62,492 bases of DNA, taken from Fulvivirga sp. GTDB taxonomy: Bacteria; Bacteroidota; Bacteroidia; Cytophagales; Cyclobacteriaceae. Positions 1 through 62,492 of the stretch are shown here, piece by piece. Made by a program: the position numbers and the translations under genes. How positions within the stretch are numbered: the first letter of the stretch is position 1; each line of letters begins with the position of its first letter. The notes under the pieces were generated by a model. That model had not been told where the DNA came from. It searched no databases and saw only the letters and a program-made list of their open reading frames with translations. Location: NCBI GenBank assembly GCA_028280565.1, contig JANQLQ010000335.1, forward strand, positions 1 to 62,492, written 5' to 3'.

Positions 1-37
1 TAGGGGTGAAACTCCCCTTTGCCTACTCGGCGGTCTT
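1..37. repeat. Partial hairpin repeat at left window edge
   Basis: This stretch carries TAGGGGTGAA followed by CTC and then CTACTCGGC. The same order of words occurs in the hairpin at 17971-18011. Within it GGGG and CCCC can pair (GGGGTGAAACTCCCC) before a T-run, so it may also act as a terminator for a gene outside the window. It is cut by the window edge, so its full extent is unknown. Confidence 0.4.
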
Positions 38-94
38 CTCCGTTTTCTCTGTGGTTAAACCATTGATTACTTGGTAATTAAACTCAAAACTCAC

Positions 95-225
95 GTTAAG
101 TTAAGTCTCAAATGACGTACTGGGTACAGGATGAGTTAGGTTCGAGGTATTGCCCTTTGCCAACTGCTGACTTTAAAAACGGGATTGATAAAAATAGCTA
201 ACCGCCCAATTACACTTAACTTAAC
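95..225 (-). repeat. Family B inverted-repeat element, internally deleted copy
   Basis: The element is bounded by GTTAAGTTAAG (95-105) and CTTAACTTAAC (215-225), an 11-bp perfect terminal inverted repeat. Read on the minus strand it aligns with the copy at 54740-54945 from the left end through the CAGCAGTTGG region. It then lacks about 65 internal bases and rejoins at the ATACCTCGAACC segment. It begins 9 nt after the stop of the glycosyltransferase gene and may serve as its 3' structure. I found no coding capacity. Confidence 0.75.
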
Positions 226-234
226 TAGGCTGCC

Positions 235-1248
235 TCAAGATAGTTCTTCGTACTTTCTTACTCCTTTTAAAAAATACTGGAACACAATAGGATAGGGATA
301 GATCGTTGGGATCTTTTTGATCTTACGATGGGATTTTGCCTGGTGCCGTTTTTTGTAATTGACCCTTAGAGCTGACCAAAAATGAAGGTGGGCCCTGCAT
401 ACGGCCAAACCATCTTGAAGACTATCAAAAAGCATGAATTTTAACGCGGCTACCACGTCTAGCAGTATTCTTACCGGGAACTTCCAGAGGAGGTTCGAGG
501 TGCTGTAGTTTTTAAAAAGTAAGGTAAGCCCGTTCCGGAAATTGAGATAAGTCTTTCGAGGGTTGGTCCTTTTTAAGGTGCCGCCGCCCACATGATAGAC
601 CTGGCTGGCTCCATTATACATGACTTTAAGACCGGCCCCATTGATCCGCCAGCATAGGTCGATTTCTTCCATATGGGCAAAAAAATCAGGGTCGAGACCG
701 CCGAGCTTGCGGTAAATGTCAGATCGAATAAAAAGGCAAGCTCCCGTGGCCCAGAATATTTGGGTGACGTCATTGTATTGCCCCTGGTCGGTTTCTAAAG
801 TTTGGAATAACCGGCCGCGGCAGAAGGGGTAGCCTAGTATGTCCATCATACCGCCCCCCGCCCCGGCATATTCAAAGTATTCTTTTTGGTTAAAATCCAA
901 TATTTTGGGTTGGGCAGCCGCTATGCTTTCATCGGTTTCCATCATTTGGAGAATGGGGGATACCCACCCCGGCGAAACCTCTACATCCGAGTTTAGTAAT
1001 ACATAATATTGCGCCTCCACCTGGGCCAATGCCTCGTTGTATCCCTGGCTGTAGCCTAGGTTTACCGGGATCAAGATGAGGCGCACCGATGGGAAATGGG
1101 TGCGTAAGTATTCGACGGAATCATCAGTGGAACAGTTATCGGCTACAATTACCTCGCACCCGGGGCTGTTTTGAATAACCCCAGGTAAAAACTGTTGCAG
1201 GTACGAACGACCATTGTAATTAAGAATAACTATTGAGACTTTGTCCAT
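235..1248 (-). CDS. Glycosyltransferase family 2 (rhamnosyltransferase-like)
   Basis: The 337-residue protein opens with the GT-A fold start VSIVILNYNG and has a nucleotide-binding D-N-C-S-T-D-D-S segment near residue 37-44. The metal-binding DxD-type motif is N-S-D at residues 86-88. The later E-E-I-D-L-C-W-R segment matches the acceptor/catalytic region of WbbL-like transferases. A hydrophobic or amphipathic stretch near residues 260-275 may attach it to the inner membrane. Such enzymes move a sugar from a nucleotide donor onto a polysaccharide or glycolipid. Donor and acceptor cannot be read from sequence. Its start codon abuts the stop of the upstream YbaB gene with no gap, so the two are probably cotranscribed. 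A family B repeat follows 9 nt after its stop. Confidence 0.88.
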   Translation of the reverse strand: MDKVSIVILNYNGRSYLQQFLPGVIQNSPGCEVIVADNCSTDDSVEYLRTHFPSVRLILIPVNLGYSQGYNEALAQVEAQYYVLLNSDVEVSPGWVSPILQMMETDESIAAAQPKILDFNQKEYFEYAGAGGGMMDILGYPFCRGRLFQTLETDQGQYNDVTQIFWATGACLFIRSDIYRKLGGLDPDFFAHMEEIDLCWRINGAGLKVMYNGASQVYHVGGGTLKRTNPRKTYLNFRNGLTLLFKNYSTSNLLWKFPVRILLDVVAALKFMLFDSLQDGLAVCRAHLHFWSALRVNYKKRHQAKSHRKIKKIPTIYPYPIVFQYFLKGVRKYEELS

Positions 1249-1581
1249 CTAGACCAACCCGCCCAGGTCAAGGCCGGGGATGTTTGGAAGAAGCCCTTCC
1301 GTACTTTTTTTGATCTCTTCTTTGGCCAGTATTTCTACTTCCGCCATAGCTTTGTTCACTGCGGCAATCACCAGGTCCTGTAGCATTTCTTGGTCACCAG
1401 GTTTCACCAGGTCATGGTCAATTTCCAGTTTTACCAGCTCTTTTTTTCCATTTACAGTTGCCTTTACCATGCCGGCTCCTGACTCTGCCGTAGTTTTGAT
1501 ATTGACCAAATTATCTTGGGCTTCCTTTACTTTGGCTTGCACCTCTTTCATTTTGCCCATCATCTTCATCATGTCGAACAT
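1249..1581 (-). CDS. YbaB/EbfC family nucleoid-associated protein
   Basis: I chose the internal start at 1581 (110 residues, beginning MFDMMKMMGKMKEVQ), which is where YbaB/EbfC proteins normally begin. The frame stays open to 1701, but those 40 extra residues are hydrophobic and unlike the family. The protein has the usual pattern: a basic, Met-rich N-terminal helix with heptad-like spacing, a central beta-sheet (VKATVNGKKELVKLEID), and an acidic/hydrophobic C-terminal helix. Members form dimers that bind DNA and are usually linked to dnaX/recR; that context is absent here. The gene lies directly before the glycosyltransferase. Confidence 0.9.
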   Translation of the reverse strand: MFDMMKMMGKMKEVQAKVKEAQDNLVNIKTTAESGAGMVKATVNGKKELVKLEIDHDLVKPGDQEMLQDLVIAAVNKAMAEVEILAKEEIKKSTEGLLPNIPGLDLGGLV

Positions 1582-1745
1582 GGCCGAGAGTTTTTGTTTA
1601 TACTTTAAAAAAAGAAAGCAAAAATGAAATGCTTTTAGGAGTATGTCAAAGGTTTGGTGGTATTTTTCCGTTGGCTGCCCTTCAGAGCCAAACCACTGCA
1701 CTTTGTGGTTTGAGAACTAAGGTGTCACAAAGTTCTCCGATGGGC

Positions 1746-3704
1746 TTACCTGCGTAAAAGCACGATGGTACCGGTCTCCGTGATCTCCCTGCCTGCCTGG
1801 TCCACAATGTCTAACCGGAAGGCATACGTGCCGTAAGGCAAAGAGCGCCCGTTTAACGTCCCGTCCCAAGGAGTTTCCGGCATACCCGAGAAAAATATCT
1901 CTTCTCCCCAGCGGTTAAATATACGTAGTTCATACTGTTCAATGAATCGGCCCATGACCGTAAAAGTCTCGTTCAGACCGTTACCATCGGGGGTAAAGGC
2001 ATTAGGATAATAGATGTTATTAGGTTTTACCAGCATTAACGTGTTAGAATACGCGGGTGCTAGCGTGTTATCGACGGGATTAGCTCTTACACGGTATAAG
2101 ATAACTTGCTGATCATTGTTATTATCCACTTCCTCAAAGCTGGCGGAGGTACTTGCCTGGTCCGGGGCATCGCCGTTGAGATAAGATTTCTCTATGGTGT
2201 AGTTTGAAACCCCTTGCTGCCAGCCGAGGTACTCATTCCAGGATAGGTTTACTGTATTATCCGCTGCTATGGAACCCCCCAGCAGCATGGAGCATGCTAT
2301 TGTGCCCGTGGTGTTCGTATTGCCACACTCGTCGGTAGGGTCGATACGGTAGCAGTACGAGGTCTCTTGCGGATTCAAACCGGTATCGGTAAAGCTTGTT
2401 CCCATTTCAACCGCAGCGATGTTACCGAGGCCAGCAGGATTCGTGCCTCGCAGTAGCTGGTAGCTGGCGATCTCTTCCGTAGTGCTTAGAGGCCAGTCCA
2501 ACTGGATATTCGCGTCTTCAACACTTACGGACAGGTCATTTACCGCTTGCGGGGGTATTGTTCGGAACGAATTTCCACACCTTTCCAGCGACCTGCTGAC
2601 AGATCCGTCGGGTAAATTGGCAAAAAGTGTGTAACAGTACTCTATATCGCAATCAATGTCGGTGTCATTGAACGCATTGCCGGTGAGTCCCGGCCTGAGC
2701 AGTTCTTGGTTGTCACTTACCCGGTTAAGATCAAAGCTGCTTGCTGCAGTACCTATGGACCAGTTCAATGCATTTACATTATCCTCGAAAGCTGCGTCAA
2801 GCAGCACGTTGCATATCTCGGGCGAGGTAGCCACGATAGAGTTGAACCCTAAACAAGGATCTATGGAACGTATCCTGAAACAATACGAATTGTTTTCCAG
2901 GTCGAGGTTTTGAATGGTATCGGCTATGGTGGTATCATCCAATAACGCATTAAAGGTGGTGTAGGCGCCGTCGTTTACTTTGATTTCCAAGCGGTGACGA
3001 ATATCAGGTTGCAGATCATAATACAGGGCAAGGGTGCCAGCATCCAGGCTGACCAGGGAATCGAAGGAAGAGGCAGGGATCGTTTCCAAAGGAGTTAAGG
3101 CATCGGCTGTGCGAGCGCAGTTATCAGCCGTGTTATTGTCCAGGCCTCTTACGGTAACGGTTCGCGGTGTGGTTGAAGTGTAGTTATGTTCTACATCTGG
3201 CGACCCTAAAGGGACGATTTCCTCGGGGCTCCCATCTCCAAAATTAATAATATAATTATCGTACTGGTTATCTTGGATGTTCACTTGTATGGAGCGTGAA
3301 GAGCATGAAAAAATGTCAAAGTCCGGGGCGAATTTTTCATTGATTTGGATGTTGATAAAATCAGGTCCGTCAGGCTGGGGAAACAATACTTGAAGACGAT
3401 AGCTTCCTGCCTCTTCATATGTGAATTGGAGGGGATTAGGAAGGGCGGGAAAAGAATTATCACCCAAATAATCAAAATCGCAACTAGGATTACATGTCGA
3501 GAAACAATCACATGGCGCAGATGCTGTCGTTCGAATGATGATCTGCAAACCTTCACAACCCCGCACCGTAGTTCCGGAGCACCCCCCGTCGCAATCGTTG
3601 ATCACGTCTACTTCGAACCAACCGTTTTCGCTAATATATTGGCCAAGCAGGTTAGGTGTGGTGATCAAAATGGCTAGTAAAGTGAAGATCTGCGCCTTCT
3701 TCAT
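1746..3704 (-). CDS. Secreted protein with gliding-motility type (T9SS type B) C-terminal domain
   Basis: This 652-residue protein starts with a Sec signal peptide (MKKAQIFTLLAILI..., cleavage near residue 20). A Cys-rich segment follows at residues 38-75, including D-C-D-G-G-C-S-G. A PKD-like domain lies around 125-190 (NFGDGSPEEIVP) and fibronectin-III-like modules around 210-560. The last ~85 residues, from YYPNAFTPDGNGLNE onward, are the gliding-motility-associated C-terminal domain: F-N-R-W-G, P-W-D-G and L-P-Y-G-T-Y motifs. In Bacteroidota this domain directs export by the type IX secretion system, usually to the cell surface. The passenger has no recognisable catalytic domain, so an adhesive or structural role is inferred. 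Confidence 0.88.
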   Translation of the reverse strand: MKKAQIFTLLAILITTPNLLGQYISENGWFEVDVINDCDGGCSGTTVRGCEGLQIIIRTTASAPCDCFSTCNPSCDFDYLGDNSFPALPNPLQFTYEEAGSYRLQVLFPQPDGPDFINIQINEKFAPDFDIFSCSSRSIQVNIQDNQYDNYIINFGDGSPEEIVPLGSPDVEHNYTSTTPRTVTVRGLDNNTADNCARTADALTPLETIPASSFDSLVSLDAGTLALYYDLQPDIRHRLEIKVNDGAYTTFNALLDDTTIADTIQNLDLENNSYCFRIRSIDPCLGFNSIVATSPEICNVLLDAAFEDNVNALNWSIGTAASSFDLNRVSDNQELLRPGLTGNAFNDTDIDCDIEYCYTLFANLPDGSVSRSLERCGNSFRTIPPQAVNDLSVSVEDANIQLDWPLSTTEEIASYQLLRGTNPAGLGNIAAVEMGTSFTDTGLNPQETSYCYRIDPTDECGNTNTTGTIACSMLLGGSIAADNTVNLSWNEYLGWQQGVSNYTIEKSYLNGDAPDQASTSASFEEVDNNNDQQVILYRVRANPVDNTLAPAYSNTLMLVKPNNIYYPNAFTPDGNGLNETFTVMGRFIEQYELRIFNRWGEEIFFSGMPETPWDGTLNGRSLPYGTYAFRLDIVDQAGREITETGTIVLLRR

Positions 3705-3899
3705 TACAATATTCTTACTGGTTATTTCATGCGGTTAAAGACACGGCCAATTAGGTACCTAACGCAGTGCTCCCCGTTAAATTGCTTGTAGCCTGCAAAG
3801 CACAATGCTAACGACTATGCAGTAGAGTCACAAATACACCACGCGAAATTGCTACAGGCAGCATAAATTGCCCGGACAGGTGACACTAAACTGGGACGG

Positions 3900-5273
3900 C
3901 TATTTGCCCTTGCCTAACCTTTCCACTATGGCTTGGATCCCTAGCTTATTCTCTTCTCCTGATCTCATGTTGCGCAATGTAAGCAAGCCGCTTTCCATCT
4001 CCTCTGAACCGATGACGACGACATGAGGGATCCCTTTTTTGTCCGCATAGCCAAATTGCTTTTTAGGTTTGGCCAGGTCGGGATAGATCTCCGAAGCAAT
4101 ACCGCTGTCCCTTAATGCTTTTAAGACCCGCAGGCCATAAAGCCGGGAGCTCTCGTCAAAATGGACGATGAGCGCTTGTGTTCCTTCCAAGGCATCCCCG
4201 GGGAACAATGTAAGCTCTTCCATGACGTCATACAAACGGTCCACCCCAAAAGAAAAGCCGACTCCCGAAAGGCCCGGCATTCCAAACACCCCGGTGAGGT
4301 CGTCATACCGGCCACCGCCGCTTACACTTCCCATATCAACATTATTGATCTTGACTTCGAAAATGGTACCGGTGTAGTATGAAAGTCCCCGTGCTAAGGT
4401 TACGTCTAATTGCACGTGGTCGTCAGCGAGATCAAAGGCTTCTACGATGGACAGTACTTCTTTCATTTCTTTCACCCCTTCGATCCCTGCCCCGGATTCT
4501 TGCAGTAACTGCCCTAGCTCACCTAGTTTTTCCCTCGATGAACCCTTGAGGTCCATTATATTCACCGCTTGGTCGATCGCCTGCTGGGGAAGCCCCTTTT
4601 TCGATAGTTCTAGCTTAACGCCCTCTATTCCTATTTTATCAAGCTTATCGATCGCCACTAAAAATGGTGTTTCTTTATCTTGGGCGCCTATGATTTCGGT
4701 GATGCCGCGAAGAATTTTCCTGTGATTGATCTTTATGGTGTAGTCGGTAATGCCCAACCGGGCGAAAACGTCACGGATCATCATAACGATCTCAGCTTCG
4801 CAGATCAATGATGTCGTACCTACCACATCTGCATCACATTGGTAAAACTCACGATAACGACCTTTCTGTGGCCTGTCGGCCCTCCATACGGGCTGTACCT
4901 GGTAGCGTTTAAAGGGCAGGGGCAGGTCATGCTGATTCATTACCACGTAGCGGGCAAAAGGCACGGTAAGATCATATTTGAGGCCTTTTTCAGCAATTTT
5001 TGGTAGTACTACACCTTGTCCCTGGTTGAGATCGTTGCCATTGACCTTGGATAAGAAATCACCTGAATTCAAGACTTTATACAATAAGCGATCCCCTTCG
5101 TCACCATATTTCCCGGTGAGCACCGATAGGTTTTCCATTGCAGGAGTTTCTAAAGGCATAAAACCATAGTTTTGAAACACCCCCCTAATGGTATTGAAAA
5201 TGAAATTTCTTTTGGCCATCTGTTTAGGACCAAAATCACGCATACCTTTTGGCAGCCCTGGCTTTTGACTCAT
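3900..5273 (-). CDS. hisS: Histidyl-tRNA synthetase
   Basis: This 457-residue class II aminoacyl-tRNA synthetase charges tRNA-His. Motif 2 spans about residues 124-152 (QVQPVWRADRP then RYREFYQCDADVVG). The histidine-specific HisA loop is at about 295-302 (GLSYYTGT), and motif 3 at 337-347 (GVGFSFGVDRL). The C-terminal ~100 residues form the anticodon-binding alpha/beta domain. The N-terminal PKGMRDFGP segment is typical of HisRS. Length fits the family. It stands alone on this strand and is divergent from the basic-protein gene at 5409, with a 135-bp shared upstream region. Confidence 0.97.
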   Translation of the reverse strand: MSQKPGLPKGMRDFGPKQMAKRNFIFNTIRGVFQNYGFMPLETPAMENLSVLTGKYGDEGDRLLYKVLNSGDFLSKVNGNDLNQGQGVVLPKIAEKGLKYDLTVPFARYVVMNQHDLPLPFKRYQVQPVWRADRPQKGRYREFYQCDADVVGTTSLICEAEIVMMIRDVFARLGITDYTIKINHRKILRGITEIIGAQDKETPFLVAIDKLDKIGIEGVKLELSKKGLPQQAIDQAVNIMDLKGSSREKLGELGQLLQESGAGIEGVKEMKEVLSIVEAFDLADDHVQLDVTLARGLSYYTGTIFEVKINNVDMGSVSGGGRYDDLTGVFGMPGLSGVGFSFGVDRLYDVMEELTLFPGDALEGTQALIVHFDESSRLYGLRVLKALRDSGIASEIYPDLAKPKKQFGYADKKGIPHVVVIGSEEMESGLLTLRNMRSGEENKLGIQAIVERLGKGK

Positions 5274-5345
5274 AGCAGCAAAACTACAAAAAAGCGTTTA
5301 AAATGAGGGTTTTGGACTTGTTATGCCTATTTAATTTTTAAGGTA

Positions 5346-5378
5346 TTGTTTTCAAATCAGAATTATTGTTTAAATTTG
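5346..5378 (+). promoter_or_regulatory. Candidate Bacteroidota sigma-70 promoter for the 5409 gene
   Basis: A TAAATTTG box (5371-5378) fits the Bacteroidota -7 consensus TAnnTTTG. A TTG at 5346-5348 sits 22 nt upstream as a possible -33 element. The start codon is 30 nt downstream. No transcript data exist, so the call rests on motif match and position. Confidence 0.5.
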
Positions 5379-5408
5379 CAGCCTGTTTTATAAAGACGAC
5401 ACTCGGAA

Positions 5409-5900
5409 ATGGCAGTAACTAGATTAAAAAGGAAAGCAAAAAGAAATAAGACCAGGGCAAAAGTCAGGCAGCAAGATATCCAACGATTGAACAAGAAGCC
5501 TATCATTACGAAAGTAGATGTAGAGGGGATGAAGGAAGAATTTGCCAAAAATGCTGACAAGCCTGCTGCTAAAGCCGCCACTAAAAAAGCTGCGGTTAAA
5601 GATCAGCCCAAAGCGGAAGTTCCTGCTGAGCCCGTAAAAAAAGCTAAAGCTTCCACCGAGGTGAAGGAAGAAAAAGTTGCTAAGAAAGAGCCTGCCAGCA
5701 AAAAGGCGGCTGAACCTGTAAAAGATCCTGCCAAGGAAAGTGAAGCTACCGCCACCGATACAGAAGTAAAGAAAAAGGCCAGCGATAAGAAAAAAGCGGC
5801 GGCCGCGAAAAAAGAGGCAGAAGAACCTGTAGTAGAAGATAAAAAAGAAGCCCCTGCAGCAAAAAAAGAGGACACTGAAGATAAGGAGAAGGCAGAATAA
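5409..5900 (+). CDS. Small basic protein with Lys/Ala-rich low-complexity tail
   Basis: The first ~50 of 163 residues (MAVTRLKRKAKRNKTRAKVR..., KKPIITKVDVEGM) look like a compact, strongly basic conserved domain that I cannot assign to a named family. From about residue 50 the sequence becomes a K/A/E/P tail with repeated KKA, AKK and AEP words, resembling eukaryotic H1-like tails in some bacterial proteins. Such tails often bind nucleic acid or the ribosome surface; that is inference. A good promoter and a clear intrinsic terminator flank it as a single-gene unit, which supports real expression. The reverse-strand frame at 5603-5875 is a compositional shadow. Confidence 0.8.
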   Translation: MAVTRLKRKAKRNKTRAKVRQQDIQRLNKKPIITKVDVEGMKEEFAKNADKPAAKAATKKAAVKDQPKAEVPAEPVKKAKASTEVKEEKVAKKEPASKKAAEPVKDPAKESEATATDTEVKKKASDKKKAAAAKKEAEEPVVEDKKEAPAAKKEDTEDKEKAE

Positions 5901-5925
5901 TCAAGCTCTAAAGCATTGTAAGACC

Positions 5926-5948
5926 AACCCCAAGTATGGGGTTTTTTT
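5926..5948 (+). terminator. Intrinsic terminator after the basic-protein gene
   Basis: AACCCC (5926-5931) pairs with GGGGTT (5938-5943) around the loop AAGTAT, followed by a run of seven T (5942-5948). It lies 26 nt after the stop codon and overlaps the last bases of the convergent phosphoesterase gene. Confidence 0.8.
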
Positions 5949-6441
5949 ATGCCCTTTTCCCTAGTTCTATTACTCGCATGTTTTCGATCCGGTCCCCGTT
6001 TACATCGAAACGTACCAACGTTTTTACCTTATGAAAACCTTGAAGGCCCGCTGCACCGGGATTGATATGCAATAGGTCCAGTTTTGGGTCCTTTATGATC
6101 TTTAAAATATGTGAGTGTCCACAGATGAATAAGCCCGGCACTTTCTCTTGGAGAATGCCCTTTGTGCGGCGGTTATATCGTGGAGGATACCCTCCTATAT
6201 GCGTGATCCATACGGTAATGTCTTCACAGTTAAACCAGAGATCTTCAGGGTAAACCGTTCTTATCTCCCGGCCATCAATGTTGCCGTATACTGCTCTCAG
6301 GGGCTTAAAGTCACCCAGTTTGGTAACTACATCCAAGGTGCCTATATCCCCGGCATGCCATATTTCATCACAAGAATCAAAATGTTGAAAGACCCGGTCG
6401 TCGAGGTGACCGTGGGTGTCTGATATTAATCCTATTTTCAT
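5947..6441 (-). CDS. Calcineurin-like metallophosphoesterase, YfcE/MJ0936 type
   Basis: The 164-residue protein carries the full small-phosphodiesterase metal site: D8 and H10 in SDTHGH, D32 in AGD, N54 in YGNID, H81 in ITHIGG, and H109/H111 in CGHSH. N-P-G near residue 138 is also characteristic. These enzymes hydrolyse phosphodiester bonds with two bound metal ions in the cytoplasm; the physiological substrate is usually unknown. Length matches YfcE-like proteins. It converges on the basic-protein gene, and its stop overlaps that gene's terminator. Confidence 0.93.
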   Translation of the reverse strand: MKIGLISDTHGHLDDRVFQHFDSCDEIWHAGDIGTLDVVTKLGDFKPLRAVYGNIDGREIRTVYPEDLWFNCEDITVWITHIGGYPPRYNRRTKGILQEKVPGLFICGHSHILKIIKDPKLDLLHINPGAAGLQGFHKVKTLVRFDVNGDRIENMRVIELGKRA

Positions 6442-6726
6442 GGACCTAAGGTAAGACGGACAGGCTAAAAGATCACGGGCATAAGGTCAAAACCTATCCA
6501 AACGTTGATTTGAGGGGTCTTACAGCCCTAGGATCTGTGGTTTTGACACTAACCATTGAAACTGAGAAGCAAGTTATCATTCCCCATCACGAATACCCTA
6601 TTTCCGATCCCCTTATTTACCCCATAGCCGGGCAAATGAATGGAATATTTTTTGATTGGCCGTAAATAATGCAAGTAAGAAGTGGTTTTATTTTTTATTT
6701 TTGATCTTCAACCCTTAAAAAATACC

Positions 6727-7281
6727 ATGTCACTCACACCGTCTAATATGCTTCCCCTAGGCACGGAGGCACCTTTTTTCAAATTGCCGGATACGATCAC
6801 GGGGCGTAGTTATACCTTAGACGAATTAAAGTCTGAAGTTGCCACGGTGATCATGTTTATTTGTAATCATTGTCCTTATGTGAAGCATGTTCAGCCTGAG
6901 CTGGTACGGCTTTCCGAGGACTACATACCGGAAGGCGCCAGGTTCATTGCCATTAGTTCTAACGATGTAGAGAATTACCCGGAAGATTCCCCGGAACGAA
7001 TGCACGAGGAAGCCAAGAAATGGGGGTATGCCTTCCCCTATCTTTATGATGAGACCCAAGTGGTAGCCCATGCCTACGATGCGGCCTGTACGCCTGATTT
7101 TTACATTTTTGATAAGAATATGGAGTTAGTTTATCGTGGTCAATTAGATGATTCTCGTCCCGGGAATGAAAAACCCCTGACCGGTAAAGACCTGCGTGCC
7201 GCGCTGGATGATATGTTAAAAGGTAATCCTGTTTCCGAAGATCAAATTCCAAGCCAGGGGTGTAATATCAAATGGAAATGA
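6727..7281 (+). CDS. Thioredoxin-fold redox protein (AhpC/TlpA-like)
   Basis: I place the start at 6727 (184 residues, MSLTPSNMLPLGTEAPFF). The frame extends to 6682, but the extra 15 residues are a hydrophobic, non-conserved lead-in. The N-terminal half matches redoxins: G-T-E-A-P-F-F-K-L-P, then the redox motif C-N-H-C followed by PYVKH (about residues 48-55). The later C-T-P-D-F segment contains the cis-proline region. The C-terminal SQGCNIKWK is typical of a cytoplasmic thioredoxin family common in Bacteroidota and related phyla. There is no signal peptide, so a cytosolic thiol-disulfide or peroxiredoxin-like role is expected. The partner is unknown. Confidence 0.88.
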   Translation: MSLTPSNMLPLGTEAPFFKLPDTITGRSYTLDELKSEVATVIMFICNHCPYVKHVQPELVRLSEDYIPEGARFIAISSNDVENYPEDSPERMHEEAKKWGYAFPYLYDETQVVAHAYDAACTPDFYIFDKNMELVYRGQLDDSRPGNEKPLTGKDLRAALDDMLKGNPVSEDQIPSQGCNIKWK

Positions 7282-7564
7282 CGACCCGCTAATGCTTACC
7301 CGTTTTAGGAGATGAAAGTAACACTGTAACCCAAGTATGACGAGGATCGTTTCCCCGCTTTTTATATTTTTCTTTATCCGTACCTTGCGCAGCTTACGTT
7401 GGTCCATTGTGGACAGCAGTAGTCTACGTGATCATGACCTTAGACCAAGCCCTAATAATTTACGGGTTAACACCTAAACTTTAGCTTTTTCAATTGTTTT
7501 AATCCTAGTCAGCCATGGCTGATCACGGAACTATGATTTTATGTATTGGTACCAATTATTTGGC
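7282..7564. other. Intergenic region before lepA
   Basis: Non-coding. The only structure I can point to is the 14-bp palindrome TCAGCCATGGCTGA at 7509-7522, which could be an operator but has no partner copy in the window. The reverse-strand open frame at 7216-7407 has no family features. Confidence 0.4.
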
Positions 7565-7572
7565 TACTTTTG
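7546..7572 (+). promoter_or_regulatory. Candidate promoter for lepA
   Basis: TACTTTTG (7565-7572) matches the TAnnTTTG -7 box, and TTG at 7546-7548 is a possible -33 element with 16-nt spacing. It lies 49 nt before the lepA ATG. Confidence 0.5.
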
Positions 7573-7621
7573 CAAATCAAAAAAACGGGCGTACCTACAT
7601 TTTAACAGTAAGCAAGCTTAG

Positions 7622-9409
7622 ATGGAGAACATAAGGAATTTTTGCATTATCGCTCATATCGATCACGGGAAAAGCACCTTGGCGGACCGCCTGCTACAGG
7701 CTACTGGTACTGTGAGTGATAGGGAAATGCAAGAACAGCTACTTGATGATATGGACTTGGAGCGTGAGCGGGGGATCACCATAAAAAGCCATGCCATCCA
7801 AATGGATTATCTTTACGAGGGGGAGAATTATGTACTGAATTTGATCGATACCCCTGGGCATGTGGATTTTTCTTACGAAGTTTCCAGGTCCATTGCCGCT
7901 TGTGAAGGAGCCCTCCTTATCGTAGATGCCGCCCAAGGGATCGAAGCACAAACGATCTCTAACTTATACTTGGCCCTGGAACATGACCTGGAGATCATTC
8001 CCATACTCAATAAAATTGACCTGCCCAGCGCCATGCCGGAGGAGGTAACTGACCAGATCGTAGAGCTGATCGGTTGTGATCGTGCCGATGTAATACGGGC
8101 TAGCGCTAAGGAAGGCATAGGTATAGCGGAAATACTCGAAGCCATTGTGAATAGGGTGCCCGCACCCCAGGGAAATCCCGGGGAGCCCTTACAGGCTATG
8201 ATCTTTGATTCCGTTTTTAACTCCTTCCGGGGGATCGAGGTTTACTTCCGGGTGTTTAACGGTGAAATTAAAAAGGGGGACCAGGTAAAATTTGTCAACA
8301 CCGGCAAAACGTACGATGCTGATGAAATTGGCGTATTAAAGTTAAAGCAGGAGCCACGACTGTCCATCCACACCGGTAATGTGGGCTACTTGATCTCGGG
8401 GATTAAAGTGGCTAAAGAGGTCAAGGTGGGAGATACCATTACCCATGTAGGGCGCGCTTGTGCCGAGGCCGTAAAGGGTTTTGAAAATGTTAAGCCTATG
8501 GTCTTTGCGGGCATATACCCCGTGGATACCAGTGAGTTCGAAGAGTTGAGAAATTCTATGGAGAAGCTCCAGCTCAATGACGCCTCGTTGGTATGGGAGC
8601 CGGAGACCTCGGCTGCGCTAGGGTTCGGTTTTCGATGCGGCTTTTTAGGGATGTTGCATATGGAAATTGTCCAAGAAAGGTTAGAGCGGGAGTTTGGAAT
8701 GACCGTGATCACTACCGTGCCTTCCGTTCAGTTCCATGCCATTACTACGGATGGCAGCATACAATATATCAATGCCCCTTCGGAAATGCCTGAACCTAAC
8801 ACGATCTCCCATATCGAAGAGCCCTTCATTAGGGCCCAGATCATCACCAAGGCCGAGTACATCGGTAATATCATTAGCCTTTGTATGGATAAGAGAGGGG
8901 TGATCAAGAACCAAGTCTACCTGACCGCCGACAGGGTGGAACTTTCTTTTGAACTGCCCTTGTCAGAGATCGTTTTTGATTTCTTTGATAAACTTAAAAC
9001 GCTCTCGAGGGGATATGCCTCCCTGGACTATGAGTTAATAGGTTTCCAGAAATCAACGATGGTAAAGCTGGATATCATGCTTAATGGGGAAAAGGTGGAT
9101 GCCCTATCCGCTATCGTCCATCGTGACAAAGCGTATGAGTGGGGCAAGCGTCTCTGTGAAAAGCTGAAAGAATTGCTGCCCAGGCAAATGTTCGAGATTG
9201 CCGTGCAGGCATCCATTGGTACGAAGATCATCGCCCGGGAAACCGTCAAAGCCATGCGGAAGAACGTATTGGCTAAATGCTACGGTGGAGATATCACTCG
9301 TAAAAGGAAGCTTTTGGAAAAGCAAAAGAAGGGTAAAAAGAGAATGCGACAGGTAGGGAACGTAGAGATCCCGCAGGAAGCATTTATGGCCGTGTTGAAA
9401 TTGGATTAA
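7622..9409 (+). CDS. lepA: Elongation factor 4 (back-translocating GTPase LepA)
   Basis: The 595-residue length is normal for EF4. The G1 motif AHIDHGKST is at residues 11-19, followed by G3 (DTPGHVDF), G4 (NKID) and G5 (SAK). Domains II, III and V follow. The LepA-specific C-terminal domain ends with [21 protein letters not shown], the family hallmark, in place of the EF-G domain IV. It acts on ribosomes, promoting reverse translocation or relief of stalled complexes, and is membrane-associated under some conditions. folD follows on the same strand within about 55 nt, so cotranscription is plausible. Confidence 0.98.
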
Positions 9410-9463
9410 TATCAGTCTTTACTTTCGATCTCACATTTTATGGTTAAAGAACAAACTCTAAAA

Positions 9464-10333
9464 ATGAACTCTTCGATTCTTGATGGCCGAAAGGTAGCCA
9501 ATCAAATACAGGAAGAACTGGCCAGTGAAGTAAACAAACTCAAAAACGAGGGAAAAAAAGTTCCTCACCTGGCCGCTATCCTTGTAGGAGATGACGGCGC
9601 CAGTCAAACGTATGTGAATAATAAGATCAAGGCTTGTAAAAAAGTGGGCTTCGAATACACTTTACTCCAGTTTCCTGAATCCATTTCAGAAGAAAAGCTC
9701 TTGGCCAATGTAGACAGGATCAATAACGACGAGGACATCGACGGGTTGATCGTGCAATTGCCGTTACCCGACCATGTTTCGGCCATAAAAGTAACCGAAC
9801 ACATCTCTCCTTCGAAGGATGTTGACGGCTTTACGAACGAGAACTATGGCAGGATCACTTCTAAAAACCCGGGCCTGATGCCTGCTACTCCGTACGGGAT
9901 ACAGGAACTGCTAAAAAGATACAACGTAGAAATAAAAGGGAAACACTGTGTGATCGTAGGGAACAGCCGTACCGTAGGCGCTCCCATGAGCACGATCATG
10001 GCCTACCATGAATATGCTACCGTTACCGTTTGCCATATCCATACCGAAAACTTGCCGTTCTACACCCAGCAAGCGGATATCCTGATCGTAGCTACCGGCC
10101 AGCCCGGGCTGATCAAGGCGGATATGATCAAACCCGGCGCCGTGGTGGTGGATGTGGGCATCACACGGATCGCTGCGGATAACCAAAGAGGGTATATTCT
10201 AAAAGGGGATGTAGAATTTGAGGAAGTAAAACCGATCGTATCTTTCATCACGCCCGTGCCCGGTGGCGTAGGGCCTATGACCATTGCCTCGCTGTTATTG
10301 AATACGCTGAAGGCCACGAAGGCCCGGTATTAA
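9464..10333 (+). CDS. folD: Bifunctional methylene-THF dehydrogenase / methenyl-THF cyclohydrolase
   Basis: I chose the ATG at 9464 (289 residues) over the one at 9440. With this start the catalytic residues fall exactly on E. coli FolD numbering: Y50 and K54 in TYVNNK, Q98 in VQLP, and D121 in KDVDGF. The Rossmann signature reads I-V-G-N-S-R-T-V-G-A-P, with Asn where many homologues have Arg, and PVPGGVGPMT is present near the C-terminus. The enzyme interconverts 5,10-methylene- and 10-formyl-tetrahydrofolate with NADP. It lies downstream of lepA. A CGGCTAA/TTAGCCG hairpin follows its stop. Confidence 0.97.
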   Translation: MNSSILDGRKVANQIQEELASEVNKLKNEGKKVPHLAAILVGDDGASQTYVNNKIKACKKVGFEYTLLQFPESISEEKLLANVDRINNDEDIDGLIVQLPLPDHVSAIKVTEHISPSKDVDGFTNENYGRITSKNPGLMPATPYGIQELLKRYNVEIKGKHCVIVGNSRTVGAPMSTIMAYHEYATVTVCHIHTENLPFYTQQADILIVATGQPGLIKADMIKPGAVVVDVGITRIAADNQRGYILKGDVEFEEVKPIVSFITPVPGGVGPMTIASLLLNTLKATKARY

Positions 10334-10655
10334 TTTGAGTACCTTTTGGGTTGGTTTTAACATAGCTACACGGCTAATGGTTAGCCGGTATTTCACCGGT
10401 TTATTCCGGGTAGAGTACCATCCCTGTTCAACGTAAGAAAATGGCAAGGTGGAAAGTAAAAAGGCTTATATAATTCAGTTCTTATAGGTAAGCGTTTCTC
10501 TGCTATGGAGGCTGTATGTGCGGTTTAACCCACAATTCCAATGGTTAACTTACGTTAGTACCCCATGAGATATTCGGATTTAGGTCATTTGATACATTAA
10601 ATCCATTAAATTTGATCCTTTAAGAAAAGAGAAGCATCGGGAAGATGCTGTATTA
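10334..10655. other. Intergenic region after folD, with hairpins
   Basis: CGGCTAA (10371-10377) pairs with TTAGCCG (10381-10387), and CCGGT/ACCGG (10385-10399) can form a competing stem. Neither has a strong U-tract, so termination of folD is only possible. The rest shows no ORF, tRNA or repeat copy that I recognise. Confidence 0.4.
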
Positions 10656-12560
10656 ATGAAAACGGCTATCACTATATTTCTTTGTCTATGTTCGCTTTTA
10701 GTATTTGCCCAGCGCACGCTGAGTACGAGGTCAAAAAAGGCGGCTGAGCTTTATTACGAGGCCGATAACTTTAGGGTAAGGGGGCAATATAGCATGGCCA
10801 TGGACCTGTTGAACCAAGCCATCCAAAAAGATAAAAATTTTCACGAAGCCTATTTCCGGTTGGCCATCATCTATAAGGCCAAGGGAGACCTAGACAAAGC
10901 GGAACAATTTTTTGAAAAGGTCTTGGAGTTGAACCCGGGAAACAATGCACCCAGCCATTTTGAGCTGGGAGAGTTGTACCTCCAATTGAATGATTTTGAG
11001 CAGTCCCTCCAATACATTGATAAGTTTTTAGCAGCGGGTTCCCGGAATCAACGCAGGGTAGACGAGGCCAAACGAATCAAGGCCAACGCTCAATTTGGCA
11101 TAGAAAACGCAAACAAAGCGTCAGAATATCAACCGAAACCTCTTAGTGATACGGTAAACGCCTTTCCCATGCAGTATTTTCCCATCGTTTCGGTAGACCA
11201 GCAAGAATTAATCTTTACCCGGCGCCTAGGTACCACTATGCAGCATGATGAGGACCTGGTTGTGAGTACAAAAGATCCTGGTGGTTCCTGGGGAACACCG
11301 ACGTCTATTTCACCGAACATTAACTCCGAATTCAATGAAGGTACCTGTACAATTTCCGGGGATGGGCGGACCTTGATCTTTACCTCGTGCTATGGCCGGA
11401 ACGGGTATGGCAGCTGTGACCTTTACATCAGCCGTAAGACCGGCACGGAATGGTCTGTCCCGGAAAACCTTGGTCCTAACGTAAATACCCCGGCTTGGGA
11501 ATCACAACCTTCCCTATCGGCAGATGGTAGAGCCCTCTATTTTATTTCAGATCGTAAGGATGGGATCGGGAGAAGAGATATCTGGGTCAGCTATATGGAC
11601 GACCAAGGAGCTTGGGGTAAGCCGGTAAACCTTAACATCAATACCCGGTATGACGAGGTATCTCCCTTTATTCATCCTAACAATAGCACGCTTTATTTTG
11701 CTTCTAACGGGTTGAAGGGCTTTGGAGGGTTTGATATTTATTATGCTGAAAGAGAATCCTCAAATTGGGGGACTCCTGTTAACTTAGGATACCCTATAAA
11801 TACGGGGGAGGACCAAGTCTCGCTATTCATCACTTCCGATGGAGAAAAAGGATATTATTCCCACGAGGATAACAATGATCCGGGCCGGAAAGGGCGGATC
11901 TATGAATTTAACGTCCCCGAAGACTCTAAGGTCAAATACCGGACCTCCTACGTATTCGGTAAAGTGTTTTCGGAAGCAACGAAAAAGCCTTTGCAGGCGG
12001 CTATCGAACTTTACGATCTCGCGCGTGACGAAAGGGTTTCCTTAGTCTCGTCAGATGCTGTGAATGGGCAATACCTGATGGTGCTCAAAGAAGGCTCCGA
12101 TTATGCCTTGTATGTAAACAAAGAAGGATATCTTTTTAAAAGCCTTTCCTTTAGCTACACATCGGGTATCCTGGAGCCCATAGAATTGGACATATACCTT
12201 TCACCGATCGAGGCAGGTGCTATTACTGTGTTGAAAAATATCTTTTTTGATGTGGATAAATACGAGTTAAAAGAAGCATCAAAAACCGAACTAAAAAAGG
12301 TAGCCCGGTTTTTAAAAGCTAATCCAGGGGTCAAAATTGAGATAGCCGGGCATACGGATAACACCGGGGATCGTACCTATAATTATCAATTGTCAGAAAA
12401 AAGAGCAGCGTCCGTCTATCGCTATCTTGAATCAGAAGGCATCCCTGGGAAAATGCTGAGCTATAAAGGATTCGGACCCGATCGCCCGGTGGTAGAAAAT
12501 AATTCCGATGCTAATCGACAGAGAAATAGGAGGATTGAGTTCGCAATAATTTCTCCTTGA
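10656..12560 (+). CDS. OmpA-family protein with TPR and PD40 propeller (PorE-like)
   Basis: The 634 residues show a four-part layout. After a Sec signal peptide (MKTAITIFLCLCSLLVFA) come TPR repeats (about 28-130), PD40/WD40-like beta-propeller repeats (about 165-420, with repeated L-x-F-x-S-D-R/N-G type blades), and a carboxypeptidase-regulatory-like beta domain (about 425-515). The C-terminal OmpA domain (about 530-634) has the peptidoglycan-binding segments AGHTDNTG and NRQRNRRIEF. This order matches PorE-type T9SS accessory proteins, which link the secretion machine to peptidoglycan. PorE itself is a lipoprotein, and no lipobox Cys is seen here, so this may be a relative rather than the orthologue. 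Confidence 0.85.
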   Translation: MKTAITIFLCLCSLLVFAQRTLSTRSKKAAELYYEADNFRVRGQYSMAMDLLNQAIQKDKNFHEAYFRLAIIYKAKGDLDKAEQFFEKVLELNPGNNAPSHFELGELYLQLNDFEQSLQYIDKFLAAGSRNQRRVDEAKRIKANAQFGIENANKASEYQPKPLSDTVNAFPMQYFPIVSVDQQELIFTRRLGTTMQHDEDLVVSTKDPGGSWGTPTSISPNINSEFNEGTCTISGDGRTLIFTSCYGRNGYGSCDLYISRKTGTEWSVPENLGPNVNTPAWESQPSLSADGRALYFISDRKDGIGRRDIWVSYMDDQGAWGKPVNLNINTRYDEVSPFIHPNNSTLYFASNGLKGFGGFDIYYAERESSNWGTPVNLGYPINTGEDQVSLFITSDGEKGYYSHEDNNDPGRKGRIYEFNVPEDSKVKYRTSYVFGKVFSEATKKPLQAAIELYDLARDERVSLVSSDAVNGQYLMVLKEGSDYALYVNKEGYLFKSLSFSYTSGILEPIELDIYLSPIEAGAITVLKNIFFDVDKYELKEASKTELKKVARFLKANPGVKIEIAGHTDNTGDRTYNYQLSEKRAASVYRYLESEGIPGKMLSYKGFGPDRPVVENNSDANRQRNRRIEFAIISP

Positions 12561-12697
12561 GAAACATCCCGCTAATTGGGTGATTTTCATCCCCACATTC
12601 AATTTTTTTATTTTATTCTTGGTTCGATTACGCTATCTTAAAATTCCTTTGGCTACCCCTATGTTTTAGTTCCTGACTAATCTTAGCTGCCAAAACC

Positions 12698-12732
12698 TAA
12701 ATTTTTACTTAAACAAAACAGTATGAAGAAGT
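12698..12732 (+). promoter_or_regulatory. Conserved susC leader, copy 1 (diverged)
   Basis: This stretch spans the start codon and reads ACTTAAACAAAACAGTATG in its core. It differs at only a few positions from the identical leaders at 18858, 31571 and 37916. An ATTGGG word about 145 nt upstream of the ATG (G at 12578) matches the position of the G-rich element in loci 2 and 3. Confidence 0.6.
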
Positions 12733-15700
12733 CAATACAAATTGGTTTCTTGATGGCGTATATCCTCGTTTTCAGCGAGGTAGCTGCCCAAGAGAGATCC
12801 ATTTCTGGCAAAGTGACCTCCGTGGAGGATGGGTCAACTTTGCCGGGAGTTAATGTAGTGCTTAGAGGCACAACCGCTGGTACAGTTACCGATATTGACG
12901 GTAACTATACTCTATCCATACCCTCAACTGGGGGTGTTCTCGTCTTTTCCTTTATTGGTTTAGCAACTGAAGAAGTCGAAATTGGTGTTCGATCCGTAGT
13001 AGATGTTGCCATGACCGCCGATATCAAACAGCTGAATGAGGTGGTGATCGTGGGCTATGGAGAGGTAGATAAGCGAAAGCTGATCAGTTCCGTGGCGTCC
13101 GTTAGTGGCGAAGAGATCTCTAAAATGCCGGTGATGAGTTTTGACCAGGCCTTACAAGGTAAGGCCGCCGGGGTTCAAGTAACCACCACATCCGGCCTGT
13201 TAGGAGAGGCGCCCAAGATTAGGATCCGGGGAGTAAATTCTATTTCAGGAGGTACGGATCCCTTGTTTGTGGTCGATGGTGTGCCTATTGAAACCGGGGA
13301 TTTCAGTGGCCCGGGTAACGTGGAAAGTAACGCCTTAGCGGATATTAACCCAGCAGATATAGAGTCCTACGAAGTACTGAAAGATGGAGCAGCTACTGCT
13401 ATTTATGGCTCCAGGGCAGCAAACGGCGTGATCCTGATCACCACTAAGACCGGCCAGGCCGGGAAGCCGGAAGTCAATTATAATATGTTCATGGGCTTTA
13501 ATGAAGCAGAGAACCGCTTTGATCTTTTAAATGCCGATGAGTTTATCCGGATCAGCAATGAGAAGTTTGCGGCTGCGGGAATAGCTCCACAGGCTTTTCC
13601 AGGGCCCGATAATGTCGATACGGATTGGCAAGACGAGGTGCTTAGGAGAGGTTTCGTTCAAAACCATGCTTTGAGCTTTAAGGGAGGAAGTGAGGCTGTA
13701 CAGTACTTCGTATCTTTAGGGTATGCAGACCAAGAAGGTGCCACTGTGGGCAATGCCCAGAGACGGTACAGCGCCCGGGCCAATATCGACTATAACGCCA
13801 AGGACTGGTTCTCCGCAGGGGTTAAACTGCAAGTATCCCAGCAGCAGACCGATAATGTGAACAGTGGCACGGGAAGTCTTTCAGGAAACCTTTTCAATTC
13901 GCTAAAAGCTTTCCCCAATGTACCGGTATTTGATCCTGATCATCCCACGGGGTATAACCTGACGGAAGATAATCAATCGTTAGGTAGTGGGAATAATACA
14001 CAGAATATTGCCTTTAATTTACCTAATATCCGGTATGTATTGGATAACAACCTTTTTGAATCAAAAGTACAAAGGCTGCTAGGGAATACCTACCTTCAAT
14101 TTAACCTGCCTTTCGATATCGAGTTGAGGACCCAGTTGGGGATTGATGTTTCAGACACGAGAAATTTCACTTCCTGGAACCCAATACATGGGGATGGCAA
14201 TCCTAACGGTTTTGTAGATCGGGACTTGCGTAATACCTCGAGATGGAACTGGCAAAACACTCTTTCCTGGAGAAAAACGGTTTCAGATGTACATAATTTC
14301 TATATCGTTGCGGGTACGGAATACCAAAAAACAACTTTTGATCGATTCACCGGCCAAGGGCAAGGGTTCTCCGACCCGTTTTTCTTAGAACAGGGCTTGA
14401 TCACAGGATCTTTTGACACCCAGTTTTCCAGTGGGTTTTATGGTGAAGAAGGTTTCTCTTCCCTTTTTGGACGTCTAAATTATGATTATAATAACAGGTA
14501 CCTAGTTTCATTGAGTATCCGGAATGATGCCATTTCCGGTCTGCCAGAGGATAACAGGAGTGACACCTTCCTGGGGGGATCCTTGGGCTGGAATATCTCC
14601 CAAGAGGATTTTTTTAATGTAGGATTTATCAACCAATTAAAAATTAGGGCAGGCTATGCAGAAACCGGTAATGATAACCTCCCGGGAGGCTTATTTCCTG
14701 CTTTGGGCACTTATGGCCCCGAACTATATGGAGATCTTACTGCCATCCGGTTTGAAAATGTGGGGAATAACACGCTGGTCTGGGAAACTACCTCTAAGTA
14801 TAATGTAGGATTGGATTTTGCTGTATTAAACAATAGGGTCACGGGCTCAATCGATTATTTTCTCAATGATACGGAGGACCTAGTACTAAGAGCTCCCACG
14901 CCCCCTAGCCTCGGCATTCCCGGCAACGAAATATCCCAAAATGTGGGAGCGCTGGAGAATAGGGGAGTAGAGCTTGCTATAAATTCATTGAACATGGAGA
15001 CCAATGGCTTTACTTGGTCCACTTCGTTCAATATCACTTTTGCTCAAAATGAAATAACAAGCTTAGCCAATAACAATTCAGATGTTATTGAAACTTACAA
15101 TATTCTGAGAGTAGGAGAACCTATTGGTGCGTTGTTCGGCTTTATCTATAACGGGGTTAACCCGGCAAATGGCAATCCCATATATACTAAGGCCGATGGC
15201 ACCCTGATACAAGGTAACCCGGATGATAACCAGTACTATTTTTATAATCCCCTAGATCCAGGGGCTGAGTTGAGCCGTGAGGAGGATCTCGATCTTGAGC
15301 AAGGAGACAAGGTAGTATTAGGACAAACTAATCCCAAGGCATTTGGAGGGATGACCAACAATTTCTCTTACAAAGGATTCGATTTCAGCTTTGTTTTGAC
15401 TTATGCTTTTGGACAAAAGGTGTACAATGCATCAAGGCAAGATGGTCTTTCTTCATTTTTTGTGAACAATATCTCGGAGATCAGGAACCGTTGGACCCCA
15501 GCCAATCGGGATACAGATGTTCCCCGCCTTTCATTGGAGAATGACAATTTCCTCAACTTGGACGGCGAAGCTGTATCGCGGTTTGTGGAAGACGGCGATT
15601 ATGTAAGAATACAGAACATTTCCTTAGGCTATAGCTTACCAAGGCAAGTGCTGGAGAACATTGGTTTTACGCGGGCCAGGATCTATGCCCAAGTTCAAAA

Positions 15701-15839
15701 TGCCTTCGTTTTTACAGGTTATCAAGGCCTGGACCCGGAACTGAACTTTAGTAATACATCCAATACAGAGGCCGGGATTGACCTGAATACCAATCCCCTG
15801 TTAAGGACCTACACGATGGGATTGAACCTAACCTTTTAA
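12723..15839 (+). CDS. SusC/RagA-family TonB-linked outer-membrane transporter (locus 1)
   Basis: The 1038-residue protein has a signal peptide (to about residue 22) and a carboxypeptidase-D-regulatory-like domain (about 26-105) with SGKVTSVEDGSTLPGVNV. The SusC plug (about 110-235) shows VVIVGYGEVDKR, IRIRGVNSISG, PLFVVDGVP and AAIYGSRAANGVI. A 22-strand-type barrel ends in LNLTF. SusC proteins form the TonB-driven pore and SusD the lid of a nutrient-import complex. susD follows after 10 nt and a third lipoprotein gene after that. The ligand cannot be inferred because no degradative enzymes are encoded nearby. Its first ~110 residues are nearly the same as in the other three SusC proteins of this window. 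Confidence 0.96.
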   Translation: MKKSIQIGFLMAYILVFSEVAAQERSISGKVTSVEDGSTLPGVNVVLRGTTAGTVTDIDGNYTLSIPSTGGVLVFSFIGLATEEVEIGVRSVVDVAMTADIKQLNEVVIVGYGEVDKRKLISSVASVSGEEISKMPVMSFDQALQGKAAGVQVTTTSGLLGEAPKIRIRGVNSISGGTDPLFVVDGVPIETGDFSGPGNVESNALADINPADIESYEVLKDGAATAIYGSRAANGVILITTKTGQAGKPEVNYNMFMGFNEAENRFDLLNADEFIRISNEKFAAAGIAPQAFPGPDNVDTDWQDEVLRRGFVQNHALSFKGGSEAVQYFVSLGYADQEGATVGNAQRRYSARANIDYNAKDWFSAGVKLQVSQQQTDNVNSGTGSLSGNLFNSLKAFPNVPVFDPDHPTGYNLTEDNQSLGSGNNTQNIAFNLPNIRYVLDNNLFESKVQRLLGNTYLQFNLPFDIELRTQLGIDVSDTRNFTSWNPIHGDGNPNGFVDRDLRNTSRWNWQNTLSWRKTVSDVHNFYIVAGTEYQKTTFDRFTGQGQGFSDPFFLEQGLITGSFDTQFSSGFYGEEGFSSLFGRLNYDYNNRYLVSLSIRNDAISGLPEDNRSDTFLGGSLGWNISQEDFFNVGFINQLKIRAGYAETGNDNLPGGLFPALGTYGPELYGDLTAIRFENVGNNTLVWETTSKYNVGLDFAVLNNRVTGSIDYFLNDTEDLVLRAPTPPSLGIPGNEISQNVGALENRGVELAINSLNMETNGFTWSTSFNITFAQNEITSLANNNSDVIETYNILRVGEPIGALFGFIYNGVNPANGNPIYTKADGTLIQGNPDDNQYYFYNPLDPGAELSREEDLDLEQGDKVVLGQTNPKAFGGMTNNFSYKGFDFSFVLTYAFGQKVYNASRQDGLSSFFVNNISEIRNRWTPANRDTDVPRLSLENDNFLNLDGEAVSRFVEDGDYVRIQNISLGYSLPRQVLENIGFTRARIYAQVQNAFVFTGYQGLDPELNFSNTSNTEAGIDLNTNPLLRTYTMGLNLTF

Positions 15840-15849
15840 AAACAAGATT

Positions 15850-17421
15850 ATGAAAAGCTATAAACACTTATTTTTTATAGTGGCGTTGTTAATTGCAGTG
15901 GGATGTGAAGAAGATGTTACGGAACTGCTACCTTTTGATGCCATAGCTGAAGAGACAGCCTTTGACACCCCTGAGCGTATTGAATTGGTAATGAATGGTG
16001 TATATGATGCCGCCCAGTCAGGCTTTTACAGGGCGGCAGAAAATAATAACCGGGGATATATCTTTGGTGCGGCTCATATACAACAAAGTGATATGAGAGG
16101 AGAAGATATGCTGCTTATCAATACCTTTTATGCTTTTACCTACCGGTCCAATTACTCCCCGACAACGGAAAACAACCGGTATTTTTGGGAGAATGGTTTT
16201 AGAGTAGTGAACCTTGCCAACCTTTTCATTGAAGGCGTTACAGGCGCGGTTGAAGAAGGGATCATTTCACAGGAAGAGGCAAATAGCTATATTGCCGAAG
16301 CAAGATTTTTACGTGGACTGACTTACCATGAAATGGTGATCCACTTTGCTCGCCCGTTCCGGGATAACAATGGCTCGGAATTTGGATTGCCTCTCTATAC
16401 GATTGGCAATGATAGCCCTGGTTCTGTAGAACAAAATGCTACTATAGGAAGATCTACAGTGGCAGAAACCTATAATTTTATTCTAGAGGATCTAGACTAT
16501 GCCGAAGCCAATTTGCCGGAATCGAGAAATGGGGTACTGAATATCGTAAGAGCCACCAGCGGAGCGGCCATAGCCTTAAAAACCCGCGTGAAGTTGCACC
16601 AAGGAGATTGGGAAGGTGTAATCACGGAAAGTAATAAGTTGGTACCTCAAGGAGCTCCCTTCGAAAGTCCTATTAATGGCTACGCGCTGACAGAATCCGC
16701 AGATGGACCATGGACGAACAATCGGAGTGAAGAAAATATTTTTTCCATGAACATGAGCGCCAATGATAATCTCAATACCAATTCAGCGTTGGCTAGGATG
16801 TACGGGTCCTCATCGTTAGGGGCACGTGGCGAGGTGGCGATCAGCCCGATCATTTGGAACGAGCCCTTTTGGCATCCGGATGACCTTAGGCGATCATTGC
16901 TGGTCGAAATGGGGGCCAGTGACCGTTTATTTACCAGTAAGTATAGAGATTATAGCAACTTCACTGATTTTTCACCAATACTGCGCTATGCTGAAATACT
17001 ACTGAATTTAGCAGAGGCAGAAGCAAGAAGTAACAACACTACCCGTGGTTCGGCGCTATTGAACGCAGTCAGGGATAGGGCTATTTCAGGGGCCATGACT
17101 TCATATGGCACCATAGACGATGCTAACGAATTGATCGGGAGGATCTTAGAAGAAAGGCGCATCGAGTATCTCGCAGAAGGGCAGCGATGGAAAGATATCC
17201 ATAGAAATGCTGTAGATCCATTATTTAGTACTGGGGGTATCCCTGCAAAAATGTTTTCCTCCGATGTAAGTGGAAGCACCTATTCTATCGGGGACACAGA
17301 GTCATTGCCTAAGAGTATCAATGCCATTCCTCATACTGATAACCGGTTTTTATGGCCAATCCCGGCTTCCGAGGTCGTCGTAAACCCGGTATTGGCAGCT
17401 CAACAAAATCCAGGGTATTAA
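15850..17421 (+). CDS. SusD/RagB-family lipoprotein (locus 1)
   Basis: The 523-residue protein has a lipoprotein signal with lipobox IAVG-C19, so it is probably lipid-anchored on the outer membrane. SusD hallmarks are present: the early F-D-T-P-E-R-I-E-L-V-M-N-G-V-Y-D-A segment, tetratrico-like helices (FLRGLTYHEMVIHFARPF), ILRYAEILLNLAEAEAR, and ILEERRIEYLAEGQRWKDIHR. The C-terminus F-L-W-P-I-P ... N-P-G-Y is typical. It captures ligand and closes the SusC barrel upstream. SusD paralogues at loci 2-4 are strongly diverged from it, which suggests different ligands. Confidence 0.96.
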   Translation: MKSYKHLFFIVALLIAVGCEEDVTELLPFDAIAEETAFDTPERIELVMNGVYDAAQSGFYRAAENNNRGYIFGAAHIQQSDMRGEDMLLINTFYAFTYRSNYSPTTENNRYFWENGFRVVNLANLFIEGVTGAVEEGIISQEEANSYIAEARFLRGLTYHEMVIHFARPFRDNNGSEFGLPLYTIGNDSPGSVEQNATIGRSTVAETYNFILEDLDYAEANLPESRNGVLNIVRATSGAAIALKTRVKLHQGDWEGVITESNKLVPQGAPFESPINGYALTESADGPWTNNRSEENIFSMNMSANDNLNTNSALARMYGSSSLGARGEVAISPIIWNEPFWHPDDLRRSLLVEMGASDRLFTSKYRDYSNFTDFSPILRYAEILLNLAEAEARSNNTTRGSALLNAVRDRAISGAMTSYGTIDDANELIGRILEERRIEYLAEGQRWKDIHRNAVDPLFSTGGIPAKMFSSDVSGSTYSIGDTESLPKSINAIPHTDNRFLWPIPASEVVVNPVLAAQQNPGY

Positions 17422-17441
17422 TCTGCTTACTTTAGAAAATT

Positions 17442-17921
17442 ATGAAAAATCAAATAGTATATAGTTTAGTCGTATGGGTGATGATCTTCACGTCCTGCGA
17501 CCGCGAGGAGTTTGACGATTTAGCCCCTGCAAGCTTGCAATATGTAGGATTTGTAGGTACCCAAGTGCCGGGCTCTGTGGATGAAGGTACAGGCACTTCA
17601 GAAAGTGTATCTGTTCCCCTATTTTTCAACCTCAATGGTACGGAAGATATCGAGGTCACTTTTGCGGTCAGGGGGTCCGCAGCGCTAGGCGAACATTTCA
17701 CTGTACCAGCGGCTACGGCAACTACCGATAGCACGTTTACGATCAATGTGACCCCTTCTTTTACCTTTGAGGCTCCCATTGTAATCGAAACCGTTCCAAA
17801 TGCGGTGGATGGTCCTGACCTCGAGCTTATGGCGGTGATCATCCAAACGCCTACGGATGTTTATACGAGGTATCCATTTGAAGAGGATGGGTTTGCATTG
17901 ATGATCATGGATGATGATTAG
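17442..17921 (+). CDS. Small lipoprotein in SusE-like position (Calx-beta-like fold)
   Basis: The 159-residue protein has a lipobox (FTS-C19) and a single beta-rich domain. Its pattern V-P-L-F-F-N-L-N-G ... V-R-G-S-A-A-L-G-E-H-F-T-V resembles Calx-beta/DUF4843-type modules: alternating beta strands, an acidic end, terminal M-D-D-D. It starts 20 nt after susD and is surely part of that operon. Third-position lipoproteins in SusCD loci commonly act as extra surface ligand-binding proteins; that role is inferred from position. A larger lipoprotein with similar repeats holds the same position in locus 4. Confidence 0.75.
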   Translation: MKNQIVYSLVVWVMIFTSCDREEFDDLAPASLQYVGFVGTQVPGSVDEGTGTSESVSVPLFFNLNGTEDIEVTFAVRGSAALGEHFTVPAATATTDSTFTINVTPSFTFEAPIVIETVPNAVDGPDLELMAVIIQTPTDVYTRYPFEEDGFALMIMDDD

Positions 17922-17970
17922 TGATGATATGAGAATCCTCTAAAAGAGGGTAGTTTGAAAATAATAGTTT

Positions 17971-18011
17971 AGCCGAGTGGTTTAGGGGTGAATCTCTAAG
18001 GCTACTCGGCT
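17971..18011 (+). terminator. Hairpin after locus 1 (possible terminator)
   Basis: AGCCGAGT (17971-17978) pairs with ACTCGGCT (18004-18011), and an inner TTAG/CTAA pair extends the stem. It lies about 50 nt after the last gene of locus 1. There is no long U-tract, so it may be a 3'-stabilising or repeat structure instead. A related word order occurs at 1-37. Confidence 0.45.
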
Positions 18012-18029
18012 AATTCATTTCCAATGCTG

Positions 18030-18135
18030 TTAGGTTAAGGTCAGTGCTCACCCCCGGAGTTCCTAAAGGGGAACCAACCGAGCGATGGATTGCCCCTTAC
18101 AGGGTGAAGGGTTGCGATGGGGATGCTTAACCTAA
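18030..18135. repeat. Short element bounded by TTAGGTTAAG inverted repeats
   Basis: TTAGGTTAAG (18030-18039) is the exact inverse of CTTAACCTAA (18126-18135). The 106-bp unit is non-coding and lies immediately before a family A repeat. Its termini resemble but do not equal those of family B. Only one copy is seen, so its mobile nature is a guess. Confidence 0.4.
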
Positions 18136-18145
18136 TGACCTCCGT

Positions 18146-18306
18146 TCGATTTAAAATCATTATAGCCCAGGTTTAGCATACTTTCACAGTCTTTCAACTG
18201 GGGAGTAGCTTCCGTTCTACGACACAGTAGATTCCGGCTCTCGCTATTGGCCTTCCCACAGCCACCGGCGCGGAATGACGGTCATTTTTTAATTGAGTCC
18301 AGGTTA
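18146..18306 (+). repeat. Family A dispersed repeat, copy 1
   Basis: This 161-bp non-coding element aligns over its whole length with 47330-47502 (same strand) and with the reverse complement of 36318-36490. Shared words, in order, are CGATTTAAAATCAT, TTTCACAG, GTAGCTTCCGTT, ACGACACAG, AGATTCCGG, GGCGCGGAATGACGGTCA, TTTTTTAATTGAGTCCAGG. GATTCCGGC and GCGCGGAAT can pair across the central part. Confidence 0.85.
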
Positions 18307-18724
18307 ATGGTATTACCTGGCGTTCTAGTCCTACACAAAGAATTCCGGGTCAAAAAGGAAACCACTTGACCAGTTCATTCCCTTGAGTTATTCAAGGTTG
18401 TTTCGCTTATTGCGCCCAGTGAACCTTGGTGCATATATCCTTGGTAGCGAAGCTTTCCAGCCCATTGATGGTATATAAGGTACTAAACCTCAAAGAATCT
18501 CCCTCAAATCTTCTTTAATGTTAAGTCCTGGCTTACTTTTACATCGGGTTATATGCTTTATCCTTTGATACAAAATGCACTTTGCCTAGCCGTAAAGCTT
18601 TAGATCCATACCCAGTAGTTTCAAGAGATACTATCTAATCGATTGGCCCAAAAGCTACACGGGCTGGTGAGCCAGGATAGGCCATCTCATCCGCATAAAT
18701 ACTGGTAGACCAATTATTCAAATT
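18307..18724. other. Unassigned intergenic DNA with a possible decayed frame
   Basis: Read on the minus strand, parts translate into protein-like runs interrupted by stops, for example the stretch ending near 18425 with YTINGLESFATKDICTKV. No family is recognisable. It may be a gene remnant or chance. The remainder holds CCAGGT/ACCTGG pairing near 18299-18320 and nothing else that I can support. Confidence 0.25.
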
Positions 18725-18726
18725 AT

Positions 18727-18816
18727 CCCCCATATTGGGGTATTTTTAGAAACTACTTAATAATTCATAGTTTCTTGTCTGTTAAATTGGGTTAAATTTA
18801 TTCTTGTGGTTATCAC
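18727..18816 (+). promoter_or_regulatory. Upstream control block of susC locus 2
   Basis: CCCCCATATTGGGG (18727-18740) followed by TATTTTTAGAAA, then TTGGGTTAAATTTA (18787-18800) and GGTTATCAC (18808-18816). All three occur upstream of locus 3 at identical distances from the ATG (about 146, 83 and 75 nt), although the bases between them differ. This is the pattern expected of a promoter with a regulator or attenuator site. The C/G hairpin with its trailing T-run could also be a terminator of upstream transcription. Confidence 0.6.
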
Positions 18817-18857
18817 GATTCTGGTTTTAATCATTATGTTTGGTAGCCTAGAGCAAT

Positions 18858-18892
18858 TAATTTTTAACCTAAACAAAACAATATGAAGAAGT
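18858..18892 (+). promoter_or_regulatory. Conserved susC leader, copy 2
   Basis: These 35 bases, from TAATTTTTAA through CCTAAACAAAACAATATG and the next codons, are identical at 31571-31605 and 37916-37950. The leader is A-rich with no Shine-Dalgarno, as is usual for Bacteroidota. Confidence 0.75.
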
Positions 18893-21800
18893 TTATACTG
18901 CTGGGTTTCATGTTGGTGTTGGCGTTTGCTTTCAGCGAATCGCAAGCACAAGATAGAACCGTTTCAGGTAAGGTGACGTCTGTAGAAGATGGCTCCACCT
19001 TGCCAGGAGTAAACGTAATTTTAAAGGGGTCCACGACAGGAACCGTTACTGATCTTGATGGTAACTATTCTTTATCTGTTCCGTCGACAGGTGGGGTCTT
19101 AGTGTTTTCCTTTATTGGTCTTACGACCGAAGAAGTAGAGATCGGTGTGAGATCAGTCATCGATCTGAGTATGAGCCCTGATATAAAGCAGCTAAATGAA
19201 GTTGTTGTAGTGGGTTATGGTACGCAGGAGCGTAAAGACATCACGGGTGCTGTAGCCGGCGCCAGTGCAGAAGATATTAAAGATATGGTCACTCCTGACT
19301 TTGCGCAAGCCGTACAAGGTAGAATAGCAGGGGTGCAGGTATCGTCCGCAAGTGGCCGACCAGGCCAGAGAATGATCATGAGAGTACGGGGCGTTGCCTC
19401 CGTAGGGGGTGTTGGATCTAACGAACCATTATACGTGATAGACGGTGTGCCTATCTCTAACGCGGATGATTCACAGAATGATGCAGGCCAGGGCCAATCA
19501 CCTTTGGCTAACCTCAATCAAGCAGATATCGCGGATATCCAGGTTCTAAAAGATGCTTCTGCCGCCGCTATCTATGGTTCCAGGGCCTCTAATGGTGTCG
19601 TTTTGATCACTACAAAAAAGGGTGATTTTAATCAAAAGACCCAAATCAACTTTTCTGCTTCTTATGGATTTCAATCTTTAACGGAAGAGCCTGAGCTCCT
19701 GAACTCGGCGCAATACCGGGAAATAGCTAGGGAAGCTAGGGCCAATGCCGGTGCACCGGCTGATCCCAGGTTTGAAGAAGACAATACAGTACCCGATACA
19801 GATTGGATCGATCTCATCCTGCGGGACCAGTCTACTATAAGTAATTATCAACTCTCGGCAAACGGGGGTAGCGAAAACACACGTTTTTTCTTATCTGCAG
19901 GATATTTTCAACAAGAGTCTATTCTTTCCGCAGGCGATTTTGAACGACTTTCAGCACGTTTAAACTTGGATCACAAGGCTACGGACAAATTGAGTTTTGG
20001 AACAAACCTTACTTTTGCCCGTTCGGAGTTATTTGAAACTGCTGTTGACAACAGTATTTTCAGCCCTTGGCCACAAGCTTTGCAAGGACGGCCTGATGAA
20101 GCACCCTTTGATGAAGAAGGAGGCTTTGCAGCGGTTTCTGTAAATAACCCGGTGCAAATGTTTGAACAGGAGAACATAACAGATATTTATTCAGTAGTAG
20201 GAAACATATATGCGGAGTACGAAATAATAGAGGGATTAAAGTTTAGAACTAACCTAGGTACGAATACCTATTACACCGAAGATTTCTTTTATGCTCCTAC
20301 TACACACCCTTTAGGTGAAGGAAATACCAGGGGATCAGGTGCGGCTTCTAATTCATTACGAACGAATTGGCTGACAGAGAACACGTTGAGCTATTCGAAG
20401 TCCTTGATGTCAGGTGATTTACAACTTGACGCCTTGGTAGGGTTCACCTACCAAGTCGATACCCGGGAGTTTTCTCGAGTTGAAGGCCAAGCATTTCCGT
20501 CCAATTCATTCCGGTATTTGGCTTCTGCTGCTCAAATTACCCAAGGGACATCTGATTGGACTAGTAACGAATTGGAATCCCTGTTGGGTAGGGTAAACTT
20601 GGACTATAAAGAAAAATACCTGGTCTCACTTTCCGTGAGAAGAGACGGTTCATCTAGGTTCGGGGCAAATGATCGTTATGGTGTATTTCCATCAGCCTCA
20701 GTAGGATGGAGACTGTCAAGCGAAGATTTTATGCAGGATCTAGATTTTATCCAAGATTTGAAGGTCAGGGCAAGTTATGGGGTTACCGGTAACCAAGCCA
20801 GTATCGGTGACTTTGATCATTTAACGCAGATAAGTGCTGGTGAAAATTATAATGATCAACCGGGTATAGGGACTGTGCGTCTAGGAAACCCGGATCTTAC
20901 CTGGGAGGAGACACGACAGCTTAATTTGGGTTTAGATATTTCCGTACTTAATGCAAGGTTGAACTTTGCTATTGATTACTACAATAAACTCACCGATGGA
21001 CTGCTTATCAATGAACCCTTACCTTATGAGTCGGGCCTTCGATCTATACGGCGTAACCTTGGTGAAGTAGAGAATAGAGGCTTTGAAATCTCGATTAACT
21101 CTGTAAATATAAATACCGGTGATTTCCGATGGGAGTCTAGCTTTAATATTGCGAGGAATGTCAATGAAGTGCTGGCGCTTGGTAGTGAAAATGCTCCCAT
21201 TGATGTCGGTTTTGTAAGCAGAACAGCGGTAGGACAACCCATAGGCGCATTCTTTGTTGTAAATGCCTTAGGGGTGGACCCTGACACAGGAGATATGGTC
21301 TATGAAGATATCCCGGGTGAAGATGGTGCTCCGCCTAATGGAGGAATTGGTGGGGAAGATCGACAGTTTTTGGGAAATCCTTGGCCCGATTACATTGGTG
21401 GACTAACCAATAACTTGAGTTACAAGGGTTTTGACCTTAGTTTTTTCTTCCAGTACAGCTTCGGTGGAGATATTTATAGGTTGTATGATGAAGGAAACGG
21501 GGGCGCGTCGAATTTAGGAGCAGCTATAGATCCCAATAATTTGGGGACCACTCCACCTAACATGACTACGGATGTTTTAGATCGATGGCAGCAACCTGGA
21601 GATGTCACTGATGTCCCTAGGGCCGTAGCCGGTGCGAGGGGTGTATTCAACACCCAGAGATCTTCTCGTTTCTTGGAAGACGGCTCTTATGTCAGGCTTA
21701 AAAATGTAACTTTAGGCTACAATCTTCCACAAAATGTTGTCAACAGGGCAGGCCTGCAAAGCCTAAGGGTATATGTAACAGGTCAGAACCTACTTACATT

Positions 21801-21924
21801 TACAGATTATTCTGGCTTTGATCCCGAGGTGTCAAGTTCATTAGATGATCGTCAGTTGGGCGTTGATCAAGGTGCTATACCGCAGCTTAGGTCCTATATT
21901 TTTGGTTTGAATATTGGCTTGTAA
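18883..21924 (+). CDS. SusC/RagA-family TonB-linked outer-membrane transporter (locus 2)
   Basis: The 1013-residue protein has a signal peptide and the shared N-terminal beta domain (SGKVTSVEDGSTLPGVNVILKGS). Its plug has VVVVGYGTQERKDITGAV, RVRGVASVGG, PLYVIDGVP and AAIYGSRASNGVV. The barrel ends YIFGLNIGL. This is a complete SusC. It pairs with the SusD that starts 11 nt after its stop. The barrel is strongly diverged from the other three copies while the first ~110 residues are almost constant, which suggests a shared partner for the N-terminal domain and a distinct ligand for the barrel. Confidence 0.96.
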   Translation: MKKFILLGFMLVLAFAFSESQAQDRTVSGKVTSVEDGSTLPGVNVILKGSTTGTVTDLDGNYSLSVPSTGGVLVFSFIGLTTEEVEIGVRSVIDLSMSPDIKQLNEVVVVGYGTQERKDITGAVAGASAEDIKDMVTPDFAQAVQGRIAGVQVSSASGRPGQRMIMRVRGVASVGGVGSNEPLYVIDGVPISNADDSQNDAGQGQSPLANLNQADIADIQVLKDASAAAIYGSRASNGVVLITTKKGDFNQKTQINFSASYGFQSLTEEPELLNSAQYREIAREARANAGAPADPRFEEDNTVPDTDWIDLILRDQSTISNYQLSANGGSENTRFFLSAGYFQQESILSAGDFERLSARLNLDHKATDKLSFGTNLTFARSELFETAVDNSIFSPWPQALQGRPDEAPFDEEGGFAAVSVNNPVQMFEQENITDIYSVVGNIYAEYEIIEGLKFRTNLGTNTYYTEDFFYAPTTHPLGEGNTRGSGAASNSLRTNWLTENTLSYSKSLMSGDLQLDALVGFTYQVDTREFSRVEGQAFPSNSFRYLASAAQITQGTSDWTSNELESLLGRVNLDYKEKYLVSLSVRRDGSSRFGANDRYGVFPSASVGWRLSSEDFMQDLDFIQDLKVRASYGVTGNQASIGDFDHLTQISAGENYNDQPGIGTVRLGNPDLTWEETRQLNLGLDISVLNARLNFAIDYYNKLTDGLLINEPLPYESGLRSIRRNLGEVENRGFEISINSVNINTGDFRWESSFNIARNVNEVLALGSENAPIDVGFVSRTAVGQPIGAFFVVNALGVDPDTGDMVYEDIPGEDGAPPNGGIGGEDRQFLGNPWPDYIGGLTNNLSYKGFDLSFFFQYSFGGDIYRLYDEGNGGASNLGAAIDPNNLGTTPPNMTTDVLDRWQQPGDVTDVPRAVAGARGVFNTQRSSRFLEDGSYVRLKNVTLGYNLPQNVVNRAGLQSLRVYVTGQNLLTFTDYSGFDPEVSSSLDDRQLGVDQGAIPQLRSYIFGLNIGL

Positions 21925-21935
21925 AAATTATTGAA

Positions 21936-23321
21936 ATGAAAAAAATATATCCATTATTATCCTTATTATTCATAGCTTTCACGGCTTGTGAAGATCGCCT
22001 TGAAGATGTGCGGCCGAGGACGGCAGTAAGCCCAGAAGTAGTGAACTCAGCGGGAGATATAGAAAGTTTATTAATTGGTGCTTACGATGGTGCGCAGTCC
22101 GCTGGCACTGATACGGACAACATTGGTGCTACACTGTATTATTTGTCCGCATTAACGGAAGACCTTTCTGCAGATAACCTTAGATTTCGCGCTACTTTCT
22201 TTCAGCACGGGGAAATTGATGCGAATGCTATACTTGTGTCTAATGTACTAGTAAATCGTTACTACATTGGCCCTTATTTAACCATATCTCGTGTAAACGA
22301 TATATTGACCCTTATTGAAGAGATAGAGGAAAGTGATTTTTCTTCTGCTAACAGGAAGAACGAGATCATTGGTGAAGTCCATTATATCCGTGCTTTGTCT
22401 TACTTTAGATTGGTTTCGTTATTTGGTGGGGTACCTGTGGTGACCACCAATACCTTGGAAGCAGTTGCACGGGATACAGAAGATCGTGTGTGGCAGCAAA
22501 TAATAGATGATCTGCAGGTAGCTATAGAGAATGCACCGGATTTCGCTCCGACACGTAATATGTTTGTGTCTAAAGATGCGGCACGAGCTTTGAGGGCACG
22601 AGTGGCATTATACCGTGAAGATTATGCTCTTGCTGTGACACTTGCTGAAGAGGTGATAAGCAATACAGCTTTTGCAATAGCAACAGATTCGGCCGAATGG
22701 AGGGCTATTTATGATGCTCCTGTATCGTCCTCAGAGATCATATTCCAATTGGTGACCACCATCACAGAAGGGCAGTCGTCCCATGGTTTTTTCTTGATGG
22801 ACAATATCAATCCTTTTGGAACCTCGGGCAGGCTAGAATTGCCTGTTGATGAATCGCTAGTGGATGCATTCGAAGATGGTGATTTTCGAGCAGCGGGTTC
22901 ATTCGTTCCTACTACCTTTCGCCCCGGGTTCTTCCAGGCAATCAAGTACCCTGGAGGTCTAAATGGAGACGATAATTTTATCATTTCTAGGATCTCTGAA
23001 ATGTATTTGACCAGTGCAGAAGCTGCTGCTAAGCGTGATGATAATCCTGCTGCTGGCATTGACCGGTTAAATGATGTACGTACCAACCGAGGATTAGCTG
23101 CTTTGCCCACCCCGGCTGACATGGATCTCTTTGAAGACGCGATACTGCAGGAACGCAGGGTAGAGTTGGCTTTTGAAGGATTCCGGTGGGCTGACTTAAA
23201 GAGGACTGACCGTGCTATTAGCGTTCTTCCTAATGTTAATGATGTAAATCAATTATTATACCCTATTCCTCAGCAAGCTAGGGACAGGAATCCTTTGTTA
23301 ATACAAAACGATGGCTACTAG
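21936..23321 (+). CDS. SusD/RagB-family lipoprotein (locus 2)
   Basis: The 461-residue protein has a lipobox FTA-C18. SusD features include the EIIGEVHYIRALSYFRLVSLFGGVPVV segment, RISEMYLTSAEAAAKRD, and ILQERRVELAFEGFRWADLKRTDRA. It ends with LYPIPQQARDRNPLLIQNDGY. It is shorter than the locus 1 protein. It forms the lid of the locus 2 importer. A hairpin follows at 23352-23385 before the four-gene set starting at 23411, so it may partially separate the two transcription units. Confidence 0.95.
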   Translation: MKKIYPLLSLLFIAFTACEDRLEDVRPRTAVSPEVVNSAGDIESLLIGAYDGAQSAGTDTDNIGATLYYLSALTEDLSADNLRFRATFFQHGEIDANAILVSNVLVNRYYIGPYLTISRVNDILTLIEEIEESDFSSANRKNEIIGEVHYIRALSYFRLVSLFGGVPVVTTNTLEAVARDTEDRVWQQIIDDLQVAIENAPDFAPTRNMFVSKDAARALRARVALYREDYALAVTLAEEVISNTAFAIATDSAEWRAIYDAPVSSSEIIFQLVTTITEGQSSHGFFLMDNINPFGTSGRLELPVDESLVDAFEDGDFRAAGSFVPTTFRPGFFQAIKYPGGLNGDDNFIISRISEMYLTSAEAAAKRDDNPAAGIDRLNDVRTNRGLAALPTPADMDLFEDAILQERRVELAFEGFRWADLKRTDRAISVLPNVNDVNQLLYPIPQQARDRNPLLIQNDGY

Positions 23322-23351
23322 GATCAGTGGCGTACCGTTTTGAGACTCATA

Positions 23352-23385
23352 AAAGAGCGGTTCTTTATTGAAAGGACTGCTCTTT
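23352..23385 (+). terminator. Hairpin between susD locus 2 and the FG-GAP gene
   Basis: A 15-bp stem (23352-23366 with 23371-23385; AAAGAGC at the base, loop ATTG) includes two G-U pairs. The downstream side is TCTTT then mixed bases, so it fits a moderate terminator or a partial attenuator for the downstream genes. Confidence 0.6.
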
Positions 23386-23410
23386 GTGAAATACAAAAGA
23401 ATCTAATGTC

Positions 23411-25297
23411 ATGAAAAAATCCCTAATTTTCTTGTTTTGCTTCCTGCCAGCATGGAAGCTTCTTGCGCAAAGCTTTTCCGAGGTAAGCCGGGAAGTGGGA
23501 ATTGACAGCTATTATGAACCCAGGTTTTACATGGGAGGAGGCGCCGCCTTTGTAGATGTTAATAATGACGGTTTTTTAGATCTATACGTCACGGGTGGGC
23601 TTGCCGTTGATAAACTCTACATAAATCAAGGAGATGGAACGTTCGTCGAAATGGGCGAGGAATATGGTTTTGGAATCACCAAAGATTTCTTTACCTCGGC
23701 CGTAGCCGTAGGGGACATTGAAAATGATGGTGACGCAGATATAATAGTGACCACTTGGGTGGGTAGCAGTGATGGTATAAATAAGCGCAACCTTTTTTTT
23801 GAGAATGACGGTGCTGGATCATTCACAGAAAATGGTGAATCTAAAGGTTTTTTGGAGAAGTCATGGAGCATGGGAGCTACGTTTGGAGATATAAATCGAG
23901 ATGGATTCCTAGATATTTATATTATCAATTATGTAAACAATCATGGAAGTATCGAAGTAGACCAACAAGGGAATGTAACTTTTTATCAACCTGATTGCTT
24001 TGCAAATTATTTGTACATCAATAATGGGGATGGCACTTTTTCCGAGGTGTCTGCTGAACTAGGTGTAGATGATCCGGGAGGATGTAGCCTTGCTGCCAGC
24101 TTTACGGATTATAACAATGACCGACGCCCGGATCTGTTGATTGCTAATGACTTTGGATGGTGGGCCGAAACCAACAAGTTATATGCAAACGATGGTGATA
24201 TGTTTACGGATAAGAGCCGGGACAGTAAGATGGATATTGCGATGTTTGGAATGGGCATAGCCACCGGTGACTATGATGAGGACCAGGACCTCGACTATTA
24301 TGTTACAAATATTAGGGGTAATGTTTTGATGAATAACCAGGGGGATGGCACCTTCACAAATAATGCATTAGCCGCTGGAGTTGACAATACCTTCACAGAT
24401 GACGAGTATACCACCGGTTGGGGAGCGGTATTTTTTGATTATGACAACGACAGTTATTTAGATCTAGGAGTAACGAATGGGTACGTGGCAACAGAACCCA
24501 TTATCTACACAGCCTTTCAAGATGCAGATAAAATGTATAGAAATAAAGGCGACGGAACTTTTGAAGATGTTTCAGATCTTACCGGCTTTAACAGCAGGGA
24601 AATATCCAGGGGGCTGATCACGGGGGATTATGATAATGATGGAGATTTAGATGCATTTGTCGTCGTTTCAAAAAGTTTTGAATCCATTGATCCACATTTC
24701 TTACTTTTTAAAAATGAAACTGAAAATGCCAACGATTGGATAAAGATACAATTGAAAGGAAAAGATTCCCCGCGAGATGCTTATGGGTCCAGGGTAAAAC
24801 TGTATTTACAAGATAGAACACTAATTAGGGAAATCGATGGAGGATCGAGCTATGCTTCTCACAATAGTTCTATAGCGCATTTTGGATTGGGTACACAGGG
24901 TACCGTGGATAAGGTAGAAATACTTTGGACTAGCGGACGAAGACAGGAAGTCTCTGACCTTACCGTTAACAGTCTCAACATCATAGAAGAAGATACCTCC
25001 ATAGATATCATTACTTCTGTGGAAAATGAGGGATCAACCGGAAATACCTTGATGTATCCTAACCCGGTCACCTCTGGTAATAAGCTATATTTGAAAACCC
25101 AGGACGACCCATTTATTGGACAAGGGCCCATAACCATTCGGGGCGTCCATGCAAGGGAAGTGATCCTTGTAAAGCCTTTCATAGAACAAGCCGGTTTATT
25201 GTCAGTCGAACTCCCAAATCTTTCAAACGGAAGTTATATTATCAGCTTCAATACGACGAGTGGTACGCATCAAGAAGTACTTTTAATAGCACGATGA
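23411..25297 (+). CDS. Secreted FG-GAP/VCBS repeat protein with ASPIC/UnbV domain and T9SS tail
   Basis: The 628-residue protein has a signal peptide ending near LLA-Q. Repeated FG-GAP/VCBS blades carry calcium-loop motifs such as DVNNDGFLDLYV, DINRDGFLDIYI, DYDEDQDLDYYV and DYDNDGDLDAFV, over about residues 40-430. An ASPIC/UnbV domain follows (about 440-535: AYGSRVKLYL, REIDGGSSYASHNS, HFGLG, VEILWTSGRRQEV). The tail from about 550 (YPNPVTSGNKLYLKTQDD, ... SYIISF) is a type A T9SS sorting domain. It is probably surface-exposed or released. Such CRTAC1-like proteins are propellers of unsettled function. Its stop overlaps the next start by 4 nt, so the two genes are translationally coupled. 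Confidence 0.92.
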   Translation: MKKSLIFLFCFLPAWKLLAQSFSEVSREVGIDSYYEPRFYMGGGAAFVDVNNDGFLDLYVTGGLAVDKLYINQGDGTFVEMGEEYGFGITKDFFTSAVAVGDIENDGDADIIVTTWVGSSDGINKRNLFFENDGAGSFTENGESKGFLEKSWSMGATFGDINRDGFLDIYIINYVNNHGSIEVDQQGNVTFYQPDCFANYLYINNGDGTFSEVSAELGVDDPGGCSLAASFTDYNNDRRPDLLIANDFGWWAETNKLYANDGDMFTDKSRDSKMDIAMFGMGIATGDYDEDQDLDYYVTNIRGNVLMNNQGDGTFTNNALAAGVDNTFTDDEYTTGWGAVFFDYDNDSYLDLGVTNGYVATEPIIYTAFQDADKMYRNKGDGTFEDVSDLTGFNSREISRGLITGDYDNDGDLDAFVVVSKSFESIDPHFLLFKNETENANDWIKIQLKGKDSPRDAYGSRVKLYLQDRTLIREIDGGSSYASHNSSIAHFGLGTQGTVDKVEILWTSGRRQEVSDLTVNSLNIIEEDTSIDIITSVENEGSTGNTLMYPNPVTSGNKLYLKTQDDPFIGQGPITIRGVHAREVILVKPFIEQAGLLSVELPNLSNGSYIISFNTTSGTHQEVLLIAR

Positions 25298-27732
25298 ACC
25301 TTGGATCAGCATCAGGGCGGAGATACTATGCATTGCCATTGATGCTTTTCGTTTTACCCTTTTTTACTGTACAGGCTCAAACTACGAAAGAGGATAGGGA
25401 GAAAGAATATGAAATAATTGAAGTTGGTGATGAAAAGGGTGAGACCGTTCGCTTGTATGGCACAATCAAAAGCGCAGAGAATAATGAATACCTCATCGGT
25501 GCCACCATAAGAATAAAGAACATGGGTACCGGGGCTATTACCGATCAGCAAGGAGGATATAGTATCACGCTGTCAAAGGGGAATGTTAGCGTTGAAGTGT
25601 CTTATGCAGGATTTAACACACTAAATATTAATTTAAACCTGCGCAGCTCCACGATTTTAAATGTAAATCTCACCAGTAGTGATCTACAGCTAGATGAAAT
25701 AGTGGTAAAAGATGCAAATTCGCTGGACACCCCGGCGGGACGGACTGTCATGCAAATAAACACCATAAGGGAGTTGCCGGCTTTTATGGGTGAGGTTGAT
25801 ATTATTAGGAGCTTACTTACACAGCCGGGTGTCTCTACGGTTGGCGAAGGAGCCTCCGGTTTTAATGTCAGGGGAGGAAAAATTGATCAAAACCTTGTAT
25901 TGCTTGATGATGCACCGGTATTCAATCCCTCTCATGTTTTTGGTTTTTTTTCCTCGTTTAGTGGAGATGCGGTCCAACGTTTAGAGCTATTCAAAAGCGG
26001 GATCCCAAGTAGGTATGGAGGAAGAGCTTCATCTATACTTGATGTGGCCTTAAAAGAAGGGGACTATAAGAAATTTCGACTCAGTGGTGGCATCGGCCTG
26101 ATCTCGGCAAAGTTGACCGTAGAAGGTCCGCTTGTTAAAGGTAAAGGAGCCTTTATAGTGTCAGGGAGGAGGTCATTTTCAGACTATTTACTGGGAGTGG
26201 CTAACAACCAAGACCTTAGGAACAGCTCTGCATCGTTCGAAGACGTTACAGCCAAGCTGTCTTTCCGGTTGAATGATCGCAATAAACTAAGGGTATCGGC
26301 TTACACAAGCAGGGATGACTTCAGCCTAGCCAGCGATACGAGTTTTGCATGGACCAATCGACTGGTTAGTGTACAGTGGAATAGCTTTATTACAAAAAAA
26401 ATCTCATCCCAAGTTACGGCTTTCGTCAGCGAGTATGACCTCCAGTTAGAAGGGGAATCAAATACAGAACCATTCACACTTAGGTCGGGTGTGCTCAATT
26501 ATGCTATTAAAGCTGGTTTTGGGCTCCACCCCAACGAATCCCTTGACCTGGATTTTGGTGTTGATGTAAATGAAATTGTGATCGAACCCGGGGATTTAAG
26601 GCCTACCGGGGAAGCTTCTCCTGTTTTGCCCATTAATATCCAAGATGAAACTGGCCGTGAGCTAAGCTTTTTCGGGGATAGCGAAATACGGCTGTCACCA
26701 CGATTTGTCGTAAATGCCGGGCTGAGATTCGTACAGTTTTGGAATGTCGGTGAACGAGATGTATTTGTTTTCGAACCCGGTGAGCCTCGAACGATATCTT
26801 CTATACGTGATACACTACAGTTTGAAAGTGGTGAGGTTATCCAAAGCTACTCGATTCTTGAACCTCGTGTTTCATTCAGGTTAAAACTGGATGACATCAG
26901 TGCCATTAAAGGAAGTTATGACCGGCTGGGCCAGTTCACACATCTTATTTCCAATACTGCCGCGTCATCACCGATTGATGTTTGGAAACTGAGTAATGAA
27001 GTTCTTAAACCACTGGTTAATAATCAATTATCCATTGGGTATACCAGGAATTTGAAAAATAGAAAATATGAGGTTTCCGTAGAGTTATACTATAAACAGA
27101 TGGACGAACTGATCGAGTACAAGGATGGTGCACAACTTCTGACTAACGAGGTTTTGGAAACTGAATTATTGGTAGGTGAGGGGCGATCGTATGGTAGTGA
27201 ATTTTCTTTGCGTAAAACAAACGGCCGCCTGACAGGTTGGATCAACTATACGTATTCAAGGTCTGAGGCTAGGGTAGATGATCCTGTCCAGCGGCAGGCG
27301 ATCAATAGAGGTGAATACTTCCCTTCTAATTTTGACAAGCCCCATGACCTTTCTATTTTTATCAAGTACCCCCTTAGTAAGCGACTGATAATGTCTGCAA
27401 ACTTCAGTTACAGCACGGGCAGACCCATTACCGAGCCTGTAACGAGAAACCTAATCGATGGATTTCTTGTACTGAATTATTCCGATCGCAACCAGTTTCG
27501 TATTCCTGATTTTCATAGACTCGATGTATCATTTACTATTCAGCCCCCGGAGAAACAAAACAAACGCTTCCAAGGTACATGGACATTCGGAGCATACAAT
27601 CTTTATGGCAGGAAGAACCCGTTTTCTGTATTCTTCAGGAGTGGAAATGAGTTTACCCTTCCCAAGGCCTTTAGACTCTCTGTACTAGGGTCTATATTTC
27701 CATTTTTAACCTATAACTTTAAACTTAACTAA
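25294..27732 (+). CDS. TonB-dependent receptor with carboxypeptidase-regulatory-like N-domain
   Basis: The 812-residue protein has a signal peptide (cleavage near VQAQ), a beta-sandwich N-domain (about 50-130: LYGTIKSAENNEYLIGATIRIKN), a plug (about 140-260: DIIRSLLTQPGVSTVGEGASGFNVRGG, NLVLLDDAPVFNPSHVFGFFSSF), and a barrel ending NFKLN. It is not SusC: shorter, and without the SusC plug signature. It overlaps the upstream gene by ATGA and abuts the DUF4249 gene at 27733 with no gap. TonB receptor plus DUF4249 is a recurrent Bacteroidota pair, comparable in layout to SusC-SusD but of unproven substrate. Confidence 0.92.
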   Translation: MNLGSASGRRYYALPLMLFVLPFFTVQAQTTKEDREKEYEIIEVGDEKGETVRLYGTIKSAENNEYLIGATIRIKNMGTGAITDQQGGYSITLSKGNVSVEVSYAGFNTLNINLNLRSSTILNVNLTSSDLQLDEIVVKDANSLDTPAGRTVMQINTIRELPAFMGEVDIIRSLLTQPGVSTVGEGASGFNVRGGKIDQNLVLLDDAPVFNPSHVFGFFSSFSGDAVQRLELFKSGIPSRYGGRASSILDVALKEGDYKKFRLSGGIGLISAKLTVEGPLVKGKGAFIVSGRRSFSDYLLGVANNQDLRNSSASFEDVTAKLSFRLNDRNKLRVSAYTSRDDFSLASDTSFAWTNRLVSVQWNSFITKKISSQVTAFVSEYDLQLEGESNTEPFTLRSGVLNYAIKAGFGLHPNESLDLDFGVDVNEIVIEPGDLRPTGEASPVLPINIQDETGRELSFFGDSEIRLSPRFVVNAGLRFVQFWNVGERDVFVFEPGEPRTISSIRDTLQFESGEVIQSYSILEPRVSFRLKLDDISAIKGSYDRLGQFTHLISNTAASSPIDVWKLSNEVLKPLVNNQLSIGYTRNLKNRKYEVSVELYYKQMDELIEYKDGAQLLTNEVLETELLVGEGRSYGSEFSLRKTNGRLTGWINYTYSRSEARVDDPVQRQAINRGEYFPSNFDKPHDLSIFIKYPLSKRLIMSANFSYSTGRPITEPVTRNLIDGFLVLNYSDRNQFRIPDFHRLDVSFTIQPPEKQNKRFQGTWTFGAYNLYGRKNPFSVFFRSGNEFTLPKAFRLSVLGSIFPFLTYNFKLN

Positions 27733-28740
27733 ATGAATAAGGTTATCTTGTGTTTGGTTTGCTTTATGTTTTCATGCATAGATGAAATCCCGTTCAGCCG
27801 AACATCGGGTAACCTGGAAGATATTGTCATTGACGGCTTTATTACAGATCAACAAGAACCTTACCGGGTGAGGCTTTCAAGGGCGGTTAGGGTTACCACT
27901 TTGCAAAACAATTTCAGGCCAGTGGAAAAAGCAGAAGTGAAAATTGAAGATGATACCGGGTTGGTGGTCCAGCTCAACGAAACCAGCCCCGGTATCTACC
28001 AAACAGATACTGCGCAGATGAGGGGTGAGGTAGGGCGTTCCTATCGTCTGAATGTACGAACAGCCGACAATTCCACCTATCAATCCACCTGGCAAAAGAT
28101 GCTCCCGGTGGTAAAAATGGATACACTTTTTTTTGAGGTGGAGGATTATGTGGAAACGTTTACAAATTTGAATGGCTCCACCGTCGAAATAGACCGGAAT
28201 CGATTGAAAATGCTGGCAGGAATTAATACGACAGGATCAGATGCAGGCTTTTACCGTGTCAAAACTAGGCAGATTGAAGAGATATTGACCTCAACTTTAG
28301 CCTGTTGTAGTCAATGTTGGGTAATATTTGAATTTCCTGATGTTAATATAATACTCGTAGATGGGACAAGATTTCGCGGTCAGCAGTTGGTGAATGTAGG
28401 TACGGTCTCTTACACGCAACTGTCGGAATACTTTATCGAAGTGGAGCTGCTCTCACTGTCACAGGAAGCATTTGATTTCTGGAACGTAGTGAAAGAACAA
28501 CGTTCAATCAATGGTAGTATTTTTGATCCCCTTCCTTCAACTTTGAGAGGGAATATTGAAAAAATAGGATCTGATGAGGTAGTTACAGGGTTCTTCAGCG
28601 CATCAGCTAGTGCTAAGCGCTCAATGATCATCGACCGGTCCAATATTAGCCCCCCTCCAAAGGCAGGAGTTACCCTGAGAGAAGGTGATTGCAGGGCAAT
28701 CTCAGGGGCGACTACAGAAAAACCTGATGTTTTTAACTAA
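27733..28740 (+). CDS. DUF4249-family lipoprotein
   Basis: The 335-residue protein has a lipobox MFS-C15. The N-terminal part is typical of DUF4249: IVIDGFITDQQEPYRVRLSRAV, then a carboxypeptidase-regulatory/Ig-like fold with KAEVKIEDDTG and Y-Q-T-D and Y-R-L-N-V segments. C-x-x-C-C-x-x-C-like cysteines occur near residues 192-196 (ACCSQCW), which is notable in a surface lipoprotein. It begins immediately after the receptor stop and probably acts as its outer-membrane partner. Function of the family is unknown. Confidence 0.85.
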   Translation: MNKVILCLVCFMFSCIDEIPFSRTSGNLEDIVIDGFITDQQEPYRVRLSRAVRVTTLQNNFRPVEKAEVKIEDDTGLVVQLNETSPGIYQTDTAQMRGEVGRSYRLNVRTADNSTYQSTWQKMLPVVKMDTLFFEVEDYVETFTNLNGSTVEIDRNRLKMLAGINTTGSDAGFYRVKTRQIEEILTSTLACCSQCWVIFEFPDVNIILVDGTRFRGQQLVNVGTVSYTQLSEYFIEVELLSLSQEAFDFWNVVKEQRSINGSIFDPLPSTLRGNIEKIGSDEVVTGFFSASASAKRSMIIDRSNISPPPKAGVTLREGDCRAISGATTEKPDVFN

Positions 28741-28763
28741 ATAGCTAATAAAAAGTTTATTAT

Positions 28764-30947
28764 ATGCGTCATAGTATCATCGTATTCTTGTCTTTAAGTC
28801 TTTTGGCGCTGGCACACGCCGCGTGTGGCCAGTCTGTTGCTCGTCAGTGGAACGAAGTATTGTTGGATGCGATACGACGAGATTTTGCACGTCCTACAGT
28901 TCATGCCAGGAACCTGTTTCATACCTCTGCGGTCATGTATGATGTATGGGCAATCTTCAATGAAGAGGCTACCCCATATTTAACAGGGCGAAGAGTGGGA
29001 GCATACCGTTGCGGTTTTAACGGGTTTGAACCCCAAGGTACAGGGGGTGATGATTTGAGAGAAGCCATGAGTTACGCCGCTTACAGGCTTTTATCTCATA
29101 GGTTTTCGAATTCACCGGGTCACGAAGAATCCCAACGTGACTTTGACTCGTTAATGCTACACCTCGGGTACGATAAAGATATAGTCGATGAAGATTATTC
29201 CTTAGGCTCCGCCGCAGCGTTGGGGAACTATGTGGCGAGCTGCATGATTGATTTTGGTTTGCAAGACGGTTCTAACGAGGAAAATGATTATGCTAACCTG
29301 TTTTATACCCCTGCCAATCCTTCGCTGATCTTGGAAGATCCCGGTAATCCGCGTATTATCGACCCTGATCGTTGGCAGCCCCTGACCTTTGAAGTTTTCA
29401 TTGGCCAAGGTGGGATTGAGATCCCTATTAATACTCCTCCCTTTTTAAGCCCCGAATGGGGTAATGTAGTGCCTTTCGCACTAACCGAACAGGATCTTAC
29501 TGTTAAAGAAAGAGATGGTCATGCTTATAATATTTACTATGATCCCGGCCCTCCACCCTTATTGGGAGCAGCTTTGCCGGAGGAATATAAATGGGGTTTT
29601 GCGCTGGTTTCTATTTGGTCCGCCCATATGACTGTTGATGATGAAGTGTATTGGGATATATCGCCAGCTTCACAAGGTAATATTAATATACAAGACTACC
29701 CGGCCGATTTTGAAGGCCATAGGGATTTTTACCCTTTAGAGGGAGGTGACATTGGCGAGGGACATGCCATAAACCCTAAAACAAACCTTCCTTATGATCC
29801 GCAAATGGTGAAAAGAGGTGATTATGTTCGTGTTTTGGCGGAATTTTGGGCAGACGGTCCAGATAGTGAAACACCTCCCGGTCATTGGTTCACTATTTTG
29901 AATAAAGTAAATGATCACCCGGAATTGGTAAAAAAACTCGGGGGAGAAGGCGAGGTATTAAGTGATTTAGAATGGGACATCAAAACATATTTTACCTTAG
30001 GAGGGACGATGCATGATGCTGCCATCTCTGGTTGGAGTATTAAAGGATATTACGATTATGTAAGGCCGATCTCCGCAATACGTTACATGGCAGCCCAAGG
30101 TCAATCGAGTGATGTCGATGCACCTAATTATTCAGAAAATGGGATTACACTGGTCCCGGGCTATGTAGAACTCGTGGAGAGCGACGACCCCTTGGTAGGG
30201 GAGAACCAGGAAAATCTAAATCAAATTAAGGTTTATGCTTGGAGAGGCCCAAATTATATTGATGATCCTGTCAACGATGTGGCAGGTGTGGGATGGATAT
30301 TAGCAGAAGATTGGTGGCCTTTTCAACGGCCTACTTTTGTTACACCACCTTTTGCCGGGTACGTTTCAGGGCATTCCACTTTTTCCAGCGCGGCGGCGGA
30401 AGTGTTAACCGCCCTTACAGGAGATCCTTTCTTCCCGGGAGGTGTGGGTGAATTTGAAATTGAGGCAGGTGAATTCTTAGTTTTTGAAGATGGCCCAAGT
30501 GAGGATTTTACATTGCAATGGGCAACCTACAGGGATGCATCGGACCAAACCAGTCTATCACGTATTTGGGGAGGCATTCATCCCCCAGCCGATGATATCC
30601 CCGGAAGGTTGATCGGAATTGAAGTAGGAGAAGATTCCTACCGCCTGGCCACGCGTTATTTTGAAGGCGATGTGGTAACGAGCATGTATGAAGCACTTGA
30701 CCAATCCTACATTACTATATATCCAAATCCTGCTTCTGAAATACTAAATGTGGAGTTTGCTTTGGAAAGTGATCTTTACCCTGTCGTCTCAATTATTAAT
30801 TCCAACGGTAGGATAATGGATGTTTCTTTCAAAAGAAAAGGACGAACATTTGCTGAATATGATATAAGCGCCTTACCACAAGGATTATACCTGGTCAATG
30901 TAGCTCACAATGGCTATATTCAAACAAATAGGATTGTAGTGAAGTAA
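28764..30947 (+). CDS. T9SS-exported vanadium haloperoxidase / PAP2-fold enzyme
   Basis: The 727-residue protein starts with a Sec signal peptide. It carries the complete three-part oxyanion site of the acid phosphatase/vanadium haloperoxidase superfamily: KX6RP at K427-R434-P435 (KGYYDYVRP), S-G-H at 535-537 (YVSGHSTFSSAAAEVL; Val precedes Ser where Pro is common), and SRX5HX3D at S599-R600-H606-D610 (SRIWGGIHPPAD). The last ~75 residues (IYPNPASEILNVEF..., LPQGLYLVNV, NRIVVK) are a type A T9SS sorting domain, so the enzyme should reach the cell surface or medium. It starts 23 nt after the DUF4249 gene in one likely operon. Halide oxidation versus phosphatase activity cannot be decided from sequence. 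Confidence 0.88.
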   Translation: MRHSIIVFLSLSLLALAHAACGQSVARQWNEVLLDAIRRDFARPTVHARNLFHTSAVMYDVWAIFNEEATPYLTGRRVGAYRCGFNGFEPQGTGGDDLREAMSYAAYRLLSHRFSNSPGHEESQRDFDSLMLHLGYDKDIVDEDYSLGSAAALGNYVASCMIDFGLQDGSNEENDYANLFYTPANPSLILEDPGNPRIIDPDRWQPLTFEVFIGQGGIEIPINTPPFLSPEWGNVVPFALTEQDLTVKERDGHAYNIYYDPGPPPLLGAALPEEYKWGFALVSIWSAHMTVDDEVYWDISPASQGNINIQDYPADFEGHRDFYPLEGGDIGEGHAINPKTNLPYDPQMVKRGDYVRVLAEFWADGPDSETPPGHWFTILNKVNDHPELVKKLGGEGEVLSDLEWDIKTYFTLGGTMHDAAISGWSIKGYYDYVRPISAIRYMAAQGQSSDVDAPNYSENGITLVPGYVELVESDDPLVGENQENLNQIKVYAWRGPNYIDDPVNDVAGVGWILAEDWWPFQRPTFVTPPFAGYVSGHSTFSSAAAEVLTALTGDPFFPGGVGEFEIEAGEFLVFEDGPSEDFTLQWATYRDASDQTSLSRIWGGIHPPADDIPGRLIGIEVGEDSYRLATRYFEGDVVTSMYEALDQSYITIYPNPASEILNVEFALESDLYPVVSIINSNGRIMDVSFKRKGRTFAEYDISALPQGLYLVNVAHNGYIQTNRIVVK

Positions 30948-31439
30948 AAGCCGGTATTTGACATATACCTAAAAATTGGTGAAGAATGTAGATCTTTCTC
31001 TACCTACAAAAATACTTTAACCAGTTGTATAGCTGCTAAATGGCAGTAATCGTTCTCTTTTAGCCATTCTATGACACTCGGTCCATACCTCAACCAAATG
31101 TGATCGTTATGATTTCAAATACCGGGCAATAGGATATCCCGGGGAAGTTTGAGATTATTGATTTCGTTATTTTTATGTCATTAAAATAATCTATAGTATA
31201 ATTTTAATTCGTTAAAAACGGGTAAGTTGTACTCATTTTATTGAGTATCTTTGATGTTGTGACTTTCTAGGTTTGTCACATAAGGCATCATGATCATAAT
31301 CTTTTTCAATACGTCGTGTATGTGTTTCTAAATGTGGATTTTAAGATTTGGATTAATAGACTTTATGCTATTTTCGCCATTGATCAATTTTCAATTTCAA
31401 ACTCTGCTCAGTTTGGCATATCAATGATCATTTTTTCAT
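30948..31439. other. Intergenic region before susC locus 3
   Basis: A/T-rich non-coding DNA. A weak 5-bp hairpin (GTAGA/TCTAC, 30988-31003) lies 40 nt after the haloperoxidase gene. I see no ORF, RNA gene or copy of the dispersed repeats. Confidence 0.4.
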
Positions 31440-31529
31440 CCCCCATATTGGGGTATTTTTAGAAATAGTCAGAAAATTCTTAGGTTTTTATCCAGGTAAT
31501 TGGGTTAAATTTAATGTTACGGTTATCAC
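31440..31529 (+). promoter_or_regulatory. Upstream control block of susC locus 3
   Basis: The block repeats that of locus 2: CCCCCATATTGGGG (31440-31453) with TATTTTTAGAAA, ATTGGGTTAAATTTA (31499-31513), and GGTTATCAC (31521-31529). Distances to the ATG are equal to those in locus 2, while intervening bases have drifted. Confidence 0.6.
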
Positions 31530-31570
31530 TTAATATGATTTCATGATCGTATTTAGTGACCCACCATAAC

Positions 31571-31605
31571 TAATTTTTAACCTAAACAAAACAATATGAA
31601 GAAGT
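31571..31605 (+). promoter_or_regulatory. Conserved susC leader, copy 3
   Basis: Identical over 35 bases to the leaders at 18858 and 37916 (core CCTAAACAAAACAATATG). Confidence 0.75.
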
Positions 31606-34600
31606 ATTTACTGCTTAGCTTCATGTTGACATTCGCATTGGTTTTTAAGGATGCGATTGCTCAACAACGAACCGTATCTGGTAAAGTGACCTCCATTGAG
31701 GATGGTTCCCCTTTACCCGGTGTAAATGTGGTACTTAAAGGAAGTACGTCGGGTACCGTCACGGATATTGACGGGCAATATTCATTATCAGTTCCTACGG
31801 AAGGCGGGGTGCTTGTTTTTTCTTTCATTGGTCTTTCTACTGAAGAGGTGGAAGTTGGCGTTAGGTCTTCCATCAATTTGCAGATGTCCCCGGATGTACA
31901 ACAATTATCCGAGGTGGTGGTAGTTGCTTTTGGAGAGCAATCCAAAAAAACCATGACAAGTTCCGTTTCTTCGGTTAATGCTGAAGAAATCGCCAACGTA
32001 TCGGTTCCCAACTTCGAAAGAAATTTGCAAGGAAGAGCCGCGGGTGTGAATGTAAGCGCTGCTTCGGGTACGCTTGGATCTCCTGCATACATCAGGATAC
32101 GGGGTACTTCATCTATCTCTGCCAGCAGCGAACCTCTTATTGTTATCGATGGTGTTCCACTGGTCCAGGAAAATGTAGGTACTACGGCTGGGGGCCAAGG
32201 TCAAAGTGCACTGTCCAGTTTAAACTCCAATGACATTGAATCCGTTGAGATCTTAAAAGATGCTGCGGGAACGGCGCTCTATGGATCACGAGCGGCGAAC
32301 GGCGTTATATTGATCACAACAAAAAGAGGAAAAGCGGGCAAGGCAACCGTTAATTTTGGAGGATATGCGGGTTGGCAAGAGGCTACTGATCTGCCTGATA
32401 TGTTATCCGGCCCAGAATTTACCGAGGCGTACAACGAATCAGTGATAGGGGGATTTGAATCCCTTGGCCAAAGCCGGGCTGACGCTGAAACTTCAGCAGC
32501 GGGCTTTTTGCTTGACCCTGATGAAATCAACGATACAGACTGGCTAGACCTTGTTACTCGGCGAGGGTTTGTCCAAGAGTATTTTGCCAATGTTTCAGGG
32601 GGTGATGAAAACACGAGGTATTATTTCGGTACTACCTATCGTGATGAAGAAGGATGGCTGGAAAATAATGATCTTACACGAACCGGTGTACGGGTGAGTA
32701 TTGATCAGCGTATCACCGATAAAATCCAAGCAGGAATAACGGTTTCCCCTACACGAACGGTCATTAACAGGGTCTCGGAAGATAATGAAGTAAATGCACC
32801 TTACACATTTGCTCAATTGATCGCGCCGGTTGGGGCGAATACAGATGAAGAAGGTAACTTGGTGGATGATCCGTCACCGTTTTTTAGAGCATTTAATGGC
32901 ACTCCCACCATCAATGGCGAGGAGCAAGAATTTGTGACTACTACTACACAAACGTTAGGGAGTGGCTACCTAGATGTCGAGATCATTGACGGTCTCAGTG
33001 CCAGGACCGACCTCGGTTTTAGCTTTTTCCAATATGAAGAGCGACTGCGTTCTGGGCAAAGAAGTACCAGGGGTTTTCCTACGGGTTTTGCCAGGGCACT
33101 GAATAGGCAAAGGTTGAATTACACATGGACCAACTTACTGACTTACCAGAATTCATTTAATGAAGTTCATAACCTCTTGGTACAGGGCGGTACCCAGTAT
33201 CAAAGTTCCAGGACCACACAATTCTTTGCAGACGGAACCGGGTTTCCCGGTGATCCTTTTACCACGTTGGATTCAAGGGCTACAGCCTCTGATGCAGGTG
33301 GAATTGACACGGAGTTTGATTTTTTTGGGATCCTTGGTCGTGTACAATATGATTATGAGCAGCGCTACCTCTTCAGTTTTAATATCAGGAGAGACGGTTC
33401 CTCCCGGTTCAGCGAGGGCAACAGGTTTGGTACATTCCCCTCCGTAGCGGTGGGTTGGAATATCGCGGAAGAGAGTTTTTTTGAGCCTGTGGGTTTTGTG
33501 AACCTGTTAAAAGTACGAGCAAGTTATGGACAAATCGGTAACGCAGAGATTGGTAATTTTGATGCGCTTGCCTTGGCTTCTGGTGATGCCGCCTACAATG
33601 GCAACCCGGGTACAAGAGCTACCCAATTGTCGAACCCGGATCTCCAGTGGGAAACTACTAACCAACTAGATGTTTCTTTGGATTTTGCTTTATTTAATAA
33701 CCGGCTCTCAGGTACATTTACCTACTACAATAAGCAAACAGAAGATCTGTTATTAGACGTACAGATTCCCGCCACCAATGGTTTTGCTACTTTGACGCAG
33801 AATATTGGTGAGCTCCAGAATACAGGGATCGAGATCGACTTGCGTGGTACTATTTTGCAAGGACCTGTGACGTGGGACTTGGGAGTGAACCTGGCCACGA
33901 TCAACAATGAAGTTACCGAATTAACACCTGATACGGATATTATCCGTTTCGGCGCAGATGGTGAAAACGTTGTGCAAGTGGGGCAACCTGTAGGTGCGTT
34001 TAGCCTGGTAAATTACGCCGGTGTCGACCCCGAGACGGGAGATGCTCTTTTCTTTCAAACCGATGAAAACGGAAACTTGACGGATCAAACTACCAATCGT
34101 TATAGTCTAAACGATCGTGTTATCTCCGGAGATCCATTTCCTGATTTTTTCGGGGGTATCAACAGCACATGGTCTTGGAGAGGAATAGAATTGACGACTT
34201 TTTGGCAGTACACCGTAGGTAACGATGTATTTAGGGAAGAAGGACAATTCAGCCAGACTGGTCCTGCTTCTCTTTTTAACCAAGAGACGAGCCAGTTAAA
34301 TTACTGGACAGTTGACAACAGGAACACTGATATACCCAAGCCGGTGAATACCGCGATAGTGAGCGATGCTGCGCCAAATGGTAATCAAGCTTCTACCCGG
34401 TACCTAGAGGATGGCAGCTACATTCGCTTAAAAACATTGGCCCTAGGGTATACATTGCCTTCTGACCTTACCGGCAGAATAGGAATCACACGAGCCAAAG
34501 TTTTCTTTATGGGGCAGAATTTGTTGACCTTCACCGACTACGGTGGTCCCGACCCGGAAGTGAACTCCAACCGGGCCGATAATGCCAATGTATCGCAAGG

Positions 34601-34664
34601 AAATACCTTTTTTGCGGCTCCACAGGCAAGAACGTATACGTTTGGTTTGAATTTTACCCTTTAA
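31596..34664 (+). CDS. SusC/RagA-family TonB-linked outer-membrane transporter (locus 3)
   Basis: The 1022-residue protein has a signal peptide, the shared N-terminal domain (SGKVTSIEDGSPLPGVNVVLKGS), and a plug with VVVVAFGEQSKKTMTSSV, YIRIRGTSSIS, PLIVIDGVPL and TALYGSRAANGVI. The barrel ends TFGLNFTL. The partner SusD begins 10 nt after its stop. No extra lipoprotein gene follows; a clear terminator closes the two-gene operon at 36195-36227. Confidence 0.96.
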   Translation: MKKYLLLSFMLTFALVFKDAIAQQRTVSGKVTSIEDGSPLPGVNVVLKGSTSGTVTDIDGQYSLSVPTEGGVLVFSFIGLSTEEVEVGVRSSINLQMSPDVQQLSEVVVVAFGEQSKKTMTSSVSSVNAEEIANVSVPNFERNLQGRAAGVNVSAASGTLGSPAYIRIRGTSSISASSEPLIVIDGVPLVQENVGTTAGGQGQSALSSLNSNDIESVEILKDAAGTALYGSRAANGVILITTKRGKAGKATVNFGGYAGWQEATDLPDMLSGPEFTEAYNESVIGGFESLGQSRADAETSAAGFLLDPDEINDTDWLDLVTRRGFVQEYFANVSGGDENTRYYFGTTYRDEEGWLENNDLTRTGVRVSIDQRITDKIQAGITVSPTRTVINRVSEDNEVNAPYTFAQLIAPVGANTDEEGNLVDDPSPFFRAFNGTPTINGEEQEFVTTTTQTLGSGYLDVEIIDGLSARTDLGFSFFQYEERLRSGQRSTRGFPTGFARALNRQRLNYTWTNLLTYQNSFNEVHNLLVQGGTQYQSSRTTQFFADGTGFPGDPFTTLDSRATASDAGGIDTEFDFFGILGRVQYDYEQRYLFSFNIRRDGSSRFSEGNRFGTFPSVAVGWNIAEESFFEPVGFVNLLKVRASYGQIGNAEIGNFDALALASGDAAYNGNPGTRATQLSNPDLQWETTNQLDVSLDFALFNNRLSGTFTYYNKQTEDLLLDVQIPATNGFATLTQNIGELQNTGIEIDLRGTILQGPVTWDLGVNLATINNEVTELTPDTDIIRFGADGENVVQVGQPVGAFSLVNYAGVDPETGDALFFQTDENGNLTDQTTNRYSLNDRVISGDPFPDFFGGINSTWSWRGIELTTFWQYTVGNDVFREEGQFSQTGPASLFNQETSQLNYWTVDNRNTDIPKPVNTAIVSDAAPNGNQASTRYLEDGSYIRLKTLALGYTLPSDLTGRIGITRAKVFFMGQNLLTFTDYGGPDPEVNSNRADNANVSQGNTFFAAPQARTYTFGLNFTL

Positions 34665-34674
34665 TCCGAGGACG

Positions 34675-36159
34675 ATGAAAAACATATTCATTTTATTTTT
34701 ACTCTTGATCATCACAGTTTCTTGTGACCTTGATGATATTGAACCTCAACAATCCATTTCATTAGATGCCGCTTTTGCGGACGAAACGGCGATAAGGTTT
34801 GCCCTGAACGGGATGTATGATGCTTACCAAGACGATGACGTAGGAGCCACATTCATCACGATGTCCGCAGATTTAATGGCAAATCGAGATATGGAGTTTA
34901 GAGGGAGTTTTACCTCGTTACAGGAGATCCGTTCTAAGACTTTGGTTACCAGTAATGTACAGGTAAGTGCTACTTGGATTGATACTTACGAAACCATAAA
35001 TGCAGCGAATGCCATTATTGAGGCGATCGAAGCGAACCCAGACCTGGAAGAGGGGGCGGCAGGAGCTGCCAGGGGCCAGTCCTTGGCGATGAGAGCCTAT
35101 TTACACTTCGAATTAGTCAGGCTTTATGGAGAAACCCCCTTTGTGCCGGGTTCTACCGTAGCCTCAAATACGCAATTAGGCGTACCTATTATTTTGGAAG
35201 CAACTCTCTCTTCTGATGGTATTACTCGCCCCGCTAGGAACACCGTTGCAGAAGTTTACCAGCGGGTACTTGATGATTTGGCTGAAGCCATTACTTTGAT
35301 GGAAGCTAACGGCGGTGGAGGACAGGGCCAAATCGACACAGAAGTGGCTAAGAGCATGTTGGCCCGAGTTTATTTGCAAATGGGTGACTACGCTAATGTG
35401 TTAACGGTAACCGATGATATTATTGCCACGGGCGGATTTAGCTTAGTGCCTGACATTGCTGATTTTTTTGCCGAAGACGGTGAATTTAGTAGTGAATCTA
35501 TTTTTGAGGTTTCTAACTTAGATGATGATGGACCTCCGGGCCAAACGTTGACCGATTTTTATAGTATTGACGGTCGAGATGACGTGATTGCTTCCGAGGC
35601 CTATTTGGCATTGGAAGCGCAACTGTTCAATGATCGTTTGAATCAACTTTTCACAGATAATAACTACACGGTAATGGATCATCGGTATTCTGAGCTTCTT
35701 GTAGCATCAAGTAATGCGAATGATACTGATTTACGCGTAAATAAGTATGAAGATGCTGAAAACGAGGCAGATAATACACCTGTATTTAGATATGCCGAAA
35801 TTTTACTTTCTAACGCAGAGGCCAACGTACGTGAAAATGGTCGAAGTCAAGGCGCCTTGGATCTATTAAATGAAGTACGCAATCGTTCGATTCGTGTAGA
35901 AGATGAGCTTGGTTTGCCAGTAGATAATGCGGCAAGCTATGAATTAGCGGACTTTACTACAGATCAAGAAATGATCGATGCCATTCTTTTAGAAAGAAGA
36001 GTAGAACTCGCTTTTGAAGGTTACGCATTTCATGATCTGACCCGGCTGAATTCAGCCCCGGAAGGTTTTTCATTTGGTGACGGTCGGTTGGCTTGGCCCA
36101 TTCCCCAACGAGAAAGGGATGTCAATGGCAACTTGGAACAAAATCCTGCTTACAGGTAA
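34675..36159 (+). CDS. SusD/RagB-family lipoprotein (locus 3)
   Basis: The 494-residue protein has a lipobox TVS-C17 followed by the acidic DLDDIEPQQSIS segment. SusD landmarks are GQSLAMRAYLHFELVRLYGETPFVPG, RYAEILLSNAEANVRENG and ILLERRVELAFEGYAFHDLTRL, with LAWPIPQRERDVNGNLEQNPAY at the end. It shares the D-x-x-P-Q-Q-S-x-S start and overall length with the locus 4 SusD (also 494 residues), so loci 3 and 4 are probably the most recent duplicates here. Confidence 0.95.
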   Translation: MKNIFILFLLLIITVSCDLDDIEPQQSISLDAAFADETAIRFALNGMYDAYQDDDVGATFITMSADLMANRDMEFRGSFTSLQEIRSKTLVTSNVQVSATWIDTYETINAANAIIEAIEANPDLEEGAAGAARGQSLAMRAYLHFELVRLYGETPFVPGSTVASNTQLGVPIILEATLSSDGITRPARNTVAEVYQRVLDDLAEAITLMEANGGGGQGQIDTEVAKSMLARVYLQMGDYANVLTVTDDIIATGGFSLVPDIADFFAEDGEFSSESIFEVSNLDDDGPPGQTLTDFYSIDGRDDVIASEAYLALEAQLFNDRLNQLFTDNNYTVMDHRYSELLVASSNANDTDLRVNKYEDAENEADNTPVFRYAEILLSNAEANVRENGRSQGALDLLNEVRNRSIRVEDELGLPVDNAASYELADFTTDQEMIDAILLERRVELAFEGYAFHDLTRLNSAPEGFSFGDGRLAWPIPQRERDVNGNLEQNPAYR

Positions 36160-36194
36160 GTTATACAGGGTACATAGAATTAAGTAATTCTCAT

Positions 36195-36227
36195 AAGTAC
36201 TGGCCCGGAAAGGGTCAGTACTTTTTT
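36195..36227 (+). terminator. Intrinsic terminator of susCD locus 3
   Basis: AAGTACTGGCCC (36195-36206) pairs with GGGTCAGTACTT (36212-36223), with one G-U pair and loop GGAAA, followed by six T (36222-36227). It is a strong rho-independent terminator 35 nt after the susD stop. Confidence 0.85.
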
Positions 36228-36317
36228 ATTTGTATTGGTTGATTCTCAACTGCCAATCCTCTTTTTCTCTTACTAGGCTAAATCATCCCATGTCACCGGC
36301 TCAAACTGGTAAGCTTT

Positions 36318-36490
36318 TAACCTGGACTCGATTAAAAAAGCGACCGTCATCCCGCGTCGGTGGTTGTGAGAGGGCTAATGGCGAGAGCCGGAATCTGCTG
36401 TGTCGTAGAACTGAAGCTACCACCCTTTTTAAAGACTGTGAAATTATTCAAACCTCATTTTAAGCCTAGGCCAGCATGATTTTAAATCGA
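36318..36490 (-). repeat. Family A dispersed repeat, copy 2
   Basis: This 173-bp element is the reverse complement of the copies at 18146-18306 and 47330-47502. It keeps TAACCTGGACTC, GAATCTGCTGTGTCGTAGAA and GATTTTAAATCGA. It begins 10 nt after the stop of the minus-strand gene at 36501. The plus-strand frame at 36230-36463 runs through this repeat and is not a gene. Confidence 0.85.
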
Positions 36491-36500
36491 AGAGTTAGTT

Positions 36501-37199
36501 TTAACTCGAAAATATCCTTTCAAAAAAACGTCTTAAGTCTCCTACGGAATCAAAATTGATATTGTCCTCTTTGATTATGGCACTGATTTCTTTTTTTCCG
36601 GGCGTATTGGGAATCTCGCTTATCCCTTTGCCGTTATTTTTGTATTCTTTTAATGAGCCCTCGTAGTGGTAATAATGCCGGTAATTATTCTTGAATTCAT
36701 CATATTTATTCCCGCCGGCAAATGCACCCTGGTAATTGGCCTTAATAAACTTCTTTTTATGTTGCCTCAGGATCATGATTTCTTGGTTAGAGAATATCTT
36801 TTCCATAAAATCATACTGCGCCTCTGATAATACTTTTATGAAACGCACCAAACTAGCACCTTGGCCTATATCAAAGCTGTCCACTTTGTTTGAGTGCAGT
36901 GAAATCACTTTTCCCAAGCTTTTTGCCAAAATTACATTTTCATGGACATTATACTTTAATGGAACTCCGTGGAACTTTTCGTTCGCTAGGTACACTGAGC
37001 CCTTCACCCAGTCTTGTTCGTAGTATGGAGAACCTTTGACTCCTTCATACCGGGCATCAAAACCTTGGACAAGATTAGTACCATTGCCGTCAAGAGCCAC
37101 GATATTCTGATTCCCAGCTTCCGAGTTTTGTAAGGTTTGGCTCAAAATACTACTTGTACAAATAGATATTCCTACCAGGATTATTGTTACTTTTTTCAT
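36501..37199 (-). CDS. Secreted protein of unknown function (paralogue of the 43777 gene)
   Basis: The 232-residue protein has a Sec signal peptide (MKKVTIILVGISICTSSILS). I do not recognise a named family. A core motif, R-Y-E-G-V-x-G-x-P-Y-x-x-x-x-W-x-x-G (about residues 50-67), followed by L-K-Y-N-V-H-E-N-V and later K-K-F-I-K-A-N-Y-Q-G, is shared with the protein at 43777-44487. The two differ elsewhere. Such modules are, from memory, common in short secreted Bacteroidota proteins adjacent to other surface genes. It is transcribed opposite to the susCD loci on either side and has no evident operon partner. Confidence 0.72.
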   Translation of the reverse strand: MKKVTIILVGISICTSSILSQTLQNSEAGNQNIVALDGNGTNLVQGFDARYEGVKGSPYYEQDWVKGSVYLANEKFHGVPLKYNVHENVILAKSLGKVISLHSNKVDSFDIGQGASLVRFIKVLSEAQYDFMEKIFSNQEIMILRQHKKKFIKANYQGAFAGGNKYDEFKNNYRHYYHYEGSLKEYKNNGKGISEIPNTPGKKEISAIIKEDNINFDSVGDLRRFFERIFSS

Positions 37200-37842
37200 T
37201 TTACCTTCAATTTCAAATGGGGTATATACCTTTACCTAATTTATGAAATTTTTAGTACATTTTGCATGAATATTCTTACAAGTATGCAGTATCGCTTTAT
37301 CCCGTAAAGTACCTGGGTAATATTTTCTTAAGGGTTCCACCCCGATACTTGTATCTCATGGTTAGGTCTACGATAGACCAGGAGCAAGATGGAAGCTCAA
37401 CAAGGTCATTGTTGCTAAAAATAGGTCTTAACTTTGAAAAAAGAAGAACTTGAGAATTTAATAGGGTCAGCCTCTTTTGACTTCGAAGTGTAACGGTCAA
37501 AACCTCCCATACTCTAAGTATTTTTGGTTTAACAACGGGAAGAGTAAGCCATCGAGGTTTTACTTAACTACCCTTCTAAACTCATGGACTCAAACATTTG
37601 ATAGTTTGATGTTTAACCACCATTCTATTATCGATACCGCATCCATTTTTTTGAGACTTATCAGTAAAATGCTCGTAGTATTTTAGATGCCTGTGGAATA
37701 TAATTAGTAATCAAAAGAAATTCAAAAAATAAAATATTGGTTAAGACCTTCCAATCAAAATATAATATCAAAGAGAAATATTAATATCCCTGGGTAATCT
37801 GGGGCTCCAAAAAACACAAGGATCTGGTAGTTAATCACGTTA
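37200..37842. other. Intergenic region upstream of susC locus 4
   Basis: About 640 nt without a supportable gene. The short frames at 37262-37453 and 37477-37686 lack start context, composition or motifs of real genes. AATGGGGTATAT near 37216 resembles the G-rich susC element and lies upstream of the divergent 36501 gene. Otherwise nothing stands out. Confidence 0.4.
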
Positions 37843-37900
37843 ATTGGGGTATATTTTTTTATTAAACATCACCCTAATTAAAACTTTCTCATTAAGTTTG
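37843..37900 (+). promoter_or_regulatory. Candidate promoter region of susC locus 4
   Basis: ATTGGGGTAT (from 37843) plus a T-run matches the right half of the hairpin block of loci 2 and 3, but the left C-run is absent and the distance to the ATG is about 95 nt. TAAGTTTG (37893-37900) fits the -7 consensus TAnnTTTG. Confidence 0.5.
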
Positions 37901-37915
37901 GGATCTTCGAATAAT

Positions 37916-37950
37916 TAATTTTTAACCTAAACAAAACAATATGAAGAAGT
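37916..37950 (+). promoter_or_regulatory. Conserved susC leader, copy 4
   Basis: Identical over 35 bases to the leaders of loci 2 and 3 (core CCTAAACAAAACAATATG), although the upstream block differs. Confidence 0.75.
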
Positions 37951-40900
37951 ATTTACTACTTAGTTTCATGTTGATGTTCGCGTTCGTTTACAGTGATACG
38001 TGGGCTCAACAACGTACCATATCGGGTAAGGTTACTTCTGTTGAAGATGGGTCGGCTTTGCCTGGTGTTAATGTCGTACTCAAAGGATCTACTGCGGGTA
38101 CGGTTACCGACATTGATGGTAACTACTCCTTGTCCGTACCCACAGAGGGCGGAACTTTGGTCTTTTCCTTCATTGGATTGGCCAGTGAAGAAGTAGAGAT
38201 CGGCAGCCGCTCAGTGGTTGATATTCAAATGACGGCTGACGTTAAGCAACTCAGCGAGGTAGTCGTTGTAGGATTTGGTACCCAGTCCAAAAGGAATCTT
38301 ACCTCCTCTATCGTCTCAGTAGGCAGCGAAGATATACAGAATGTATCTGTACAGGGCTTTGAGCAGGCGATCCAAGGTCGTATGGCAGGGGTGAACATTA
38401 CAGGGGCTTCAGGTACATTGGGTGCCTCACAAGCCATACGTGTGCGTGGTGTATCTTCTATCAATGCCAGTAACCAACCTCTATTTGTGGTTGACGGGAT
38501 ACCTATGACCAATGATGACACCAATTTAGGAGGTGCTGCATTGGGAGGCCCTGGTACTAACCCTTTGATCAACCTGAACCCCAATGACATCGAATCCATC
38601 GAGGTATTAAAAGATGCGGCCTCCGCCGCAATCTACGGTTCCAGGGGTACAAATGGTGTGATCCTGATCACTACGAAGAGAGGTAAAGCCGGCAAAACGA
38701 ATATAGGTGTAAACTATTATGCTGGGTTCTCGGATCCTACCACTGATTTCGATCTTCTGTCCGGACCGGAATACCAGCGTTTGAAAAACTATGGAAACTT
38801 TCAAAGGTTCGGTAATGATTATTTTGACCCGGTTGAAGACGATTCCTTCCAGAATACGCAAGATGCCCCGAATGCGGACCACATCGATGCCATTACCAGG
38901 ACCGCCTTCGTGCATGAAGCCAGTTTAAGCGCTACGGGCGGTAACGAAAAAACCAAGTTCTACGCGGGTGCCACCTACCGTGATGAAGAAGGATACGTGT
39001 TAACCACTCGATTAAAGAGGTATAGCGGCAGGATAAACATTGATCATGCGCTTTCTGATAAAGTAAAGCTTGAGTTTGGTATCAATCCTTCACGTACTGA
39101 AAACCAGCGGCAGTCTGAAGACAATAACATTGCCTCTCCTTACACCATTGGTGCTTTGGCAAGGCCAGATATCCCGTTGTTAGACGATGACGGTACACCT
39201 ACCACGAGTAACTTATTTGGAAGTTCTCCTTTGGCGGACGTTTTGGCGAGAACAAGATTGTTAACCACTACACAGGTGCTCTCAAACATCAACCTGGATT
39301 GGGAAGTATTTCCCGGGTTGAACCTAAGATCAGAATTTGGTATTGAATATACTTCTATCACAGAAAGGCAACGACTATTACCAGATGCTAGTGTCGAAGC
39401 TGCACCCGGGGGTAGTGCTTTTGCTAATTTTGCTGATGCGTTGAACTATAACTGGAACGGGTTAGCGCTTTACTATTTTGAGCTTGACGAGCATTCTTTT
39501 GAAATTACAGCCGGTGCCAACATACAGGTTGCTGAAACTGCGCAATTTGATGTTACCGGGGATACATTTGCTTCCGAAGAATTAAAGACCCTTGAAAGTG
39601 CAGCTAATATCACCGCCGGGGGTGGAATCGGTACCGAGTATCGTTTTGTAGGCTTTTTAGGAAGGGTGAATTATAACTATGGAGGTAAGTACTTATTCTC
39701 TGTCAGTGGGCGTTATGACGGTTCATCAAGATTTGGAGAAGATAACAGGTTTGGATTTTTTCCTGCGGTATCAGGGGGATGGATCTTATCTGATGAGGCC
39801 TTCCTATCTGACTTAGGTGGGGTAGACCTATTAAAGGTTCGTGCGAGCTATGGTCTCACTGGAAATGCAGAGATCGGTAACTTTGCTTCACGTGGATTGG
39901 TAACGTTTGGCCGGGATTACAATGCAATCCCAGGCTTCGAGATCACGCAAATCTCTAACCCTAACCTGACCTGGGAAGAGACGGCACAATTGGATGTTGC
40001 AGTGGAATTTGGATTCTTAGGTAGGATAAGGGGTTCTGTGGGCTGGTTTAATAAAACCACTACCGAGTTACTACTCAACGTTCCTTATGACCTAGAGGTG
40101 GGTATCAATACAACTACTGCCGGGTCTACCTCCACGCTCCTCCAGAATGCCGGTGAGCTTAGAAACCGTGGATTTGAGTTAGAATTGTCGGCAGATATTA
40201 TCAAAGGAAACGACTTTCAATGGACGGCCAGTTTAAATGCGGCCACTATCAACAACGAAGTACTTTCATTAGTTGATACAGACGGTGACGGCGAAGGAAA
40301 CGAGATCCTCGGAAATACCACGATTATCCGGGAAGGTGATCCGATACGAGCTTTTTACGTGGTGCCTTATGCTGGCGTTGATCCTGAAAATGGTGATGCT
40401 CTCTTCTTGGACGAAAGTGGTGAAGCAACAGACGTATTCAACACTGCCAATCGTAGGGTAATGGGAGATGCTTTTCCTGATGTATTCGGTGGACTTACTA
40501 ATACTTTCAATTACAAAGGAATTGATCTTACGGCTTTTATCCAGTATTCTGTTGGACAAGAGCAGTATTACGATGACGGGAGATTCATCGCTACGCAGCT
40601 AGCCGCCGGCTTTGGTGGGAACCGTAGCCAGTTAGGTGCTTGGACTCCTTTGAATACGAATACTAATATTCCGGAAGCACGATCAGCCAGTAATGGAAAC
40701 CAGAGGTCTTCAAGGTATTTACAAGATGCAAGTTATGCGCGTCTAAAAACGTTGACGTTAGGATATACTTTGCCTAAGAAGCTGACCAAAAATGTATCCG
40801 TTAGGGTATATGCGCAGGGTCAGAACGTATTTACAATCACGAGTGATGACTATGAGGGACTTGATCCTGAATCCAGTACTAACGATGATGATTCCGCTGT

Positions 40901-40970
40901 TGGAGGCCTTACCTTCTTTTCACGACCCCAGTCCAGGACCTTCACGTTCGGTGTAAATGTTAATTTCTAA
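37941..40970 (+). CDS. SusC/RagA-family TonB-linked outer-membrane transporter (locus 4)
   Basis: The 1009-residue protein has a signal peptide, the shared N-terminal domain (SGKVTSVEDGSALPGVNVVLKGS), and a plug with VVVVGFGTQSKRNLTSSI, IRVRGVSSINA, PLFVVDGIPM and AAIYGSRGTNGVI. The barrel ends TFGVNVNF. The first residues MKKYLLLSFML are the same as in locus 3. Its susD starts 11 nt after its stop, and a third lipoprotein gene completes the operon. Confidence 0.96.
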   Translation: MKKYLLLSFMLMFAFVYSDTWAQQRTISGKVTSVEDGSALPGVNVVLKGSTAGTVTDIDGNYSLSVPTEGGTLVFSFIGLASEEVEIGSRSVVDIQMTADVKQLSEVVVVGFGTQSKRNLTSSIVSVGSEDIQNVSVQGFEQAIQGRMAGVNITGASGTLGASQAIRVRGVSSINASNQPLFVVDGIPMTNDDTNLGGAALGGPGTNPLINLNPNDIESIEVLKDAASAAIYGSRGTNGVILITTKRGKAGKTNIGVNYYAGFSDPTTDFDLLSGPEYQRLKNYGNFQRFGNDYFDPVEDDSFQNTQDAPNADHIDAITRTAFVHEASLSATGGNEKTKFYAGATYRDEEGYVLTTRLKRYSGRINIDHALSDKVKLEFGINPSRTENQRQSEDNNIASPYTIGALARPDIPLLDDDGTPTTSNLFGSSPLADVLARTRLLTTTQVLSNINLDWEVFPGLNLRSEFGIEYTSITERQRLLPDASVEAAPGGSAFANFADALNYNWNGLALYYFELDEHSFEITAGANIQVAETAQFDVTGDTFASEELKTLESAANITAGGGIGTEYRFVGFLGRVNYNYGGKYLFSVSGRYDGSSRFGEDNRFGFFPAVSGGWILSDEAFLSDLGGVDLLKVRASYGLTGNAEIGNFASRGLVTFGRDYNAIPGFEITQISNPNLTWEETAQLDVAVEFGFLGRIRGSVGWFNKTTTELLLNVPYDLEVGINTTTAGSTSTLLQNAGELRNRGFELELSADIIKGNDFQWTASLNAATINNEVLSLVDTDGDGEGNEILGNTTIIREGDPIRAFYVVPYAGVDPENGDALFLDESGEATDVFNTANRRVMGDAFPDVFGGLTNTFNYKGIDLTAFIQYSVGQEQYYDDGRFIATQLAAGFGGNRSQLGAWTPLNTNTNIPEARSASNGNQRSSRYLQDASYARLKTLTLGYTLPKKLTKNVSVRVYAQGQNVFTITSDDYEGLDPESSTNDDDSAVGGLTFFSRPQSRTFTFGVNVNF

Positions 40971-40981
40971 GCAGGAAACAA

Positions 40982-42466
40982 ATGAAAAAAAGGATATATA
41001 AATACATTATGTATGTGCCCATGGTATTCGTATTGCTATCATGTGGTGATTTTTTGGATCTCGACCCGCAGCAGTCCCTTTCTTCAGATGAGGTTTTTGA
41101 CACCCAGCAAGAGTTAGAGAATGCACTTATCGGGGCATATAATGCCTATCAAGATACGGATCTAGGGGGATTGAACATGACGATCTTCCCGGATCTAATA
41201 GCAGGTAACGCCGATTGGGCAGGTAGTTTCCCTACTATAGTGGATGTTACGGACCTAGTTCCTACGGCTCAAAACGGAGAGGTCAGGGGGCTTTGGGAAG
41301 ATGGCTATTCTGTGATCAACGCTGCGAATACCGTGATTTCATCCGTGGAGGCATTGGATGCAGAGGCGATCAGCGATGAAGATCGTAATTTGCTCATTGG
41401 AGACGCTTATTTCCTGAAAGCATTGGTGCAATTTGACCAGGTGCGCTATTTTGGGAGACCCTTTGGTTCTACTTCTTCTACTGACTTGGGGGTTCCCATT
41501 CGAAATGAAGCGGTTTTTTCACTAAGTGATTACGAGCCAAGAGCACGAAATACGGTAGAGCAAGTTTACACGCAGATCATCAATGACCTCGGAGAAGCGA
41601 TCAATAGATTGCCTGCAACTTCTGCCGACGGTAGAGCCAACAGCTTAGCGGCTACAGCGGTTTTGGCCCGGGTAAGGTTCCAGCAGCGTGATTATACGGC
41701 CGCTGAATCACTCGCAGGTCAAATTATAGATGGTGGTTTTACATTGAATGCTGATCCTACTGAGTTCTATTCCAGTGAGTTTTCCGGAGAGTCTATCTTC
41801 GAGCTCGCAGCCACAATTCAAGATAATCCCGGGGCTACTTTCTTTACGCATAGAAACCTTCGGGACGGTGATACCAGGATATCGAGCAGCTTATCCGATG
41901 CTTTTGATGACATAGTAACTCCTAGCCAGCGTGCTGCCTTGGCCGCCGGGAACAGGACTTTCTTAGACCTCAGAACTCGACTGACAGAAGATAGTGATGG
42001 TAATTTGGGAGGAATGGAACATCCGTTGAAATTTGAAGACTTCGTGGCTCAAGCCGATAACAGTTATATCATTCGCCTGGCCGAGTTTATGTTAATGAGG
42101 GCAGAGACCTTGGTGATAAACACTAATTCTGTGAATGCTGAAGCAATTGACCTATTGAACCAAGTTCGTTTAAGGGCGCTTAGGGTATTCGATGCGAATG
42201 GTGATGAGATCAGCAATGCAGAACTTGCGTTCAGCGCAAGTGATTTCAGCTCACCTGCAGAACTGCAAGAAGCGATTATCCTCGAAAGAAGAATTGAGCT
42301 TTTCCTGGAAGGTAACTATTGGCATGACCTTACTCGCCTGCAGAGGACTATTAGGGGAGTAGCGCCTGGTACAAGTGAGGCCGACCTGAGGTTTATCTGG
42401 CCTATCCCCCAGCGTGCGCTAGATACGAATAGCCTGCTAGAGGTGAACCCTAGGAATGAAGGTTAA
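40982..42466 (+). CDS. SusD/RagB-family lipoprotein (locus 4)
   Basis: The 494-residue protein has a lipobox LLS-C21 followed by GDFLDLDPQQSLSSDEVF, a typical SusD start. Helical landmarks include LIGDAYFLKALVQFDQVRYFGRPFG, IRLAEFMLMRAETLV and AIILERRIELFLEGNYWHDLTRL, and the end has FIWPIPQRALDTNSLLEVNPRNEG. It acts as ligand-binding lid of the SusC upstream. The lipoprotein gene at 42493 follows within about 26 nt. Confidence 0.95.
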   Translation: MKKRIYKYIMYVPMVFVLLSCGDFLDLDPQQSLSSDEVFDTQQELENALIGAYNAYQDTDLGGLNMTIFPDLIAGNADWAGSFPTIVDVTDLVPTAQNGEVRGLWEDGYSVINAANTVISSVEALDAEAISDEDRNLLIGDAYFLKALVQFDQVRYFGRPFGSTSSTDLGVPIRNEAVFSLSDYEPRARNTVEQVYTQIINDLGEAINRLPATSADGRANSLAATAVLARVRFQQRDYTAAESLAGQIIDGGFTLNADPTEFYSSEFSGESIFELAATIQDNPGATFFTHRNLRDGDTRISSSLSDAFDDIVTPSQRAALAAGNRTFLDLRTRLTEDSDGNLGGMEHPLKFEDFVAQADNSYIIRLAEFMLMRAETLVINTNSVNAEAIDLLNQVRLRALRVFDANGDEISNAELAFSASDFSSPAELQEAIILERRIELFLEGNYWHDLTRLQRTIRGVAPGTSEADLRFIWPIPQRALDTNSLLEVNPRNEG

Positions 42467-42492
42467 TTTAAATGGAATTTAGAGTATTGCAC

Positions 42493-43686
42493 ATGAAAAA
42501 TATCAATAAATATATATTTAAAGTAAGCTGCGTTGCACTCGTACTTTTTGGAATGAGTTGTTCCGACGACGATGTGAATGACGCAACAATAGACTTCACC
42601 CCGATCCTGGGGATAAGGACGGAATCTGTGATTGAAAATATACAGGAAGGTGAGACCGTAGAAGTGGAGGTAGCTATCTTTTCTGATCGTGACAATAGTG
42701 AAACGGTTACTTTCTCATGGGCAGTTACAGGTGCAGTAGCTGCATCAGGTGACGGCTCCATAGCAGCAGGTGAAAAAGTGACTTCATTTTCTTTCGACGT
42801 GCCTAATAATGCTACCGTAGATGCGGATCGATCCGTTACGGTCACCTTGTCCAACGCTTCCATTCCTTTTACCCAAGAAAACATAGGGAGAGAGGCTACA
42901 GCGTCATTTGATTTTGATGTATTGGATGACCTGAATGCTTTCAGTATATCCACTACGGATACCACGGATCTGTCTGAGTCGGTAGGTATGTTGAATATCC
43001 CGATTGATTTCACTGATGAAATTGATGAAGATGTAGAGGTAACCTTCAGTGTTGACCCTAGCAGTACCGCGGTGGAAGGAGTAGATTATGAATTGCCCGA
43101 CGGGCTCACCTTTACCGTGGATTCTGGTAGCGATGAGGCCGTAATTGCGATCAATATTTTAAATAACCTGGTAGCTCAAATGGATCGAAGGTTGGTGATC
43201 AACTTAGAAGATGTTACAGGTAGTGCGGAGGTATCCCTGGTGGCGCCTACGGCAGACAACGGGGTTACAAACCAGTCCGTTTTCAACATAGAAGACGACA
43301 CTAAGCTGATCAAGATTGCTCGACTAGGCCAAGGAACACCGGTGAACACGGATACCTTGAAGATTTCAGCAGCAGGTAGTTTCCAAGTAGGGACGTTGGT
43401 TGAAGGAGGTAGCGTAACCGGGACGTTGACCTTCGATGTTACCACTACGGGTACTGTGCCTGCCGGCGTAACTTTCGATGTCGGTCAAACCTTGACCTAT
43501 GTGGCAGGGGAAGCGGAGAAGCCATTTACGTTTACCGTGGATAACTCTGTATTTACAGGATTGACTGACCCTGTTGATTTCAGGTTTGTCTTGAACAATG
43601 TAAATACCAATAACGGGGATGCGGAAGCTGTGCTAGATCCTGAAGAAGAAACATCAATAACGATACGTATCTTGCCTCAGGGCTGA
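42493..43686 (+). CDS. Lipoprotein with Calx-beta-like repeats in SusE-like position (locus 4)
   Basis: I chose the ATG at 42493 (397 residues), which gives a proper lipoprotein signal with lipobox GMS-C23 then SDDDVNDA. The upstream ATG at 42472 would put seven extra residues before it. The mature part has three or more beta-sandwich repeats resembling Calx-beta domains: VEVEVAIFSDRDNSETVTFSWAVTG, VEVTFSVDPSSTAVEGVDYELPDG, and VPAGVTFDVGQTLTYVAGEAEKPFTFTV. It closes the operon before the strong terminator at 43711. Position suggests a surface ligand-binding accessory of the locus 4 importer; that is inference. Confidence 0.8.
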   Translation: MKNINKYIFKVSCVALVLFGMSCSDDDVNDATIDFTPILGIRTESVIENIQEGETVEVEVAIFSDRDNSETVTFSWAVTGAVAASGDGSIAAGEKVTSFSFDVPNNATVDADRSVTVTLSNASIPFTQENIGREATASFDFDVLDDLNAFSISTTDTTDLSESVGMLNIPIDFTDEIDEDVEVTFSVDPSSTAVEGVDYELPDGLTFTVDSGSDEAVIAINILNNLVAQMDRRLVINLEDVTGSAEVSLVAPTADNGVTNQSVFNIEDDTKLIKIARLGQGTPVNTDTLKISAAGSFQVGTLVEGGSVTGTLTFDVTTTGTVPAGVTFDVGQTLTYVAGEAEKPFTFTVDNSVFTGLTDPVDFRFVLNNVNTNNGDAEAVLDPEEETSITIRILPQG

Positions 43687-43710
43687 TAACCGTTCATAAA
43701 ATAGTATAGG

Positions 43711-43740
43711 AAAAAGAGCCTTCTCAAGGAGGCTCTTTTT
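43711..43740 (+). terminator. Intrinsic terminator of locus 4
   Basis: AAAAAGAGCCT (43711-43721) pairs perfectly with AGGCTCTTTTT (43730-43740), loop TCTCAAGG. With A-run and T-run on either side it can act in both directions. Confidence 0.9.
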
Positions 43741-43776
43741 TACCTTAATGAATTAACACCTCTAAATTCAATCGTC

Positions 43777-44487
43777 ATGAAAAAATATCTCAATACCTTG
43801 TTTTTACTTGTGTGCATCGTTTTTAGTCTAAGTATTCATTCCTATGCGCAAGTAGTGGGCAGCAATACGGGAGAGCAAAACCTGGAACTGATCGGTTCTT
43901 CTACGGAAGATGTTGCTGTTGTCAGGACTGTGGACAATAGGTATGAAGGAGTAGAGGGAACTCCCTACTTGTTCGATGATTGGATGAGCGGTGTGCTGTT
44001 CAAAGGAGGTAAAGAAGGAGGTAAAGAAAGAAAAATAGGGCATAAAGGGCTAAACTACGATTTGATCAATGATGAGCTGGTCTACAAAGATCCCAAAGGC
44101 CCTGAATATGTACTGAGTAAGAGTGATTACCCGGAGTTCCATATTGATGCTGCCAACGGAAAGTCGAAAAAATTTATCAATTCTGAGGCTTTTGGATTCT
44201 TAGAAGAGATCTATGATGATAATGGCAACAAACTACTCGCTAAAAGAACTAAGAAGTTCATCCCTGCAAACTTTGACGGTCCTTACAACGCAAATCGTAG
44301 AACCGACAGGATCATTGAAAAACCAGCGAATTACTTTTTCAAAACAGCGCAGGGTGAGATAATTCCATTAGGCAATAAGAAGAAGATGATCAAAAAAGCG
44401 CTTAAAGATAATCCCTCCATCAAAAACAGTTTGATGCAAAATAAAATCTGGTTGTCAAAGGAACCGACCTTGGCCAGCCTGGTATAA
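43777..44487 (+). CDS. Secreted protein of unknown function (paralogue of the 36501 gene)
   Basis: The 236-residue protein has a Sec signal peptide (MKKYLNTLFLLVCIVFSLSIHSYA-Q). It shares with the 36501 protein the motif R-Y-E-G-V-E-G-T-P-Y-L-x-x-D-W-x-x-G, then L-N-Y-D-L-I-N-D-E-L-V-Y, and K-K-F-I-P-A-N-F-D-G. A GGKEGGKERK stretch near residues 77-86 comes from a short direct DNA repeat (aaaggaggt/aaagaaggaggt). No enzymatic motif is visible. It lies just after the locus 4 terminator, so it has its own transcription start, and a family B repeat follows 33 nt after its stop. Confidence 0.75.
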   Translation: MKKYLNTLFLLVCIVFSLSIHSYAQVVGSNTGEQNLELIGSSTEDVAVVRTVDNRYEGVEGTPYLFDDWMSGVLFKGGKEGGKERKIGHKGLNYDLINDELVYKDPKGPEYVLSKSDYPEFHIDAANGKSKKFINSEAFGFLEEIYDDNGNKLLAKRTKKFIPANFDGPYNANRRTDRIIEKPANYFFKTAQGEIIPLGNKKKMIKKALKDNPSIKNSLMQNKIWLSKEPTLASLV

Positions 44488-44520
44488 CTCAAGGCAATTC
44501 CCACAAAGAAAAATACTTTA

Positions 44521-44667
44521 GTTAAGTCAGCAGTTGGAAAAAGGCAATCGGCAAATCCCTATTTTTTTGCCTACTGCCCGGTGCCTATTGCCGACTGATC
44601 GAGAACCTTCCAATACCTCAAACATACTCATCCCGTACCCGGTACGTCATTGGAGGCTTAACTTAAC
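44521..44667 (+). repeat. Family B inverted-repeat element, left-deleted copy
   Basis: This 147-bp element aligns with 54740-54945 from CAGCAGT to the right terminus CTTAACTTAAC (44657-44667). On the left only GTTAAG remains and joins directly to GTCAGCAG, a deletion of about 45 bases. It lies 5 nt beyond the stop of hldD (minus strand). Confidence 0.75.
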
Positions 44668-44672
44668 ACTAG

Positions 44673-45650
44673 TTAGTTAGATCCTTGAACAGATTCAAGA
44701 TCTAGAAGGTATTCTTGTACATATTCCCGGACACCTTCCTCCAAGGTATAAAAATCTTTGGAATACCCGATGCTGCGTAGTTTGGTCATATTTGCCTCGG
44801 TAAAATATTGGTATTTATCACGTATATCGGCAGGTGTATCAATGAAGGAAATATTTTCCTCCCGTTCCATAGCCTTGAATACGGCTCTTACCAAGTCTAG
44901 GAATGTTCTTGCCGTGCCACTACCCAAGTTATAGATGCCTGGATTCTTCCTGTGGTGCATGAGCCAGTAGCATACTTCTACCACATCTTTCACATAAACA
45001 AAATCCCGCATTTGCTCGCCATCCTTAAAATCCGGGTGGTGAGATCGGAATAGCTTCATACCCCCTGTGTTCTTGACTTGGTTGTAGGTATGCCAGGCCA
45101 CAGATGCCATTCTTCCTTTATGGTATTCATTAGGACCATATACATTGAAAAACTTAAGACCTGCCCAATAAAACGGTTTTTCATCTTGCTTTAAAGCCCA
45201 CACATCAAAATCTTGTTTTGACTGTCCGTAAGGGTTAAGAGGGCTCAATTTGGGAATAGTACCTTCTTGGTCATCATAACCATGCTCACCCATGCCGTAC
45301 GTAGCGGCAGAAGACGCATAAACCAACGGCAATTGATATTTTACACAACGTTTCCAGGTGTCTTTAGTGTAGTTTGTATTGAGCCTTTCCAGTAGTTCTG
45401 TGTCAAACAAGGCTGTGTCCGTTTTTGCTCCTATGTGGAATACAAATTCTACCTCTTCGAAGTTTTCGTCCAGCCAGCTAATAAAATGATCCCTATCTAC
45501 CTGGTGGAGGATATTCAACCCTTTTAAATTTTTGTTTTTCAAAGGGCTATCAAACTTATCTACCGCTACGATATAGTTAAAATTTTCATCGTTCAACTTT
45601 TTGATCAGTTGGCTTCCTATAAAGCCTGCGGCTCCTGTGACTACAATCAT
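44673..45650 (-). CDS. hldD: ADP-glyceromanno-heptose 6-epimerase
   Basis: I place the start at 45650 (325 residues, MIVVTGAAGFIGSQL), since the 17 upstream residues to 45701 would displace the Rossmann start. G-A-A-G-F-I-G binds NADP, the catalytic triad lies in YASSAATYG and Y-G-Q-S-K (NPYGQSKQDFD), and FFNVYGPNEYHKGRMASV plus LGSGTARTFLDL are typical of HldD-type extended SDRs. The enzyme epimerises ADP-D-glycero- to ADP-L-glycero-manno-heptose for the LPS inner core. It is divergent from queD with overlapping upstream sequence, and lpxB two genes further also belongs to LPS synthesis. Confidence 0.92.
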   Translation of the reverse strand: MIVVTGAAGFIGSQLIKKLNDENFNYIVAVDKFDSPLKNKNLKGLNILHQVDRDHFISWLDENFEEVEFVFHIGAKTDTALFDTELLERLNTNYTKDTWKRCVKYQLPLVYASSAATYGMGEHGYDDQEGTIPKLSPLNPYGQSKQDFDVWALKQDEKPFYWAGLKFFNVYGPNEYHKGRMASVAWHTYNQVKNTGGMKLFRSHHPDFKDGEQMRDFVYVKDVVEVCYWLMHHRKNPGIYNLGSGTARTFLDLVRAVFKAMEREENISFIDTPADIRDKYQYFTEANMTKLRSIGYSKDFYTLEEGVREYVQEYLLDLESVQGSN

Positions 45651-45726
45651 GCCTGTGAAATTTGAGCAAAGTAACCGAATGATCCGTGGAATGGGAAGCA
45701 TGTATATTAAAATCTTTAAGATTGGC

Positions 45727-45734
45727 TATCTTTG
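45727..45734 (+). promoter_or_regulatory. Candidate -7 box for queD-lpxB
   Basis: TATCTTTG matches TAnnTTTG and lies 17 nt before the chosen queD start at 45752. That proximity supports the internal start over the ATG at 45686. Confidence 0.5.
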
Positions 45735-45751
45735 CAAAAATTTTTCAAGGT

Positions 45752-46168
45752 ATGATCTTCGTCAGTCGACAAGAACATTTTAACGCTGCTCACAAACTGT
45801 ACAACCCTAAGTGGACGAAAGAGCGCAACGAAGAGGTTTTTGGGCCTTGTGCTAACGAGAACTGGCACGGGCATAATTTTGACTTGATCGTTACTGTAAA
45901 AGGTGACCCAGATCCTGGTACCGGCTTTGTGGTGGACCTAAAAAAACTTAGTACACTGATCAGGACAGAAGTGATCGAAAAACTTGACCATAAAAATCTT
46001 AACCTGGATGTGCCTTTTATGAAGGATAAAATGGCGAGCACGGAAAACCTAGCCATTGAAATATGGAAGATCTTGGAAGGAAAACTCGGCTCTATCTCCT
46101 CCAGTGCTAAGCTTCATTGCATTAAGCTCTATGAGACCCCGCGGAATTTTGTTGAATACTATGGCTGA
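45752..46168 (+). CDS. queD: 6-carboxy-tetrahydropterin synthase family (QueD/PTPS)
   Basis: The start at 45752 gives 138 residues beginning MIFVSRQEHFNAAHK, as in the family; the ATG at 45686 would add 22 non-conserved residues and predates the likely promoter. Zinc-binding histidines occur in F-N-A-A-H and in W-H-G-H-N-F, the latter preceded by the catalytic Cys of G-P-C-A-N-E-N. F-V-V-D-L-K-K-L, L-D-H-K-N-L-N and S-T-E-N-L-A are also diagnostic. QueD makes a queuosine precursor from 7,8-dihydroneopterin triphosphate, although PTPS activity is an alternative. lpxB begins 12 nt later. Confidence 0.92.
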   Translation: MIFVSRQEHFNAAHKLYNPKWTKERNEEVFGPCANENWHGHNFDLIVTVKGDPDPGTGFVVDLKKLSTLIRTEVIEKLDHKNLNLDVPFMKDKMASTENLAIEIWKILEGKLGSISSSAKLHCIKLYETPRNFVEYYG

Positions 46169-46180
46169 TTTAATAGTTCA

Positions 46181-47287
46181 ATGAAATACTACCTAGTAGC
46201 GGGGGAAAGGTCAGGCGATCTCCATGGCGGTAACCTCGTTAAAGCTATTAAAAAGTACGACCAAGACGCTCATTTTAGAGGGTTTGGGGGAGATACTATG
46301 GAAGCCCAGGGAATGGAGCTCGTGGCACATTACAGGGAATTAGCCTTTATGGGCTTTCTCGAAGTGTTAAAAAACTTAAAGACAATATCCCGCTACCTTA
46401 AAAAATGTAAAGCTGATATTGAGCATTCCAGGCCTGGCGTAGTGATCTTAATTGATTACGCCGGGTTTAACCTGAAGATTGCCAAGTTTTGTAAGGCAAA
46501 AGGTATCCGTGTTTTTTATTATATCTCTCCCAAGGTATGGGCTTGGAATACGCGTCGTGCCTATAAACTGAAGAGACTCGTTGACCGCATGTTTGTCATT
46601 TTACCTTTTGAAAAAGAGTTTTTTCAAAAATTTGATTGGGAGGTAGATTACGTAGGAAACCCGGTGCTAGATGCATTGAAGGAGCACCAGGTCAACCCAC
46701 TCCATTACCGGGATGACCTTACCGTAGCGCTTTTGCCTGGAAGCAGGGCCCAAGAGCTTGAAGGTACATTACCCATTTTTTGTGATCTTTTGAACCGGTT
46801 TCCCGAGTATCAATTTATCATAGCAGCGGTAGATAATGTGGATCGACAGCTCTACGAGAACATCGAAAGCAAGCCTAATGCTACACTCCTCTTTGGAAGC
46901 ACCTACGATTTGCTGGCCAATGCCCGGGCAGCGGTAGTTACCTCGGGCACCGCTACGCTGGAGACCGCTCTTTGGAAGGTTCCCCAGGTTGTGACTTACA
47001 AGATGAGTACGTGGACCTACAATATTGCAAAACGATTAGTAAAAGTTAAGTACATTTCATTGGTAAACCTCATTGCTAACAAAATGGTGGTGAAGGAGCT
47101 GATACAGGATGATTTTAACCTGGAGCAGCTAGCAGGGGAGCTTAGATCACTGATGGAAAATGAGGACTACCGCGCAGGGATCTTGGAGGAGTATAATTCA
47201 ATTTACGAGGTGTTGGATCAAGGCTCTGCCAGTGAAAATACAGCTCGTCTTATGGTGCAATACCTCGATGGCCCTTCGGCAGGATAA
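46181..47287 (+). CDS. lpxB: Lipid-A-disaccharide synthase
   Basis: The 368-residue length fits LpxB. The N-terminus YYLVAGERSGDLHGG is the family signature. KVWAWNTRRAYKLKR and the later LLPGSRAQELEGTLPIF, SGTATLETALWKVPQVVTYK and KYISLVNLIAN are conserved blocks of this GT19 enzyme. It joins UDP-2,3-diacylglucosamine to lipid X at the inner membrane, giving the tetraacyl disaccharide of lipid A. It is cotranscribed with queD and ends before a 1-kb repeat-rich region. Confidence 0.97.
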   Translation: MKYYLVAGERSGDLHGGNLVKAIKKYDQDAHFRGFGGDTMEAQGMELVAHYRELAFMGFLEVLKNLKTISRYLKKCKADIEHSRPGVVILIDYAGFNLKIAKFCKAKGIRVFYYISPKVWAWNTRRAYKLKRLVDRMFVILPFEKEFFQKFDWEVDYVGNPVLDALKEHQVNPLHYRDDLTVALLPGSRAQELEGTLPIFCDLLNRFPEYQFIIAAVDNVDRQLYENIESKPNATLLFGSTYDLLANARAAVVTSGTATLETALWKVPQVVTYKMSTWTYNIAKRLVKVKYISLVNLIANKMVVKELIQDDFNLEQLAGELRSLMENEDYRAGILEEYNSIYEVLDQGSASENTARLMVQYLDGPSAG

Positions 47288-47329
47288 AGAGCCTGCTGGT
47301 AAAGTGAAATTCACAAATGGTATAGACCT

Positions 47330-47502
47330 CGATTTAAAATCATGATAGCCCAGGCTTAACATGAGGTTTAACATAATTTCACAGGTTTTAAACTGGGCAG
47401 TAGCTTCCGTTTTACGACACAGCAGATTCCGACTCTCCCAACAAGCCCTTTCATAGCCACCGGCGCGGAATGACGGTCATTTTTTTAATTGAGTCCAGGT
47501 TA
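47330..47502 (+). repeat. Family A dispersed repeat, copy 3
   Basis: This 173-bp element, 42 nt after the lpxB stop, aligns with 18146-18306 and the reverse complement of 36318-36490. It carries GGCGCGGAATGACGGTCA and TTAATTGAGTCCAGGTTA. Relative to copy 1 it contains about 12 extra bases near 47360 (CTTAACATGAGGTTTAACAT), which copy 2 also has. Confidence 0.85.
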
Positions 47503-47569
47503 TAGGAGTCGGACTTGGACCCGAGGTTCTGCTTGACTTAGGGCGTCCCTGAAAATTAGCTCTTATACT

Positions 47570-47844
47570 GGTCGGAGGTTAAGCGTAGCGGTCCTCCGAC
47601 CTAAACCCCGGAAGAGCGTCCGCTCGATCTGTCTCGTTAATGACTTTTTTTCAAAACGATTGGGTCATTCTTCCAATAACGAGTCTGCCGTGAAAAACAG
47701 TTGGCCTGAAAATTTAAACGAGAGGATGGATTTGGAATTAATGTAGCAGCCTCCCTGCTTTTAAGTGTACGACCCGAGGCCATTTACGAGCGGACGCTCT
47801 CTCGATTACTAAAGTCGTAGGACCGCTACGCTTAACCTACGACT
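47570..47844. repeat. Element with long inverted ends containing covarying hairpins
   Basis: The left end hairpin is GGTCGGAGG (47570-47578), loop TTAAGCGTAGCGGT, CCTCCGACC (47593-47601). The right end hairpin is AGTCGTAGG (47813-47821), loop ACCGCTACGCTTAA, CCTACGACT (47836-47844). The loops are exact reverse complements, and the stems differ only by two compensatory pair changes. Inside these, GAGCGTCCGCTCG (47614-47626) and CGAGCGGACGCTC (47787-47799) form a second inverted pair. Together they give imperfect terminal inverted repeats of about 58 bp. There is no coding capacity; a non-autonomous mobile or REP/BIME-like element is the best guess. Confidence 0.75.
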
Positions 47845-48088
47845 AGGGTGGAGCGTCCGCTCGATCTGTCTCGTTAATGACTTTTTTTCAAAACGGATTG
47901 GGTCATTCTTCCAATAACGAGTCTACCGCGAAAAACAGTGGACATGAAAATTTAAACGGGAGGATTGATTTGGAATTAATGTAGCAGCCTCCCTGCTTTT
48001 AAGTGTACGATCCAAGGCCATTTACGAGCGGACGCTCTCTCGATTACTAAAGTCGTAGGACCGCTACGCTTAACCTACGACTAGGGTG
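47614..48088. repeat. Tandem duplication, two units of 237-238 bp
   Basis: Unit 1 is 47614-47850 and unit 2 is 47851-48088. Both start GAGCGTCCGCTCGATCTG and end in CCTACGACTAGGGTG. They differ by roughly ten substitutions and one single-base insertion (AAAACGATT versus AAAACGGATT). Each unit ends with its own hairpin (47813-47844 and 48051-48082). The left hairpin at 47570-47601 is present once only, so unit 2 looks like a partial duplication of the element described above. Confidence 0.9.
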
Positions 48089-48293
48089 GAAAAAAGAAAA
48101 GGGCGCCAGTAACCAAGCCCATTTTCCCTTCAAAACGCGCTGTCCAATCCTTACAGGCCGCTTGCCCACAGGCCTCAAATGGACCGCGCTGTTCCCGGAT
48201 GTCTCCCCTCTATACGCTTCCTGAATTTTCAATGATGCCCTATTTTACATATAAACTTTGCAAAACAGGATTAGTTTTCTGTCCAAGTATGGA

Positions 48294-50363
48294 TTATATT
48301 TTGATGCGAGTTTGAAACCTGATCACTGTCCTCTTACCTCCTTGTATTTCTTCTAGGCCTGACCCTACTACATCACGATCCCTGGCGCTGGTTCGGGCAT
48401 ATTTGAGCCAAAAATCCAGTTTTCGATTAGCGCGATATTGCAGGAGCAGGTACTGCCGGGTACCTCTACCGCTAAGGGCGGGAATGGAAAAGGCATAAAG
48501 TACATCACGCTCAAATATGTACTGCCGGTTATCAAAGTCATCGGTATCGAATAACGCTATTCGTCCGCTAAAGCGCCACTTGTTATAGCGAATATTGAGG
48601 TCTTGTGCTGCTGCAAAACCACTCGAATTGCTTTGACCTAGGCTAAAAGCACTCCATTGTATTCGTGATTTGAAAGATACCCTTTGGGATATTTCGTGAT
48701 CCAGGTTAAAAATGAAGTTATCTTTTATCCCTTCTGCCGGCGTTTTTATATGGTTTTCGTGGTCATCCACCTCCAAGTCTTCGTATTTTGATTGCCTTCT
48801 ATACTGGAAGAAAAACCGGCTGGTTTTATGCCAATTGTAGTTGAACCGAACCAAGTATTCATACCCCGTGGAAGGGGTACTGGCTGAAGATCGGAGCCAT
48901 CCAAAAGCAAAAGAATCGAAGTAACAAGAAAAACTGATCTTCCGGTTCACCACATATTTTAACCCCCAATAGTTTCCCTGCTCATTTATGTTCCGGCTTT
49001 GTTCCCCAAAACCGTCGTCGTAAAAGCTGTGAAAGTCTCGGTCGTAGTTTCTGAATACCAGCGCGGCCTCGAGCTTTCTGCCCAGGGCCGTTATCAATCC
49101 CGCTACGGCCCCGATCCCACCACTGGAAGACCGGGCAGCTTCACCAAAGAAGGTAAAGTTTTGAAAGTTATAATTCGTAAATAACCCGTAAGCTAGGTTA
49201 TGGCCCCCTGAAAATTCGAATTGATTGGCCAAGATGGGTCTGCGAAAGATAGGGAGGGAATAACGGGTATGCAGTGCGTGGGTGCCTGTGGTCCAGCTTC
49301 CTTTTTGAAATGTGAGGTTAAGTCCTATGTTTTCTTCGGTTAGGGTATTCCGGGCATTGATTTCGTTTTGTGTGCGGTGCAAGCCGGAGGTTTGTATCGA
49401 GGAAACATACTCACCACGCCGGGGATCATCGTCGGATCTTGGGATCCCATCCTGCTTGAGACGAGAATACATTGCTGTTATGTCCAAGTGTTTGTTTATC
49501 TCAATAGTGGCAGCGCCACCCCGGAAAAACCCGGTTTCTCTTACGGAGGTATAAGGCCTGGCCCCGAGGTTCGTTCTCCGCACCGTGGCGACACTTTCTG
49601 CGCCTTTCCCGATGTTAAATCCAGATCCAAACACTAAGCTTTGACCAAACTGCACCTGGTAGTCCCCTAAGACCAGGTTCTTGACCCTTCCCCGGTTTTG
49701 CAGTTGGAAGTGGTAGCTGTAAAAATCGGCACCATATCGGCGAGTTTCCCGATCCCAAGTAAAAGGTTCCCCTTCATCCTGCTCTATGGTCATGCCCAAA
49801 CTGAAATCTTTCGGATGACTTACCCTGAATCGAGCAAAGAATTTGCCTCGCACACCTGCATAACGGTTGTCAGAATCATTATCCGGGGGTGCAAATCCTT
49901 TCTTTTCCTCTAAGGTCCTCTCATATCGTAGCAGTACATAATTGTTCGGCTCAGACAGGATCTTTTTTATCAAAGATCGATTATCGGTACTTAAATGGGT
50001 CTCCCTCACCGTAACGAAAGGTAGCAATCGCTGGATGGTGGGAAGATCTAGGCCAGGGACGGCTTGTAATTCAAAGATAGAGAGTAGCTTGCCGTACGTT
50101 ACACGGTAGGAAAGCAAAGAGCTCACCTGGGCTTCTGTTAAGATAAACAGCGATCGAAGCTCTTCTCTGCTCGCCGTGTTGAGGTCGAGAGGGTGGCTGT
50201 AATGGAGCAAAAGTGCTTCGTAAAGTTCTTCATAGTTGGCATCTTGCTCTTGTAGTGGGAATACTTCTTCGATGATCCTTTCAATGTCCAGGTGGCGATC
50301 TTCTTGGCACAAAGCCGGTACACCGGCTACCAAAAAGCTAACAAAGAAAAATAGTATTCTCAT
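48294..50363 (-). CDS. Exported helix-hairpin-helix protein with predicted outer-membrane barrel
   Basis: The 689-residue protein has a Sec signal peptide (MRILFFFVSFLVAGVPALC). Near residues 55-115 it has two helix-hairpin-helix-like segments: DLNTASREELRSLFILTEAQVSSLLSYR and SIFELQAVPGLDLPTIQRLLPFV, like ComEA. The remaining ~550 residues alternate aromatic-rich beta strands ending with VIRFQTRIKI, consistent with an outer-membrane beta-barrel. HhH motifs normally bind DNA, so a periplasmic or barrel-linked DNA-contacting role (for example DNA uptake) is possible but unproven. Its start overlaps the upstream PorV-like gene by 4 nt. Confidence 0.82.
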   Translation of the reverse strand: MRILFFFVSFLVAGVPALCQEDRHLDIERIIEEVFPLQEQDANYEELYEALLLHYSHPLDLNTASREELRSLFILTEAQVSSLLSYRVTYGKLLSIFELQAVPGLDLPTIQRLLPFVTVRETHLSTDNRSLIKKILSEPNNYVLLRYERTLEEKKGFAPPDNDSDNRYAGVRGKFFARFRVSHPKDFSLGMTIEQDEGEPFTWDRETRRYGADFYSYHFQLQNRGRVKNLVLGDYQVQFGQSLVFGSGFNIGKGAESVATVRRTNLGARPYTSVRETGFFRGGAATIEINKHLDITAMYSRLKQDGIPRSDDDPRRGEYVSSIQTSGLHRTQNEINARNTLTEENIGLNLTFQKGSWTTGTHALHTRYSLPIFRRPILANQFEFSGGHNLAYGLFTNYNFQNFTFFGEAARSSSGGIGAVAGLITALGRKLEAALVFRNYDRDFHSFYDDGFGEQSRNINEQGNYWGLKYVVNRKISFSCYFDSFAFGWLRSSASTPSTGYEYLVRFNYNWHKTSRFFFQYRRQSKYEDLEVDDHENHIKTPAEGIKDNFIFNLDHEISQRVSFKSRIQWSAFSLGQSNSSGFAAAQDLNIRYNKWRFSGRIALFDTDDFDNRQYIFERDVLYAFSIPALSGRGTRQYLLLQYRANRKLDFWLKYARTSARDRDVVGSGLEEIQGGKRTVIRFQTRIKI

Positions 50364-51178
50364 CGGCTAACTCGGTACGCTAATGAGACCTGGTGGCTGG
50401 AACCTAAAACTTGTACCATGGTAAGAGCGTAGTCGATGGTAATTTTCCAGGTCTTGAATCCCATACCATAATAATTAGTGAAAGGTTTCGTACGTATCCC
50501 TGTACGTGCTGAAAACTTGGGTAAAAAGTTATACTCCATCCCGGATTTAAAACTAGCCTCAAGATCAATATCTTTTTCTACCTCGGCATTTAGTACTATT
50601 TTTTCCGCTGGCTGATAAGAGCACCCGGCATTCAGTACAGTGGGTACTCTTTCATTTTGGAGATCGCTAAGTTGGGCCTGGTTAATATTCCGGATAAAGG
50701 CGCCAAAATGGAGTTCTTCACTGATTTTGGCAATCCCACCGAAATCCAAGGTGATGATACCCCGGTTACCAAATCCCTCTAGGGTATATTGCCGGTAGTT
50801 GACCCTAACTCCCAAACTGGCGATCCCAAAGGTATTTCCATAGCCCAATGCTATGTTTTGCTCGTTATACAGGTCGTCGCCAAAACGAAAGACCCCAAGG
50901 GAAGCCACCCCGTGCGGTAAAGGAGCTAATATCCCGGCACTTATGTTGTTAAGCCCTTCTATGCCGTACCGGTTTTCATAGGAAAAAAGTGTCATTACGC
51001 TTTCTTGCTTACCCAAAGCGCCCGGGTTGTTGAATACAGACCATTCATCATGGAGTGTGGCTAAAGTGTAAGCCATAGAAGCCGGCCGAGCACCCACCTC
51101 AACTATTCCATTTTGGGCGTTCGCAACTGATACGGTAAGGACAAAGAGGTATATGGAGAGAAATTGGGGGTTTTTCAA
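50360..51178 (-). CDS. PorV/PorQ-like outer-membrane protein
   Basis: The 272-residue protein has a signal peptide (MKNPQFLSIYLFVLTVSVANA-Q) and then the typical E-V-G-A-R-P-A-S-M-A-Y-T ... N-N-P-G-A-L start of the PorV/PorQ family (FadL-related barrels). Strands with F-G-G-I-A-K and L-N-A-G-C-S-Y-Q-P continue to a terminal LAYRVSR. PorV and PorQ help move or anchor T9SS cargo, but many paralogues have no assigned role. It overlaps the HhH gene by 4 nt, so the two products are probably made together. Confidence 0.82.
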   Translation of the reverse strand: MKNPQFLSIYLFVLTVSVANAQNGIVEVGARPASMAYTLATLHDEWSVFNNPGALGKQESVMTLFSYENRYGIEGLNNISAGILAPLPHGVASLGVFRFGDDLYNEQNIALGYGNTFGIASLGVRVNYRQYTLEGFGNRGIITLDFGGIAKISEELHFGAFIRNINQAQLSDLQNERVPTVLNAGCSYQPAEKIVLNAEVEKDIDLEASFKSGMEYNFLPKFSARTGIRTKPFTNYYGMGFKTWKITIDYALTMVQVLGSSHQVSLAYRVSR

Positions 51179-51227
51179 TTAACTTTGTTTTGCGCAATAT
51201 AGGAATTTTTGTCAATACGAAACAACC

Positions 51228-51857
51228 GTGTATACCTGTACAATAAATCACCTGAAACACACCCTATTGGCGATTATGATGATCCCTGTTTTAGCGTATG
51301 GACAATCAAAGATCTATTATCCTGGTAACGTTTTGAAAGCCGAGGGAGCTTTGTCCGGTGGGAAAAAGGAAGGGACTTGGCGTTTTTATTATCCCAACAG
51401 CCAATTAAGTAGTATAGAGAACTACCGGCACGGCGAACTTCACGGGAGTGTTACTTATTATGACCCGGGAGGGAATATACTAGGTGTTGAAAACTGGCAA
51501 CATGGGCTTCCCGAGGGGAAGGCCACTCATTTTTATCCTAATGGCCAAATAGAGAAGGAGGGGAGTTATGTGAATGGCCTTTACCAAGGGGACTGGCGTT
51601 TTTACCATAATAATGGCCAATTAAAACGGAACGTGAATTACGAAGAAGGCCTTCCCCATGGCCGCTGGGTCTATTACGGTGAATCTGGGGTGATCTTACA
51701 GCAGGGAGCCTATGAAAAGGGAAAGGAAACTGGGATATGGCAATTCTACTCACAGGAAGGGACGCTAGAGTTCACAGGTGAGTACAAAAACGGACAACGG
51801 ATTGGTACTTGGTACCGCGTGACCAAAAAGGGGAAAAAGAAACCCGTCCGGTATTAA
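51228..51857 (+). CDS. Exported MORN-like repeat protein
   Basis: The 209-residue protein has a signal peptide (to about residue 26) followed by at least six repeats of about 23 residues. These have the MORN-variant pattern Y-Y/F-x-N-G-Q-L-x-x-x-x-x-Y-x-x-G-x-x-x-G-x-W, for example HFYPNGQIEKEGSYVNGLYQGDW and FYHNNGQLKRNVNYEEGLPHGRW. These repeats fold as beta-hairpin sheets and mediate contacts; no enzymatic role is known. It is divergent from the PorV-like gene and ends 20 nt from the convergent BamA-like gene. Confidence 0.88.
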   Translation: MYTCTINHLKHTLLAIMMIPVLAYGQSKIYYPGNVLKAEGALSGGKKEGTWRFYYPNSQLSSIENYRHGELHGSVTYYDPGGNILGVENWQHGLPEGKATHFYPNGQIEKEGSYVNGLYQGDWRFYHNNGQLKRNVNYEEGLPHGRWVYYGESGVILQQGAYEKGKETGIWQFYSQEGTLEFTGEYKNGQRIGTWYRVTKKGKKKPVRY

Positions 51858-51877
51858 TCGCCTTTACCAAAGAGATC

Positions 51878-53314
51878 TTAAAACTCTTTCTTCAAATGAA
51901 AAAAGAGGCCGGCTTCATTTTCACGATTGATGGAATACTCAAACCTGAACACGGTGTCATAATACGTAACAATGTCAAGACCCGCGCCTGTGCCGAACAA
52001 AAAGCGATTCGTAAGCAGGCTGCTCTGCTCGTAATTAGGGTAGTTTTCGGCATAGCCAGCATCAAAATAAGTTTTTACATAGATGTCTAAAGGAAATTCC
52101 CTGAATTGCTCTATTGGGATCAGTCCTATCCTCCCTTTAGTGGAAAAAATACGTCGTTTAAAGGTGGTTCTATTTACGTAATAGTTGCTAGCTTCTATCA
52201 GGTACAGTTCGTACCCTCTTATAAGGTTTTTTTCAAACCCCAGCGCATTAAAATTGGCATAAGCTTGGTCCCGGGCGGTGCTTACAAATACAGAGGAGTA
52301 ATTAGACAGGTAGAATTTCTTTCCCACATCAAAATAGCGAGATAAGGAGGCATTAAATTCTGTTTGGTCTATGTCACCGAACATCCCCAGGCCTAATTTT
52401 TCAAGAAGCACATCAAACCGGAAGCCTTTTAATGGGTATGGGTTAAAGTCACGTTTGTCAATCGTCAAACCATAGGCGAAGTGAAAGTATTGCTGGTCGT
52501 CCTGGCCATCATTAAAGTACTCCGGGTTAATAATAGCGATGGTATCACCGACTTGGTTGTTATTAAAGGTAAGCTCAAAGCTGTGTACGGTGTAAAAAGA
52601 GTTCCTGAACCGGTAACCCATGCCCATTCTACGTTCAATCCTAAGCAGGTCCTCTGAATCTATGAACAACTGGAAATGATCTTCCGTACGGAAACCGATA
52701 CTTTTGTTTTCAGTATAGTCAAATAAGAACGAGATACCATGCCGCTGGGCCCTATCAATTTGCGGGATACGGTAAGAAAGGCTAAAGTTCCGGGTAAAAC
52801 CCAATTGCAAAGTAAGCCTGAGGCGCTCGTTACGTCCGCGGAAATTGTTTCGAAAGAGGCGTACTCCATAATTAGTCCGGCTTAAGTCGCCGTTCCTGTT
52901 CTGCCACCAATCATTAAAATTTCTATCGACCAAGTCAAATATAGGAGCTGGGAAGGTGTACCAGCGCTCCTTTACCTGTACAACAATATCTACTTTTGTA
53001 GGAGAAAGGTCCAAAATCGAGATCTCGACGGTATTGAAGAGCTGTAGATTCTGGATCTTGTTTTTATCGGCTTCTAGGATCTCTTGCAGGTCTAGGTATC
53101 CATAAAAAGAACCCACCCGCACGTCCATTTCACGAAGTATAATCTTGTTCTTGGTGACCTTGTTGCCAATGATAAAGATATTATCGATCTCTACATATCG
53201 ATTCTTAGAGCTGTCAGAATTGTGCCCATGATTTTCGGGGGGAACTACTCCCGCAAAGGAGGAAATAGCGATGAATTGGATGGATAGTAAAAAACAAAAT
53301 AGGAGTCCCAACAT
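51878..53314 (-). CDS. BamA/TamA-family outer-membrane protein with one POTRA domain
   Basis: The 478-residue protein has a signal peptide and one POTRA domain at about residues 40-120 (VEIDNIFIIGNKVTKNKIILREMDVRVG, QNLQLFNTVEISI, VDIVVQVKERWY). A 16-stranded-type barrel ends with a terminal Phe (FFHLKKEF), as in Omp85 proteins. True BamA has five POTRAs and about 800 residues, so this is a short Omp85 relative, not the main assembly factor. A role in outer-membrane or lipid/protein translocation is inferred. lgt lies 109 nt upstream on the same strand. Confidence 0.88.
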   Translation of the reverse strand: MLGLLFCFLLSIQFIAISSFAGVVPPENHGHNSDSSKNRYVEIDNIFIIGNKVTKNKIILREMDVRVGSFYGYLDLQEILEADKNKIQNLQLFNTVEISILDLSPTKVDIVVQVKERWYTFPAPIFDLVDRNFNDWWQNRNGDLSRTNYGVRLFRNNFRGRNERLRLTLQLGFTRNFSLSYRIPQIDRAQRHGISFLFDYTENKSIGFRTEDHFQLFIDSEDLLRIERRMGMGYRFRNSFYTVHSFELTFNNNQVGDTIAIINPEYFNDGQDDQQYFHFAYGLTIDKRDFNPYPLKGFRFDVLLEKLGLGMFGDIDQTEFNASLSRYFDVGKKFYLSNYSSVFVSTARDQAYANFNALGFEKNLIRGYELYLIEASNYYVNRTTFKRRIFSTKGRIGLIPIEQFREFPLDIYVKTYFDAGYAENYPNYEQSSLLTNRFLFGTGAGLDIVTYYDTVFRFEYSINRENEAGLFFHLKKEF

Positions 53315-53423
53315 CTTCTTGCCTACGCCATAGTGTTACAATCCCTCTCAATTACCAAGTCCTGGTTTTATGGAAACAGGCTCTACTCTCTTCCGTATGT
53401 TATCTCTTGATATCATAGGACTA

Positions 53424-54569
53424 CTAACTTTTACTTTTTTTCAAAGTGACGGCCCGGTAGAAAATAAACATTCCAGCCAGGATAAGCGGTATGCTCAGGA
53501 TCTGCCCCATATTCAAGGTGAGGTCATCTTCAAAGGCCACCTGGTTTTCTTTGAAGAGCTCATGGACAAAGCGTAAGCCAAATAACAATACCAGGAAGAG
53601 CCCGAAAAGTAACCCATCCGGTGTGTCGATTTTCATCCTATTCCACAATAGGAAAAGCAATATCGCAATCGCTAACGAAGTGGAGGCTTCATAAAGCTGC
53701 GTAGGGTGCCTTGGTGTGCCAAACACTTGGACCGTGGCACGGAAAGTGCCGTCCGGGTTTTGTTTTAAAGCATAGTCCAGTGTTGAACCCGTGGTAGAAA
53801 CATGACCATTAATATAACTCCTGTTGAGCAGCGTAGTGAATGTGCCTTCAAGGTAGCGTTTTAAACTTTGTTCGGTCAAAATTTCAGGCTGATCCTTAAA
53901 TTGGATCTCCATAGTCACCGGGACCTTCCCACCTTCCATCTCCCGGTCTTCGGCGTTTTTGAGGTCCAATGTTTCCACCGGGCTGGATTGGGTCAAAAAA
54001 GTGTCGTTCACGTTTTTAGCGAATACCACTCCATAATTTGAATGCGTAGGAAGACCATAGATCTCCGAGTTCATAAAATTACCCAACCGGATCAGGCAGC
54101 CTGTCAAGGCCACTACGATCACGATACGGTCAACTACCTGCAGCCAGTTCTGGTGAGGTCTTTTGATCCGTTTGAATTGGAATTTCCTATTGATGTCATA
54201 ACGGGTATAAAGCCATAGGGCAAAGAGTATCCCGAAGGCGGCGCCATGACTGGCGAGCCCTCCCTCCCATATTTTTAAGATGTCAATGGGGTTTGCAAGA
54301 TATTTGTCCGGTTCATAAAAGAATACGTGCCCCAGTCTTGCGCCTATAATGGTTGCGATGACCATATACACTGTCAATGTTTCCACATCCTTTTCAGGTT
54401 TCCCTTCTTTTTTGTGGATATAGAACATAACCTGTTGGCTGATCAAAAAACCGAGTGCAAAGAGAAGCCCGTACCATCGCACAGGTCGTTCCCCGATCAA
54501 AGGAAGCCAGCTAGGAAAGACAAACATATCGGGACTGGCCTCCCAAATTATATAGCTAAGAGATGACAT
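53424..54569 (-). CDS. lgt: Prolipoprotein diacylglyceryl transferase
   Basis: I choose the start at 54569 (381 residues, MSSLSYIIWEASPDMF) over 54608, since the added 13 residues are not family-like. The catalytic block has H108 in GGLASHG, and R161, N164 and E169 in RLGNFMNSEIYG, equivalent to the E. coli H103/R143/N146/E151 region. Seven hydrophobic segments fit the inner-membrane topology. A ~90-residue insertion (about 185-285) before the RHPTQLYEA motif makes it longer than the E. coli enzyme; similar insertions are usual in Bacteroidota. Lgt lipidates the lipobox Cys of all the lipoproteins described here. Confidence 0.95.
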   Translation of the reverse strand: MSSLSYIIWEASPDMFVFPSWLPLIGERPVRWYGLLFALGFLISQQVMFYIHKKEGKPEKDVETLTVYMVIATIIGARLGHVFFYEPDKYLANPIDILKIWEGGLASHGAAFGILFALWLYTRYDINRKFQFKRIKRPHQNWLQVVDRIVIVVALTGCLIRLGNFMNSEIYGLPTHSNYGVVFAKNVNDTFLTQSSPVETLDLKNAEDREMEGGKVPVTMEIQFKDQPEILTEQSLKRYLEGTFTTLLNRSYINGHVSTTGSTLDYALKQNPDGTFRATVQVFGTPRHPTQLYEASTSLAIAILLFLLWNRMKIDTPDGLLFGLFLVLLFGLRFVHELFKENQVAFEDDLTLNMGQILSIPLILAGMFIFYRAVTLKKSKS

Positions 54570-54739
54570 GGAACAAACATAACGAACAATTCGCAATTGA
54601 CAGCCCATAACAAAAAATTACCCAAGGCTATTCATGATTTGATAATTTGCAATTAATGAGGTCAAACTGGAGGGTGCTAGAACACCGTCGCGAATGTATT
54701 TTATTAGTCGCTGGTAGCCCGAAGTTTATCTTGAGTCCC

Positions 54740-54945
54740 CTCGTGTTAAGTTAAGTGTAATTGAACGGTTAGCTATTTTTGCCCATCCCGTTTTTAAAGT
54801 CAGCAGTAGGCACAGGGCAATCGGCAACCCTCTATTTTTTAGCTTACTGCCCTTTGCCTATTGCCGACAGATCGAGGACCTTCCAATACCTCGAACCTAC
54901 TCACCCTCTAACCGGCACCTCATTTGAGGCTTAACTTAACACGAG
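54740..54945 (+). repeat. Family B inverted-repeat element, fullest copy
   Basis: Termini CTCGTGTTAAGTTAAG (54740-54755) and CTTAACTTAACACGAG (54930-54945) form a perfect 16-bp inverted repeat. The 206-bp unit also has inner pairing (AGGGCAATCGGCAA against TTGCCTATTGCC, TGCCCT). Shorter copies are at 95-225 and 44521-44667. It lies 25 nt past the nadE stop and is non-coding. Confidence 0.85.
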
Positions 54946-54970
54946 CAGTGAACAGTAAAAATGACCTTCC

Positions 54971-56857
54971 TTAAGTAGCTTCCAATGCCTTTAATTCTTT
55001 TTCAAATCCACTGGAGAGGATGGGAAATCTGCACCAGGTCCTGGGGTCTACATTGAACTCATCCATATGAAACGCAGGAGCCGTACGCTCTCTTTTCCAT
55101 TGGTTCCTGGTCCATAGCTTAAAAAATTTTGCAATGTGACCCTTTAATAGGTCATCGGATTCAAGGCTCTTACTTTTCAATAAATGAAAAACTTCTAGTG
55201 GGGACCGGTGATCCTTGATGGCCAGCCGTTCTATCTCCACCATAATATCGTAGGGCATAAGATCATCTTCGTCGGTTTGAGCTTTCTCCAACGGTCGTAA
55301 CTCGGCACTGGGCAGTAGATGATTCACATGATGCAGGGACGCATACCCAAGGGTGTGTTCAGCCCAAACAAGCCATTGGCGAATGAAATGTTTATCCACT
55401 GCGGCTATCGGGGCCAGGCTGCCACTCGTATCACCGTCCATGGTAGAATATCCAACATCTCCCTCGCTACGGTTAGAGGTAGTAAGCAGCAGGGCATTTT
55501 TGATGTTTGCCAGCATCCAAATGATCGGTGAACGGCTTCGCGATTGGATATTTTGGAGGGCAATGTCATCTTTTTCCCATGAAAGTTTACGGCTTAAGAC
55601 GTTTTCGATTTTGGTCGTGTAGGACCTTACTTCTTCATCAATTTGCCAACAATGGAATTCAGCGCCGATCTCATGGGCTAAAGACTCGGCAGATCGTAGA
55701 GTATCTTCCGAGGAGTTTACCGTACCCTGGTAGGCACAGGTAAATACAGTATTTAAGATCTTTTTGATAGTCGATTCATCAGCGTTGGCCCCTTTAAACT
55801 GCTGTACCGCCTTGATCCCTAATTTTTCTATGAAGTCATGAACTCCTAAATCACGGACCCCGCGACGTACCATTTCAGAAACAAGAACCGCCACACTGGA
55901 GGAGTCGGCACCGCCGCTCAGTGATAGTACGAAACCCGTGGCTTTGCTTTTCCTCAGGTAGTCGAAAAGCGCCAATGCACCAGCTTGGGCAAATTCATGA
56001 TGCTTGTCACGAACATGCTCCTCCGGGGTGGGATATGTCTCTCCCGGGTTGTCAAAGTCAACCTCTGCGGATATTATGTTGATATTTTTAAATGACAACC
56101 ATTGATTTCTTTTGATCAACTGTCCATAACGGGCGATGAGTATTTCGCCGTCATAGATCATCCGGCCTGCCTCGTTTCCAAGCAAGTTAGCGTATACGTA
56201 GGTACATTGGAAGTTCTTTGAGCTTTCGATGACCAGTTTTTCACGATCAAACGTTTTTCCAAATGCGAAATGGCTGGCGCTCGGGTTCATGATCAATTGG
56301 ACCCCTTTTTCAAATAATCGGCAAGCCGGCCGCTCTTGCCGCCAGGCATCTTCGCATATTTCGAAGCCTATTTTGATGCCTTTATGTTCAAACACGATGT
56401 CACCGATCGGGTAGCTGGCACCATTGAGCTCGATAGTATCTACCTTATTTACCGGCCAGGGGATAAACCACCGGGGTTCGTAATGCACCCCATCACGCGC
56501 CATATTTTGCTTGGCGTAAACCCCTAAGATCTGCTGGTCTGCAATAAGTGCCGTGCAGTTGAAAAATTGCTGATCGTGCTGCAAGGGAAGCCCCAGTGCT
56601 ACTGTGATCCCTTGGCACCATTCAACGACTTGCGGGAGCAATGAGGCAGACCTTTCGTAGATCCAATTTCCCAAGAAAAGATCTTCGCAGCCATAACCGG
56701 TTAAACAAAGTTCTGGTAAACAGAGAATATCCACCTGCTCCGACCTCGCTTCCTCAATCGCCTCTTTGATATTCTTAAGATTGTTTTCCCAATCAAGAGG
56801 TGTTTGATTCAAAGATGCACCTGCTAGTTTTAATTTCGACACGGCATTACTTTTCAA
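54971..56857 (-). CDS. nadE: Glutamine-dependent NAD+ synthetase
   Basis: The 628-residue protein joins two domains. The N-terminal nitrilase-type glutaminase has E49 in LPEL, K116 in YAKQNM and C168 in FEICEDAW. The C-terminal ammonia-dependent synthetase has the ATP-binding P-loop SGGADSS at 314-320 and TTSNRSEGDVGYSTMDGD. It converts deamido-NAD to NAD with glutamine as nitrogen source. It is the last gene of the acpP-fabF-rnc-nadE run, 18 nt after rnc. Confidence 0.96.
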   Translation of the reverse strand: MKSNAVSKLKLAGASLNQTPLDWENNLKNIKEAIEEARSEQVDILCLPELCLTGYGCEDLFLGNWIYERSASLLPQVVEWCQGITVALGLPLQHDQQFFNCTALIADQQILGVYAKQNMARDGVHYEPRWFIPWPVNKVDTIELNGASYPIGDIVFEHKGIKIGFEICEDAWRQERPACRLFEKGVQLIMNPSASHFAFGKTFDREKLVIESSKNFQCTYVYANLLGNEAGRMIYDGEILIARYGQLIKRNQWLSFKNINIISAEVDFDNPGETYPTPEEHVRDKHHEFAQAGALALFDYLRKSKATGFVLSLSGGADSSSVAVLVSEMVRRGVRDLGVHDFIEKLGIKAVQQFKGANADESTIKKILNTVFTCAYQGTVNSSEDTLRSAESLAHEIGAEFHCWQIDEEVRSYTTKIENVLSRKLSWEKDDIALQNIQSRSRSPIIWMLANIKNALLLTTSNRSEGDVGYSTMDGDTSGSLAPIAAVDKHFIRQWLVWAEHTLGYASLHHVNHLLPSAELRPLEKAQTDEDDLMPYDIMVEIERLAIKDHRSPLEVFHLLKSKSLESDDLLKGHIAKFFKLWTRNQWKRERTAPAFHMDEFNVDPRTWCRFPILSSGFEKELKALEAT

Positions 56858-56875
56858 CGGCGAATATCCGTATAA

Positions 56876-57619
56876 TTAAATTAAGTTCAATAGCTCGCAA
56901 GTTTTTTGGGCGGCGTCTTGCTCTGCTTTTTTCTTGTTGAAACCATGTCCTGTGCCAAAAGGTTCGTCATCGATATATACGAGGACGGTGAATTCTTTAT
57001 AATGATTTTGACTTTTGATGTCTATGATATCAAACTTTACTTCTTTGCTTTCCTTTTGTGCCCATTCTATGATCTTACTTTTGTAATTGGGGTTAGAGAG
57101 TACGATCTCGTCCAGGTTGAAATATGGGATGATCAACTTTTTCCAAATGAAACGTTTACACGATTGGTAGCCTTTATCGAGATAAACAGCACCCACTATT
57201 GCCTCTAGGGTATCCCCGTAAAGTGACTTATGAGACAATTTTGTTTTATTGGTTTGGTCATACTCTATGACCGTTTCTAAACCAAGTTTTTTGCCGAGGG
57301 TATTGAGCGATTCCCGGTTGACCAGGCGCGAACGGATCTCGGTAAGAAAACCCTCTTCTTTATAAGGGAATTTCCTGAAGAGGTAATCGGCTACCGCTGC
57401 GCCCAATACGGCATCGCCCAGGTATTCAAGTCGTTCATTGGATTCCCTGATCCCTTTGTTGTTCTTTTTGGCGATGGAGGCATGTTTTGTGGCCAGCCGG
57501 TAGAGCGATAGATTGGCAGGCTTGCTGCCTACAATGGTTTCTATTGCCGCAATAAGCTTCCTGTCCTTTTCTGATTTTTTGGTAAAAGTGTTCAGGAAGC
57601 GCTTTGCAGCACGATACAC
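56876..57619 (-). CDS. rnc: Ribonuclease III
   Basis: The 247-residue protein has the RNase III signature NERLEYLGDAVLG (61-73) with its acidic metal ligands, and the second acidic helix segment GDTLEAIVGAVYLDKG. The C-terminal dsRNA-binding domain (about 175-245) ends GFNKKKAEQDAAQKTCELL. It cleaves double-stranded RNA such as the rRNA precursor. It follows fabF by 4 nt, the conserved acpP-fabF-rnc order. Confidence 0.96.
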   Translation of the reverse strand: MYRAAKRFLNTFTKKSEKDRKLIAAIETIVGSKPANLSLYRLATKHASIAKKNNKGIRESNERLEYLGDAVLGAAVADYLFRKFPYKEEGFLTEIRSRLVNRESLNTLGKKLGLETVIEYDQTNKTKLSHKSLYGDTLEAIVGAVYLDKGYQSCKRFIWKKLIIPYFNLDEIVLSNPNYKSKIIEWAQKESKEVKFDIIDIKSQNHYKEFTVLVYIDDEPFGTGHGFNKKKAEQDAAQKTCELLNLI

Positions 57620-57623
57620 TATG

Positions 57624-58877
57624 CTATTGGTCTAGTTTTTTGAAGATAATCGATGTGTTATGCCCTCCAAAACCAAATGTGTTACTCAATGCCACTCGTA
57701 ATTCCCTTTCTTGCGCTTTATTGAACGTAAAATTGAGCTTGTTGTCGAGCTGGTCATCGTCTGTAAAGTGATTGATGGTAGGAGGCACCGTATTATGAGT
57801 CAGCGCCATAAGGCAGGCTGCGGCTTCTATAGCCCCGGCGGCCCCAAGCAGGTGTCCTGTCATAGACTTTGTAGAGCTAATATTGAGGTGATAAGCATGG
57901 TCATTGAACACCCTTTTGATCGCCAAGGTTTCACTGACATCCCCCAGCGGTGTGGATGTACCATGCACATTGATATAATCTACTTCTTCGGGCTTCATTT
58001 TGGCATCCGATAGGGCATTCGTCATAACACTGGTGGCTCCCATACCGTCAGGGTGGGGGGCCGTGATATGATGCGCATCTGCTGACATCCCTCCTCCGAC
58101 TAGCTCGGCATAAATCGTAGCACCACGCGCCATGGCATGTTCGTACTCCTCTAAGATTAAGGCAGCGGCCCCTTCGCCAAGTACAAACCCATCTCGATCT
58201 TTATCGAAAGGCCTAGAGGCTGTGGCAGGAGAATCATTTCTCTCGGAAAGCGCTTTCATGGCGTTAAAGCCACCTATACCCGCTTCTGTTACGGCAGCTT
58301 CACTACCCCCACAGATCGCGACCTCCATGTGTCCGAGACGGATATAGTTTAAGGCGTCAATGATTGCGTTAGTGGCTGATGCACATGCAGATACCGTGAC
58401 AAAGTTAGGCCCCCTGAATCCATATTTGATTGAGATATATCCTGAACTGATGTCAGCAATCATTTTGGGAATGAAGAAAGGGTTAAACCTCGGTGTGTTG
58501 TCATTCTGAGCGTAACTCCTCACTTCATCCTGGAAGGTTTTTAGGCCCCCTATACCGGAGCCCCATATAACCCCTGCCTTATCCAAGTCCACTTTCTCCA
58601 AGTCAAGAGCTGAATCTTTCATGGCTTCTTCCGCAACTACGAGAGCATACTGGGTGAAGGGATCCATCTTTCTCATCTCTTTGCGATCAAAATGGTCCAT
58701 TGCGTCGAAGTTTTTTACCTCGCATGCGAATCGTGTTCTGAATTTTTCGGGATCGAACCGGGTGATTGGCGCCGCACCACTTACACCATTTTTTAACCCC
58801 TGCCAAAATTCAGGAGCGGTATTGCCTAAAGGTGTAAGCGCGCCTAAGCCCGTTACCACTACTCTTTTTAGAGCCAT
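57624..58877 (-). CDS. fabF: Beta-ketoacyl-ACP synthase II
   Basis: The 417-residue enzyme has the thiolase-fold catalytic set C165 (VSACASATN), H305 (VHGTSTPLGD), K337 and H342 (STKSMTGHLLGAAGA), each two residues beyond the E. coli numbering. It condenses acyl-ACP with malonyl-ACP in fatty acid elongation. acpP precedes it by 37 nt. Confidence 0.97.
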   Translation of the reverse strand: MALKRVVVTGLGALTPLGNTAPEFWQGLKNGVSGAAPITRFDPEKFRTRFACEVKNFDAMDHFDRKEMRKMDPFTQYALVVAEEAMKDSALDLEKVDLDKAGVIWGSGIGGLKTFQDEVRSYAQNDNTPRFNPFFIPKMIADISSGYISIKYGFRGPNFVTVSACASATNAIIDALNYIRLGHMEVAICGGSEAAVTEAGIGGFNAMKALSERNDSPATASRPFDKDRDGFVLGEGAAALILEEYEHAMARGATIYAELVGGGMSADAHHITAPHPDGMGATSVMTNALSDAKMKPEEVDYINVHGTSTPLGDVSETLAIKRVFNDHAYHLNISSTKSMTGHLLGAAGAIEAAACLMALTHNTVPPTINHFTDDDQLDNKLNFTFNKAQERELRVALSNTFGFGGHNTSIIFKKLDQ

Positions 58878-58914
58878 AAAGGAAATTTGAATAAGGAAGG
58901 ATGTGTTGTCTTGA

Positions 58915-59151
58915 TTACTTTACGTTTTCTTCTAGGTAAGAAATTGCCTGTCCTACGGTAGCAATATTTTCAGCCTGATCGTCGGGGATGGAGATGTTGA
59001 ATTCTTTTTCGAATTCCATGATCAACTCAACAGTATCTAAAGAATCGGCGCCCAAATCGTTAGTGAAGCTAGCCTCGGGAGTGACCTCCGACTCTTCGAC
59101 CCCTAGTTTATCGATAATAATAGATTTAACTTTTTGTGCTATTTCAGACAT
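58915..59151 (-). CDS. acpP: Acyl carrier protein
   Basis: The 78-residue acidic protein carries the phosphopantetheine attachment Ser37 in [11 protein letters not shown]. It delivers acyl chains to FabF and other enzymes of fatty acid and lipid A synthesis. It is the first gene of the operon; the 151-bp upstream region is shared with the divergent IPExxxVDY gene. Confidence 0.98.
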
Positions 59152-59302
59152 GTTTATTATGATTTAGTTAAAATATCTGCAAAGAAATAGATTAAATGCA
59201 TTAATGCCAAACAATTTAAATAAAGTTATTTAACGCGCTAATTTAGCCTTTAAGCCCATGAAATAGTGAAAATAACCCCCTAATTTTAAGCGGCTTAACA
59301 CT

Positions 59303-59722
59303 ATGAAAAAGACAAAGCTCATTATTGATTTTGAGTACGAGTTTACCCTTTTCGGGATAAGCTCGTCCACGAAATTTTACAAGTTGGCATGGGCTTTGAA
59401 CAACCATTTGAACTTTCACCTGGTCCGGTCGGATGACTACATTTTAGAAGATCAAAAAGCAGGTCAACATCACTTTGGGATGTATACTTTCCAGGAAGAA
59501 CGTGGCGAGATCGACTTTTTCAAAAACCAGTGCCTGGGGCCGGGCCAAGCCTACCTGCTCCCGGAACTGATCCACTTTGATTACATATTGAAATTGTCCG
59601 GGATCTTGCAATCGTTTTCGAAAGAAGAAATGTTAAAAGAGCTAAGGGAAATAAAATGGATTGAATATATTGCCGACCTCGAAGTAAACAAGCTAAAGTC
59701 GAAGGACAATTTTTTAAGTTAA
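59303..59722 (+). CDS. IPExxxVDY family protein
   Basis: The 139-residue protein contains L-P-E-L-I-H-F-D-Y at residues 86-94, a conservative variant (I to L, V to F) of the motif that names this Bacteroidota-specific family. Its location 3 nt before pyk is the usual family context. No enzymatic domain is known. Tight coupling suggests a role linked to pyruvate kinase or coexpression with it, which is unproven. Confidence 0.88.
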   Translation: MKKTKLIIDFEYEFTLFGISSSTKFYKLAWALNNHLNFHLVRSDDYILEDQKAGQHHFGMYTFQEERGEIDFFKNQCLGPGQAYLLPELIHFDYILKLSGILQSFSKEEMLKELREIKWIEYIADLEVNKLKSKDNFLS

Positions 59723-59725
59723 ATC

Positions 59726-61156
59726 ATGGAGGAAAACATACATTTTAATAAAACAAAGATAATCGCTACTGTAGGCCCGGCATCCAATAATAAGGATACC
59801 CTGAGAGAACTAATAGAAGCAGGCGTGGATATATTCAGGTTGAACTTCTCCCATGGCACCCATGAGGATCACGCCAGCGTGGTACAATATGTGCGGGAGC
59901 TAAACGGTGAGTTGGGCACGCATGTGTGCCTGTTGCAGGATCTTCAAGGACCCAAGATCAGGGTAGGAGAGGTGGAAAAAGGCACAAAACTTAAAAAGGG
60001 GAGCATTTTTACGATCACCACCCAAGAAATGATCGGCAATCAATCCAAGGCCAGTACAGTCTATAAGAATCTGCCGCATGACGTATCAATAGGTGATATG
60101 ATCTTGATCGATGATGGTAAAATTGAATTGAAAGTAAAGGAAAAGAACGGTGAAGAAGTTGTTACGGAAGTAGTATACGGTGGTAAACTCAAATCAAGGA
60201 AAGGGATAAACCTCCCGTTTACTAAGGTGTCTGCACCGTGTATGACAGAAAAAGACCTAGTTGATCTTGAATTTGGTTTGGAGAAAGAGGTGGAATGGAT
60301 AGCGCTTTCATTTGTTCGTGAGGCAGAAGATATACGCCAGCTCCGTAAGATCATAAATGAAAGGAAAAAAGTCTCTAAGATCATTGCCAAGATAGAGAAA
60401 CCCGAAGCTATTAAAAATATAGACGAGATCATTAGTGAAACTGATGCGATCATGGTGGCCCGGGGTGATCTTGGTGTGGAAATCTTTATGGAGGAGGTGC
60501 CGATGGCACAAAAGATGATCGTCAGAAAATGCAATCGTGCCGCTAAGCCTGTGATCATAGCTACACAAATGATGGAAAGTATGATCGAAAATCCCAGGCC
60601 TACACGCGCCGAAACCAATGATGTGGCCAATGCGGTAATGGACGGGGCCGATACCCTTATGCTGTCTGCAGAGACAGCCGCAGGCATGTACCCCGTAGAG
60701 GTTATAAAAAGTATGGTAAATACAGTCACAAGTGTCGAGCGCCAGGCCGATGTATATTTTAAACATGATCTGCCCGACGAAAACGACCCGTTGTTTCTTA
60801 ACGATGCCATTGTGCTGGCGGCTTGCCGTTTGGCAAAAGCCTCGAAGGCTAAAGCGATCATTGGTATGACACAGTCCGGGTATACGGCTTTTAAGGTAGC
60901 TTCACATCGGCCAAAAGCTAATATTTTTATCTTTACGAGCAATGTACCCCTTTTGAATACCATGAACTTGATCTGGGGAGTACGAGGGTTCTATTATGAC
61001 AAAGAGGTATCCACTGACGATACTTTCTCGGATATCGAGGAAATATTGAAGAGCAAAGGGCACATAAAAGACGGGGATGTTTTCATTACCACTGCTAGTA
61101 TGCCTATACAAGAAAGGGGAAGGACCAATACCGTCAAATTGAATGTGGTAAAGTAG
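59726..61156 (+). CDS. pyk: Pyruvate kinase
   Basis: The 476-residue enzyme has the N-terminal KIIATVGPAS and FRLNFSHG. The catalytic Lys lies in I-I-A-K-I-E-K-P-E-A, followed by MVARGDLGVEI and TRAETNDVANAVMDGADTLMLSAETAAG. It converts phosphoenolpyruvate and ADP to pyruvate and ATP. It is the second gene after IPExxxVDY and converges on the RqcH-like gene 6 nt beyond. Confidence 0.98.
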   Translation: MEENIHFNKTKIIATVGPASNNKDTLRELIEAGVDIFRLNFSHGTHEDHASVVQYVRELNGELGTHVCLLQDLQGPKIRVGEVEKGTKLKKGSIFTITTQEMIGNQSKASTVYKNLPHDVSIGDMILIDDGKIELKVKEKNGEEVVTEVVYGGKLKSRKGINLPFTKVSAPCMTEKDLVDLEFGLEKEVEWIALSFVREAEDIRQLRKIINERKKVSKIIAKIEKPEAIKNIDEIISETDAIMVARGDLGVEIFMEEVPMAQKMIVRKCNRAAKPVIIATQMMESMIENPRPTRAETNDVANAVMDGADTLMLSAETAAGMYPVEVIKSMVNTVTSVERQADVYFKHDLPDENDPLFLNDAIVLAACRLAKASKAKAIIGMTQSGYTAFKVASHRPKANIFIFTSNVPLLNTMNLIWGVRGFYYDKEVSTDDTFSDIEEILKSKGHIKDGDVFITTASMPIQERGRTNTVKLNVVK

Positions 61157-61162
61157 TGGTAG

Positions 61163-62492
61163 TTATGGGCTGGGCTTAATCAGAATTACATTCTCCCGCT
61201 CTACGATCACCGCGCCGGGCGGGTCTCCTTTTCTTTTCCGGACGAATTTTCGTGGGGTATAGATAACTGGACAGACGGTATCTTGCTTTCGTTTGGAATG
61301 ATAAGCCGCCAGCTCGGCGGCACGCTCAATCACGAAACCGGGAAAGACCTGTCCGGGCCGGTGTTTAATAAGTACATGTGAGCCGCTTACATCTTTAGCA
61401 TGGAGCCATAGGTCTTCTTTGTTGCTGTAGTTCCTAAGCATTTCATCGTTACTTTTGGCATTTTTACCGATCCAGATATCAAAACCTTCAAAATGTTGTG
61501 TGCGGAAGGGCTTAATTTCCGTTTCTTTCGCTGCATCGTTTCGTTGCCGGTAGATCTCCCGAACGGTTTTAAGGTTCTCTGCCTGCAATAGTCCTTGTTT
61601 TTGTCGTTCCAGCCGGACCAGGTGCTCTTTTTTGTGTTTAATGTTTTGGGTGAGCATATCCACCTCGCGTGCCTGGTTTTTTGATTTCCTATAGTACACC
61701 TCTGCGTTTTTTTGGGGCGAAAGGTCCTTTTTTAGCTTGATCTTTACAGGCTCATTGTTGTTATAAAAATTTGGGAGTACTACCTGCGTAGCATTATGAT
61801 CTACCGTATGGAGGTTAGCCATTAGGACATCCGCTAGTTGTGAATAGCTGATGGCTCCCGTGATCTCTGCAAGTTTTTTTGAGGATGCCGCGATGTAATT
61901 ATTGGCCTTTTTGATCTCGCGGTTGAGTTGGCTAAGCGCCCTGCCCCGTTCTGCTTCTAAAGTATCTGTCGAGATCTTTTTGAGAAAAAAAGAATCCAGT
62001 GCCTCTATGGGATCACGGAATTCAGCTAAGACCTCTCCTATGTTGATCAAGCTTAAGTGCAGGTCGTTATTAAGCTTAATAATAAAATACCGTTCTTGTT
62101 CTACTTTTTTTAATACTTCATGGATAAGGTGCCATTGATCATCGAGCTCAAGGTATTCGAAGTCATTTTCTTTAAGAAGGCCAGCGATGACCGGTCCAAA
62201 CGTGGGAAAGACCTTTTTATAATCACCGTTGGCCACTTCAAACGCTTCATATGACTGGTCTAGCGTGCGATCAAGATGGTTTATGTCAATGTTTTTGTCG
62301 TTTTTAAGACTGCTTTTAAAAAGCTGTTTTTGCTCGGCGTGGAACAGGATCACGTTAGACCGGTTACCGTGCATTTTAAACAATAATGTAGTACCCGGGT
62401 CTAAACAGATCGCGAAGCACCTTTCGTTTAGAAATGATCTTACGCTGGTTACTTGTTGATCTATCGCAGGGGTGAACAAGTCGACACTATTC
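61163..62492 (-). CDS. NFACT/RqcH-type ribosome quality control protein, 5' end outside window
   Basis: The frame stays open to the window edge, so the true start is beyond 62492; an apparent start near 62479 is only a TTG. At least 438 C-terminal residues are present. The NFACT-N portion is followed by a coiled-coil region (about 180-310 in the partial protein, K/E/Q-rich). The C-terminal NFACT-R domain has DLWLHAKDVSGSHVLIK, ERAAELAAYHSKRK and VIYTPRKFVRKRKGDPPGAV. RqcH proteins bind stalled 50S subunits and recruit tRNA-Ala for C-terminal tailing. Bacteroidota homologues are less studied, so the exact activity is inferred. Confidence 0.88.
   Translation of the reverse strand, partial: NSVDLFTPAIDQQVTSVRSFLNERCFAICLDPGTTLLFKMHGNRSNVILFHAEQKQLFKSSLKNDKNIDINHLDRTLDQSYEAFEVANGDYKKVFPTFGPVIAGLLKENDFEYLELDDQWHLIHEVLKKVEQERYFIIKLNNDLHLSLINIGEVLAEFRDPIEALDSFFLKKISTDTLEAERGRALSQLNREIKKANNYIAASSKKLAEITGAISYSQLADVLMANLHTVDHNATQVVLPNFYNNNEPVKIKLKKDLSPQKNAEVYYRKSKNQAREVDMLTQNIKHKKEHLVRLERQKQGLLQAENLKTVREIYRQRNDAAKETEIKPFRTQHFEGFDIWIGKNAKSNDEMLRNYSNKEDLWLHAKDVSGSHVLIKHRPGQVFPGFVIERAAELAAYHSKRKQDTVCPVIYTPRKFVRKRKGDPPGAVIVERENVILIKPSP

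Follow-up and report, generated by a model that had tools for sequence, protein, structure and literature searches.

The doublet units known as REPINs were named by Bertels and Rainey (PMC3116915), a study in which deep reads were also searched for excision products of Pseudomonas fluorescens REPINs, and E. coli TnpAREP has been found to process single-stranded REPs in vitro (PMC8266576). From the Bacteroidetes, the accessible text of Quentin et al. 2018 describes TnpAREP subclass 2.6, whose atypical flanking structures are without GT[AG]G and have further copies in the genome; the HUH motif of this subclass appears in the paper's table as NH[LIV]H (PMC6006769). Di Nocera et al. 2013, in the portion available, report RAYT-like genes lying between double-palindromic inverted repeats (PMC3733652). 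Work on REPINs and RAYTs has been carried out mainly in Proteobacteria; in the sources at hand the Bacteroidetes subclass takes up a few lines, its atypical structures having been found by manual inspection.

Here we describe an element from a window of 62,492 nucleotides (the whole stretch of DNA analysed) belonging to a Fulvivirga sp. genome of 9.05 Mb in 337 contigs. It is very probably a non-autonomous, RAYT-mobilised mobile unit of the REPIN/BIME type. The family is well defined and new; the kind, a RAYT-associated REPIN, is already known. The original prediction, made from the window alone, recognised no described family. That judgement stands for the exact sequence within the literature searched: no paper describing this family was found by a search that had most subscription papers and supplements outside its reach. 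It does not stand for the kind, which the accessible parts of three papers describe (PMC3116915, PMC3733652 and PMC6006769).

The window contains one complete REPIN-like unit (47564..47850, + strand), composed of two inverted two-hairpin ends and a core without recognised gene, together with a tandem second copy (47851..48088, +) that lacks the left outer hairpin. Read base by base, the sequence bears out the three hairpins originally proposed, each with a 9-bp stem and the same 14-nt loop, in the first hairpin in opposite orientation to the other two. The outer hairpin of the left end (H1; 47570..47601, −) consists of GGTCGGAGG (47570-47578), loop TTAAGCGTAGCGGT (47579-47592) and CCTCCGACC (47593-47601), and is supported by covariation as well as by its sequence; that of the right end (47813..47844, +) consists of AGTCGTAGG (47813-47821), loop ACCGCTACGCTTAA (47822-47835) and CCTACGACT (47836-47844); the third, 238 bp past the second, reads identically. 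The stems of the first and second hairpins differ twice and, as had been noted, both differences are paired: the outer pair is G-C in one and A-T in the other, and the fifth pair from the loop is G-C versus T-A.

Each end of the unit is ∼60 bp long and the two are inverted, with arms of 33 nt (91% identity) and 14 nt (100%), in agreement with the imperfect inverted ends first described. On the inner side of H1, 12–13 nt inward, lies a palindromic box, H2 (GAGCGTCCGCTC; 47614..47625, −), of the form GAGCG(TC)CGCTC, which is seen in the repeat arms and is kept in the end alignment A1 (which was restricted in advance to rows with a recognised box). The outer foot of H1 is CT[AG]G rather than the 5′ GT[AG]G of canonical REPs, and a canonical GTAG REP is ruled out by this foot. 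An end model, R1, built from 84 sequences that include the three window ends themselves, finds three ends in the window: the left (47566..47635, −; 80.5 bits, E 4.8e-19), the right (47778..47848, +; 76.3 bits, E 6.1e-18) and the right end of the second copy (48016..48086, +; E 6.1e-18); its other window matches are one overlapping and weaker (1.6e-4) and one at chance level (0.84). Between the boxes of the complete unit is a 161-bp core (47626..47786, +), which is common to units of this genome; among the sister-genome matches listed, the ends match and the core does not. Compared with dinucleotide shuffles the unit folds strongly (z −8.6 as DNA of the + strand, −8.4 as RNA of the − strand). 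A further pairing that had been proposed inside each unit, CTCGTTA with TAACGAG, is absent from the consensus fold of 15 units; by eye, both halves as written occur in the window copy and at locus L002 only.

The partial tandem duplication of 237–238 bp that had been proposed is evident from two direct repeats, one of 208 nt at a distance of 238 bp and one of 45 nt at 237 bp. At the junction, as read from the sequence, the two parents have only GA in common, which suggests that the second copy arose by slippage or microhomology.

A DNA search of this genome with the element returned 91 matches, in many cases the two strands of a single site, and R1 returned at least 143 (from 150 scored of 2249 first-look candidates), so that the further copies by which the original prediction could be checked are plentiful. 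An 18-nt loop pattern allowing up to two mismatches matched 89 times, versus 0 for a reversed control. Once overlapping double calls are removed from the R1 matches listed, 139 ends remain. Neighbouring ends spanning less than 450 bp form 41 pairs among these matches, of which 33 point outward (−+), four are −−, two +− and two ++. The outward pairs account for 66 of the 139 ends, the remainder being single or otherwise placed; they span 180–428 bp, with 14 of the 33 at 281–287 bp, and the paired end matches of the window unit (47566-47848, 283 bp) fall inside this peak. The commonest arrangement is thus two inverted copies of the ∼60-bp end. Aligned with 14 other units, all chosen as full-length or nearly so, the window unit belongs to a set with a mean column identity of 80%. 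Just one of 58 hairpins lies inside an open reading frame of at least 150 aa, although such frames make up 69% of the 20 stretches used. The family therefore has the make-up of a REPIN, being a short palindromic repeat present in many, mostly extragenic copies and arranged as inverted doublets of characteristic spacing that are able to fold together. Over the genus as a whole, end matches number some 355 and are present in 12 of the 15 genomes.

In one of these genomes, G007, ends also occur in same-orientation arrays 0.7–1.9 kb apart. At two loci there (L125 and L126) family ends alternate with small genes near C-terminal parts of Rhs-core proteins (TIGR03696, E ∼1e-9 in both), where, as a guess, they might serve as recombination points.

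The original prediction also held that the stem is maintained by compensatory change. Selecting copies by the loop alone gave 122 places, 84 of which pair at seven or eight of eight positions, and 103 distinct copies; the selection includes chance loop matches (35 pair at five positions or fewer), and where a pair is conserved these alone increase the excess over shuffles. Pairs 5 and 9 are the most informative, each having two common pair types. Pair 5 is formed in 80 of the 103 distinct copies (36 G-C, 33 T-A), where 500 shuffles give 55 at most; pair 9 is formed in 77 (53 G-C, 16 A-T), where they give at most 64. At both positions the proposed covariation is found across copies. Pairs 1–4 and 6 are likewise above all shuffles in this set; pairs 7 and 8 lie within the shuffle range (75 versus a maximum of 81, and 77 versus 80), and pair 10, beyond the stem, is formed in only 13 copies. 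In alignment A1, 96.3% of cells pair and 56 cells are double-changed, versus 16.3 in shuffles, a result that leans towards structure since the hits were preselected for pairing at six or more of the eight stem positions. A1 derives from 163 hits, less 45 without a recognised box and less near-duplicates, leaving 86 rows of which 84 were aligned (L044:10622-10691 and L126:4048-4117 were left out). Of 92 hairpins, five have a loop inverted with respect to the box (L007 1518, L008 1723, L043 7641, L046 6842 and L059 1350), 62 have it in the usual direction, and in 25 the box was not recognised by the script.

A Y1/RAYT gene with matching ends, whose existence elsewhere had been suggested, is present in the same genome. 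The genome has six Y1_Tnp matches, and a RAYT gene, at locus L064, lies on contig C49, a different contig from that of the window. Its open frame is 190 aa long (184 from the first ATG) and scores 110.8 bits (4.9e-32) with the NCBIfam model REP_Tyr_transpos (NF047646; cut-off 80), which identifies it as a RAYT; against the IS200 model it scores 32.4 bits, below the cut-off of 55. Its sole PDB match at E ≤ 0.01 is the TnpAREP structure 4er8 (E 5e-4), and it carries the motifs SHVH (HUH), LWQQ and YIHNNP. The gene sits between two inverted ends of the window's type that point outward: its flanks form a 34-nt perfect inverted repeat consisting of the H1 hairpin and foot, and the left 75 nt of the window unit, corresponding to the 5′ side of the RAYT gene, are 80% identical to its 5′ flank. 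The loop of these flanks, ATCGCTTCGCTAAA, differs from the window loop ACCGCTACGCTTAA, and mobilisation of the window subfamily by the L064 RAYT is for this reason putative. RAYT genes with both intact frames and ends are present in this genome and in G013.

No R1 ends were found near the other RAYT genes of this genome (L063, the broken L065, and L066, searched as L167), and no repeats of their own were identified in the flanks of these three. L061 and L062, which are IS200-like or closest to IS200, were covered by a looser listing of loop patterns. Nor do the units carry traces of a transposase: tblastn over 18 unit sequences gave no significant match to a RAYT remnant (best E 0.047), and a six-frame profile search of unit cores for such a remnant returned nothing.

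The relationship between ends and RAYTs can be followed across the genus. We counted ends around all 112 RAYT matches in the 15 genomes, leaving out two ends in G013 C138 and, in some genomes, ends too distant to matter; by contig and position, none of the ends left out is close to a RAYT match. In 17 of 17 matches that are at least 61% identical to L064 an outward end lies no more than 400 bp away, on both sides in eight; the 17 are matches rather than genes, some representing parts of a single gene or old remnants and one being a composite in G006. Below 61% identity the corresponding figures are seven of 95 and none. Among matches of at least 450 nt the division is six of six (five on both sides) versus one of 46. 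An R1 search of 32 loci (30 of the 112 matches, plus L063 and L065) found ends at all eight loci at or above 61%; of the other 24, L174 alone had ends, and weak ones (E 2e-4 to 6e-3). Apart from the genus search, 39 RAYT loci of relatives were searched, and end matches were found at L067–L071 only; those flanking L071 score weakly (3e-5 and 2e-4), and of the three at L069 one is strong and the others are weak. In a phylogenetic tree L067–L071 and the labelled genus rows form one group of 13 rows with support of 95/87, representing 10 distinct genes, three of the rows being repeats of genes in the genus set. The type of end goes with the RAYT clade.

Two exceptions deserve mention. In G000 a long match of 47% identity (C194:6661-7544, L060) has, on one side, an outward end at a distance of 351 bp, and in G013 a match of 54% identity (C46:46105-46650, L205) has an end 5 bp away in inward orientation. 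In addition, G004, G006, G007, G011 and G014 each carry 8–32 end matches, with best full RAYT matches only 43–58% identical; at those RAYTs of these five genomes that were searched, no ends of this family were found.

G006 has a 31-residue RAYT piece at 61% identity. This fragment (residues 42–72; L130 2863-2955) lies near a hairpin end, and the other end of the composite is a CAAGC-type palindrome. We considered it as proof that the window unit arose by deletion and rejected it, the composite's other end being of another type.

Inverted arms were also compared at 35 or 36 RAYT loci, some of which are without convincing arms. At other Bacteroidota RAYTs the best arms, judged by eye, frequently include palindromes of the CTGGCGC or AAGCGTCC(C)GCTTG type (L073–L076 and L079 among others), with CTGGCGC also seen at L077 and L102. 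These palindromes resemble H2 and share the same CTGG foot, which suggests that H2 would be the older part of the end and H1 an addition in this RAYT clade; L071 carries both hairpins.

The element lies between two convergent genes, lpxB (46181-47287; Pfam LpxB match) and a gene at 48294-50363 (−). Fulvivirga sp. M361 (L185) has 27 bp between the aligned ends of the two proteins and G003 (L204) has 14 bp, compared with about 1030 bp in the present genome; the argument for an empty site thus consists of two genomes, which do not resolve the junction. lpxB adjoins this neighbour in two of six relatives, and in the stretches examined of the other four (G009, G010, G011 and G012) the neighbour was not found beside it. 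Most of the extra DNA is made up of the REPIN dimer together with two dispersed repeats that are unrelated to it and form no part of the unit. Repeat A (47328..47504, +) has 43 matches in this genome, a figure that counts the query and two short pieces; it is ∼177 bp long, occurs a second time in the window (36318-36490), and its other copies are 82–92% identical. No inverted repeat of 10 nt or more was found in the region containing it (47288-47563). Repeat B (48092..48247, +), ∼155 bp long, has at least 40 matches, query included (40 scored of 425 candidates), and many of the copies listed lie near contig starts. By eye, a TTTTCTTT..-AAAGAAAA palindrome stands just upstream of repeat B in five of nine aligned copies, and REPIN right ends are found near repeat B in the window, C219 and C319.

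Several other explanations deserve consideration. If the element were a MITE, with terminal inverted repeats recognised by the DDE transposase that moves it, one would likewise see imperfect inverted ends of ∼60 bp, dispersed copies and no recognised gene inside; yet the gene that these ends enclose is a RAYT, repeatedly and by clade, and the ends are internally palindromic, so that a MITE is very unlikely indeed. The element might instead be a structured non-coding RNA or 3′-UTR element whose fold is selected as RNA, a reading that is compatible with a REPIN acting in mRNA and that would accommodate the strong fold, the covarying stem and the position between convergent genes. However, the same covariation is to be expected of DNA that folds as a substrate, conservation does not extend to the core stem, the distribution of the ends follows a transposase clade, and the window has no Rfam match at the gathering score; we consider selection as RNA very unlikely. 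Of the possibilities raised in the original prediction, then, the REP/BIME-like element served by a Y1/RAYT elsewhere has gained support, from L064 and from the clade link, and the structured RNA, with no Rfam match at that score, has not. One more candidate was an integron attC site: the loop contains a GCTTAAC/GTTAAGC string that resembles attC core sites, and G007 has the same-orientation arrays of ends. We rejected attC sites on the grounds that most complete G007 units show, by eye, a shorter inverted left end and that the ends frame RAYT genes.

The copies could also be relics that were spread by recombination or duplication and are no longer moved by a RAYT, which is partly compatible with a RAYT origin. 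This is how one might read the 2-nt overlap at the tandem junction, the end-bearing genomes where the search found no complete RAYT of the matching clade, the flipped loops within stems and the cores devoid of transposase. It is nonetheless an improbable account of the family, given that discrete doublets of similar length occur in different flanks and that intact RAYT genes with ends exist in this genome and G013.

Returning to the RAYT-mobilised REPIN, a RAYT (TnpAREP, HUH/Y1) gene is found between the same two inverted ends both here and in relatives, and by analogy we infer that the units are moved by the RAYT. If the E. coli TnpAREP is a guide, the enzyme would recognise the folded single-stranded ends and cut them at their feet; it would then copy or move the DNA that they enclose, acting in cis on its own gene and in trans on the gene-less 283-bp units. 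In the window a unit would have landed between the convergent lpxB and 48294-50363 (−) and, after landing, have been partly duplicated in tandem.

A more elaborate joint reading can be offered tentatively, as a possibility that is rather doubtful when taken whole. It envisages a RAYT clade with a composite two-hairpin site: the inner palindrome would be inherited from a common Bacteroidota RAYT end (of the CAAGCGTCC-GCTTG type), and the added outer hairpin would bring the 14-nt loop and a CT[AG]G guide in place of GT[AG]G. Foot and stems would then be read differently from those of the TnpAREPs studied, and the 161-bp core would have a function of its own.

Whatever the fate of these proposals, the anatomy of the end, the length of the unit, the matching RAYT clade and the occurrence of the ends across one genus are now laid out, and an otherwise blank non-coding repeat has a name. 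The RAYT and its ends also provide a candidate enzyme/substrate pair for asking how site recognition works in a RAYT that has no GT[AG]G guide.

By motifs and by flank organisation the family resembles the ‘atypical’ TnpAREP subclass 2.6 as this is set out in the available text: both are from Bacteroidota, both have WQ and YIH[QN]NP motifs, and in both the flanks lack GT[AG]G and have copies elsewhere in the genome. The HUH motif differs at one residue, being SHVH in L064 and NH[LIV]H in the subclass (PMC6006769). As in the TIRtrons/TIRYT, to go by their published description alone, a RAYT-like gene is bordered by long inverted repeats other than GTAG REPs, some ends are doubly palindromic, and the dispersed repeat families occur in dimers (PMC3733652). 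With the REPINs/BIMEs and RAYT/TnpAREP of Pseudomonas fluorescens and E. coli, as portrayed in the accessible portions of the respective papers, the family shares the inverted hairpin doublet, the mostly extragenic location, tandem clusters, compensatory changes and a RAYT gene framed by the same repeats (PMC3116915 and PMC8266576); unlike them, so far as these sources go, it has a CT[AG]G foot, two hairpins per end, and a unit of ∼283 bp built around a 161-bp core.
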